64,000 nt of DNA, taken from positions 16,076,527 to 16,140,526 of the forward strand of contig OX485808.1 in assembly GCA_950295325.1 (NCBI GenBank). The letters are read 5' to 3'. The DNA is from Polytrichum commune (taxonomy: Eukaryota; Streptophyta; Polytrichopsida; Polytrichales; Polytrichaceae). The notes under the pieces are model-generated. The model searched no databases and was not told where the DNA came from. It saw only the letters and a program-made list of their open reading frames with translations. Of this stretch, positions 1 through 64,000 are shown piece by piece; the first letter of the stretch is position 1; every line of letters begins with the position of its first letter. The translations under genes and the position numbers were made by a program.

Positions 1-101
1 GAATTTCACTGAAGAAACTGGCAACTATTTTCTTGGGAAGGAATAAATTCTTGTGAACCAGATGTGTTATCCTGAAGTTTTTGATATGGATGACCTTGCA
101 G

Positions 102-926
102 ACTAGAGCAGTGAACACCAAATTGGCGGAGCAGGTTCATAAGACTCAGAAGATGGAATGCCAGGCCTGTCGTCTCAATAATATCCAGAAATCCTCTAAA
201 AAAGAGGTAGGTCAGATTATTTTTCTCAATTCCAGAGACATAGCACTAATATGAATGTGAAACTGACCTGAAATGCGAAGGGAATTGCACACCATCTTCA
301 TGGCACGACCTCGGACATCTTACAAGTTGAGGTGTTTGCAGGCTTCTCCATTGTGTGCAGCGAAGAGGTCAGGGATGTCTTATGGAACACCGCCGAGGCC
401 ACGAGTCGCAAAGGCTGCGAAGAAACGTAGTCCAAAGCAGACCACACATCTGATGGAAGAGGTACATTCTCATTTCGCCCATCATATGGCTTCCATCCTC
501 AGAAATTTGAGGATTAAAACTGGATACTGTATCCTGAGCACCTGCTTCACGTCTATTCTCTGAAAGACACAGTGCCACTCCAACGAGCATCTTACTCTGG
601 AGCTTCATGAATTTGTGTTTGTAAAGAGGACGCCTGATGACCTTCTGTAACGTTTCGTCCACTTGACAATGTGCCAGGTTTACAGTCCTGAGCAACAGCA
701 GGAGAACAAGGAACCGACTCCTGCTGAAGCACGGAAGGTGATCCAACACCCAAAACAAGTATCTGACGATGATGGACTCGTTTTCCAAGTACGGTGCGAG
801 AATGCTTTCATTCAGGAGCTTCCATCTAGCAAGGGTGCTCCTTCAGGTGATGCCCTGAAGAACAAAATCAACAATCTCCTCCTTTCCGCAAACCGAGCCC
901 TGGAAAATCAACATCGACCTTTGTAA
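102..926 (+). CDS. 3' end of an unrecognised gene (three terminal exons, partial)
   Basis: Three open blocks join in one phase: exon 102-206 (AG before, GTAGGT after), exon 342-461 (TTTGCAG before, GTACAT after) and terminal exon 678-926 ending in TAA. Their lengths of 105, 120 and 249 nt are all multiples of three, so the reading frame is continuous. The encoded tail is about 157 aa. It is polar and Lys/Arg-rich, with a CxxC (MECQACRLNN), a basic Pro/Arg patch (GTPPRPRVAKAAKKRSPK) and a helical C-terminus (ALKNKINNLLLSANRALENQ). I do not recognise the family. The basic patch would suit a chromatin- or microtubule-associated protein, but that is only a guess. The 5' part lies outside the window, and intron choices are by eye, so an extra small exon between 461 and 678 is possible. 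Confidence 0.45.
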
Positions 927-930
927 CACT

Positions 931-3900
931 ATGTATAATAGTAACGTCATCCTTTCAGGATTGAGTTGTGGGCTCTGAAGTGCACCCGCTTGTGCAATCG
1001 GCCATGGCCGGGACACTTAATGAAGCAACCTGCATCTCACAGGCGAAGTTCAGAGTGTCCCCAGCACAAGGAGAGTGCAGTCATGGTACACAGGTCACTG
1101 GCCACATGGACTTCTGTCATTCTTTAGTTTGAGGAGAAATACATGGTTTTGTGCGGAAAGTATGGTCTGCTCAGTTGGCAGGTCAATATTTTTTTCAACA
1201 ATTCGAAGCACTGATGAGTGTCTGAGATTATCTAAGGTGTGAGAGGACCAAATTAGGTACGTTATACGTTCAGTGTACATTGGAATGCGCATGAAAAGAG
1301 TAAATTGGATTTCAATGTCTCTACTGGTGTTGTGTGGGTATCGACTATCGTGTTTTTCATATACCTGTTAGTAAGAGTACATGGTGGTTCATGGTTTTGA
1401 AAAGATTCGAAAATTGTCCAACGGTATATAGGTGTTACCACGGAGTTTAATTTAAGGATTGTATATGAATACGATGCCTAGTATCAATCGAAATTCTGGT
1501 TCCATGCTTAGTCTACTACATAAACGTGCTTGTGCCTTATGAAAACAAGGAAACACCCTCCTAGAAAGGTCACACTTCTTAATTGGCCGGACACCTCTAT
1601 ATGAGAGGTATACAGTTAGGCTTGTAGTTATGAATAGACATGAAAACAAACGCGTGTGATTATGTGCTCAAAACAGACACCATTCTAAGTTCAGTAATGA
1701 GCACAATGGGGAGGGCCTATGTGATAAATTTGCAGAGAAAGGGAATCTTCACTTCAACCTTTTAGCTTTTGCATCTCAATTTTCTCTTCTGAATCTTGAA
1801 ATGATAATATACATTAGTAGAGGGTTGTTTGGTTGAACACTTATATGGCCCACGTTAATTTTAGACTAGAATTTGGTGTGACGTGAAAATTAATGTGGAC
1901 TCTAGAGAGTCATTGAGGCCTAGACTAATAGGATTATTTAGTGCACCAAATTGTGAGGAATAACTTATTAAGCAACAGTAAGTAGATCCAAACTCTTAAA
2001 GTATTGATTTTTTTATTAAATTTTTTTGGGATTTATTATCATATGCCCTTCGTATGTTAATAACATTGTGGTAGAAGCTCTCAAATAGATAACCCAAAAA
2101 CTGAGTTTTGATCTTAAATTTGAGGTATTAGAAACTCCTGGAAGCATCAATATCAACAATTTTGGCAACAATAAAATCATATGACATGAGGATATTATAC
2201 CCCTATGTCAAAACTCATGGTGCAGTTGACACATATGCTAGATCAACCTTAAGTTGACACCTCAATCCTTACTTCACTCCTCAATACTCACTCCTTGTAC
2301 TTCTCATTTCAAAATACTAAATGCATTGAAAATCGTATCATCTTGAAAAGTGGTAAACATGGCATATTTTGGGGGGTAGACCATTACGGGTGGCTTTACA
2401 TCAAGGTCCAAGTCCAAGGGGAGTGCACTGGATTTCCGTACTCGTAGCATGTGAATGTACAAAATGTGTATTAATTTCTACTAGGGTTACAAATAATACC
2501 TAGGGTTACCAGATATACCTAGGGTTAGGGTATTCTTTTTCCTTGGCAATGTAGATATACTCTGGCCTATGAAAGATTAGAACCTGTAGGTAGATTTACA
2601 ACAATTGCATACATATATAGGAGACTATAGAAAGTTAGGATGAATTATTGAAGTACTTTATTGCAGTAGGGTACACTTTATAATTTTGTTAGATCTACCC
2701 TAGCATTCGAAATATGTCCCCTACATGATTATATGTAAAGTAGGGTGGTGGATAATTCCTTCATTTTAGTAATTAGTAGGAAAAAAATAGGGTCATAGAC
2801 ATAGGATCCCCCTAAAAGTGCGTAGTAGGATCAATAGAATGATCATGGGTTTGACTATTTGGATAAAGAAGTGTGTAATGTTTGTTATAAGGTTTGAATG
2901 GGACTATAGTTGAATGTGTTTGTGAACACAATTAAAGTAAATGTTTTTAATTTTTGTATTTTTTTGTATTTGTATTTGAATGTAACCTTTTTTTTTTTGA
3001 GTAGGTAGTTGTGCAAAATTTCATGTCTTGTCACAACTGATTGTATCTCTTGTTTTGTTCTATCCGTGTTTACACCTTGTTTATTTCAGCTTGTATATTT
3101 TGTTATCTCCATGTTTATTGGTAACCCTTTAACTAATACTCAAGTGCTATTGGTTGTGTTTTGAATGGTACTTTGAATGCTCTAAGATTGGTATTACTAA
3201 TTGAAACCAAATGAATGACAATTTGAATGGTATGGAGTGTTTGTTGCTCACATAGTTGGTTTCGCAATGCTATAGTGTTCCGTTCACTATTTGGTACTTG
3301 TACAATTTATAAAAAAATATTGTGCCAAAAAAATTACAAAAAAATACTATATAAGGTGCTAAAAACTACATCAAGGTAGCTTTTTATGTACAAATATGGA
3401 GGGGAAATATATTGAGAGGTGCATATATATCCCCCCCATTAAATACCCCATTATCACACGTGGTTACGAAACGTAAGGGGGTGTGATCGCCCCAAATACA
3501 TATATATGCTACACAAATTTTAACACACAATTATGTACATGTATAGAGGACCTCTAGAAAATATACAACATTTGTACTTGTATGGTAGGGTCAACAAACT
3601 TTATGGGATAAGTATTTAAAAATTAGCTCCAATCAAGGTTTGGTTTATTGGAAGGGTTTATAGGATGCGTAGAGAATTTGGTTATTGTTTGGAGTATAAA
3701 GATTTAATTGACTTGATGGACTAACAATCAAACATGGGGATTGGTTGATGCTGATAATAAAAGGAACCAACAATAAGTGGACTGACAATCTTACTGATCA
3801 TTTGATGATATTTTTAGAAACAATAATTTTAATGAATGCTAAGGGTTCATTATTTTTTAAAGTATATATGTATACTTATGTTAATGACTATGTATGAATG

Positions 3901-5620
3901 TAAATTTCTTTATGTATACATATTGTCATTCAAATTTCTACCATTGAAAATGTATTTCTATTGCTTGATTTCACCCAAAAAAAACTTGTATATAGGGGAT
4001 TTTCAGAGTATGTTGCGAATGCACGTGGTTCTTAGTTTTTAATGAAAGGTGCACCCCTTGACCCCCTTGGTCTGAATCCAAAAAAGTTGGATCCCAATTT
4101 CTAAACCTGAGCGGCAAGTAGAATATTCCTAACAATTTGTCGTGAGACCCCTAGTGTAATGCTTTTGCTCATGATCCCACACCAATCCTCTTGTTCATGG
4201 TCCCAAGAAACCACCCAACACGCACTAAATGCTTGATGGCAAGATTTGAAACGCGTTTTCAACTCAAATCAGTCAAACTTTGGCTATGCCTTGTAGAGCA
4301 TTTCAAGATCTAATCAACCACATATTAGTCACCATATTAACACAAAGCCATTTGTACACATGAAGCTTCCAACGTTGGCATTCTTTGCAACATTCATATC
4401 ATGCTCAAATAATGAAGCCAACGAGGAGTCTATCTTGCTCGCTTTCTCAAGAGGCTCGCTTTCTCAAGAGGTTAAACCTAAGTTCTACTTTGTTACGTAA
4501 TACGCGCCCTTCTAGCATATATGAATCAACTCTGATCTTTGAAACACAGTGTTTTCCTCTCTTGATGACCTTTTGGTTGTTCTCAACATTGTTAATGAAG
4601 TTATTTTCACGGGATTTCGCTTGTGAACTACATTCCCAATGCACATTCCCAAGGTACGGATTGTCTCATAATGGCCCAATTGACTCATTTTAGTTAATAA
4701 GGCCATCAACTTTTCAACAAGCCATCACTTGTCAGATCCCGCTCAACCATTTAAACAAAAGTGAACCCTCAAAGTTCAGATGTCCATAGCAATGAATCTT
4801 GCTCACACAAAGATATAAACAAATGCGGAATATGTCATGCTCTCTTCTCTTACGAGCTTTTGAACAAGCTGCCACCCGTCAGATTCCACTTGAATCATTT
4901 GAGCCTAGCGAACCCTTCAAGTTCACATGCACAAATGAGTGAATATTCTTCACAGTATGCTCGAATCTAGCTCATATGTAGCCACCAAAGAGCCCAATAT
5001 CTTGCTCGTCTTCTCAAGAAATTTTCAACGCGCAAGATAGACTCCTCACAACTATATTAATATCCACATGTAGCCATCACCTTCACGAATGTTCTCAACA
5101 TCCTTCAACCGACATCTTCAAATCCATCAGTACGCGCTCACTCTTGAACGTCGTCACCACAAAGGTCCCACTTCACCTCATTTTCACATACTTTGGACTC
5201 GGTCTTTAGTGATTGTAAACACCTTCGGTCCGATTTTTTGAGCTCGCGGCCAACAAGATTGCTTGATTTTGGACCCGGAGCCCATAGATGTGGAGGTTTG
5301 ACTGTGGTGAAAGCACATGTGGTTGACGATTCGGTGACGATCACACTGAGTCTTGTGCAACTCGGGCTTCCGTTAAACAATCTTGGCTGGCCGCCCAGGA
5401 ACAAGTTCTATCCACAACAGTATTGGGATCAGTGTCCGGGGAGATTTTTGGGCAGAGTCGGTCGAGATCCTAGTGTTTCGAAGATCAACCGGTTATGTGT
5501 TGACATCTTTCGTTGTTAAAATTGGAAGAATATTCTATAAATTCTCTCAATGGATTTGTATGTTTTCCTGAAATCTTGAGTATGAATCGGTTATTTCTCA
5601 AACTCAACCAGTTGAACTGT
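931..5620. other. Non-genic, AT-rich repeat DNA
   Basis: No convincing gene is seen. Short open frames here have no recognisable motifs. Visible structure includes one copy of a dispersed repeat (about 1608-1812), short ACCTAGGGTTA-type repeats near 2484-2531, and a recurring 'cttgctcg..ttctcaaga' motif at 4434-4460 and 4998-5020. Confidence 0.5.
1608..1812 (+). repeat. Dispersed repeat family A, truncated copy
   Basis: It shares a series of words in the same order with copies at 10268-10575, 39175-39498 and, inverted, 36468-36690. These include 'cttgtagttatg', 'gggaggggcctatg', 'agagaaagggaatcttcac' and 'cttttgcat'. The copy stops before the shared end 'ggaagtgcccac', so it is 3' truncated. 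Non-coding; class unknown. Confidence 0.5.
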
Positions 5621-5622
5621 AA

Positions 5623-5977
5623 CTACACTAAATAGGATATTTAGGGTCATATGGTATTGAATGCCACTATGGTGATGACACTTCTTATGAATAAGAGAAC
5701 AAATATTGTCATGGATGATGGAGGACTTCGACCATTGGCCAAAACCCTACCTTCTCTTGTCAACAACTTGTGATGAAATATTGTCAGGGGTGATTGAAAT
5801 TTGGGTGAAAATTCACTGGGTAAGTGACAGTAAATCGCAACTCTCTAAATCTATAATCTCCCCCCAAAAAATTACAAGGAATGACAAATAGTGTTGGGTT
5901 AACATTTAGTGTTGGTGACACTATGCCGCGGTTTACAATTACTATTGAGCAAGACAATTAGAAGTGGTGACACTAAG
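5623..5977 (+). mobile_element. MITE-like family B, copy 1
   Basis: About 355 bp, starting CTACACTAAATA. It shares an internal block with the copies at 14037 and 60895 (for example 'ggccaaaaccctaccttc', 'acaaggaatgacaaat', 'attgagcaagacaatta'). The right end, 'gtgacactaagg', lacks the full TTTAGTGTAG terminus and looks truncated. No coding capacity. Confidence 0.6.
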
Positions 5978-6294
5978 GGCCGGCTTACACCATGGACCAT
6001 GAAGTCGCCCCAGGGTGTTGTACGAGCGTTGATTGGTTGTTGAACTTGTCCAAAGACCGCTTCGGTTTACACCAAAGAAAAAATGATAGAGTGACCATGG
6101 AGGTCGAGGTCCCCAAAAGACATATTTTAAGGCCTACATTAGCCACTGACATGGTCCAACGGGTTTTGCGGTAAGAGAGGCAAGAGATGTGGTATGGTAG
6201 GAAAAGGCCTATGGCATAGAAATGCCGTTAATGTTTTTAATGAAATTATTTTGGGCCTTGAGATGAAATGGTGGCCCCCCTTTATTATAGAATA

Positions 6295-6425
6295 ACATTA
6301 TATTTCCAAAAAAAAACTAGTAAATCATTATATTTCAAAAAACCAGTATAATGTTATATTTCAAAAAACTAGTATGAAGTTATATTTTTAAAACCAATAT
6401 AACGTTATATTATCCTAAACCAGTA
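6295..6425. repeat. AT-rich minisatellite, about four units
   Basis: Repeated 'ccagtataatgttatatttc'-like units of about 35-38 bp occur four times with small changes. Adjacent DNA is AT-rich and non-coding. Confidence 0.6.
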
Positions 6426-6935
6426 TATAAGGTTGTTTTTTTAAGCAATCTCTCATTTGTCTTTTCAACATGTTGTGATATAGTTTGTGTTGAAAAATTT
6501 TGAATTTTTTTTGCAATCATGGAGGGATATACTGCTCATGAATGTAAGTGATTTAAGCAAATGGTTGAATAAAATGGGAGCATGGCAAGTGTGCATAACC
6601 AAAATCCAGCAAGTGCCACAAAATCATTGCAAGAAGATGTTATTTCATCTACGCCTACATCATATCAAACAATTATAGTTAAATTACCAACAACTGTTGG
6701 ATCACAAGATAATAGGGAAAAAAACAAGAAAATATTGAAAGTTTATTACAACATGTTATTGGTAATTATGGCAATTTTTTATGTCATTCCATAAATCTAC
6801 AAATTTCTTAAAAATATTATGAAAAAAATTGTACTTCTCCTAGATAAATTCTAATTACTATTTTACTATATCATACCTACAATTGATGTTTGTATCTGAT
6901 ATGCCGAATTTATTTTGTATTTTGTTCTGCCACAA

Positions 6936-7835
6936 ACTTTTTGTCACACACCATTTTATAAAGACTACTACACCATGGGCATAAGAGGGATCCCGGAGTG
7001 ACACCCGAGACTTGTGATGCCATAAGTGAGGGGGCCCGCGTGATCCTAGTATTGGTGAGGGCCCCGGACGTTGATAAAGCCTCCCACCCACAGATACTAG
7101 GAATCACAAGAGTAAGGCCATAAACATTAAATAGCTTATGGCATCCGGATTCTAGAATGCTCAAGAACTCTTCAATTCGAGGTGTGAGCTAGGAGATATG
7201 GCAAATTTGAATAGGCCGTGCAACCTTGAGACAACAACCAACACTCTAGGGAACAACAATGACCTGGGAGTGGCACCCAAGATTGTTGAGATTAGAACAT
7301 TCATAACAATATTTGCCTGAAGTGAGCAAATGAGAAGTTTATCAACATTTGCATAAATAGTAAATACCGATGGAGTGGTTGCTTGATAGAATTAGACACC
7401 AAACAACAAAATTATGGAGGTCTGAAGTTGCTGGGGGTTCCATCCCCAACGGCTAATGCAAAATGTTTACTTGGCCTCAACTCTTAGGAGAGAGACAAAA
7501 TGTTACTTGACATTGGGGTAGGAGACTTGCCCAAAGTCCTACAAGTTTATATGGGTGGCTTTCCAAATAGACCTCATTCACGGCAGAACGGCGTGGCCTC
7601 CATGGGCATTGGCTCGTGAGGGGCGTATTTGCCAAGTATGCTTCGGGTTGTTATAGTGTTGCTCTCGCAACACGATGATCAACCCAAGATTCAACTTCCA
7701 TGAAAGGAAATTTGTACCTAACTATTGACTACCTTTTAAAAGAAGAGTCCCGAATGTATGTGTAGAAAGGTTTGGTTACCAAGCTATAAGCTTGAAGGTC
7801 CAAGGTATGGTTACCTAACCATGTGTGTATGTAGA
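6936..7835 (+). repeat. Long direct repeat, left copy
   Basis: About 0.9 kb that matches 8853-9700 in the same orientation. Shared words include 'cccgagtgacac..gagacttgtg', 'agcttatggc', 'gttgttatagtgttgctc' and 'cgatgatcaac'. The two copies are clearly diverged and flank the PIF/Harbinger remnant. They could be old LTRs of a gutted retrotransposon or a local duplication. I could not fix TG...CA ends or a primer-binding site. Confidence 0.5.
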
Positions 7836-8201
7836 ATGTGCAGGGTTAGGGCTCGTGACACTTGCTAGAGTTTAGAATCAGTGAAGCTAAGTTAAGGGAA
7901 GCTAGCAAGGATCACGATACTTTCAGCTAGAAAATTATTTTTATGCATCACTGTGCTTTTATAAAAAAAATCATTTTTTTCATTTTTTCATTTACCTGGT
8001 TTGTAATTGGAATATCTTTTCTAGCTATAATGCTTTATTTTTATTTTTATTTTTATTATATATATATATAATTCTTTAATTACTTCAACAATTTTAGTTT
8101 TTCTTATTTTCAGTTTACTACCATCTCATATTTCTCCCTCACTAATTCTTCTAGCTAATATATTTTTTGCTTCTACTATCTAATCCTCTTCAATCTTTTT
8201 A

Positions 8202-8785
8202 TTATTTGCATAAATCGTGCAATAATATGCATGTTGCTACAATATCTGGCATATTCTTCAAAGGAATATAAACAAATACCTTAGATCGCTTCATTATCAA
8301 CTTTCATCTAGTCTTCAAAATATCAAATGTCTTTTCTATACATATTTTATTTGAAAATTGGATAAGATTTCAATTTGCATCATTTCCAGATATTGTAGTA
8401 TTTTCATCATTCAATGGGCAATGCATCCAAGGCCTCAACGGATATGCGGCGTTTCCTATAAATTTATATGGTTGGAATTTATATGGCATTTTTTTTCTAT
8501 ACATGCATGTCCAATCCTTGCAACCTGAAAAATAGCCTAATTATGAAAAGTCTCTGTCCACCCGAATTCATAATTCCAAAACATATAATTTAGTTTAACA
8601 AATTTTTATGAAATTTCAGAATAGAAGTACATTCTATAGTACTAGTTTTCTCTGCCAACTGTCGGAGCTAAAACATGAATATGTGATCCATGTATTAGCC
8701 TTATAAAGTAAGATATACCATACAGCTGCTCAAATCTTGAAGCTAAAATCCTTAATTATGATTTATTTGGAGTTTGCACAAAAAC
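8202..8785 (-). pseudogene. Decayed PIF/Harbinger transposase fragment
   Basis: On the minus strand, translation with a few frame or stop interruptions gives the block order of plant PIF/Harbinger (DDE_Tnp_4 / HARBI1-like) transposases. The blocks are RFEQLYGISY, LIHGSHIHVLAPTVG, a MFWNYEFGW-like block, GNAAYPLRPWM, IEKTFDILKTR and a C-terminal MPDIVATCILLHDLC. In active members the first two blocks read IDGSHI and GDAAYP. Here the first catalytic Asp is His and the second is Asn, and only the Glu of the ERAFG-like block survives. In-frame stops are also present, for example TGA where Trp is expected after LKTR. It is therefore a non-functional C-terminal relic. No terminal inverted repeats or 3-bp target duplication were identified. 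Confidence 0.8.
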
Positions 8786-8852
8786 TAATTGTAAATACTT
8801 CCTAACAAGTCTACAAATTTTTCTTATTATTTTTGATAATGTTTTCTTATTG

Positions 8853-9700
8853 TCGCGCACCTCTTCATGAGGAGTGTTTGAAACACCATGGACACAAGGG
8901 GAATCCCGAAGTGACACGCGAGACTTGTGGCACCATTGGTGAGAGGGCCCAAGTGATTCTAGTGTGGGTGAGGGCCTCCTGCCCGTGGTGACGAGGAGTC
9001 ATGAGGATAAGGCCATGAGCTATGAGTAGCTTATGGCGTCTAGATTTTAGAATGCTCAACAACACCTCAATCAGAGATGTGAGCTAGGTTATATGGCAAT
9101 TTGAATGGGGCACTTCCTAGGGACAACGCCCTGGGATAGTAGTGACTTGGGAGAACGTCAGGGACTGCCAAGGTTAGAACAATAATAACTTCCTCAATAC
9201 TTGCCGTAATGGGGCAAGTAAGGAGTCTATCGGCATCTATGCAAAGAATAGATGTTGATGGAGGGGTTGTTTGATAGAATCAAAGATCACACAACAAAGT
9301 TATGGAGGTTTGAAGCGGCTAAGGGAAAATGTTCACATGGTCCCAACTTTTAGGAGAGGGATATAATGTTACTTGACGGTGGGGTAGGGGCCCTGCCCAA
9401 ATTCCTAGAGGCTTATATGGATGAGGCGGCGTGGCTGGCCAAACCCACTCGAGGCTAGATGGCACGGCCTCCACAGGCGTTTGCCCAATGTGGGGGCATA
9501 GTTGCCTAGGATGGTTTGGGTTGTTATAGTGTTGCTCCAGCAACGCGATGATCAACTAAAGATTGGACTTCCATAAACGGAAGTCCTCACCTAACCACCA
9601 GCTACCGACGAAGGAGAGAATACCGAATGCATGTGTAGGAGAGTTGGTCACCCACCTATAAGTTTGGATGTCTAAGGTATTGAGAGCTAACCAACCCTTC
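8853..9700 (+). repeat. Long direct repeat, right copy
   Basis: Diverged partner of the repeat at 6936-7835, offset by about 1.91 kb, in the same orientation. No coding capacity. Confidence 0.5.
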
Positions 9701-10964
9701 ATTTTATGTTCCGTGGTGTAAACCAACCCTTAAATTCATATTTAGTGTGGCACTTGGTTCTCCCTGTTCATTGATTGGGCTCATGATGTCATGATGTCAC
9801 AATTCCATGTCACTACTTAATTTCAATTGTAGAAATGGGGTCCAAGGGCTAAGGTGGAGATCATTTGCACATAAGCCTATGTGGGCCTTACGTGACCAGT
9901 CTTCCTAATTGAGTTGTATATGTTAGACATGTCTCATATAAGCACCTCCTTTCAGGTACAACGTGGTTTGAGATTTTATTATTTTTTAAATGAACACCTC
10001 TAGTAGCATTCTAAGGAATAAATACGACAATTTATCGGTTGGGATAGTCAAAAGGTCTATGCTTTAGCACCTGTTCAAAACTAGTCACTTTAGGCATACT
10101 TAGTAGATTGACCATTTGAGAAGATTGCATGTATGTTCTTTAAATATCCGTCACAAATTGATGTTTAGTCATCTTATCCACATTCTTTGGATGTGTACAA
10201 GATTTGCTGATTAATTGGGGTTTTTGCCTAGATGTAACCGCGATAGGCCCATCTACCCTATGGCATGGCTTGGAGTAAAGAATGAACACTCAAAAAACAC
10301 GTATTACAATGAGAGTGGACTATGTGCTCAAAATACTAATATTGTTCAAACATTCTAAGATTGTTAAGATGCTGAATCTAAGATATTGTTTTGAAAAGAA
10401 AGAGAATCTCCACTTTGACCTCTTATAACTTTTGCATATCAACTCTAATTTTGAAATTTGAAATGATAATATGCATGATTTGCAAGTGCTCATTGGATGA
10501 GATAAATTCCGATTTGAACAAACAACCAAAAATGTTGATGGTGTTGGAAGTGCCCACAATAAGGTCACATATAGTAGATCTATGTTAGAGGTTCACTCCG
10601 TGCATACGGCACCTCCCACCTCAGTTTCCTTCCTCGGGCCAAGTCAATACGGGGATTGGAGCCCCTATGATATGTGAGCCTCAAACGGGCACTATTATAA
10701 CGTACGACTCTCCAAAATATGGAATCTCAAATGGAGAGATATGCTACATTTTCAAAGATTCGGTCCACTATATTATCGGTGTCCGTGATGGGCTCACATA
10801 CCTAGCTACTTCAAGCAATCTAACATCCTTCTAGTGGACTACCATCCGCAACTCTTGATATTAGAAAGAGTGCCCGAAGGGTGCAAATTAAACGTCTCCT
10901 GCAAGTTCAGAGCTTTCAATTGCTCCTGCTGCTATTGCAAAGAGGTTGCTGATCGTATCCTGTG
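9701..10964. other. Non-genic stretch upstream of the GST gene
   Basis: Nothing protein-coding is seen. It contains dispersed repeat family A at about 10268-10575, ending in 'ggaagtgcccacaataaggtcac', the fullest copy of that repeat on the plus strand. Confidence 0.5.
10268..10575 (+). repeat. Dispersed repeat family A, long copy
   Basis: About 300 bp. The order of shared blocks ('gagaatctccactttgacctcttataac', 'gatttgcaagtgctcattggatgag', 'gttggaagtgcccac') matches 39175-39498 and the inverted copy 36468-36690. Non-coding. Confidence 0.6.
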
Positions 10965-11260
10965 TCTATTCACTAGCTGTCTGATGATTCTTGGCTTCAA
11001 GATGTAATTGTCGCATACAGGAGTAATCTAGATGTGTGAAGATTTTCCAGAGTACTTAGTGGCTATGGCGATCAGATTTTCTTACAACATTAATGAATTT
11101 GGCTAGCCATCCAATAATCAACTAGCCGTCTGATAATTCTTGGGCTGAAGATATAATTGGCGCCTATTAGAGTACTCTAGAAGTCTTATGAAAGTTGTCA
11201 GAGTATTTATTGGCTACGGTCATCACACATTCTTACGACATTTTCTGAATTTTCTGTGCA
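10965..11260 (+). repeat. Tandem duplication in the GST upstream region
   Basis: Two imperfect units of about 145 bp (10971-11107 and 11118-11260) share 'ctagc.gtctgat.attcttgg', 'agatgtaattg.cgc', 'cagagta.tta.tggcta' and 'ttcttac.acatt'. They lie 60-350 bp before the GST start codon, so they may be promoter or 5' UTR sequence. Confidence 0.6.
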
Positions 11261-11319
11261 GACTGGTGGCTGAGTTGGTTTAAAACATTAGTGTGATTTA
11301 ATCTCTTTGGTGGGAGAAC

Positions 11320-13114
11320 ATGGCTATCAAAGTGCATGGTGCGTGGTACTCGGTTGCCACCGAGATGGTGTTTGTGACCTTGTTTGAGAAGGAAGTGGAG
11401 TTTGAGCTAGTTGTTGTGGACATCCTCAAAGGAGATCATCGGCAGCCCGAGTACTTAGCTTTACAGGTGAGCTGATTCTTCATGGTGTAACTCCTTGTGT
11501 ATTGGAGCTTAAATCAGATCAGCAGGAAATGACCATGTCAATAATATATAGATTTCTATTCATGGCATTGTTTTGGGTGCTCTGAGCCATATCAATATTA
11601 CGTTTGACAAGAGTGTTCCATGGGATTGGAATTAAAGGCACTTTGAAGCACCCAAAGCCAAGTAAGAGATGTTTTTTTGGCAATTGTGAGCCTTAAGCTT
11701 GAGATATGCTTGTATGTAAGAACTAATAGGAGCCTTCCACTTGATTACACTCCACATATATTCCTAGAATTAATGGAGGACTCCAAATATTGGAGATCTG
11801 TTCCTTGAGTCTGAATAAAATTGGAACGAGCTCACAAGGCTTAATAATGCCATGTTAGATCAATCTAACCTACATATGAGACTTAGTGTATCATCCCAAT
11901 ATTCTCATATATATCTTTCTGTGTTGACCTGTAAACAGCCATTTGGTGTCATTCCAGTTCTACAAGACGAAGATCTGACCTTGTTTGGTGAGTTTTCACT
12001 TCCAATGAATGAAATAGAACCCATGTCATTATACAGTTCTCATTTTTGTTGCATTCCAGCTAAGCAACTCGTGTATATTCTCAAATCTGGAGCACCCAAC
12101 CCTATGCATCTGGCCTAGTGTAAGATCTTGAATTCGTGAACTTAAATTCGAAGGAATCGATGAGAAGGGAAGCATATGCCACATGCACCAAAGTACCAAA
12201 ATCATGGGTAGATTTTTGACTTGTCAAAGAATTGGTATTTATTCTTCATACAAATTTGCAAAGTCCCAGGCCCTCATGAGGTACGTTGCGCAGGCTTGTG
12301 AAGGCAACTGAGCTTCTTGTGTCGGTCATCGTACTCAGAGTGTAAGATTTTAGTTCATGAATTTCATTGAAAGGAGTTGACGAGAAAGGAATGTACGTAC
12401 CAAAGTATCATAAATTGGGGTAGAAGAACTGTCATAAGTTATAACAGTACTAAACGCACGGATAGTTTTCTCTTTTCAAAAGCAGATGTACTAAGTTAGA
12501 TTCAGGTGAACATATTATTCAATTCGGGGCGAAATCACCTCGACATTCTTTGATATGGCCTTGAATTCCAAGTTCTGGGGAACAACGGCATGAAGCTTAG
12601 TAACATTACGATGGTCATTGCAGAGTCCCGGGCAATCATGAGGTATGTTGCCGACAAGTGGGAGAACGAAGGAACTCCGAACCTCCACGGCGCGACACTC
12701 AAGGATCGTGCACAAGTGGAGCAGTGGCTTGAAGTCCAGGGCCAGAACTTCCAGCCGGCCATACTCGCCCTCGTGGTGAACATTCTGTGGAACCCGGCCC
12801 TCTTCGGCAAGCCCACGGATGAGAATGTCGTGAAGGAGATGTCACGAAAACTCGCGCAAGTCTTGGACGTGTACGAGGCCCAGCTCTCGAAGCACAAATA
12901 CTTGGCGGGGGACTCCATTAGCATCGCGGATTTGAGCCACCTCCCTCTCGGGTATTGCTACTTCAACTTGGCCGATCAGCAGGAATTGCTGAGCTCGAGG
13001 CAGCATGTGGCCTCCTGGTGGGCGGACATCTCCAGCCGGCCGTCGTGGACGAAGGTCCTCGAGCACGCCGCGCCGCACCATGAGAAGTGGTTGAGTGCGA
13101 TCTCCTCAGCTTGA
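11320..13114 (+). CDS. Glutathione S-transferase, phi class
   Basis: Three exons: 11320-11466, 11939-11987 and 12624-13114. They join to 687 nt, giving 228 aa. Exon 2 is 49 nt with a split Glu codon, the standard exon layout of plant GSTF genes. Phi GSTs are cytosolic dimers that conjugate glutathione to electrophiles and reduce peroxides. The thioredoxin-like N-terminal domain starts MAIKVHGAWYS, and Ser11 falls at the catalytic serine of the family. The cis-Pro stretch is PFGVIPVLQDEDLTLF, followed by ESRAIMRYVADKW, which binds the glutathione gamma-glutamyl group. The helical C-terminal domain includes WWADISSRPSWTKVLEHA. Oddities are VATEMVF where most members have Arg-Arg/Met-Arg after the Thr, and intron 2, which holds a relic of exon 3 (see 12118-12310). 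The frame is intact; activity is likely but untested. Confidence 0.93.
12118..12640 (+). repeat. Partial tandem duplication of GST intron 2 / exon 3 start
   Basis: Two units begin with 'gtgtaagat' (about 12118 and 12340) and share 'gaa.gga.t.gatgagaa.gga' and 'ccaaagta'. The first unit ends in 'aaagtcccaggccctcatgaggtacgttgc' (12266-12295), which mirrors the start of the real exon 3 (agtcccgggcaatcatgaggtatgttgc, 12624 onward). The relic would encode ESQALMRYVA, then diverges and hits a stop. It is a decayed duplicate exon start inside intron 2. Confidence 0.75.
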
Positions 13115-15715
13115 TAATTAGTAGCCGCACCAACGAACAAAGAAAAGGAAAAAAATAAGCATTGGTATTATTATCGATGTGAATTTGAGCGCGTTGGCCC
13201 TATTCATGTTCAAGAGTGCCCTTGTTACATATAGATAGGATTTACTACCTACCTTGCGGTAGGTGGGCTCTGTTCGATATGCAAATCATCATAACCATGA
13301 TTCCTATCATGCCGCGCTGGCGGCATCACTGGTTGTTGTTGTTTACGTACTATCTGACTTTTGTTTAGTAACCCCTAATTGATACCTAACTGCATACTAG
13401 GATTGAATCGGTCTCATGTGTTCTTGTTATATATGTCCTAGCTCACACTGGTGTTCATCTGTACTATTGGAGTCAAAATGGTCTTGGGCCACTAAACTAA
13501 TTACAAAGCAAACACAACTTGCATCTTAGTCTGTAGCCTTGGTCTAGTTGAATTTGGTGTTTAGAACCCACTCATCAATGTGTATCATGCAAAAAATCTC
13601 TTCATATATATTAATCTTAAACATCCACTAAGTCCCAATGGGACCTTGAAGTCAAGAAAATATGAAGTGAAATTGTTGATGATGACTTCATCTTTAGTCA
13701 TCTCTTAGAACAATGACTTTGCTTGAAATAGTTCAATTCTTTGAATGAGGTGGTTGAAGAGATAAGTTCAAACTAGGGCGCAAATACAACCCAGTATGTA
13801 AAGGAACCCAATGTAGTACAATTCAAGGCAACGATGTCCAATACTTTAAGTCACCATTCCAACACATGATTAGTTCTTTTATCTCTTTCAAACCATGTGG
13901 GACACACCGAAATTATATGTAATGTGGATGAGAAATGAACTACTCCCACAAATTTGGATGTTATTGAGCAAATGTAGATGAAGTCCATCACCCTCAAAAT
14001 TGGAGTCACATGAGGTCAATTTGGGACACATGTGCACTACACTAAATATGAAATTTAATGTCATATGGATTTTATGTCACTATGGTAACTTTTCATAAAA
14101 TGTGTGCAAATATTTTGGATGACGCATTTTATGAATAAGTGAACAAATATTGATATGGATGATGGGTGAATCCCTCCATTGGCCAAAACCCTACCTTCTC
14201 TTGTCATCAACTTGTGATGAAATGTTGTCATGGATAATTGAAATTTAGATGAACATTCACTGGGTAAGTCACAAGAAATTGCAACACTGTAAATCTATAA
14301 TCCCCCAAAAAACTACAAGGAATGACAAATAATGTGGGGTTAACATTCAGTGTTGGTGACAATATACCACGGTTTACAATTAGTATTGAGCAAGACAATT
14401 AGAATTGGTGACACTGAAAATCATATTTAGTTTAGTAATTTTCCATATCCATCGCCTAAGGGAAAACAACCCCACCCAAATCAAACATCATATGTGAAAG
14501 ATAATGGCTCCTACGTTTAATCACATGAATCCACCTCCCAAAACAAGCAATGTCAAACTAACAAAAATCCTATGTGTTAGGAGTATGAAATTTTTATATG
14601 TTATTTTGACCAACATGGTAGTGGGCACCACCCTACAACAGTAAATACCTTCCATTCACATAGACCGCCACCTAGTGGGTCACAAACCCAATCAAAATAT
14701 TAGTTGGCGACACATTTCAGATTGCATGAGCATTTAATGTTCATAGACCTCAATACATGTGAGTCATTTCAGCAGATGCCACCAATTTTTGCAGATGGAT
14801 CGATCCTTTAAAAGCTATGCAGGTCCACCACAAGATCAAAGATGTACTGTACAATAGGGTTTGAAGACCTAGTTTGGAGTTAACATACAAAAGGAAGTTA
14901 TGAAAGATGATGTTTGAATCACATCAGTATAGTTGGAATCATGACAATAATCTGATGTTTTCACATGTATACTTTATAAGTGATGTTAGACCTCTTTGTT
15001 TTTGCTTTTTACACTGAGATACATGCAGAAGATGCAAGCCTCCCTTCTGTCCAATAAGGTATATGGGCCTAAATTGATCACTTATCTTTATCAAACACAT
15101 ATGATTGAGTGGTGTGTGGTTAGGCATGGATCTAAGAATGGAAACCGAAAGACAGGTGTCTAGAAGAGATTGGACATACTCAAATATTGTTAAATATTCT
15201 AGGCTCAATAGTCAACACAATTGGGAAAACCTAACTTCACTTTGATAATGTGCAAGACATTCATATAAGCTCCAGACATTATGAGGAAAATGGCATCAAT
15301 CTCCTACCCCCTCTATCCCATATTGGAACCCACCCCATCAACTCCAAGACCACCACTCCTTGCCGGGTGGCTTTCACTATTAGATCATATCCAAACCTCT
15401 ATGGGCAACAACCTGGGATTGAGGGACCTCATGTTAGTAGATATTTGATGCTAACATAGAAACTCCTTCAGTCTGCAGAGAGCGTAAACCCATCTCCGTC
15501 GAAAGCATGTCAGCCACAATATTTTCAAGAGATCCATAGTATACAGGGTGCTTCAGTAAAAAGTATACATAGAAATCATGCCCTCTGTTGTGTAGCCCTT
15601 TCCTGCACTGCAATGCTGCAAATCCAGAAGCTTACCAAGAAATAGCGCTGCCCCTCTCTTGGTACATTGATTACATCTTTGTTACAAAATCTTGAGGTTG
15701 TTGTTACTGATGCAA
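13115..15715. other. Intergenic region between GST and ORC3 (tail-to-tail)
   Basis: GST runs rightward and ORC3 leftward, so this is shared 3' flank. It contains MITE-like copy 2 (14037-14435). The rest is AT-rich with no supported gene. Confidence 0.6.
14037..14435 (+). mobile_element. MITE-like family B, copy 2 (most complete)
   Basis: About 400 bp with ends CTACACTAAATATGAAATTTA... and ...ATATTTAGTTTAG, that is, terminal inverted repeats. An inner 'acactaaat..atttagtgt' motif is itself partly palindromic. Internal sequence is shared with 5623-5977, with the inverted copy 56692-57021 and with 60895-61109. There is no ORF. The CACTA pentamer near the ends hints at a CACTA-type origin, but no 3-bp target duplication could be shown. 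Confidence 0.65.
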
Positions 15716-18700
15716 TCAACCGAAACCAACCCTCTGCGCAAAATCTGGGCGGCCCTTCTTCGGCATGCGAAGCAGACCAGCGATCTGGAGCTCTGTTGCT
15801 GCCCTTGTAAATCGAGCTCTGTAAATTGGGTTAAGTTACACAAGGGGGTTGCATAAAACACGAATTGCTGATTGAAACTGCAATTTGTCAGTCTGCTTAC
15901 CAACTCCTTGCATCTATGTTCACATTCCCATATCTACATCAACAAATCCCATTCAAAAGCATCAAACTCATGTCTAGTGAAAAGAGGATACTGCAAGGTT
16001 GCTGGATCCATAGAAGGCTCCGGTTTCCCTCGTTTGCCCCCCTTTTTCTTTGCAGAAAGTTTTATGGGGCAGCAGATGCTTGAAAATGACTGGTACCAGT
16101 CATGTACATTGATAAGCTCGCTGTGCTCCTGAGAGAGGTGGAACCTGCACGCATTCCAAAATTATGTTAAACTAGTCATGTCTACAGAAACTGACCATAA
16201 CCATCCTTGTAAGTGGACTCATGAGGAATTTGATGGACCATCCGTCCTAGTAAAGCAAGTACGGTAGGCACACCCAAAACCAACATATAACCTAAAACCA
16301 AGACTATGTACCTCAAATGTATGATTGTGGCATATAGTGTTGCTCTTGGGCTCAGTGTTGGTGTTGGGTAGACATACCTTACATCAGAAGTTAATGTCTG
16401 CATATGTATTTCCTACCATCCTTACATATTTTCTATGACCAAGGACAGACTTTAATGTGCCATTCCAGTCATTGTCAGTCAGAAGGATGAAGGTAACTGG
16501 TAAACTAATATTCTAAGGAGTGGACATACGCAAGGGATGTGTCGTGCATCGAGTTTGACAAGGAACCATCAGGATGGCAGCATTGACACTGTAGACGCAG
16601 TTGTGCCCCCAACAAGTCCAGTTGCACCTTTTGACGTGTTGCCCCTGTCATTGCCTGGAAATCAATAAGGTTGTTGTGAGTGGCCACAAAGGGAGGAGAA
16701 AGATTCCTAACCAGATCAACCGGAAAATTTAGGAGGACAAGTCCATGACACTGACATTTACACAGTAAAGAGAGTTGCTCTAGAACTGGTGTATAGGGAA
16801 ATGTGTACCTGCTTCAATGAAGAGACGCACTTGAAACATATAATCTCATGGAACGGCAACATCTCAGTTGGAACAAGGTACTGCCTGCAATTTCAGGACC
16901 ATCCATCATGAAATGAAGTCCCAGTAGAAAGACTAAAAATATTAACAAGTCAATGTCACCTGGAAGTTAACGATATGAAATCATTCAGCACACTTTCAAG
17001 AGGGCCCAAGGATCAGTACAATGAGAGTCATACTCAAATGAATCAATGGTCTCTTTGAACTTCCTGAAAGACAGATAGTCAGCTTTAATTGCAAGTTCCG
17101 AGACAACCACAAAAAACGACAGATGTAAATTGCTAATTCACATATTTGATACTCACAGTGATGTAGGCTACAATGATATGTGCAAATAAGTTGCCCCATG
17201 CTAATTTACAGACATTTAACGCTATTTTGAATAATTGTTACCACAGTATCAAAATACAAGAATTGTTTTTTAACTGTAGCTGCCATACAGATTGATAAAC
17301 AAAGTAATAAGTTATTGTGATCTGATTTAGAGCCAAGGTAATTTGCATAGGTAAAGAGGCAACCTATTCGTGAAGGCAACCTAATTGCACATATCAGTGT
17401 AGTCGTCTTAGTAGAGATGCTATACAAAGTATAAGGTGACTGCACATAGAGGAGACCATATTCTGTGATGCATTTTCATGAATTTTTTAAAAAAACTGAA
17501 CAAGAATAGTGGTGTTAACATGTAGAAGGGTAACTAGCATCCACATTGACTGTACAGCACAGCATATCAGGGATAACTTCAAAGGAAAGGTGCTGACATA
17601 CTTAATTATTCGCTCAAGCAGTTCTGCCACCAGCTCATTCAACGGGTTTATCCCAGCTTTTACAGTTGAACCTAAGGAATTTCGTGATGCCAGCCTGGAT
17701 CAGTACAGGGAAAGTCCAAAACATTATTAACATAGGTGGTAGATGACAAGGAAATTAGACCATGGATCAACTACTTTCATATTATGCTGCATCTGACTTA
17801 TTTTTCGACACACAACCACTACCTAACTAGTGCATGTGCCTTTCCCCAGTCTGAGTGCTTGCCCTAGACAATCAGTTTATTATGAACTCTTGAATCAGAA
17901 TAACACTCATACTAAAATGCAAGTTACTTACTTTTCCTACTTCAAGACATCCCTTCAAGTCACCTTACACATGTCAAAGCAGATTTTCATAGTGTTTCAG
18001 GAAAAGTGTACATACATTCGTAGATCTGAACGGCTCATTGACTGTTGACCTTCGGAGCCTCCCGGACTTGGAGTTCTCATACTGGGAGACTGCAGCAGGT
18101 GCTTCCGAGGGCTTGCCCGCAGACCAACAGCTGGAGGAGTCTTAGCAGGAGACTTCGGAGCTTTTCTTGGGCTTAATCTGCTGGAAGAAACCTGAGGAGT
18201 CTTCTCTGGAGAATTCAAGAGCCTACGCCTTGGACTTCCATGGGGTTTAGTAGTTGAACATGCTTTATCAGGAGATTTCAGTAGCCTGGCAGAGGATCTT
18301 CTTGGGCTTTCTGGAATACTAGAAACAGAGAAAACCTTCTCCGGAGACCTTAAAAGCCTACTTGAACTTCGGAGTGGACTTTGCTGAACATCCCTTACAA
18401 TATCCTGTTCAGAGATCTTTGAGAGTCGTGCTGAGGCCCTTCGTGGACTTTCCGGTAAACTTGACACACCAGATACCTTTTCAGGTGACTTCAAGAGGTC
18501 TTTTGATGCACGCTTTGGGCTTTCTGGCAGACTAGATATAAGAGATCCCTTCTCAGGTGATTTCAAAAGTCGAGTTGATGCTCGTCTTGGGCTTTCTGCA
18601 AGGCCACATGATGGTGCTGCTTTCTCTGGGGACATTATAAGTCTACTTGATTTTCGTCTTGAGTCTTCTAATGGAACTGAAACGGGAGAACTCTTATTGG

Positions 18701-21700
18701 GGGATCTTAAAAGGTAAGAAGGTTCTGTAGGGGGAAATGGCAAAGGTGAAGTTGGATTTTGCTCAGAAGAGGTTCGGAACAGCGGTCGACGAAGTGGGCT
18801 TTTGTTGAGAACTTGGTGATCTGAAGTCCGTGAGGGGTTTGGAACAAATGCAGGTGCCTTGGACCTGCAAGTTGAGGAAGGTGTCAGGGTTTCCCAGTCG
18901 ATTTTATCAGCACTCAGAACCTTTGTGTACACTGAGCAGATATCTGCATGGAGCTGACACCCACGTTTTGCATCCCTGTGAGTATATATACACACACAAT
19001 GAAAAACAGATAATCAATGAATTCACAAATATCTCTTTTAAGGTTATTGTAACAAAGGAACCCCCTAAACAATGATGAGAAACTGTGGAAATCATGGAAA
19101 CAAACAGGAGAATCGAGAAAGGTAATGAGACCATATATGGTCTCCAATAATGCTCCTTCCACATTACCTTGAACCCCTCGTGTACGAGTATATTTTCTTG
19201 ACATTGTTTAGATGAGGTTTCAAGAGTGCCGAACTATTTCTACCAACAGTGAAATTGTTGCAAACCAACTTAAGTAGGCAGATATGGAACTCAAACTTGC
19301 TTTCACCCTTTTCATATGGCACTATAGTGCTTATTCATTTGTTACTAACTTGTTGACAGTAATACCATAACCAGATTTCTACCAAAGCTTGATAAAGTGT
19401 CATGCAATACAAGGAACATTATGATCGAATTTCATTACTTTATCCAAAAATACATAGGCAGTACGAAATTCAACTAGGCACAATCTCATTTATACCCAGA
19501 TCTCACTAGATTTTCAGTGACAAGTCCACAAGATGGATTGGACAATTTGGGTACAGGTCATACTTAATTTACAAAAATGATATTGCCAAAGCGTTTCTTT
19601 GGCCTGCAAGAGAAGGCTGTGCTGAAGAAGAAAAGCAGCGCCAAAGGCACAGCAAGAAGGTAAGAATAAAAAAGGAAATGAATATTCTGTACTAGCAATA
19701 GCATAAATACTATTTGACACTTAAATAGACTTAGACTTGGAAAGCCCAGTTTAGGCCTAGTAGACCTGTAGGGGGGGCTTCAAACAGAGAAGATATGTAA
19801 ACTTCTTCAAAAGCGAGAAAGAAGTTGTATGACTAAAAGAAAACAGAGTGCACAAGCATATTGAGAGCCCCAGGTCATTACCTCGCTGACAGGTGATGTA
19901 ACTTTCTTCCATTCCTCAAGAATACCTCGAAGAACTGGCAGTGTTAGTTCTCTGTTTGGCAAAATACCCCAAACCTATATGTCAGTTATGAAACAAAGAT
20001 GGTCTAGAACTGTTAAAGCTGCAAAGACACCGGTCGCACAAATATGCTACTCTGTAGGAATGTCCTCCATCCTTCACCCAAAGAGAAACACAGGAAAAAA
20101 GAGGAATCAACTATCCTCAAGTTAATCCTTTACTAATCCAAGGCTGTAAGATACCCAGATTGGGTCAATTGAATCATGAGAAGGGTGGAGAAGGGTAAAA
20201 AGTGGGAAGTCCTCAATCAATATCTATTTGAGTTTTATAATAATATAAGCAATGAAACAAAAGTGCAGGTACAGCTTTGAAGGTCATTGGAAGGATTCTG
20301 GATGAAACAACACAACCTAAGCATCTGTCAATGGCAGAATGCTGACTTTGTGTAAACATTTCAGTGAGCATTCAACAATCAATTCAGGCCCAGTTGCAAA
20401 ATTCATGCTGCATGCATCTGTATCCTGCGCATTATTGCACTGACCTGATTTTTGCTTTGAGTTCTTGCCAACCCAGGCTGAGGGGTGCGGTCCTTGGCAG
20501 TGCACTATCCAGCATAGATTCAGCAGGATTATTTGATGCTAGCAGAGGGCGTAGAGCCTCACAGAAAAGGTCTGTGAATCTTAACCCTGACTGCTTCCCT
20601 ACTTCTAAGATGCACTGCTCATTACCAGATCAGCAAAGAAAAGATCTGAATGAGCTCCTTCACAAGATATTGAGATTATTGGAATCAAAAGCTCACCCAA
20701 GAATTATATGCACGGTAAGGTTGGTTAAAAGTAAGACCTATGAGTCCAGACCAGAGCGGCTACATCAAATTGTCGTGAGTTTAGAAGACAAACCCGACCT
20801 ACATTCATCAATCAGCACAGCATTTAACAAAATGAAGATGTAGCCTTGTACAAGGAGACATTCTACAAGTTTTCAGGTGCAGGTACCTGAAGAGCAATAC
20901 TCCACAACTGCTTTTGCTCTCTCAGGGCCCAGAGTTTGCTTGCAATCTGCTTGCTCACATGGTCATCCTCAACACCTGTGCTGTATAGCCAAGGACGACA
21001 TTTATGTATCCAATAACGAACACAGTGTACTTGTCCAAAGAAATGACATTACCAGCCATTTGGATACCCAGCAAAAGGCAAGTCATTTTGGGGGGCGTAG
21101 GGGTTGCTGGAGAGAGGCAAGAATGGTAAATCACATGCAAAAGACTGGCTTGCTATTTCCCCAGAGTACTATAAGATAATGACAAACAAAATCTCAGTCT
21201 GAAATGAAAGCATTGATAATATTGAGCTTAATTTTTTTTATAGAATTCCTTGTGAGCTGCAAACCTTTTGGCCGAAGGAAGACTAGCAGCATACTTTAGC
21301 AGTGTATCTGGCAGTGATGCACACTGCTTTTCTAAATCACCCTACACACAAATGAACAACAGTGAAGAGCTTCAGTGAATAGGAAGCTACATGATATTGC
21401 ATCCACTGTTCAAATCAGAAAATAATTGATTCAGAAACATCATCACAACATTTATACCCAGTCACCATTGATCTAAACAAAAAAATAGGCAGAGTCATGA
21501 CAAGCTGCAGTCAATCCTTTGTTCCAAGGAGGAGCTGAGGAGCTGAGGACTGAGGACTGAGGACTGAGGAGCTGCCACTTGATATTCCCAAATCCGATGC
21601 AAGTACATAAGTGATTTGGAGTAACATAATTGAAAACACAGGAAGAGGACTGCAATAACTTCTGTTATGGTAAACCTCCAGTTAGCAAGTAATAAAAAGC

Positions 21701-24700
21701 CATTAGGTGCAGAGATTACCAGAGATAAGCTCTTTAGGAGCCATTCACTCATGAAACTTAAGGGCTCCCTGCAGAAATGCTCCATGCATGCTACCTGCAG
21801 TCACTACAAGGTGTGTCAGTTATCAGGATGACATTCCAGTTTATGAGATCAAAAGATATCCACAAAGGAGCTAAAATTCAGTGTACTCACACAAAGCCCC
21901 AACAACCTCTACTCTTCCTTAGAGAACCTGTAAATCCTGTCACTTTTGAATCACACACCTTCAGAGACATGATGAAGGACGTTACTGTAAGGTCATGCCT
22001 TGAAAAATTTGTGCAGAGATATTGAGCTACTGCATGACCGATTTCAAAAGCACTGAAGGAATCCATCAGCGCTGCCCTCACAACAAACTCAAGTCGCTCA
22101 AGTGGAGGCTTGATAGTGAAACGATGTGGTATTAATCGAGACAATGCACTGGATGGAAGAAATTTCTGCAAGACGTCGGCAGTGGTTGCTATACCCAACA
22201 CAAGCACAATTGGTATCTCCGCAGCCCATTCACTGCAAAAGTATCAATTCTCAGTTAATTAATGCTGGATGAAAGATGGTAAACCCAATATACAGGGAGA
22301 AACAAAGTCTTAGTGCAAGCCTTCAGTATGCACTCAAACCTCAGAACGTAATCAAGAAATCCTTAAACTCCATCACGGATCACAGCACCTTAACAAAACA
22401 AGAAATTCTGCAAGCACTGTCACGTTGCAGCGCTCCATATTTTCAACAGTGACAACTACAGGGCCACCATGATTTTTTGGTTCTGAATACCAAGCAGCTA
22501 GAATCTCCATGTCTGCTGTCTGCATGCATAGATCCTTGATAATTAGTCACAACTGCAACCCAGACTCTTAAATGGGTACTCCACATTACCACTCATCTGT
22601 GACCAACTTTCATATTAAATGGGACAGGGAAGAACTCTTTCCATGAGCATTTCCAGTAAAAATGTTATTCATGGCATTTAAGATGGTGTGTAAAGGAACC
22701 TCCTGTTTTGAGAATATCAGAACTCGAACTGCACAGGAGACTTCTCCATACAAATTATGACATCTACAAAAGCAATCAGGATTTACATATGATGTTTCTC
22801 TGCAATTCTCAGATCCACCAGAACAGAGATGTAAACTATGGCCTTCCATTTATAAAACAAGCCATCAGATTGCAAATCATTCAACCTAAACTCAAATGGA
22901 ATCTAATGGCTCACAACAGGACTCCCTAATTACCTCTGGATTCATCTGCAGAAACTGCCGCAGCAAGCTGTTGACAGGTACAGCGATTTGAGACTTGCTA
23001 GGAAAATCCCTTGGGAGAAGGCGAGCAACATGGCACTTATGAGATTTCAGATAGGCTGACAGGCCATCAAATGTATCTTGGTGGTCAGATGGATCAACAC
23101 CACCTACACAAGGAAGATGATATGAGAGATAGGAAGGAAAAAAATGATGTAAAAATAACATACTTCCAGAGGTCCTGGGAGTGGAAGCTAAATAGTTCAC
23201 AGAAACTTCAAAAGCAGTGACTTCAAAGACTGACAGTACTAACCTAGCATATGCATGTAACAAGGAATCTATGTGATAAACTACTTGACTGGGTTTAGGG
23301 CAGTAGAATCAACTAATAAGTAAGTGTGAAATGTACTGACCGAGGAAGAGTAATGCAGTGTGTAATTGTTTGTTAAAAGAGCCAATAATGTGGGAACCCT
23401 TGGTGGATGTTGCTGGGCCCGTGGGGTCATCAAGGGGTGAAATTCGAGCAGATCTATACAACTGCTGTTGTGCATCACAGAATTGGCGGTTACAGACCCA
23501 TTGTTTGATTTCTTCAAAGCTGGCCTCATTCAGATCATCAAGTGTAGCCTGAACATAGCACAACAAAGATGAACTTAAACATTTTACTAAAAAGCACAAG
23601 ATACCATCTCCTTACCTCTTGTTTTCAAGTAGGACATGTGAGCTCATCAACAATCGCATGCATGAATACTGCAGTATAATTCCTGGCTTTTGATTCTATA
23701 ACAAATCGACAATTTGTCCATGGTCCTCACAAATCACAAACATAATAGAAACTTCTTCGGATGCAAAAAACTATGATTCAGCTGGAATGCATGCCAAAAT
23801 AAAGGATTACCATCAGGCAGCCACATTAGAAAAGTAACAACATCTACACTCACAGGACTTAAGACCGCCATCTTCCACAATACCACTAGATTAAATTACC
23901 AATTTCTGAAGAGTAGCAATTGGACACACCTACATGACCCTCTCCAACTTCCCCCATAACACATTGAACGTAAAATTATTCGTGGCTTTATTCGATTGCT
24001 GTAATCAAATACTGCACTATTATTGCTGGCTCGTGATTCTAAGACAGATCAACATATTGTCCATGGTCCTCACAAATTACAAGCATCATTGAAACTTTTT
24101 GTCTAGACCAAAAAACTCGGATTCAGATGGAATGTGTGCCAGAATTGAGGATCAAACTCACGGAGTAGCATTAAGAAATCGACATGATATATTGACAACA
24201 TTGCCAATTTCACATTTACTGTGACAAAATCTCACAGGACTTAAGACCATCCTCTTCCACCTAATCAATAGATTAATTTACCAATTTGTGAAGAGTAGCA
24301 ATGTGGACATACCTGTATAAGCCTTTGCAACCTCCCCCATATCACATTGAATGCCTTTTTACGCCACATTGCACAAAGAGGTGGCTCTTCCTGAAGGCAT
24401 GCCGGGAGGCTCGAAGGACCAGACTTCTCATTCTCCTGACTGTTTTCTGCACCTCCTTCTCCACTCTTCCGTGGCTGCCGACCAGGCTTACGAGGAATCT
24501 GATCCAATCTTGCGGGAGGTCCATGCAAGACGTAACAGGCCTGTGGGAACAGGAGATTGTCGCATGAGAGAAAAAAGCCAAATAGGCAATGCGTAGATTA
24601 CAAAATGCACACTGGAGAAAAATTGCGTCTAATAGCTTGTTCGGTAGGGAATGTGACCTGGAGTGATGATTCCTCGGTGTCTCCATTTTCTGCGTTCTCA

Positions 24701-24771
24701 GTGTCGTCGTCTGCGAGGTCGGGAGTGGCCATGGCGACGGTGGAGGGCGAGGGCAGAGAGCGGTCCGCCAT
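15716..24771 (-). CDS. ORC3: Origin recognition complex subunit 3
   Basis: Eighteen exons, 5' to 3': 24771-24658, 24540-24313, 23548-23341, 23103-22934, 22519-22389, 22232-21959, 21794-21720, 21341-21265, 20980-20887, 20614-20445, 19951-19882, 18953-18016, 17694-17602, 17063-16992, 16884-16809, 16654-16530, 16144-15992, 15818-15716. They sum to 3171 nt, giving 1056 aa with consistent phases. ORC3 is a core subunit of the nuclear complex that marks replication origins and loads MCM. Plant ORC3 signatures seen in order include CYVLHGPP, FDGLSAYLKSHKCHVARLLP, HGGPVVVTVENMERC, IPIVLVLGIATTADVLQKFLP, RLEFVVRAAL, DLFCEALRP, MLPFHEIICFK, SMHDTSLAFHLSQEHSEL, VHDWYQSF and the C-terminal LLRMPKKGRPDFAQRVGFG. 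The known plant protein is near 730 aa; the excess comes from exon 12, which encodes Ser-Pro tandem repeats (about residues 617-835). Exon 14 uses a weak donor (GTGCTG) chosen because it alone keeps the frame. The start is the ATG giving MADRSLPSPS. Confidence 0.93.
18060..18715 (-). repeat. Tandem Ser-Pro repeats coded within ORC3 exon 12
   Basis: About nine units of 20-24 codons follow the pattern SPEK-x(4-6)-S-x-LPESPRR-A/S-S-x-RLLK. Unit starts include SPEKAAPSCGL, SPEKGSLISSL, SPEKVSGVSSL, SPEKVFSVSSI, SPDKACSTTK, SPEKTPQVSS and SPAKTPPAVG. Each unit holds two Ser-Pro sites, many followed by a basic residue (SPRR, SPKR, SPRK), the consensus for cyclin-dependent kinases. The DNA units of about 72 bp are clearly diverged but stay in frame, so the array appears maintained as protein. 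Confidence 0.9.
21531..21575. repeat. Microsatellite in ORC3 intron 7
   Basis: Short tandem units of 'gaggactgag' and 'gaggagctga' are repeated about six times. They lie between ORC3 exons 7 and 8 and are non-coding. Confidence 0.8.
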
Positions 24772-24889
24772 AGCCAGGGCAAGGGAGCTCACACAACAAT
24801 ATCCCAGGTCTCAAACGAGGTGCTGGGTATTTTGGCGGGAAATCGAATAGCTGCATCTAGGTCTCAAACGAAGTATCAATGAGGTATAT

Positions 24890-26055
24890 TTAGACCAAAG
24901 ATGAATTGTCATTTATTAAATGAGTTATGAAATGAAATTGATTTTAGAGTCCAGGGAGCCAAAAGGCTAATGGGACTGAATATATATTAAGATGATTTCA
25001 AACCAACTAATTCCCTACAATGGTGGAGTGTGATAGCTTTTGTGAGATAGAGACTAATGTCAACTTGATTGAAAGAAAGGCTTGAGGCTCCCTAATACTA
25101 CATTCTCAAATATTGATGGAAATTTATCTTTAATAGGGTTATATAGGGGACGCTCCAACACAAAGTGTGCCTCGTTTTCAACTACATTGTAAAAGCAAAA
25201 GTGGTACAGTCTATTATCTCTAGAGACAGGGATAGTCGAGCATTGCCCAATTTCAATTACAACTCTATGGTTCGTAGTGCGATAAGCAACGATGATCTTG
25301 TGTTGTGGTGGTGTCAATGGTTGCTTCAAGTATAATTCACATTCGTACTTGAGAAAATCCTTGAGGTGGAGGTAATCTAGTTTCTCTTCTTGAGAGATGG
25401 AAAGAATTCCAGCAAGAAAAACCTCCTTGATATCATCTAATGTGATTTTTGATGTTGTTGGGTTCTTGTGGGTTTCCCAATGAAATAGACCCCATGATGC
25501 CTTCCACATGATTGTCGATTTGTGCCAAGTGTGAAATCCTCATTCGGCAAGGTGTTGGGAGAGTGAGGTTATGTATATTGTTATTATGTTTCTTATGAAA
25601 TTAAATGAAATTAGTTTTCAAGTCTAGGAAGCCAAAAGCCTTATGGTACTAAAAGTAGATCATGATGGTGTTAAACCAACCAATTCCCTAGAGTGGTGGA
25701 GTGTTGTAGCCTCTGTGAGATAGAGGCTAATATCAACTTGATGGTCCAATTGAAAGGAAGACTTGAGACTCCCTTAAACTACATTCTCAAATAGTGTTGG
25801 AACTGAACTACAATGAAAATATATATGGGGACAGTCTAACAAAAATTGTGCCTCATTTTCAACAACATTGTAGAGAGGAGAAGTGACAATCTATTAGCTC
25901 TAGAGCAAGTGAATAGGGATAGTCGACCATCATCTAGTTTCAATGGCAAGTCAATGATTCAAGGTGCAATAAACAACAACGATCTTGTATCATGGTGGTA
26001 TCAATAATTGCTTCAAGAACAATTCACATTTGTATTTGAGAAAATCCTTGAGTAA
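24890..26055. repeat. Tandem duplication of a LINE-derived segment
   Basis: Units of about 0.5 kb at 24890-25375 and 25560-26055 are diverged but collinear (for example 'caattccct', 'ggtggagtgt', 'gtgagatagag.ctaat', 'ctacattctcaaata', 'gagaaaatccttgag'). The left unit holds an open frame on the minus strand; the right unit is broken. Confidence 0.7.
25060..25509 (-). pseudogene. C-terminal fragment of a LINE-type reverse transcriptase protein
   Basis: A 149-aa open frame starting MWKASWGLFHW. It contains CSTIPVSRDNRLYHFCFYN, VVENEAHFVLERPLYN and DKFPSIFENVVLGSLKPFF. This order resembles the cysteine/histidine-bearing tail after the RT domain of plant LINE-type proteins (HFC..VEDE.HF...CP.Y). 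The conserved Cys before Pro is Arg here (LERPLYN), and the RT domain itself is absent, so it is a relic. It lies in the ORC3-MetRS promoter region. It could also be a cellular gene fragment captured by a repeat. Confidence 0.5.
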
Positions 26056-26609
26056 AAGTGAAAGGTTTTTTTTTATAGCTCTTATATGTGATTGGTTTTG
26101 TTTGGAGAGTTTCCATAGCTTGGAAACAAACCTATATGTTTGTAAGGGAATTGTGGGTTTTCAATTATATTATGTCATCATATTGTAGATTTTTAGTGTT
26201 AAATTCTCATGAATATAATGTATGAATCTTATGAATATTTTGAGCATGTGAACCTTATGGATGTGGTTTGATGATAATCATCCACAACTTTGTAGGAAGG
26301 TGAAGTTTGATAAGGGACCGGTCATGGTATTAAACCCATCCAAAAAGTGTCCAAAGGGTGTCTTGATGACATCATGAAATTTTGCAATGGTACATGTGCA
26401 AATATCAAATAGAAATCAGCACTAATATTGAAGGATGTGATACCATCCAGGTCCAGTCAAGTACACTATACCCTTACACATAACCCATCGATATCCGGGT
26501 TGGACAGATACCCGCCCATAATTGGATGAAATGTAAAACCCCTTATGAATGGACATAATTCTGAATTCGAAAGTAGTGGATGAGGATGGATGATTTCTTA
26601 TCAAGCTGA

Positions 26610-31736
<5,127 letters not shown>

Positions 31737-32825
31737 GCTTTTATTTCCTTTCGTGTTCTGGAATTCATTCCTGTCATTCTTCATTTTGGCAGTGTGCACA
31801 CTCTTTAGGGTTTTTGTAGGTCCAGGTTGTGTGACGTTTGAATTTTGTATGGCTAAGCCCTCTCCAAGTCTTCATTCATATATATTTGCCTCATTTAGCA
31901 ATCAAGCTGGCTAGTTCACCCTTGTGAACTTGAGGCTCCTGTATTTTTACAATACAAAATGATTACTGCACCTCCTGACTTCACACATTATGTGACTCGG
32001 AAACTGACTATTGTAGAGGCCTCTTAATCTGGGCATCAATTTTCAAGCATAATTCGATGATGAGCAGTGTTTGCTTCAAAAACATAAAAATACATGCATA
32101 ACCAAAGAAAATGGTATCAAGGTGAAAGGGTCAAAGGTTGAGATGAATTGGTACATTGCCCTGGACATCAAATGATCCATCAGAGTTTATAATCTTGGTT
32201 GGGGATAACAAGTAGAAAAACCATGCCTTCAAATCAGGATCATGATGTCATATCACTCATCAAAGAATTAGCTAATGTTTATGATACCTTAGGAATTAGA
32301 AGGAACTGCTTTGGTGTGATTTTCGTGTTCACAGCATGCCTGCTGCTCTAAGCCATTGAACAATATGAAATATTCAGCACCTAAACTCTCAAGACAACTG
32401 AAAGCAAGGAAAATAGTTCCCTTGTACTTCTCAATCTAAGTAAAAATAGTCCTACAAAGTGATCACATCAGTTTGGCCAAGGCCGGCCACATTCAACTGT
32501 GTTGACCAAATATCTACACATCAGCAACTTCAAAGTTGCAATGAAATTTTGATCATTTCTCAAAGTGTCTTCTTTGTTTTAGAAATTTCAAGACTATTAA
32601 GTCCATTCAATTGCCCCAGTATGGGCTACCAAATATACTGCAGTTGCCTATCTGGTTCAACAAACAGTTGAATTCTGGAAGAAATTTCCCACTTGTCATG
32701 ACTTCATTGATTAGGATCCTGTAGAGTCCCATGTGTAAATTACTTTTCGACACTCAACGCTATTTGCCAAATCCTTGGAGTGGATGTATTCATTCACATC
32801 CTCAAAAAAGTGCCAAGTGTATCCA
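31737..32825. other. Intergenic region between MetRS and NDA (tail-to-tail)
   Basis: This is shared 3' flank of two convergent genes. It is AT-rich, with no ORF that resembles a protein family and no repeat noticed. Confidence 0.6.
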
Positions 32826-35800
32826 TCAAAATCGCGAGTCATCACGGCCAAAAACGAGAGTGATTGCCCAATTTATTGCTACGTAGCAACGATTACGCCA
32901 ACTTATAACACGTGTGAGGTAAGCTGACCGCCATATGAACCAGCTTATCAACCCCGTCATTGAAATTCCCCTTGAATCCTGTACACACCTCAGTATCACC
33001 CCTACAGTTCCATCAATAAATGCATTAAAAGAACCAGTTCCATAGACCATCGAAAACTCTTCTTCTTCTTATTATTCTTCTTATTGAATTTTTTTAATAG
33101 TATGTGAAATGATGTAGCCTCAATGAAAACTACTCATGGTGAGCTTATTAGGGTTGCCGTTTACTTCATTTGGAGTTTTGGTCGGAAGTTGGTTGCTTTG
33201 ACACATAGTTTTTCATGTTCGGTAAGTTTTCGGTGCATCCATGGAGTGAAGGTTTGAATGAAGAACTTCTTATATTGGTTCATTGAGGGTCAAACTCAAT
33301 TTGGCATACCAAGAGGTGTTAAAAGTGAGTCTGGCCCTTGATGAATCGATAAAGGAAGTTCGACTTCATTCAAACCTTCACACTGACTCTAAGCATGCAC
33401 TGAAAACTCACCGAATGGGAAAAGCTTTTGTATGCATAACAACCAACTCTCAACCAAAACTCTGGTTGGATCAAATGAAAATTCTATTGTGACTAAGAAA
33501 TTGACAAACGGTTTGGTTATGTTTAAAATCACTACAGATCTTTTAGGGTTTACATATATCGTTTGACCAATGCCAATTCCACATGTATGCAATTCATATT
33601 TTATCCTTCGACTAGATCTTGCAACTATATGTACAAAAAATAGAAGAGTAAAAATTTAACCTTATGTTTGGCTGACAAATGTTGGATGTCATTTGGTATG
33701 CCATTGCATTGGTTTTTGCATTGAAGAATTATCGTAAATGCATTTAAGTGCAAGAAGTGAGGAGACGGTTTCAATCCCTCACATCGATTAGGGGCTAACT
33801 TAGACTTCTTCTAACCTACACCAAAGCTTGGATGGAGTCACCTTCATCCCTCTATCCCAAGTTTAGGGTCCCAATCAACAAGGATTTCAATTGGGCTTGT
33901 TGTCTTACCTTATTCTCACGTAGGTCTACCAACGCTTTGTATCGTCCTACGGTAGCCATGCTCCCAAGATGCCTATAAACAAATGGGTCAACCGGGGATG
34001 TTTTATCAAAAGCCTTGGTAGCCCTTCCCTTGCTTGGATCAAGATTGTTTAGAGACTTGGCAACATACTTCCCTTGCCTCTCTGCAACCTACAATGCAAA
34101 ATTAATAACCGTGATTATTAATAATACATGTTAGTAGTTGCATGAAGTTACAACATACAATACAATAAAGTGATAAATTAAACTTGAACCATCATTTGCA
34201 ACGACGTTACCTAGTAGGTATCTAATCATGTGGTTTCCTCATACCTAAATTAGTTGAGATTGACCAGATTGACCCTTAAAGGTCCAAGCAGCTCATATTG
34301 GGCCTCAACAATTCATATAGAGGTGTTTAAGGCGATTTACTATTATTTTAAGTTGAATAGAAAAGATTGTCACAATCTACATTGACCCATTTACTATTGC
34401 ATTTCTTCAATTATAGCACACATAATATGTAAAATATGACCATGAGATTTGAGCTCATATACATGAACCAAATTTAACTACATGCCACATGTATTTTATC
34501 ATGTAGATCATTAAATAAGAATGGGAAAGTATATCAACGCCTTTAAGGATTGAGACACAATACCAACCTGGGCTAGAGCAGGAAGCACAGGTCTACTAGT
34601 GTTCTCGAGGTAACCGGCACAATCACCAATGGCATACACATCTGGTTTTGATGGCACTCTTAAAAACAAATCAACACCAATCCTGCAAAATTAAGAACAT
34701 AAGATATCAAAATTGTAAGACGTTATGATTCTCGAGAAACGATGGTCACATAAACTTCTTGAGTGTGGTCTTAAATTGGAACCATGTTGGTGAGCATCAT
34801 AATTCAAGGGTATCAAAGTTTCGTTGGGTTGAATGCGGGAACGATGTTTATACAAGTGCATAGAAGGATTGAAAATTAAGCTTCGGTTTAAGAAGGCCAG
34901 GAAGGACACCTCCCACCAGGGGACTTTGGAAAACTCAATGACTTCACGAATGCAGAAGCTCCAACACCCGTGGACCACACAAGGAGACCGTATGGCAATT
35001 CCGTTCCGTCGGTGAGAACCAATTTTTTGGGTTGCACTTCCTTCACAACACCTTGCACAAGGTCTACTCCACTCTGCACACGATCATAATTTTGCAATGA
35101 GTTCCAAATTGTAGACACTCTTGTAACTTTTCTGTCAGAATTTGCAATCTGTAAACTTGTAAACTTGTAAACAAATCCACAGGTGATAACAAATGCAGCA
35201 TTCATTGTGTGTGTGGAGAGAGAGAGAGAGAGAGATTTTGTTTTCAAAGCTCCTTCATAATGTTACACAACAACAACAATGTACGTTGCAGGGTCCATGA
35301 ATCCCATGCTGATTATTGTGACATATCTTGTTGTGAATCAAACTGAATCCAGGTGGAGAGGGTTACGGATTCAACAGATGTAGTACAAATTACATCTTTA
35401 GTACAGCGAACGTATTGCTGTGGATGTGGAATGATGTTATGTCGCCCATTTTCACATGTGGCTACAGTAGTTCGTGCATCTATTTGTGAATGGAACCATA
35501 ATGTGAGGTAGTAATGTGTATGTTGCGATTGACTCAAAAAATTGTTGCACATATGAAACACCAGAATCAGCACATCAGATCATGTATGGTCTGTGGTTAT
35601 CTTCTTGACTAGGTGAAGGTTTTGAAAATAATTTTAAAAGGAAATAACACCTCTCATACCGAGATGAGTTGATTAGTAGCATACTCTCGAAGCCGCACAT
35701 CAAACGACGACAATATCTCGTTTGCCTGCAGAAAAACAAACAGCAAAGACCACCCTTTCAGAAGCTGTTGTAGTACTTGACTTCATTCAATTGACTACAT

Positions 35801-38506
35801 AATATTGCAACTATATTTCATGGGAACCTCCCAACTCCACAAACAGAAACTTCTACTGACATGCTCTTAATTTCGTTCTTAACCTCCATGTCCACAAACA
35901 ATAACTATGTTAACCTCCCAACTCCACAAACAATAACTCCCAATACTGATATGCTCTTAATTTTGCAAAATTAAGAACATGTCAGTTAAATAACTTGAGT
36001 AATATTGTAGCCTATTTGATAGACTTAGAATGAGTGTTTGGGACATGTACCTCTATGAGGGTCACACGGATCAAGTTCTTCACATGCCCGTATTTTTTTT
36101 GCACATCATGTCGAATGAAGTCACTCAGCTCTCCACTAAACTCCACCCCAGTAGGTCCACCACCCACCACTACAACATGGAGGAGCCTTGTTTTTTCAGC
36201 TGCTGATGTTCCTGTTATTTCCAAAACATCAAGTTTTTGTGGGCATTAAAAAATATTACCGCACATTATAAGCAGGTCTGGCACTTTGTTTCCGAAATGC
36301 TAATTTTTTTGACCTGACACATGGATATTTATGGAAGTTTAAACTAAAAAAAAGGCGACACGTGCTACTCTGCTCAAATTTTGTATTAATTTGTGTCGAA
36401 CATGATTATCACCTACTCCATGTCCACAAGGGTTATTAAAAGGATGTCAAGGTTGGAAAGACAAACATAGGTTAGAGTATGTGACCCTATCTTTTGTGGG
36501 AACCTCCCAAATCCACAGACAATTTGGACCTTTGATGGGAACCGCCTCATCCAGTACCAATTGCAAATCGCGCAGATTGTAATTTCAAGTTTTAGAAATA
36601 GATTTGCATTGCATAAGTTATAGGAGGCCAAAATGTTCATCTTTCTTCTTCTTTAAGTGGTCACATAAGCCCTTCCACTTATCCTAACAATTATAATCTA
36701 GAATGGTTGTCATATGTTGAGCATTTGGTCCGGTCTCATTGTAGCACAAGTTTTTATGGTCTCCATGCTTAACTCCAAGCCTTGCAATGTATAGTTAAGT
36801 ATAGGTGTCCAATTATGAAGAGTGACCACGTAAATCCCACCTACCTTGACCATTGCAAAAAAGAACATATTTAAGGCAATATAAATGATCACTCTAACTA
36901 GGTTAGGTATGTGATTGACGACGATTTTATAGCATTTATGATAGTTATCATGTTGGAAGATGAGGAGAAGAGGAAAAATGTTGTTGGATCGTTTTTCATT
37001 CACCATGCAAAGCTTGTTTGCCAAAGACCACATTAGGACACATGTCTCAATTCCGAACTGGGAGGGAAGGGGTGAGGGGGAGGATTTATTGCCTACCTTC
37101 TAGTAGGCATGCCTCCTTTTGGAGTATTTTACTTGATAGGAATATGTTGTCTGGAATGCAACTCCAATAAAGGAAGAAATAATGGAATTAATAATGTCGT
37201 TCATTTACGCACCGGGAATTTCACACAACATGAGGTTGAGAAGCAATTTGGTGCGAATGTCCCTTGCATTTTGAACATCCCGCAAAAACAAGGCGTGTTC
37301 CATGACGCCTTTAATCCCGAACGTGGTAGCCTCCGCACCGGATGCTATCACCAACTTGTCATATGCCACTGTGAAATTGCTGCCAGTCTTACCACCAGGG
37401 CCATCGTCTAGGACTGCTACACAATGCACCTGCACGATTTGATAAGCATTATTTTAGAGAAGTTTGGATGTAGGTCATATCACAACCATTGATCAACATG
37501 TCAAAAAAATCAACAGAAAACCTATCCATATCGCCAAAGTTTTCAAATGATAGAATCATGCTCTTTGAGCATGGGTCACAAGGAACTTTGGGCAACCTAC
37601 CACCTAGGGTAAAATTTGGTATTATAGTGGACAAAACTTGGGAATGCTAGGGCCTCCAAGCTTTGTCCAATTTCCCACATGTTTCTATAGGAAGTAAACT
37701 ATTCCCAAGTTCCACACATGTTGTGTTTTGCCTACACGTTTTTGATGCTCCAATTGTGCATACACTAGTATGTGGCTCATGACATTCAACTCAAATTCCT
37801 TGTGATTCAAATGTATTTGTGCCCATTCCTCATATTTCGTCTACTTTACCATACATTTTCCTGAGTGATGTATTGTAACCCTTTGTTTCATGGGTGTGTG
37901 CTCATTGTAATGCGTTCCAAGGTTGTTGCATATACCCACCTCGTGTTTGTCGGCATCAACAGCTGTGCACCTCGCGGGAAAGTAGAACGAGTCAGGAGAT
38001 AGTGACAAGGCAGGTTGGATCGTCCGGACGGGCTCTGCGACAGAGCGGAACTCCAAGGTGCCCACACAAGTGGACGCCAACAGAGGGGTGAACACCATGT
38101 GGTTCCGCGGCGAGATACACACCACATCGTAGATCAACGTGTTGATGTCCTTGAGCAAGCGGCACGCCCCCCATCCCGAGCCCAAAATCACAACACGAGG
38201 TTTTTGCCGTCCCTTGGTGGGAGCCAAAAGAGGACCCCCTCCTCCTCCCCCCACCGGTTTCGCACCTTTCTCATCCTTCGTGCTCATGGCCGCTTCGAGA
38301 ACGTCGCTCGCACGGTAGTAGTGGATCCCTCGGGCGCACAAAAACTCCGAGCACATGCAATTGTTCCACAACGTTGAATTCCATGTCGGTGATGTGGAGT
38401 GCGATTTCATAGAACGTTCATGACATAGTTTTCGAAGATCGCCACCCTCGTTGGTGAATCTTGCTACTTGCCGTAGAGCCGCCCCAACTCGGAGGTTCCG
38501 AAACAT
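32826..38506 (-). CDS. NDA: Alternative (type II) NAD(P)H dehydrogenase, NDA type
   Basis: Eight exons, 5' to 3': 38506-37940, 37429-37213, 36211-36051, 35725-35660, 35073-34910, 34682-34568, 34088-33909, 32978-32826. They sum to 1623 nt, giving 540 aa with consistent phases. The enzyme is a single-chain flavoprotein that passes electrons from NAD(P)H to quinone without pumping protons, on the matrix side of the inner mitochondrial membrane in plants (some forms are also in other organelles). The basic, Ser-containing N-terminus (about 1-95) fits a targeting peptide. The first Rossmann motif is [14 protein letters not shown] (about 105-118), where most plant members have WAG, so the third Gly position is Ala. 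The second dinucleotide motif is [17 protein letters not shown]. Others are [59 protein letters not shown] and the C-terminal membrane-anchoring [12 protein letters not shown]. There is no EF-hand insert, which separates it from NDB. The start is the first in-frame ATG (MFRNLRVG). Confidence 0.94.
33150..33480. repeat. Imperfect inverted repeat (hairpin) in NDA intron 7
   Basis: Arms of about 110 bp (about 33165-33275 and 33355-33470) pair imperfectly. 'gttttggtcggaagttggttg' and 'gtgaaggtttgaatgaag' on the left match the reverse complement of 'cttcattcaaaccttcac' and 'caaccaactctcaaccaaaac' on the right. The loop is about 80 bp. It could be a small foldback/MITE or a hairpin RNA precursor. 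Confidence 0.65.
35217..35236. repeat. (GA)n microsatellite in NDA intron
   Basis: About ten GA repeats in the intron between NDA exons 4 and 5. Confidence 0.85.
35825..35990. repeat. Short tandem repeats and a hairpin in NDA intron 3
   Basis: The words 'aacctcccaactccacaaaca' and 'ctgacatgctcttaattt' recur here. They resemble the terminal part of dispersed repeat family A in inverse orientation. A near-perfect small palindrome, 'cttaattttgcaaaattaag', lies at about 35955-35975. Confidence 0.55.
36468..36690 (-). repeat. Dispersed repeat family A, inverted copy in NDA intron 2
   Basis: The reverse complement matches 10268-10575 block by block ('gcctcctataacttatgca', 'gatttgcaattggtactggatgag', 'ggttcccacaaaagatagggtcac'). 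It is inserted antisense to family A's plus orientation, within the intron between NDA exons 2 and 3. Confidence 0.6.
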
Positions 38507-38857
38507 ATCCAACGGCCACACTTTGATCTTCTACCATGTAATCAAGATGCTCAACAACAAATCACACCCACGGTTGGCTTCCCACGAGACTTCGTAATTT
38601 CTTCCCTTGATCGATTGCAGGCACCGGCCGATGATGTCTCACGATCGCATCATTTCGTGGCCAATTTTCACTCTCACAAACAGTCGGATCCTCAACATGC
38701 TTACCGGAAACAGTTTGATTCTCAACATACTTAGTTTCATTTCTCAACATGATTCCGTCGTCAGAATCCATGTTTTCTTTCCACCGAGAACCTCATAAAT
38801 TGAAAGGATACATCTGAGCTCGCTCTCTATCATCGCTAGTATTACATTATGGATGGC

Positions 38858-38882
38858 AATCAATCAATCAATCAATCAATCT
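38858..38882. repeat. (AATC)n microsatellite
   Basis: About six AATC units, upstream of the NDA start codon by about 350 bp. Confidence 0.85.
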
Positions 38883-39174
38883 CTCACTCACTCACATAAG
38901 CTTCCAATTTTCCAATCACCCCACGATGCCTTGTGAGCGATGAGATTTGTACCGCGTGTTTGAGATTTTCGAGGTTTGCAGGGGTGCCATAGCCGGAGTG
39001 TTTAGGTCTGCTGCTTCATTGCGTCTTCAAGAGGCAGTATTTGCTTCAAAGAGTCTAAATTAACCCTTGAAGGCCAAGGGTCTCTCCTAAAGTACATGGC
39101 TAAATGACCTTCAAGGGGTGAGCCAAATTACTATGTACACCCACTTAGTTGGACTTAATTAGGCACCTATGTTT

Positions 39175-39498
39175 GAGTGGTATATGACAAGGCTTGTACT
39201 TATGGATGGACATCAAAAAGACACGTGTTGTTATGAGATTGGACAATGTCTAGAAATTTGATAACCGTTCTAGGTTCAATAGGCAATATATTTGGGAGGG
39301 GCCTATGCGATCACTTATTAAAGAGGATATGAGAATCTTCACCTTGACCTCTAACAATATTTACATTTCGATTTGGCTTCTAAAACTTGAGATAAACGAT
39401 CTTCGTGATTCGTACTAGGTAACTTGTTGAGACAATTCCAAATCTTGTCCAACAACCAAAATTGTTTGTGGAGTTGGAAGTGCCCACGATAGGGGTTT
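39175..39498 (+). repeat. Dispersed repeat family A, complete copy
   Basis: About 320 bp running from 'ggcttgtacttatggatg' to 'gttggaagtgcccacgat'. It is collinear with 10268-10575 and, in its left half, with 1608-1812. Confidence 0.6.
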
Positions 39499-40208
39499 AA
39501 TGTGGAGAAAATCCTAGTGACTAAAGCTCTGTAGTGTTTAGGGTAAACGAATACATTGAGAAGGCATGAAACTATTCTATAACCTGTAAAATATCTTATT
39601 TATTAGATCATTTGACTTTGTATATGATATCGGATATAGTGGAATGGCCCTCAAGTTATAAAGTAGCAATTCCTTAAAGTATCAACATTTTCCTTTTGGC
39701 GACACCTATTTTTTCCCCTTAAGTTGTCAACAGTGAGTGCAACGATGCCATCAAGCAAGTCGTTATTAAAAACGATTAATCATATAGGGTATTAACTACA
39801 AAACGACACCATTTTGGCCATTCATAGTAGCAATGTAAAAAGAACATAAGCACGCTTTAAAAAAACACCGATTATGGTCAATAACGATGGCTAATTGGGG
39901 ATCTATATGCTCAGCTGGGCGGTGTAAGAAGTGATCCACAAAAAGAGGACAAGACCTTCATTTAATAAATGACTCTCACTCACAACAATATTGAATTTTT
40001 GTGGTGATTCTCACCTAGCAATCCAACATCAATGGGGCCCCCTAGTGGATAGTAAAAGGCTCATTTCTTAAACAACTTTGCAAATTCTTGTAGGTTGCAT
40101 GTTCATTTATTTCTTAAAGACCTTATAATTTTGCAAATCTATGGAATTGTTTTGGGAATTTATCCAAGCTATTTAACCTACTTGAAATGCACTCATCCCC
40201 CACGAGAA

Positions 40209-41316
40209 GGGCTAGGGTGAACCATCACCTACACTCGTACCTTCGGGGGATGAAGGCCTCGCGGATGACACTGAAAACTTCATCCTTCTTTATGGGGAAG
40301 CCCGCTTGACTACAAATCCCATATTGAGTGCACTTCGCCTTCAAGGTCTAAAATCCAATATATATGTGCACTTCCAATTAGTAAATAAGCAATTCATTGG
40401 GATTTCATTCCGGAAGTGAAACCATCAATGAAGCATGTAATCAACTTGGAGGTCAAATAAAATTACAAAATCCTCATTAACATTGAGGTTATAATTTTTT
40501 TGACTTACCATTTGAAATTCTCTTTGTCATTCTAAAATGACACTTAAATTTAGTGTGCTGATTTAGTATGTATATTTTATAATATTTTAATAACGCCGCC
40601 TACTTTCACAAGTATTCATACACATTCAAACCAATTAAGTGTGATTTAATGTCATTAAGTCTAATTAATTCTGATGAATCCTATTTAAGCCCAAATAAAT
40701 CAGAAAAGTGTTCTTACCAAATAAAGTAAGACTAATTAATTGTAATGTTTAATTACTGTAATTTAATTCAATTACTTCCAGTAATTAACTGAACCAATTC
40801 ATTCCAGTAATTCATTTCAGCAATTAAATTAATTAATTAATTCCAGTAATTAAATTAAATTAAATAATTAATTCCAGTAGTTTATTTATTTATTTATTTA
40901 TGTATGAATACTTGTGAAAGTAGGCGGCGTTATTAAAATATTATAAAATATACATACTAAATCAGCACACTAAATTTAAGTGTCATTTTAGAATGACAAA
41001 GAGAATTTCAAATGGTAAGTCAAAAAAATTATAACCTCAATGTTAATGAGGATTTTGTAATTTTATTTGACCTCCAAGTTGATTACATGCTTCATTGATG
41101 GTTTCACTTCCGGAATGAAATCCCAATGAATTGCTTATTTACTAATTGGAAGTGCACATATATATATTGGATTTTAGACCTTGAAGGCGAAGTGCACTCA
41201 ATATGGGATTTGTAGTCAAGCGGGCTTCCCCATAAAGAAGGATGAAGTTTTCAGTGTCATCCGCGAGGCCTTCATCCCCCGAAGGTACGAATGTAGGTGC
41301 TGGTTCACCCTAGCCC
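40209..41316. mobile_element. Foldback element with long terminal inverted repeats
   Basis: The left arm 40209-40622 and right arm 40901-41316 are nearly perfect reverse complements over about 415 bp, starting GGGCTAGGGTGAACCA and ending TGGTTCACCCTAGCCC. The 280-bp centre is AT-rich with repeated 'attaattccagtaatt'. Flanking the element is a direct repeat, CCACGAGAAGG (40200-40210 and 41315-41325), read as an 8-11 bp target-site duplication; its exact border overlaps the outermost G/C bases. Long inverted arms with a duplication of about 9-11 bp fit non-autonomous Mutator-like (foldback MULE) elements. No transposase is encoded. High arm identity suggests recent movement or gene conversion. 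Confidence 0.88.
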
Positions 41317-41582
41317 ACGAGAAGGTCCTTAGGAACCTCAAGGGTAGGCATGGCTAGTACCTTGTGGTTTTGCTTGAGGTAAAAACCTTCCTAGTGTGTG
41401 CACTTTGATGGGTTGCAAGCAACAACCCAACATTCACAACTATGGGTGCAAGGGCAATGTGGTGTTCATGTGTTGCCCATTCATGTCGGTGGTGATAACT
41501 TGCAATGTGTTTGAGACTTTCTTGAGGTGCCTATAAGTAGTAGACTTTGGCTAGATTGTAAGGGAACCCCAAGACCCAACCT

Positions 41583-42125
41583 TTGTTTCCTTTTAAAGGA
41601 CTCATAGAGACATTAACCAAGAAGTTTAAGGCATACATGGGTCCAAGCCCACTTGTGTGCATGGACGAAATGATGGTCCCTTACAAAGGTTGTTGTTGCC
41701 GATTCCGCCAATACACGCGGAAGAAACCAACAAATATTGCCAATAAGTTTGGGCTTTGCGATGCAATGTTAACAAGTATGTCAATGATATAGAGATATAT
41801 TTGGGAGCCCCTACGAGTCTTGCAAGAAATATGCACAAGTAATGGGAATTGGGCATGGGGTAGTCACTTGCCTAGTAAGGGCTACACCTTGGTGACAAAT
41901 TCTTTCATGCAAGACGTGGATGTGCAGGACCAAATGCATGAGTCCTACACATCACATCTTGGCACAAAAAAAGGGTGGCATCGTAAATATGTTCGTATGG
42001 GTTATTGGTTCGATTTCGATAGCCTTTTCCTGACATGCTATGATGCTCTAAGGGAGTTTGTGAGCCGTGTGATAGGTAACTATCTCGCACAGTTCGGAAA
42101 GCACTTTACTATGTCAAACGGGTAA
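41583..42125 (+). pseudogene. PiggyBac-type transposase remnant
   Basis: One frame interrupted by a stop near 41790 gives two blocks. The first (FKAYMGPSPLVCMDEMMVPY, then KGCCCRFRQY and KKPTNIANKFGLCDA) corresponds to the piggyBac DDE_Tnp_1_7 region DE-x-MVPFKGR...KQY-x-x-KP. It contains the first catalytic Asp. The second (DVDVQDQMHESYTSHLGTKK, then GWHRKYVRMGYWFDFDSL) corresponds to the later GGVDLHDQ...Y...KWW block. The parts between, with the other catalytic Asp residues, are missing, so it is inactive and internally deleted. It starts about 260 bp after the foldback element. TTAA flanks were not identified. Confidence 0.72.
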
Positions 42126-42878
42126 TCCATGTCTCGGGGGGGGCACTCCCTTGTATATTTTGCATACACCTGCGATAATGACCTATTAAAATGGGGGCTA
42201 TTTACCTATAAGAAAGGATTATAAGGGATGCTAATTTTTGAAATAATGGTAAATTGTTGTGATTATTTGCACCCTATTGGTAATTATAAATTCTTGGATG
42301 GTTGATTTTATGGTACCCTATATTACTTATATGTAATTTTTTCCCCTGATTGCCCCAATTCCTTAAAGTGTATGATACAGTAGAATTCTCGTTAGAAGCA
42401 CGTGTACAGAGTAAGAGAAACAAACACTTACTAGGGTTTAGGGTTTAGGGTTTAGGGTTCAGGGTCACACTGAAGTCCGGGGAAAGCAAAACACTAAACA
42501 ATAACAACAAAAGATTGCAATTACATGTCATTAAGCAACACGAGCCAACAAATAAAAGTTGTGTTGGATAACAAAGTTAGAAACCTTGAGGTCTTAGGGA
42601 ACAGGCCAGCCACATGTGTCTCAAAGTCACATTTACAAGGTTTGCAGAAGCCCTACAATTGATGCCTTGATCTTCCAATCCTACACATTGGAGGAAAATC
42701 CCTCGCCATGCAAGCAAAATCCACCTAAACTAGCTAGGCTACCATTTACACATGTGGGAGATATGAGGGTACTTGAACTGAAATGACTACTACAGATTTC
42801 AAGGTATACTAATGATCATTCAGCCTTTTTTCCAAATTATATCTCCACATGTGTGAGATAGTACAAATTTAGCAGGTT
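42126..42878. other. Non-genic stretch with telomere-like tract
   Basis: No gene is seen. A plant telomere-type repeat lies at 42432-42463; the rest is AT-rich. Confidence 0.6.
42432..42463 (+). repeat. Interstitial plant-type telomere repeat
   Basis: Four TTTAGGG units, the last changed to TTCAGGG. Short interstitial tracts like this can mark break repair, or can occur in plant promoters as a telo-box. Confidence 0.85.
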
Positions 42879-43223
42879 TTATTTTTTATTTGAAATGAAC
42901 TCACTCAATGAGTTTGCATCTACCTCATCTAAGGTGTAGATTTTGCCAGTTGATTCATACACTAGAGACACAGTTGAGATAATAGCATCCACATCAACCC
43001 ACACACAGTCACTCTCAACATACTTATATTTGTTGAGACCCGGCTGTTTTTTGAACCAATGGAGGTAAGCCATAGCAGTTGGGAAGAGCGTTTCTCTATT
43101 TCCGTTCTGGACTGCACGTTTCATCAAGTCAATGGGTTGCCAACAATTGCCCCACTTAGTACCAACCTTCACCCTTATCTTTTGAACCCTTCCTATATAG
43201 AACATGCCATATTTTGGTGGCAA
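42879..43223 (-). CDS. Hypothetical 114-aa open frame
   Basis: A complete frame on the minus strand, with segments MPPKYGMFYIGRVQKIRVKV, WGNCWQPIDLMKRAVQ, CVWVDVDAIISTVSLVYES and YTLDEVDANSLSEFISNKK. The even spread of hydrophobic and charged residues and the acidic tail look like a folded domain rather than a chance ORF. I do not recognise the family. It lies among transposon remnants, so it may be the end of a transposon protein whose other exons are lost. Its start may be internal, since no upstream exons were traced. Confidence 0.35.
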   Translation of the reverse strand: MPPKYGMFYIGRVQKIRVKVGTKWGNCWQPIDLMKRAVQNGNRETLFPTAMAYLHWFKKQPGLNKYKYVESDCVWVDVDAIISTVSLVYESTGKIYTLDEVDANSLSEFISNKK

Positions 43224-44600
43224 AGTATTTAATTTTTGAAACTATCGCTTTTTCTCCATGCTATTTTATATGTACCACTTAGGTAATTTAATCATGTTTT
43301 GTCAAATGCTATATTACATATAATCATGTTTCATAATACCAGAGCACCCTATACTACATCTAATAATTTTACAAATTTTACGCCAAATTTTTATACAAGA
43401 CCATATATTTTATCGCACGTAGGTCTCATAAGGCAGTACATGCCCCCGCCTAGGCCCAAGAAACAACGGACACTCCTCCGTAGGCAATGTGTTGTGTGTG
43501 AGAAACACACATCCCTTTGGTGTCATGGGATGTAATGATTTGATTGTTGCATAAGCCCATGCTTTGTTGCAACTCATCCCATTGGTGTACAGTGGCGACC
43601 ATAATTAGATCTTTTTGTCCGTTTTTGTATAGAATTCTTGATGGCATTGGGGTATTTGGGGTATTAGAGGAGGTGTTGAGCACATACAAGCAGTTGCATT
43701 TCACATTGTCGTTGTTTCTATGTTGGTTGTGGTTTACCTTGTTCTAGTGTTTAGTTTGGGAATTAGGAAGACAAGGTGTGCATGTTGCGGTGTCTAACTC
43801 GTCCCTAATTGGTACACATTGGCACCACCAAATCCAAAACGCACATGCCAACACCGCATAGAGGAAAACTGTGTGAATTGATAGCAACAACAGCTCCAAC
43901 ACCATTCCGCTTGACATGTAGCTTGCAGTCGGGAGAACAATTGGAACATGTTTCATTGCATAGGGTTTGCATGTGTTTGGCTAGCAATTGAGCTCACAAT
44001 GCAATGGTGTAGGTCTAAAAGGCAACATAATGTGGGAACCTAATCATGTGTTTTTTGTCTACCTATATTTAATGTTAGAAATCATTGCCATCATCTCGCA
44101 ATCCACATGATGGTTTTGGGCTTTGCCATAGTGTCACCTAGGAAAATCAATCCTTAAAAGACCTTGAATTAAACTAGTCCAAGTCATTGGAAAATAAAAG
44201 TCCAAACCCCAAGTCAATATAGAATGTTGTAGTGTAGTTGGACTATTCATTTGATCCATGCAAAGGTGACTTCAATCTCTCTATACACATGTAATAATAA
44301 AAGCCTTGGCCCAAGGAGTTCTCTAGATTTAATCTTTTGTCTTCATGTTTTTGTCCAAGGACAAAACCTAAAACCTAGGAAAAATCCAAGGGAATAGACC
44401 TTTCCTTATGTAAATACTAATGCCATGACCGGGACACTTCCACCTCACATTTATGTAAAAAAACCAATAGCTAAGCTTCAAAGAGTGAACTCCAAACTTC
44501 AAAACATTCTCAATTAGGCCTATCTTTTAACAAAGCTGGAATAATATTACATCAACAAATGTAACTATGTGTCATTGGAACAAGCCTTATCTTAGTGTTC
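43224..44600. other. Non-genic stretch left of the LINE
   Basis: No supported gene. A short plus-strand frame at 43299-43535 ends with RRQCVVCEKHTSLWCHGM, a CxxC...C pattern that could be the cysteine-rich tail of a transposase. It is too short to assign. Confidence 0.45.
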
Positions 44601-44869
44601 GTTCACCCCAAGACAGTGCAATGGCGCTGAGGCGAAGCCCTGGTGCTTTCTAAGGAAGCTGCTGGAGGTTGGGGGAAGAAGACAAGAGTAGAAGCGGCGG
44701 CAACCCGTTGCTCCTCATGCCTCTTCCCCCTTCCACCCACCTCCTCAGACACCGAAAGGCCGCCTAAAGGAAAACCCACTTCACTAGTGCACTATAAGAT
44801 CCACACAGCCAACGCACACAACCATCTCGTTTTTGAAACTCCCACACGACAACAGAAGAAGACCCAACA

Positions 44870-45010
44870 CTGCCGCAGTCGGAGATCCAACATTGCTGCA
44901 GACGGAGATCCAACACTGCTGAAGCCGAAGATCCAACACTGATTCGAAGACCCAACACTGCCATTGAAGAGATCAACACTTGAGGAGGAGATTCTCCACT
45001 GCCACAAAGT
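44870..45010 (+). repeat. Short tandem repeats in the LINE leader
   Basis: Units of about 24 bp resembling 'gaagatccaacactgctgca' occur about five times. They fall within the GC-richer leader before the larger monomers. Confidence 0.7.
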
Positions 45011-45404
45011 AGATCCAACAAACCCGAAGACGATCAGGGACCAACAGGCGACCGAGGGCCTACTACAGCAACCCGATCTGTTGCCGAAGAACATCTGCTA
45101 CTACCATTTTCGGAGAAACACAAACCTTGTCACTGGAGACTGATTTTAGATCTTGCCGCCACCGGAGTAGCAACGATCTGCTTAGTGCCGCTGCCGGAGA
45201 AAACAGAATACCGAACAGATGTAGCACACATTTCTCTCTAGTAGACAGATAGATCGACAAACAGAAAAAATAGATTTCGGTATCTGCTTGTAAAACGCCT
45301 TAGCTTAAACTGCTTACTGAAGTTTGAATATTGTTGAAGCTTTTGTTGCTAGGAAAGAAACACTGACTAAGAGTGTTACTGATAGGAGGACTGTAGAGGT
45401 TAGC

Positions 45405-45855
45405 TGATTCGACAGAGAAGTTATTTACTTCTAACGGACTTCGATTTCAGTAACCACAGTCCTGCTGTCTTAAATCATCAACACCCTGGTGGGAAATCTG
45501 GGAGAAGGGTTGTCGGGGCCAGTGGATTCGGCAGGAGAGTTGTTACATACTCCTTAGTAGATCTCGACTTCAAAAAACCACCGTCCGATTGTCTTAAATC
45601 AATCAAACACCTTTTGTGGAAAATCAGGGAGGAGGACTGCCGAGGACAATAGATTCGGCAGGAGAGTTCAACTTAGTGGAGTCGATTCCATTGACCACCG
45701 CATTGCTGTGTTTTTCAAATCAAGCAAACACCCTTTGTAGGAAATTTGGGAGAAGGCTATCGAGGGGAGTTGATTCGGCAGGAGAGTTGTTTCACACTCC
45801 TTAGCGGACTTCGACCTCAATAATCATCGTCCTACTGTCACAAATCAATCAAACC
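45405..45855 (+). repeat. Tandem 5' monomers of the LINE, about 3.5 units
   Basis: Units of 117-126 bp begin 'gattcggcaggagagtt' (45524, 45650, 45773; a weaker first unit near 45408). They share 'ccttag.ggac.tcgac.tca', 'ccgt.c.a.tgtcttaaatc' and 'aaacacc.tttgtgg'. Such arrays upstream of ORF1 recall promoter monomers of some LINE 5' UTRs. Confidence 0.75.
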
Positions 45856-46283
45856 ACCCAAACTGTTGCTGCCGGGAGGATACAGAGCTGAGGAGCCGAC
45901 AGACTACTGAAGACTATGAAGACTGCTGGAGACTAAGGAGCTGTGGAGAGGCCAAGACTCGGAGCAGCGAAGAACTTGGAGGAGTGGAGCTGAGAAGAAC
46001 TTGGAGGAGAGGAGCTGCGAAGGAGCATCGCCAAAGTTTGATTTGTGCGGCCCACCAGCTCGCCAACAGACCAGAAATCCAGGGTAGAAAAGAAGGTGCT
46101 GGGACATCAAGGAGATTGAAGGCGAAGTGTTGCTGCTAGAGCTGTTGCTGACTGTCGTTTTGCTGCCCTTCATCCGCTTGGTAAGTTTACACGTTAATTT
46201 GTTTTCTCATTATTTGCACATAGGCACACACATAGTCTTAGACACATCATAGCATTGATAGGTTTGTTAGGATAGTAAGCAAA

Positions 46284-46865
46284 ATGAAGGTTGCATATGC
46301 AACCTACCTTGTTATCATTATGTGGCTAGTACTAGCCACACCATACTGGATATACTCTCATAGTGTCAACTCTCACACCACATGGGAATGCCTTACAAAC
46401 TCTTGCTTTAAAAACACATATAAGAACGTCATAAATCCAAAGGTATGGTATAACAACCTTAATGTTCATATCATAAATGAATGGTCCATTAGAAATAATG
46501 GATCCGTGGTAGCAACGGTAGATGCTTGTGCTTTTAGTTATACTTGCCTCAAATGCTTAGGAGATGTATGGAATGTTAGAGTTGTGACAAATCATAATCT
46601 ACATAAGAGCACTTACAACCAATTTGTAAATACTAATATGAAGATTCATATGAATAGGAAAATGTGTTATCATAGGATGAATGCAAGTTGTACTCATACT
46701 AATACTCATATGATGTTAGAACATGCAAATCACTTCTTCTTTCACTCTCAATTCCTAGGAGGCCCACAACTTAATTTGTGGAAAGGAATTAGAGGAAAAA
46801 AAATAAGAAGTATACCTCATTCAAAACTAAAGTACAAAACGTTCGTTTGCTTTACTTATATCAGA
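46284..46865 (+). other. Open frame in phase with, and upstream of, LINE ORF1
   Basis: A 194-codon open stretch beginning MKVAYATYLVIIMWLVLATP continues in the same frame into ORF1. The start resembles a signal peptide or membrane segment. Composition is Asn/His/Thr-rich. It may be leader sequence open by chance or a real N-terminal extension of ORF1. No family is recognised. Confidence 0.3.
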
Positions 46866-48485
46866 ATGGCAACCATCACTCCAACCTCATCATCCCGTAA
46901 GTTGTTTGAAAATGAAAATATAGATTCTACAAGTGGAAAACGTCCAGTGCTTGCTGTGGTATTGTCAAGTCAAAAAAAGGTTAAAGGAATAGCACCCACT
47001 GAGAGAATACACCCCCCCTATTGGCTTGGTTTTCAAGCTATGAACACAATTGCAAAATTTGCCAACATGCCTCTCATTCAAACACCTTCTTTCACTGAGT
47101 TAGTCAAAAAATGTATGTGTGAGTCTGAAGCACATGAAATGGTGGAGTCATCTCCCTCCTTTCCGTTCGTTGCCCAAGAATAGTGGCCTTCCATACGAAC
47201 GGATGGTAAGGAGGGAATGCACTACAATCTCACCCATATTCCTTCAGATGTGGAAGTGGGTGACCATGGATTTGCTTTGGACTATCACATATCTATCCAT
47301 TTTGAAATTGAAAGAATAGAATTGGATAGAGATGTGATACTCAACTTAACAAAGGATAGACTAAAAACAAGGAGGATAGAGGTCGGGGAAGTCCTAGGAG
47401 AGCCCATAGCTGTCCTTTGTTTTCATGGGACCAAAAGATGGAGTGGAATTATTAAACTCCACCTTAAAAACCCTGAAATGGATGGATATGGCCTTCTCTG
47501 TGGATTGAGACCTTTCATCCTCAAGCTTGGCCAATTTACAAATGCTATAGGCAAAGTGTGTAAATCCTTTGATACCATTGCAATTGCATCCATGCTCTCC
47601 GTCAAAGTCACAACCCCGTCAATCAAGGGTAAAGAATGGTATGATTTGTTTGTAGAAATAGTTGGGGATGGATTTCGACGAGGCCTTGACTTTGAAATAA
47701 CGAATGTGCAAAAATCGGCGGATGCTGAGTTTGCTTGGATTAAAGCACCCTCTCCAGAGGAAGCCAAAAGAATTAAAGCACTCAAACTTTCGTTTTTCAA
47801 TGAAATAGTAGATGTAAACTTTGCAAGTAACGAAAAACTCTCAGAAGATGATAAAGCCCAAAAGAATGCACTCATTCTAATTGCCTGTAACCTCAATAAA
47901 GTAAAAACAACTATGCAAATCGAAGAAGGAATCCGAAAATGCATGGGAGAACTTATTGTTCTCGGTTTTTACTTTAGACTTGAGAACGGAAAGTATACGG
48001 GCTCATGCAATGTCCAATGCCTCAACTCTTTTGTCTACAAGAAATTTGTTAAGAAAAATGAAAAAATATTTGGTAAATATGTTGAATTTACCCCCCATCC
48101 AAAAAGTCTAGACGGGATAAATGCACCTAGTAAAGAAGAGCTAGTTAGACTTGGATTTTCAGACGTGAACACCGCACTTGCAAACACCATCCAAGCTCTG
48201 GAGAATGGACCGCACCAAAACATCACCAACAAAGATCTCAACAAGATGGTAGAAGTAGCGGTAAAAAAGGGGACGGATGAAATACGAAAGGAAATGGTGA
48301 ACCTTAAAGGTAAGATTGTGCAAGAGGCAAAGGTTTATGCCGACCATGTGCAAGCGGAGTCAAACAAGAATTCCAAGCTCCAAATACAACTCCTTCAAAG
48401 GCAAATGAAGATTACCTTGGATGCTATCGAACCGGCTCACCTGGACATATCAGAAATTGAAAACAATATGGACTTGACAAACTAA
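46866..48485 (+). pseudogene. LINE ORF1 protein with one in-frame stop
   Basis: From the ATG coding MATITPTSSSRKLF the frame is open to 48485 except for a TAG at 47181-47183 (FPFVAQE*WPSIRTDG). If that stop is one base change, the protein was about 539 aa. The middle shows two alpha/beta segments typical of RRM-type ORF1 proteins: AVLCFHGTKRWSGIIKLHL through FAWIKAPSPEEAKRI, and ALILIACNLNKVK through GSCNVQCLNSFVYKKF. The C-terminal third (MVEVAVKKGTDEIRKEMVN onward) is a predicted coiled coil. ORF1 proteins bind the element RNA and form multimers. Downstream ORF2 starts 118 nt after this stop. The part after the TAG is a long clean frame of 422 codons. Confidence 0.65.
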
Positions 48486-48718
48486 TTTCGACAAACATCC
48501 CGGCGGCGTACAATTATAAATGACTTATAGTATATTTATATACTAAAAAACATAATTAAATTATTAATATATACTAAAAATAAAACCCTACCTATAGTAT
48601 TTATGAATACTATAACATCAAAAATTCACAAAGAAAACCCCCCCAACACCTCACAAAAACAAATCTATTTACTCACAATACAACAATATCCTATCCAATA
48701 CAACAAAGTATACAATAC

Positions 48719-49045
48719 GGCCTCGGCCTACCGGCCTCGCCACAAAATAAAACTAACAAGATATATACACTACCACTCCCTCAACCCCATCATTAACACA
48801 ATCACAAAGCCTACCCACCAACATACTAAATCTATACACTACCTCCCAAAAACTACACAAAAAATAATAATTGCCTTACCTAATCTATTTACAAAAAGTA
48901 AATATAAACTACTCACCTTAAATAAACCTCACCTCAACATCAAACACCATCACAAACCCTATTTCAAACACCTATTAAACCCTCATTCAAAATACCAACC
49001 TCACCCAAAAGATACAATGGCCTCGGCCTACCGGCCTCGCCACAC
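48719..49045 (+). repeat. 300-bp duplication with GC-rich block in ORF2 N-terminus
   Basis: An identical 26-nt block beginning 'ggcctcggcctaccggcctc' occurs at 48719 and 49019, exactly 300 bp apart and in frame. It encodes ASAYRPRH twice. The following about 170 bp are also alike at protein level (IIIALPNLFTKSKYK against IIPAIPNFFTTTKFT). The GC-rich block stands out sharply from its AC-rich, AT-rich surroundings. Confidence 0.85.
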
Positions 49046-49292
49046 AAATAATAACACATACCACTTCATAAATAACTGGAGACCTAACTCAATAACAAGC
49101 CAAAAATCTATAAAAAATACAAACTCACACTTCTCACCCAAACAAATAGAAAACATCATACCCGCTATACCTAACTTCTTTACTACAACCAAGTTCACAA
49201 TCATAATATATCTAAAAATAAACATGAAAAATCCAAAAACACTCCATTCCCGTGGATACTACTTTATTAACAAACTAAAATTGCTAAAATGC

Positions 49293-49319
49293 GGGGACAT
49301 AGAACCCAACCCCGGACCA
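49293..49319 (+). other. 2A ribosome-skipping motif in LINE ORF2
   Basis: Codons read GDIEPNPGP followed by Met, the D(V/I)ExNPGP signature at which the ribosome skips the Gly-Pro bond. It sits at about residue 231 of the ORF2 frame, before the APE domain, and would release the N-terminal part as a separate protein. Confidence 0.88.
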
Positions 49320-52300
49320 ATGCCTAACATCCTACATACACACCCTGCTACACACAAAAAAAAAGCCAACATCTACTTCATTCCAAACACTATAAAACTA
49401 CAACCTGAATACCAACACATAGCAAACATATTTGCCCCCATACTAAAAAATACACACCCACTACATCCTCAAGCAATAACCACCTACCCGCATCTACATC
49501 AATATATCCAAACACAAAGGCAATCACCACTAACCCATATGCTATACGCTCTAATCATCACCATCCACCCCTCAATAGACACATGCAATAACATACTAGC
49601 CCAACCCCAAAATTACCACTTTAATAACATATGGACGAACACATTGATTATCAGACTGGCCAACCTCACTAACCCCCCCAAAAGGCATATATCAACACCT
49701 CACCCCAACACAACTTTTGTAGAAAACAATCAAGATATAATATACCCAAAAAATTTAATACACACAGAGATATATGATTTTATCCACAACCAAGATACTA
49801 CACCAACACCAATCACCCTTCAAAATAAATTTCCCTTCCTCCCAAATCAATTGATCACCGAAGCACTCCGATGCCTAGAAAGCATCAACGAATATTCACA
49901 CCCACCCCCACCCCCAGCTACACCTACACCAACCCCAACAATTAACACCGACACCGAGCACGAAACAAACATAATAACATGGAATACGTCATCACTCAAC
50001 ACATCATTACCAAACCTACAAAGCCTAATAAACAACTCGCTAAACAACACAACAATCATACATATTCAAGAAACCAAACTAACTGCAAATAAATCTACAA
50101 AATACATACAAAACCTATTTCCGAAATTTAAACTCATTTTCAACAACACACATGCACTCACAAGATGCATACAACAAAGAATGCCTTATACTCCAGGAAG
50201 AGGAGGCTTACTCACACTTATCCACAAGAAATATGCATTCCCTGGGAATATCACCAAAAATTCCTACGCCAATAAATATATCCCCATACCTACAAATAAT
50301 TAAAATAAACAACCATCCACTAATACCTTGGCTAATCATACACATGTACATGCCTACACACTTAGAAGACACATGCCTCATTCTACACCTTAAGAACGAA
50401 ATCACTAACGAAATCACTATACACCCCAATCACATGTATACATTATGTAGGGACTTTAACCGAGATATCGCACTTAGAGGCAGACAAAATAACAACATTA
50501 ACACCCCTCCACAAAAAGAACATTACCAATGGAAAATTTTCACCGCATTATTCAACCTAGAATATATCCCAACTAACACTAGCATCTCCAGACAAGAAAA
50601 CTATAATTACACATCAACAAGTCTAATAGATGGATTCTACATTCACTTACCAAACAACAGCAAATTCATTTATACCACAAACACAAACATGAATCTAAAT
50701 TCAGACCATTATCTAGTTGTACTACATATCCTCCACAACATCCTTATAGCCAGATCCCCACCCCCCACAAACACGTCACCAACTAGAATACTAAACCCAA
50801 TACCACCAGAAAACATCGAAAAATTCAACATAACATTCATCGAAGAAAACTCTGCACAAATAAAAGCCCTTACCACCCTACTCGAAAACCACCAACACTT
50901 AAGCCCGGATCAATGGGCGGAAGCCTGTACAACATTCGACCACATTGTATACAAAATTTTAGAAACAATTGAAGAAACTTGTAAAGCAGACCCACTACCC
51001 AACCTTACGAATAGAACATCACAACAAGGTGGGTTTTGCCACGCAAACTTGCGAGAAAATGGAAAAAACACCTTAACACATATCACCTCATTAGGAAAAC
51101 CATATATATTGCACAACACGATCCACTCTGGCAAGCACACCCCATCCTAAACGATATACGAAACCACCAACACACAAACATCCCACACCCACCTGTTACA
51201 ACGGCACCTCCTACTGAATGGATTGATGCCATAGCAACCATCGCAAAAAATACAAATAAAGAAGCCAGGAAAATCACCACAAAATACACCAAAGACTGCA
51301 TTCTAAAGGCCGTATCAAAATACCGTCAAATGTATGAAAAAAACCCCAAAAAGATAAATCGAAAAGTCTTCAAAAACACTGAAACCTCACCCCTGGACTC
51401 CATCATTGATAGACAAAATAATATATTAACTAACCCAGAAGACATCGCAGCAGAAATATACACGCAACAATCCATCAGTAACCGTCCTACAGTTCCCACA
51501 TGTCAATATCAAAATACACACCCACTACACTGCACATGTGGAGTCCGGCAATATCCATGGCATGACTTAGACGGATACATCATTGATAAACGAGGAGAAC
51601 CCCAAATCCCCCTACACACGTATTTTGACCAAGAAATATACGACTTTTGTCTTAAAAACCTAAATAATAACAAAGCCCCAGGCCCAGACAAAATACCCAA
51701 TTCAATTCTAAAAAACATGCCCCCACGATTCCATAAATTACTCTTCTTATTTTTTAAACATTGTTATAAACAAAAACAAATCCCTGCATCATGGAAAACC
51801 AGTCTGACAATTTTACTATACAAAAAAAGTAACCCATCACAACTAACAAACCATAGACCTATTGCACTAGCTAACACCATATATAAATTCTACTCGAGTA
51901 CATTAACTTCTATCCTATCAGCGTATGGAGAAAAATACCAAATATTACACGATAGTCAAGAAGGGTTTAGAGCAGAGAGAAGCACTTCTAGACAAATCCA
52001 ATTATTAATCGCAGCACTTGAAGACGCAAGATTCACGAACCAAGATATATATATCCTTTACATTGACTTTAAAAACGCCTTCGGCTCCATTGATCACGCC
52101 AGACTTTTAGCCATAATGAAAGATCTGGGATATCCCACTGACTCCATAAATCTCATAGGAAACATATATTCACAATCCTCAACAATATTCAATGGTGAAC
52201 ACTTCGGTAAACCTTACCAATCCCCATTCAAAGAGGTACAATACAAGGTGATACCCTTAGCCCATATCTATTTATCATATTCCTAGAACCCCTCCTCAGA

Positions 52301-54199
52301 TGGCTACAACAAGGGAATAATGGATACACTTTTGGTATATCTAAAATTAAAATCTCATCAGCAGCATATGCAAATGACCTAGCAGCAATCACCAATAAAC
52401 TAGAGACACTACAAATACAACTCAACAAACTAGACAAATTCTGCGAATGGGCAGGAATGGATCTTAAAATACCCAAGTGCGCAATAACTGGATGCCCAAA
52501 CAAATCCAAACTTCACCCCACAACCTTTAAAGCCCTAATCCAATCTACCAATATCAACTACAGAAACCAACCTATACCAGTCTTAAACCAACATGAACCA
52601 TACACGTATCTAGGAATAAATCTTGCACCGTCATTCAAATGGAAAACACAAATAAATACCACTACAGCTAAAGTAATAAAACAGTGTCAAGCCCTTGTAA
52701 CATGCCCAGCTACTATGAAACAAAAAATAAACATGGCAGATACAGTCATACGTGCTGGAATAGCATACAGCTTCTACGCAGTGTCATACTCCATACCAGC
52801 TATCAAAAAACTCGATAAAAAATCATAGCACTTCACAAAACGATATGCGGAATACCCAAATACACATCTAACATCGCTACACAACTCCCACACAATCTAT
52901 TCAGAATCGAAGCATTCTCACTACAAAATGTCTATTTAAGATGCATTGGAGAACAACTACAAAACGCCCTCAATGATAAAGGTAGAATTGGGAAAATATA
53001 TGTTGGTCTACTTCAATTCATACTCGCCAAATATGGGGGCTCTAAGGAAATCACCCGCATTAAATACCACCAATGTGTTACATCACCCATCACTAGAACA
53101 TTATTCTTGCTCAAACATAAAGCCGGAGTCCACCTAAAAGGTACAATAAACAATTTCCTACTAACCCCATCCCCACTTGAAACTGCATGGATGCAGGAAG
53201 CACAAATGCTTCATGGCCTAAATCCCAACACCTCACTTAAATTACTACACAAACTACTTGTACATAATATAATCACACTAGACCAAATTACCATGCCTAA
53301 TGGTACCACTCTAATGAACCCAGACGAATTTAAAATCTACCACTCCACTCCTTCTAAACTTATCAAAAGCGCACTTAACATAGCTAATCAATTATTTTGC
53401 CACCCCCCCTTGTAGTCAATGCCCCCTACCATGCCAACAACACCATCCACCAAGATCCCTAAAAAATAAATATATAATAAGACACCACAATATCCTACCA
53501 TACCCACCAACCGCCCCCGTACACCCCCCTAACATCCCCATTCCCCCTCTACCCCCTCCTCCCAACAACATGCTTAAAGACCCCCGACAATTCCCCATAC
53601 ACAAAATAATCGATCATAAACAAAAACAATCCAATGACCATAACGGAATAAAAAGAACAGTCACGTCGTACTTATGTCAATGGACTACAACAAATAACAA
53701 CACATATAACAAATGGCGAACTCAAAGGGACTTATACCCCTATTGTGAAGCCAACACATGTAATCACAACACAGACCTACTTATCCATTACTACAAAGAA
53801 AGACAACACAAACATTTTTCAAACATAATTAATGCCTACTTCTCCACAGAACAATATAGAGACACAAGATACGTCACACCAACCACAATAATTCCACTAG
53901 CACACATCTCTATTAATGAATGCAACCCAGAAAACGACATCGAAACAAACTCTGATACCATCCAAACACAATTCGATGTCGCTCACATATACGAAGACAA
54001 TGGCTGACACCTCATTACCATCCCGAAAGCTAGACTAACATGGCTATGGAAACAATACCAATTGGCAAAAAACAACACACACGGTTTAGAACCATCTACC
54101 CAATCGTTCGAAACTGAAATTGTTTGGTTATACCAAAGGTACAAATACCATATCCCAAAAAATGACCCACTCAAACGAGCCCAATATACAATACCAACC

Positions 54200-54600
54200 C
54201 AAATATTAGATCTCCTTATTACAACATTCAATATTAATCACTCATATTTTTCATCCCCAGTTACATGCCCCATACAATTCACCCAATTCTACTCACCATT
54301 CTCGCGAGACATAATATTTGGATCCCTAGGTAAAGCGTTTGACCATAAATGGCAAAGAATCGGTTACGCACACCCTCATAATACAACAGACCTACAACAA
54401 GCTATTCACTGGGCGCGCATAGTGGCCCAAAATGATCCATATACAATCCCTATACTTATATCTCCGGATACTAATTGGTACCAAAACTCCAACCCACACA
54501 CAGGCCCATTCCCAGACACACACGTCATTGCCCATTTCGCCGCTGATACGATCACGTATGAGGAACCCACAATACCCTCCGAGCTCAATATCACAAGAAA
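54200..54600 (+). other. Possible adenine-methyltransferase-like domain in LINE ORF2
   Basis: Between RT and RNase H the frame encodes YFSSPVTCPIQFTQFYSPF, FGSLGKAFDHKW, GYAHPHNTTDLQQAIHWAR and IPILISPDTNWYQ. The spacing recalls phage Dam-like or PCIF1-type N6-adenine methyltransferases: an Sxx-C..F pattern, then an NPPF/NPPY motif, a helix with W.KA, and a strand followed by a D.xWY/F motif. The catalytic NPPF/Y would map to AHPH, so if related it is inactive. This is an inference from motif order only. Confidence 0.35.
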
Positions 54601-55666
54601 AGAACCATCTACCATGCAAATATTTTGTATCCATCACCAAAACAATAACATAGGCACCTACGAACAAATGAAATTAATAAGCGACACAGCAAATAACCTC
54701 CAAATATTACAAAGTCACACACAAACTGCACCACCCACCCCTCCAAACATCACCGTTAACCCTAGCAAAAAATGGGCTAAATCAAACTACCCAAACACAC
54801 CCCTACACAATAATATCCCCACCCCACAACTTCCAAACTACCAAACTAACTTACCGCTAAAATTCCACCCCCAATTTAACTACTATACAGACGGATCCTT
54901 TATAAAACCCAAAGAAATTGCCCCTGGGGTATGGAGAAGAGAAAGAGCTGGATACGGTATCTATAGCCCCAAAGGCTTAAATATCGCCAAAAGACTCCAT
55001 GGGCATCAAAACATACTACGTACAGAAATGATGGCTATACACAAAACACTAAGAATCATCAATACAAAATTCCCTAATGAACCCGCATTCATATTCACAG
55101 ACAGTCTAAACGTATTATACCTACTCAACACATAAAGTAAACACCCCACTCTCCATAATAGTCACCCCGACCAAACCACACTCAACTCCATGGTAAAAAT
55201 CCTCCAAGACCGTACACAGCCAATCACAATATACAAAGTCAGAGCACACGTCAACATTGACGGTAATGAAAAAGCGGATAAACTAAAAAAAAACGGGTTA
55301 GAATTAGAACACAGAATTGCCATCCACCCATACGAACATGCCCACGCCATCCCGTACTATTACCAAAAGGACGTCTGGGCCTCGATGGCAGACGTCCCAG
55401 ACAAAGGCCCAATAAGATTCTTAGAAAAACAAATTAAAAAATATGATACGGAAACCAATATAGCAATCATGACCACACAAACCCCCAACACGTGTAAATG
55501 GACAGAAAATATAGACATTGACAAAGAACTGTCCAACGAATTCTGGACAAATCCCTTAATCACAAACAAACAAAAATCCTGCCTTATTAAATTCCGCACA
55601 GGAACATACATGGGTAATGCTAGAAAACAAATGTTCTTCGGTCACCAGAGGTACCCCTCTATCACA

Positions 55667-56180
55667 TGCCCTATATGCAATTCAAACGATCCAGACACTT
55701 GGCTACATGTTCTACTGAAATGCAACCAACAACATATACACTCACTACGAATTAAAAGACATAACAAAGCAGTCGGAGAAATTAGGAAGCTTCTAATCTC
55801 GTCCGAAAAATCCCAATGTTTTACTCTCATGAATGCCGGTACCTTCAATAATAAACCCCAAGAAAATACAGTCCCCAATTGGCTACTCCCCTGCACATGT
55901 AACACACAAAGATGTCATTGCAACGCAAGATTTCGACCTAATATACTCTGTGTTAAAGGATTACCATATCAAAATGACCCTCCCATTGACATTGACCCTA
56001 ACCTCACCATACAATTTATTGAATTCACATATTCTAACGACAGATTTTCCCCAGAAACAATAGAAGCAAAAAACAACAAATACAAACCTTTGATTGATAA
56101 TATCGCTTCCAGAGGATGGAAAATCGAACCACTTATTGTCATCACAACTGGGGCCCGAGCTACGGCCCACATCCCATCTA
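55667..56180 (+). other. CCHC motif and possible restriction-like endonuclease at ORF2 C-terminus
   Basis: A C-x2-C-x11-H-x4-C motif (CPICNSNDPDTWLHVLLKC, 55667-55723) is followed about 200 bp later by RFRPNILC (55928) and then IQFIEFTYSND (56009-56038). Next come KKY-like basic residues, a RGWKIEPLIVITTGARAT strand-turn and HIPSMKIL. This is the order of the R2-type restriction-like endonuclease (PD...D/E...K). The expected PD is PN here, so catalysis is probably lost. Confidence 0.55.
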
Positions 56181-56341
56181 TGAAAATACTAGAAGAAAAT
56201 CTCAAAATACCCCTGGTTACCATCAAAAATACCTTTAAAAACATTAATACCATTGCAATACAATATGCCATGTCCATCCTCCTCCATAAGAGGAGAATTG
56301 AAAACCACCAACCGCTCCCCCAAAACTTAGACCCTCCATAA

Positions 56342-57640
56342 AACCCAAAAAACTTATATAATATTTAGTATCTATTTACAGCTCAGAATGAGGGATTGGT
56401 GCCGGTATTGTTGGTATTTCAACTCATCTTTATTGTTAGGTTGCACTTGTAATTTCAATCGGTGATAGATAAGAAGGTCAGTTATTGGGTTGTCTGCTAG
56501 GACGTTTTAAGTTATCAAATTTTGGTTATCATTATTGCTCATCTTTGATTTTCCAATAATGCACATTTTCAATCGAGGATAGTTGCAAAATACAATTGGA
56601 TGAAATTTTTGAACTTTCTAAGAGATTCTTTATTCAACATTAAATATGGGCACTACAAAGACTCGGGATCACCAACACTTGTGTCTATAAGCTACTCTAA
56701 ACATTGTATTTAGTGTCACCGATTTTGTTTGTCTTGCTCAATATTAATCGTAAACCGCATGTGTAGTGTCACCAACACTAAATGTGTCATTCCTTGTAAA
56801 AACATTCGGGCATTAGATATTTACATCATTTGCAATTAGTATCACTTCCTAAGCGGTTTTTCATTACATGATTATTAGGATGCAGAGTATACCAAATTCT
56901 GTCTCAATAATTGGCATTTGGATGAGCTTATTTGTAAACTTGTTAATAAGAAGTGTCAATTAGACAAGTTACCACGGTGGCATAAAATACCATATGACAC
57001 TAAATATAACATTTAGTGTAGTTGGTAGCTACCAACTAGTAGTAATGGGGCTAGAGAGTTGCTACTAATACACAATTACATTGTGTGGGCCCGGTTACTA
57101 TTCATACGTTTAGGATGATACTTGGCAATTTGGGTGAAGTTATACTTATGGCACTACTCACAAGAAGCATTGTTCATCCCAACATTCTTCATTTGAAAAT
57201 ACTATTCATATCAACACTATTCACTGACAATACTGGCACTATTCACAATACTCGTATTTTTTATATGTATCAACACCTCTCGCTATTCGTACCGGCATCA
57301 ATTTCTTCCTATTATCTAAGTTTCTTCCCATGAAGGTGAGACAATGGAAGCATGTTAGATGCTAAATATAGAAACGGAACTCAACCATAGAATTGAATAA
57401 TGTTACGTTATCCCGCCGCCAAATAGACTAGATAATCTTTTATATCTTTGGGGAGTTTGGCAACTTGGACATGGCCGCTCATCTCGAGTTAAAGTCCACC
57501 AAAGCTTCAGCACACCCCCGCCATAATTAGAGAGCAATCGATAAGACATCGGCCCCTATCATTTGAAACATAATAAAGTAGGATATTGGAGTATCTAAAA
57601 CTACAGTAATTTCTTGATGGGCCAATGTAACAAAACTTTA
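56342..57640. other. Non-genic stretch right of the LINE
   Basis: It contains one inverted MITE-like copy (56692-57021). The remainder has no supported gene. Confidence 0.55.
56692..57021 (-). mobile_element. MITE-like family B, copy 3 (inverted)
   Basis: About 330 bp. Its right end, 'cactaaatataacatttagtgtag', is the inverse of the family start. The internal 'cgtaaaccgcatgtgtagtgtcaccaacac' matches the reverse complement of the other copies. The middle differs, so it may be a subfamily or a partly replaced copy. Confidence 0.6.
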
Positions 57641-57644
57641 ATTC

Positions 57645-58022
57645 TTTGTTGGAAATTGGCAAAACACTATAGAAATTTTAGAGAGAGAGGGCAAAAATCC
57701 TAAAGAGTGTATGCATTTCAAAGAGGCGCTTATAAAGGCCTATGTGAATGTTAACCCTAAACAGATTGCCCGTACCAAACTTGATAATTTATCTCAACAC
57801 TTGTCAGTTGAAAGTTATGCCAATGATTTTTTGCACATAAGTTTTGAAACTCATTGGCATAACTTTCAACTGATGAGTATTGAAATAAATTATCAAGTTT
57901 GGTACGGGCAATATGCTTAGGGTTAACATTCCCATAGGTCTTTATAAGCACCTCTTTGAAATGCACCCATTCTTTAGGATTTTTGCCCTCTCTCTCTCTC
58001 TAAAATTTCTATAGTGTTTTGT
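57645..58022. repeat. Inverted duplication of a retrotransposon gag fragment
   Basis: Arms 57645-57826 and 57855-58022 are close reverse complements with a 28-bp loop. Both arms encode, in opposite directions, a gag-like stretch: IARTKLDNLSQHLSVESYAN on plus and IARTKLDNLFQYSSVESYAN on minus. This matches the plant Ty3/gypsy-type gag motif ARTKLDNL..SVESYA. The region would fold into a long hairpin if transcribed. Confidence 0.82.
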
Positions 58023-58054
58023 CAATTTTGCGCCACTCTAACCTCAAAGTAGGT

Positions 58055-58354
58055 TTATGCAATATCCACCCAAAATTCAGGAGAGGTGTTACCAACATGT
58101 AGATAGTTCTCCATCACACCCAACCAAGCCTGGATGCATACACAGCCTCCTTTGAATTTCTCCGGATATGCAGGCTTACACTTCATTGGCTCCTTCACTA
58201 TATTGGCTTCCAAAATCGCCAACTTCACCTCATTGCACGCCTTGGCATTTTTCAATTCTTCCATCTCCAATCTAAGGTTTTGAATTGTAATATTATTTCC
58301 TAACATATTCTCCATCTCTGGGGATATTAAAACATTCGTCTCAAGAGATGTCAT
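58055..58354 (-). pseudogene. LTR-retrotransposon gag N-terminal fragment
   Basis: A minus-strand frame from ATG at 58354: MTSLETNVLISPEMENMLG, a coiled-coil-like LRLEMEELKNAKACNEVKLA, then YPEKFKGGCVCIQAWLGVMENYL. KP..PEKFKG...W...ME.YL is the usual start of the Ty3/gypsy-type gag domain in plants. It runs toward the inverted gag fragment at 57645-58022 but stops before joining it in frame. A primer-binding site lies just upstream. Inactive relic. Confidence 0.75.
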
Positions 58355-58376
58355 CTTTGTTTTGAAACTAAAACAT

Positions 58377-58389
58377 GCTTTGATATCAA
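58377..58389 (-). promoter_or_regulatory. Retrotransposon primer-binding site
   Basis: The reverse complement reads TTTGATATCAAAGC, close to the initiator-Met tRNA site TGGTATCAGAGC. It lies between the LTR edge (TG at 58391 on plus, CA on minus) and the gag start. Confidence 0.65.
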
Positions 58390-58390
58390 A

Positions 58391-58670
58391 TGTAACAAAA
58401 CTTTAATTCTTTGTTGGGAATTTTTTTGGCATGAACCACCCAACCACAAGATAAGATAAAGGACCTTTACTCTCATGCAAGAGCCCTTTATATACCTCCC
58501 CACCATGCCCGGTTGTCTTAAGTTTAACTAAAGTAAAAGCATGTTCATTATTAGCAAATATAATGAACTCTATGTTTTTACTCGAGACTTATTCTAGACT
58601 ACTGTTATCTTAGTTCTAGTCAACATGTACCAATAAATATAATATGAATGTATTCATGTTATATTCGAGT
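58391..58670 (-). mobile_element. 5' LTR part of the gag-bearing retrotransposon
   Basis: Read on minus, the LTR ends in ...AAAGTTTTGTTACA beside the primer-binding site. A TATATAAAGGGCTCTTGCAT box at about 58480-58500 is a plausible start signal. The outer border was not found and may extend beyond 58670. A second copy of its last 29 bp ('tgtaacaaaactttaattctttgttgg') sits at about 57627, next to the gag inverted duplication, showing rearrangement. Confidence 0.55.
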
Positions 58671-58675
58671 CATTT

Positions 58676-58990
58676 GTGATGAGGGAAGGTCTTGGCCAAG
58701 GCTAGACGGCCCACCTCCTTGAATTGGGTGCCTACCACTAATACTAAGGTGAAAACACATACAATTTTATTATAGTATACATATCCCTCTTCTTCTTTTT
58801 TGAAAACATTGACCCTAAAACTAACATCAAAGGCCTAAAACTAGTCTAAGGGACCCACTTGAGATGAATAAACTACAAAACTATGGGGGTCACGTTTTCA
58901 CTAGACTCCTTTACCTTGGTAGACTAATTGTGGTAGGTGCCCAACTCAAAGAGTTGGGCGTCTGGCCTTGGCCAAAGGTCCTCATTGTAC
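58676..58990. mobile_element. Small element with imperfect inverted repeats of about 75 bp
   Basis: The left arm 58676-58752 ('gatgagggaaggtcttggcc...ggtgcctaccac') and the right arm 58914-58990 pair as reverse complements with a few differences. Spacer about 160 bp, no ORF. It may be a MITE or an LTR-internal structure. Confidence 0.65.
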
Positions 58991-59289
58991 CTGAGCCAAT
59001 TCTATATTATAGGGAGGCGGCCACTGTTGGGGCTCACTTCATGCCAGTACCACCACCCAAAAACTTGGGACGGCACTGGTGCACTCCATACTATCTCTAG
59101 TGGGGCATACTCTTATGCCTAAATTCAACGCAACGTAATCAAGATTGAGATATTCAAATCATAAGGTGGAGGATAGAAACTTAAATTTCCCTTACGAAGT
59201 TTTATTTGAGCCTTACAAAATTTACAATTATGTAGAAGTATGGGATTGATAATATATACATACTTTAAACATAAGGACATGGATGATGG

Positions 59290-59520
59290 CATACTACACT
59301 GATTATCCCAATCAATGTGTGTTGCTATTTGAAGTTACACAATGCAATAATGTCTTACTTAGGACTTCAAATTTTAATCACAAAAGTTCAATAGGTTGTT
59401 CATACATTATGGAACATAAATGACTTTGGTTGATAGAAGATTACATTCTCATTAGAAAGTTATAGCATTGAGTAACTCCAAATTGTAAAATATAGTAATT
59501 GGGATAACCAGTGTGATGTC
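59290..59520. mobile_element. Small hairpin element
   Basis: 'ctacactgattatcccaatc' at the left and 'gtaattgggataaccagtgtgatg' at the right are inverted. Inner blocks 'gaagttacacaatgcaataat' and 'ttatagcattgagtaactcc' also pair. Overall 230 bp, non-coding, MITE-like. Confidence 0.6.
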
Positions 59521-59589
59521 AAAGGTCAATCAACTCCTTCTAGAAGTAGGTAGCCAACCGCAAAAGGATATTTATTGTAGAACCAAAAG

Positions 59590-60770
59590 TCTACATGGAC
59601 CCCACAACAAAGTGAGTAGAAGTTTTGTTTTTATTAGCTTTGTCCCATTCATGGGATGGAAGCTTTGTAGAGACTGCCTTCAAGTGGAAATAGGGCCCAT
59701 GTAATGCATGTGAGAATTGATTGGATAAGGTTTGGTGAAGCTCGATGAAGGCTCAATGGAAGCTCAATAAGATTTTCAATTTAAGATTAAAAACGGTAGT
59801 AGTTTAATATAAATTTGTATTATTGTAAATACCACTCAAAGTGAAATTGTATATTGGATAAGGTTTGGTGAAGCTCAGTGAAAGCTTAATGCAATCTTAG
59901 TGAAATATGAAAAAACCGGTAATTAAATATAAATACTTTATTATAGGTTGTTGAGATTGAAAACCACTTAGAATGAGAAGTGGTAATACACAATAATAAA
60001 AAATATTGATATTGCAATAAATTCTCAAAATGAGTATTGCATATAGTAATACTTATTGGATAATGTTTGGTAAAGCTTAGTGGAAGCTCTATGAAATTTC
60101 CAATTTAATATGAAAATAGCTAGTAAATAATATTTTTGTTATAATATTTAGAAATAAAATTGAGGTACATAATATTTTTAAATATAAAATTGGGTGTATG
60201 AAAAACTAATAAAAATAGGATTTGGGATATAAAAAATCTATGTAAAATACAAGTGAATGTATGATGGTGATTATCAAGCATTATGAATTTATCCAAGATA
60301 TTATGTTTATGGGTACAAATTTCATAGATGAGTGTGTTCTACGATATTAATCAACAATGGTATTGTATCTTCCAAAGGGGATCATCATCTCAAAGCCCAA
60401 CCTTACACTATTTTCACCACATTGATTGATGAAATTGTTTGCACCCATCTTACTAAGTTTCACAAGAAGTTTACAACCACTTAGCCGACTATCAATGAGG
60501 TTAGCAACATTCACTTCTATTTTTTTATTTAAGAAAAAAACTATGCTACTATTGTTGTTTCATTTCCTTTGTTGTTGTTGGCTTTGTCCTATATCATGGG
60601 AAATAGGCATTATGAAAACTATCTTTGAATGCTAATAGGGTCCAGGTCATGCATGCTAGAAATCAATGGATAAAATATGGTGAACCTCAGTGAAAATTCA
60701 GTACAAGCTCAATGAATGCTCAATAGAATTTTCAATTTCGTATGAAATGATCTAATAATTGAAAAATAAT
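59590..60770 (+). repeat. Locally repeated AT-rich segment
   Basis: 'tggataaggtttggtgaagctcagtgaaagct'-like words recur near 59723, 59857, 60057 and 60666. A longer block ('ggctttgtcc.at.catggga..ggca', 'aatagggcccatgtaatgcatg') is shared between 59620-59790 and 60585-60760. Non-coding. Confidence 0.65.
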
Positions 60771-60894
60771 CACTTTAAAATGCCATTTTTTGACAAAGCC
60801 TCTCGTGTATTTCCTTGTTTATTTTTCCTTCTACATAGGGTTATCTATAGTATATTAACCATATCACCCATGTTATTTTAACATTTATGTAATG

Positions 60895-61109
60895 AAGTAT
60901 TGTTATCAATGATTTAAATTTAGATGAAATTTTACTTAGTAAGTGACAGAAGTTGCAATATTGTGAACCTAAAATACCTAAAAATTTACAAGGAATGGCA
61001 AATCTTATTAGGCATACATTTAGTGTTGGTGACACTATATAGGCGGTTTACAATTTGTATTGAGTATGACAAATAGAATTGGTCACATTCAATACAATAT
61101 TTAGTGTAG
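60895..61109 (+). mobile_element. MITE-like family B, copy 4 (5' truncated)
   Basis: It shares 'gaaattttacttagtaagtgacag', 'acaaggaatggcaaat', 'agtgttggtgacactat' and 'ggtttacaatttgtattgag' with the other copies. It ends in ATATTTAGTGTAG. The left half is missing. Confidence 0.6.
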
Positions 61110-63480
61110 TACTTTTCCCTTTAAAAGTTGATATACCCAAACTCATGATTGATGTGAACATAACACTATTAAATGCACATTGTCTTTTTTTCTTTTTTTC
61201 TTTTTTTCTTAAAACCATGTGGGTAGATTAATCACAAGGGGCATTCTAGATAAATATAAACGTTTGCTCTAGTTGGAATAAGCATAAGTAAAGAGTTCTT
61301 TTGCTTATAGAATATTGTTGCCTTTCAAGGATAAGCCTTATCCTAGGAAACATGTAACAATACACTGTTATAATCAGGTGCAATGATGACCTATACGGAC
61401 ATTGACTTGATTTGATAGTTGCATTGTGGCATGTAATCTTCACTAACATACATTTAGTTGTAATCCAATGTAGGGTTTCAACCCTTATCTCTACATTTAT
61501 CTAGAGTGTTCTCAAAGAGAAAACTCATGTCATCAATCCATGGGTAGTACATGACCATTCTGTATGGAATTTAATTTACATGAAGAGACACACCTTTTTC
61601 GAATTGTCAAATGGTTCTATATGAAGAGCAAAGGTTTCTTACACATGCTATTGCTAGAGAATTTCAAAAGTTGTTTTCATGAATGCTTAACTATTTCTTG
61701 GGAGCTTGACTTTAATCTATATTGCTATCTTTCCTCCCCAAAATTCTATTGTTTACCAATTGCATTGTAGAAAACCATACCACTTTGTATTTGAAACATG
61801 ACTACAATGTTCCACATACTTATAGGAAATGATCAACTTTTGTAAGTTACTTGCTAGAATCTCTTCTTTCGGAAACATATGAAATTGGAGATGTCAAATA
61901 AAAAAAGTACACAATACTCTTCTTACATGGTTGTGGATGAAAAAAAATGAAAAAAATCAATCAATGAAAATGAAAAAAAATTCATTGAATATGATGTTTT
62001 CATAGATAAAATTAGAGTTTCAATAAATTAAAATATCTAGACAAAAAATAATAATTAATCATATTGAATATTTTAGTAAATTGAATATTTTGAAATATAT
62101 AAAATTGAAATAAAATTGCCATAGGATTCTAGTTTTCAACAAAAAAAGAAATTATGTGATGGATGCATGGTACAAAATGATTCCACACTAAATTCATGTG
62201 TGCATGCATGGCATGACAATGGACGTAAGAAGACATGTTTGAAAGATCAACACGTTCTGAAGGATATGGAAGGCTCATAATGAATCATCTTGTTGATTGC
62301 TAGTCTTAGTTAAATGTGAAAGGTTATAAGATACGGATTACCTATTCATGTTTCAAATTATAAACACATGTGGAGAATATGAGAGAGCAAACTATGAATT
62401 TATTGGAGCTTAATCCTTAAGCAATCTTTACAGGAGCAAAGGTTTGGAATTGTTGGAAAGGAAATAACTTTAAAGCTAAGGTAGAAATATGGAAAACAAT
62501 GAAAATAAGTTGATTTGGCCAGCAAAAGTTTGCGCAATCCTCTTTCAAATATGGAGTAGAGGAAATGAGGAGGAATGCAAGTTGTTTCGTAATTTTTTTT
62601 CCTTGTTAATAATTAGTTACATTTTCCCAAAGAGACAAGTAAGTCAAACCCTCTACTTGTATAGTAGAACTTCCCTAATTCGAGCACCAAATATCCTACT
62701 CCGCATACAAATGCACACATAACGATTAACTCAATGGCACCCAAAAGTGACCCCAAAAGTGGTGTGAGATTGGTCTTATCCGGCCAATCATTTCATCCCA
62801 CCCATCACTTCATCCTTTTCGGGCCGTTACTTTTACACTTCGTCATTTTGGGTCCACACAAGAATCATGATTCTACTTCTAGTCTAGTGCACCAATACAC
62901 ACCGTTTATGATATTTAGTGTCACATACACTATTTGCGAAGGGCCTAAACTAGATGCCTAGAGGTCTCAAAGTGTCACACCCGCTAATTGCCAATATGAC
63001 TCCACTTGTCAACATAAGTAACTTCTTTGAGTGGAAAAACTCTTATATTATGACATTTAGAGTAGCACATTGGGATACCTTGAATGACAGTCTTGCGTTT
63101 TAGTATGCAAGGGGAAGATTTTTCAAGCATACTATTTTTGCAATTGTCATGCGTTTACATTTTAGTATGCAGGAGGAAGATATTTTCTGAGCATACGAAT
63201 GGCAAATGTCATTTGTATACACTTTAGTCAACTTGTGGACTATTGTGTAACATAAGCATACACCTCATCATAACACTAGTGAACATACTCATGCCAAGAT
63301 ATTAGTAAACACTCTCGAATGTCAAGTGTCGTGAGGGACAATAATGATGAAGTTGTTAATCATCGATGTAACCTAGGATGTGCCTCAAAATAGGGTAAGT
63401 GACACTATTACGCATGGTGTAGCAGTCATACGCCGTTATCCTTTTTCTTTTTTTTCTTTTTTTAACCTTATGTTTCTTCT
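61110..63480. other. Non-genic AT-rich stretch
   Basis: No supported gene. A poly-T/CT tract lies near 61187-61212 and A-rich blocks near 61935-62040. A near-repeat 'ttagtatgca.g.ggaagat' is found at 63098 and 63163. Confidence 0.5.
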
Positions 63481-63794
63481 ATCGAATAGGAGGGCTCAAA
63501 ACACGAAACACACATGTAAACCGATTCCCGAAGACCAAAGTTTGTGCCCTAGCCGGCTCTCTTTCTCACTTCATTGACCCGTGAACTCCGGACCCATGCC
63601 CATTTTCCATAGCTCGTTTCCCGGAAGAATTAGTGTGGACTCCACACCATCCAAAATGAGCCTCCCCAATGCAAACAACTGTAGTTTCTAGATATCTAAG
63701 ACTGACATCCGTAGAAGGGAGGAGAACCTACTGGAACCCTGGGGAACATATTGGGAACCTCGTCGAGGGAACGCCCTGCGAGGTAATCGTTGGC

Positions 63795-63819
63795 CACGTG
63801 GCACATTCTAGAAGATTCC
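63795..63819 (+). promoter_or_regulatory. G-box and perfect heat-shock element
   Basis: CACGTG at 63795-63800 sits in GGCCACGTGGC. Immediately after it, TTC-ta-GAA-ga-TTC (63806-63818) is a three-unit heat-shock element matching nTTCnnGAAnnTTCn exactly. G-boxes bind bZIP/bHLH factors and the second motif binds heat-shock factors. The surrounding 63480-64000 is GC- and CpG-richer than the 5 kb to its left, as at a gene start. Target gene not seen. Confidence 0.55.
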
Positions 63820-63954
63820 GGGTGCTTCCCTTTGTGCCCTCCGAAGATCTTCGAAGTTCGTCTTCTTCCACTCCTCCTTCTTATTCTTCTTGAGGAATTC
63901 AAAACCCGGTCTGGATGCTCGTTTCGTACCTTTAAGGCCGCATTGCAGCTGCGC

Positions 63955-64000
63955 ATGCCGCCTCTCGCATGCCCAGTTTTTATCTGTTGGCTTCTGGCAG
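63955..64000 (+). CDS. Possible first codons of a gene leaving the window
   Basis: An ATG about 135 bp after the heat-shock element opens MPPLACPVFICWLLA and stays open to the edge. The run of hydrophobic residues could begin a signal peptide. The last bases, ctggcag, could equally be an intron acceptor. Very tentative. Confidence 0.2.
   Translation, partial: MPPLACPVFICWLLA

Follow-up and report, generated by a model that had tools for sequence, protein, structure and literature searches.

A degenerate dual-nuclease LINE, probably of the Dualen/RandI kind, with a PCIF1-like domain in the moss Polytrichum commune

According to the excerpts of the literature available to us, non-LTR retrotransposons of the Dualen/RandI kind join an APE-type endonuclease, a reverse transcriptase (RT), an RNase H and a PD-(D/E)XK-type nuclease (PMC3636483; PMC4640811), carry non-A 3′ repeats (PMC3747384) and, as dual-nuclease LINEs, have been interpreted as a remnant of the change from a restriction-like to an APE nuclease (PMC4640811). 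In the same excerpts Dualen is placed in green algae and cryptophytes, Dualen/RandI is given for green algae only (PMC4438587), and plant LINEs are given as L1 and RTE only (PMC9033089). The R2 group has a single ORF with a restriction-like endonuclease (RLE) and without APE, and plant L1 elements have two ORFs, APE and RT. The locus described here lies in a window of 64,000 nucleotides, i.e., the whole stretch of DNA analysed (assembly GCA_950295325.1, contig OX485808.1, positions 16,076,527 to 16,140,526), from the moss Polytrichum commune; all coordinates are window positions on the + strand. It belongs, in damaged form, to a large non-LTR family of this 408 Mb genome, and we consider it likely that it is a degenerate copy from a recently active land-plant family of dual-nuclease retrotransposons of the Dualen/RandI kind, an assignment made by domain architecture, with the algal members compared by published description. 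The domain set and the non-A 3′ repeats are shared with Dualen/RandI, whereas the land-plant host, a PCIF1-like domain, a 2A-like leader and a separate ORF1 distinguish the moss element from the algal members as described.

The sequence-only reading had placed the element at 48603–56341, which is too short, because an ORF1 lies upstream and the alignment with other copies extends from about 46081 to 56416. With the separate ORF1 included, the element begins no farther downstream than about 46,081. The part of the 5′ UTR that aligns with other copies (46081–46865) is 97.7–97.9% identical to L027 and L028, from 46081 and 46093, respectively, and the start may lie farther upstream; a block at about 44631–44759 is common to three loci (63–132 bp at 74–77% identity). 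ORF1 (46866–48485) has its ATG at 46866, its stop at 48483–48485 and a premature stop at 47181–47183. No Pfam family scored over cut-off for it, and its relatives in the genome comprise 97 scored matches among 777 candidates, including uninterrupted frames of 747 aa, with protein identity down to 46%. At least 56 of the 97 are followed by an RT or PCIF1 match 0.5–11 kb downstream on the same strand, which is a lower bound because the lists of places entered the comparison only in part (40 of 99 for RT and 29 of 150 for PCIF1). A spacer (48486–49223) with the motif GCCTCGGCCTACCGGCCTCGCCACA at 48720 and 49020 separates ORF1 from ORF2 (49224–56341). Near the N-terminus of ORF2 lies a 2A-like peptide, YYFINKLKLLKCGDIEPNPGP (49257–49319), with NPGP in 11 of 12 other loci (NLGP in L024); the full DIExNPGP is present in 7 of the 12, the third position being K in three and H in one. 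The PCIF1-like domain, the 2A-like peptide, ORF1 and the 3′ UTR had no place in the sequence-only reading.

ORF2 is broken in the window. Compared with the uninterrupted 2372-aa ORF2 of L018 it aligns in six tblastn segments at 79–96% identity, in-frame stops occur at 54005–54007 and 55133–55135, and three motifs deviate from all 12 other loci (RDFN for GDFN, YAND for YADD and RPN for (R/K)PD). These stops and motif changes rule out the window copy as a functional element. The ORF2-wide reading covered 12 loci, selected partly for long open frames. A search for intact copies in the host genome, suggested earlier, was rewarded in that ORF2 is uninterrupted in 6 of these loci, where APE, RT, RNase H and RLE all lie in a single frame, and the active-site motifs of all four, the RLE being of R2 type, are retained in 12 of 12. 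The proposed union of APE, RLE and RNase H in one LINE is thus upheld, for the RLE at motif level, and one LINE nested inside another is ruled out because one uninterrupted frame spans all domains. Near-identical copies are 99.4–99.7% alike and the family has therefore been recently active.

The APE-type endonuclease (49959–50750) lies N-terminal to the RT and was assigned by Pfam and motifs. QETK, YMP, GDFN, LIDG and SDH are present in all 12 other loci, and Pfam APE families were matched in each of the four APE segments aligned (over cut-off in two). The APE motifs and the C-terminal RFRPNI...FIEFTY block quoted in the sequence-only reading are indeed found in the window. The RT (51624–52815; RVT_1) has YAND in the window and YADD in the 12 other loci; RVT_1, RNase_H and PCIF1_WW all score over the Pfam cut-off in both L018 and L023. 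Grouping of the RT with L1, which would have contradicted the original proposal, was not seen. Among solved structures the RT scores best with R2 proteins (105.6 bits), and L1 is absent from its eight matches at E ≤ 1, whereas an L1 from the same genome matches LINE-1 ORF2p at 171 bits. The RT tree, whose 10 rows show separation from L1 and R2 only, sets the family apart from L1 at 100/100 on a 100/100 branch of its own. Membership of L1 is therefore ruled out. In addition to the RT, the RLE and a structured 3′ UTR with (TATC)n rather than (A)n distinguish the moss element from plant L1, which is also present in this genome. With the R2 group it shares the nearest solved RT and the CCHC-RH-PD-E-KX2KY C-terminus; it differs in having APE, RNase H and ORF1, so that the R2-group layout was not found, and in the differing targets at the two sites read.

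A cysteine protease, reportedly part of Chlamydomonas Dualen in its 2005 description, was not detected, as no such Pfam family matched L018 or L023 at E ≤ 1. Together with the PCIF1-like domain, the 2A-like peptide, the large ORF1 and the separate RT branch, this could point to a clade with both nucleases outside the Dualen lineage. We regard such a clade as unlikely, as the RT is nearest to R2 among solved proteins, which fits a lineage at the transition from RLE-bearing to APE-bearing elements (PMC4640811, in the part available), and the non-A tail recalls green-algal RandI (PMC3747384, likewise). The green-algal and cryptophyte hosts given for Dualen in the available literature would suit horizontal transfer of the family from an alga into this plant rather than descent, but this is quite unlikely, as one genome holds subfamilies at 59–70% identity in the PCIF1-like domain and the strongly diverged ORF1s noted above, and such divergence suggests a long stay in the host.

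The RNase H domain (54872–55300; PF00075, E = 7.3e-13 in L018 and 1.4e-14 in L023) contains the second window stop. It is followed by the CCHC zinc knuckle of the RLE linker (55667–55723), CX2CX9HX4C, present in all 12 other loci, and by the putative RLE (55724–56280), with RH, RPN at 55934–55942 (PD elsewhere), FIEFTY and KX2KY at 56069–56083, hallmarks taken from the available part of PMC5678591. Both APE and RLE are under purifying selection. With pairs of infinite dS left out, dN/dS is 0.06–0.13 for APE, 0.04–0.08 for RT, 0.08–0.19 for the PCIF1-like domain, 0.05–0.15 for RNase H, 0.07–0.13 for CCHC-RLE and 0.25–0.40 for the linker between PCIF1 and RNase H. Between subfamilies dS is mostly >1 and saturated; the least saturated pair, L017–L018, gives 0.06, 0.07, 0.10, 0.05, 0.09 and 0.28, respectively. 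An APE-only, non-L1 LINE whose zinc-binding tail resembles an RLE by chance is distinctly improbable. APE-only LINEs likewise end in a CCHC knuckle, the x9 spacing is off by one from the published CX2-3CX7-8HX4C, and the L018 segment lacks the GXW motif described beyond the fourth RLE strand (PMC5678591, available part); moreover, a profile search against solved structures gave nothing at E ≤ 10, and the single-sequence RLE model reached pLDDT 34 (34.0 and 35.7 for the two models made). Against this stand the low dN/dS, the occurrence of RH, PD, E and KX2KY in this order in 12 of 12 loci, and the recovery of the full pattern (CCHC, RH, PD, D/E, KX2KY; CCHC spacing widened to x7–9 to fit the family) in none of 200,000 shuffled versions of the L018 domain; PD-E-KX2KY by itself recurred in 208 of 100,000. 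From the shuffles and the motif order chance likeness is judged unlikely, and motif order, conservation and selection point to an RLE. The CCHC plus PD-(D/E)xK block put forward earlier thus stands as to motifs, order and constraint, and its fold was not recovered by the profile search.

PCIF1/CAPAM is the cap-adenosine (m6Am) methyltransferase. A PCIF1-like domain (54008–54617; PF12237, E = 9.4e-12) lies between RT and RNase H, and PF12237 scores over cut-off in all 150 scored matches (697 candidates). Two PCIF1 proteins (E = 0.009 and 0.051) make up all PDB matches at E ≤ 10, and SSPVTC and FGS.G align with ASPLNC and FGS.G between enzyme and moss domain. The moss domain differs in sitting in a retrotransposon protein, in having no WW domain found by Pfam search (L018, L023) and in its catalytic motif: the window has AHPHN (54368–54382) at the place of ANPPF, and in a motif survey of 58 loci (57 distinct places, L012 lying inside L023) NPPF was found in none, the catalytic Asn position being His in all 58 and the Phe position mostly Asn or Thr. 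A novel, active type of methyltransferase marking the element's own RNA would suit an altered motif that, together with the sequence around it, is strongly conserved, but is very improbable, as Asn553 and Phe556, the two positions replaced, inactivate PCIF1 when jointly mutated (PMC10544176) and Drosophila PCIF1, whose NPPF carries an F-to-H change, reportedly has no catalytic activity (PMC9479742; PMC9916840), all in the available parts of these papers. The domain is nearly as constrained as the enzyme domains by dN/dS. Because it is conserved yet without the catalytic Asn, binding of RNA, perhaps of the m7G cap, appears more likely than methylation.

In the window only the start of the 3′ UTR is present (56342–56416); other copies terminate in a structured 3′ UTR and (TATC)n, both missing here. 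The structure has 40 pairs, with 315 of 320 cells paired and five pairs showing two-sided change (10 loci, 8 unique rows), and was predicted from the same rows later counted. The alignment holds 10 of the 12 loci. L024 and L032 were left out because their ends failed to align with the window; both visibly contain the core, which a pattern search recovered in L032 only. A tRNA, considered from a GGTTCGATTCCCG-like stretch, was rejected, ARAGORN finding none in 11 loci and none in 10 end pieces. Rfam gave nothing at E ≤ 1 in six loci, and four weak matches far below gathering scores in window positions 43500–57500. Viral contigs gave 181 pattern matches, none confirmed as a relative. Both 5′-truncated young copies examined have target duplications (11 and 13 bp), and the target sequences of the two insertion sites read differ; L018 and L019, whose 5′ ends are poorly defined, showed no duplication, the longest words in common being 5 and 4 bases.

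We propose that an RNA with two ORFs is made, which the ORF1 protein would coat, and that translation of ORF2 would begin with a 2A-like leader able to free the main protein. The ORF2 protein would, judging from conservation, recognise the structured 3′ UTR with its terminal (TATC)n. One nuclease, most likely APE, would nick the target and the RT would prime on the nick, the outcome being seen as 5′-truncated copies with target duplications. RNase H would then remove the template and the R2-type nuclease would cut the second strand, and the PCIF1-like domain would bind RNA, perhaps the m7G cap, rather than methylate. We tentatively offer the possibility that land-plant dual-nuclease LINEs captured a PCIF1 core, lost the catalytic Asn and kept the domain under constraint as a capped-RNA reader, an m7G-cap module holding the element's own RNA 5′ end until the cDNA is complete or favouring its own translation, with both ancestral endonucleases still in use.

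In the published papers searched, none joined PCIF1 with a retrotransposon protein, and as far as that search shows the PCIF1-like domain represents a novel type of LINE passenger; in the excerpts covered, the combination of two nucleases with a cap-methyltransferase-like domain has only a partial precedent, in algae. A land-plant member would widen the known range of Dualen/RandI-type elements. A young family with uninterrupted copies and both nucleases under selection, in a plant with a sequenced genome, would allow a direct approach to the question of which nuclease makes which cut, and the altered yet conserved PCIF1-like core suggests that a retrotransposon makes use of the mRNA cap.

Most of the ORF2 of a non-LTR retrotransposon is found at 48603-56341 of the window, in a frame that falls into six segments when aligned with the ORF2 of the reference copy L018 (2372 aa, counted from the ATG preceding a 2A-like peptide) and that also carries two in-frame stops. 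In the 408 Mb host genome (64 contigs, seven of 42-78 Mb) its RT gave 99 scored matches among 1977 candidates, with 77-100% identity, and a 130-base 3' UTR query gave 40 scored matches among 1637 candidates, with 99-100% identity. Copies with an open ORF2 do exist: ORF2 was read at 12 numbered loci (L017-L026, L031, and L032), selected partly by long open frames, and is uninterrupted at six of these (L017, L018, L019, L020, L021, and L023). The genes of the window include a plant phi-type glutathione transferase. A light-harvesting protein of the genome matched the structure 9vfj best (a 620-residue chain, without a single stretch given for the match), followed by 7xqp and 8htu, both Physcomitrium structures, with entries from seed plants and algae behind them; the host is thus probably a moss. 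Elsewhere in the genome, a stretch of about 95 kb at C5:1.75-1.85 Mb holds fourteen chlorophyll a/b-binding genes whose domain scores are identical, a recent tandem array.

The sequence-only reading was that this ORF2 seems to combine an APE-type nuclease with a restriction-like endonuclease (RLE), as in the Dualen/RandI clade. This combination does appear to be present, the RLE-like C-terminus at the level of motifs. The APE motifs QETK, YMP, GDFN, LIDG, and SDH and the RLE motifs CCHC, RH, PD, FIEFT, and KX2KY are kept in 12 of 12 loci, as are the RT motif YADD and the RNase H residues; the window copy deviates with RDFN, YAND, and RPN. Pfam backed both RT and RNase H, and it matched APE at E<=1 in four of four segments, over cut-off in two. 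An RLE is marked by a CX2-3CX7-8HX4C knuckle, by RH, PD, and D/E, and by KX2KY, in which the first K is the catalytic lysine (PMC5678591); the knuckle of the element is instead CX2CX9HX4C, and the GXW described in the same paper is absent from the L018 segment. The full RLE pattern occurred in 0 of 200,000 shuffles. An RLE profile matched nothing at E<=10 among solved structures, and a single-sequence AlphaFold model had a pLDDT of 34.0.

Grouping of the RT with L1, which would have spoken against Dualen/RandI, was not observed. In a ten-row RT tree the four element rows stood apart from three L1 rows of the host, each of the two groups at 100/100, and from three R2 rows, at 90/95. Among solved structures the element RT matched R2 proteins, with up to 105.6 bits, and LINE-1 did not appear at E<=1; a control L1 from the same genome scored 171 bits with LINE-1 ORF2p and 74 bits with R2. 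As the tree has a midpoint root and one long R2 row and lacks rows for Dualen, I, Jockey, CR1, and CRE, it tells where the element does not belong and does not identify it as Dualen.

Between RT and RNase H the window copy contains a match to PF12237, the Pfam family of the cap m6Am methyltransferase PCIF1 (E=9.4e-12), which is also present at that position in L018 and L023 and was over cut-off at 150 of 150 scored genomic places (697 candidates). A four-row profile matched only two proteins among solved structures at E<=10, both PCIF1, with E-values (0.009 and 0.051) that are weak alone. Where PCIF1 has ANPPF the element family has AHPHN, AHPPN, or similar, and His replaces the Asn in 58 of 58 loci, which represent 57 distinct places. 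Changes of Asn553 and Phe556 serve to inactivate PCIF1 (PMC10544176), and the Drosophila protein, in which the F of NPPF is H, gives no m6Am but still binds phosphorylated Pol II (PMC9479742, PMC9916840). The PCIF1-like domain is therefore read as a conserved, probably non-catalytic module for RNA or cap binding. The top PF12237 score in the genome (55.6 bits) came from an element copy, and therefore no cellular PCIF1 gene scoring above the element copies was seen, although an intron-split gene could escape the search.

Dualen/RandI elements are assigned to green algae (PMC4438587, PMC8226300) and also to cryptophytes (PMC12747079); for plants, the LINEs given are L1 and RTE (PMC9033089). Neither a land-plant Dualen/RandI nor a PCIF1 joined with a retrotransposon is reported among the literature matches listed; because Repbase and subscription papers were outside this scope, an earlier description may exist.

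ORF1 belongs to the element: of its 97 scored matches, at least 56 are followed on the same strand, at a distance of 0.5-11 kb, by a match to RT or PCIF1. The ORF1 of L017/L021 is far longer and, over 347 aa, shares 31% identity with that of the window (E=3e-48), whereas their ORF2 has 87.5% DNA identity to that of L018, which points to exchange of ORFs between lineages or to very unequal rates of evolution. Likewise, L029 and L030, compared with L027 and L028, show two very different ORF1 types, with 31% identity, ahead of 87.5%-alike ORF2s, which is read as modular exchange. Upstream of ORF1, at window 44631-46080, copies sharing 97-98% identity from 46081 onward diverge near-completely, yet a 63-132 bp block at the far end is common to the window, L027, and L028; this pattern would be a hypervariable 5' UTR or 5' exchange. 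The ORF1-ORF2 spacer contains a 25-base GCCTCGGCCTACCGGCCTCGCCACA motif at window 48720-48745 and 49020-49046, about 300 bp apart. Strands are strongly asymmetric over ORF2 (window 48001-56000; GC skew -0.37 to -0.48, AT skew +0.27 to +0.33), and both skews are near zero over window ORF1.

Near the ORF2 N-terminus a 2A-like peptide has the full DIExNPGP in 7 of 12 loci, K for E in three, H for E in one, and NLGP in L024. The K or H replaces the usual E across whole subfamilies (L017, L021, L022, and L032), forms that may still recode translation. 2A is known in non-LTR elements, and N-terminal 2A sequences recode translation, plant cells included (PMC4981915). In the 3' UTR, which terminates in (TATC)n, 10 loci (8 unique rows) support 40 pairs; 315 of 320 cells are paired, and 5 of the pairs show two-sided change. 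Target duplications were found at L021 (11 bp) and L022 (13 bp); none was found at L018 and L019, where they were also looked for.

Nei-Gojobori dN/dS was determined among five loci (L017, L018, L023, L031, and L032), excluding pairs with infinite dS; most of the remaining pairs are saturated. The ranges are 0.06-0.13 (APE), 0.04-0.08 (RT), 0.08-0.19 (PCIF1-like domain), 0.05-0.15 (RNase H), and 0.07-0.13 (CCHC-RLE). All of them lie below the range of the linker that joins the PCIF1-like domain to RNase H (0.25-0.40), and the least saturated pair, L017-L018 (dS 0.40-0.82), gave the same order. Selection rather than inertia has therefore maintained both nucleases.
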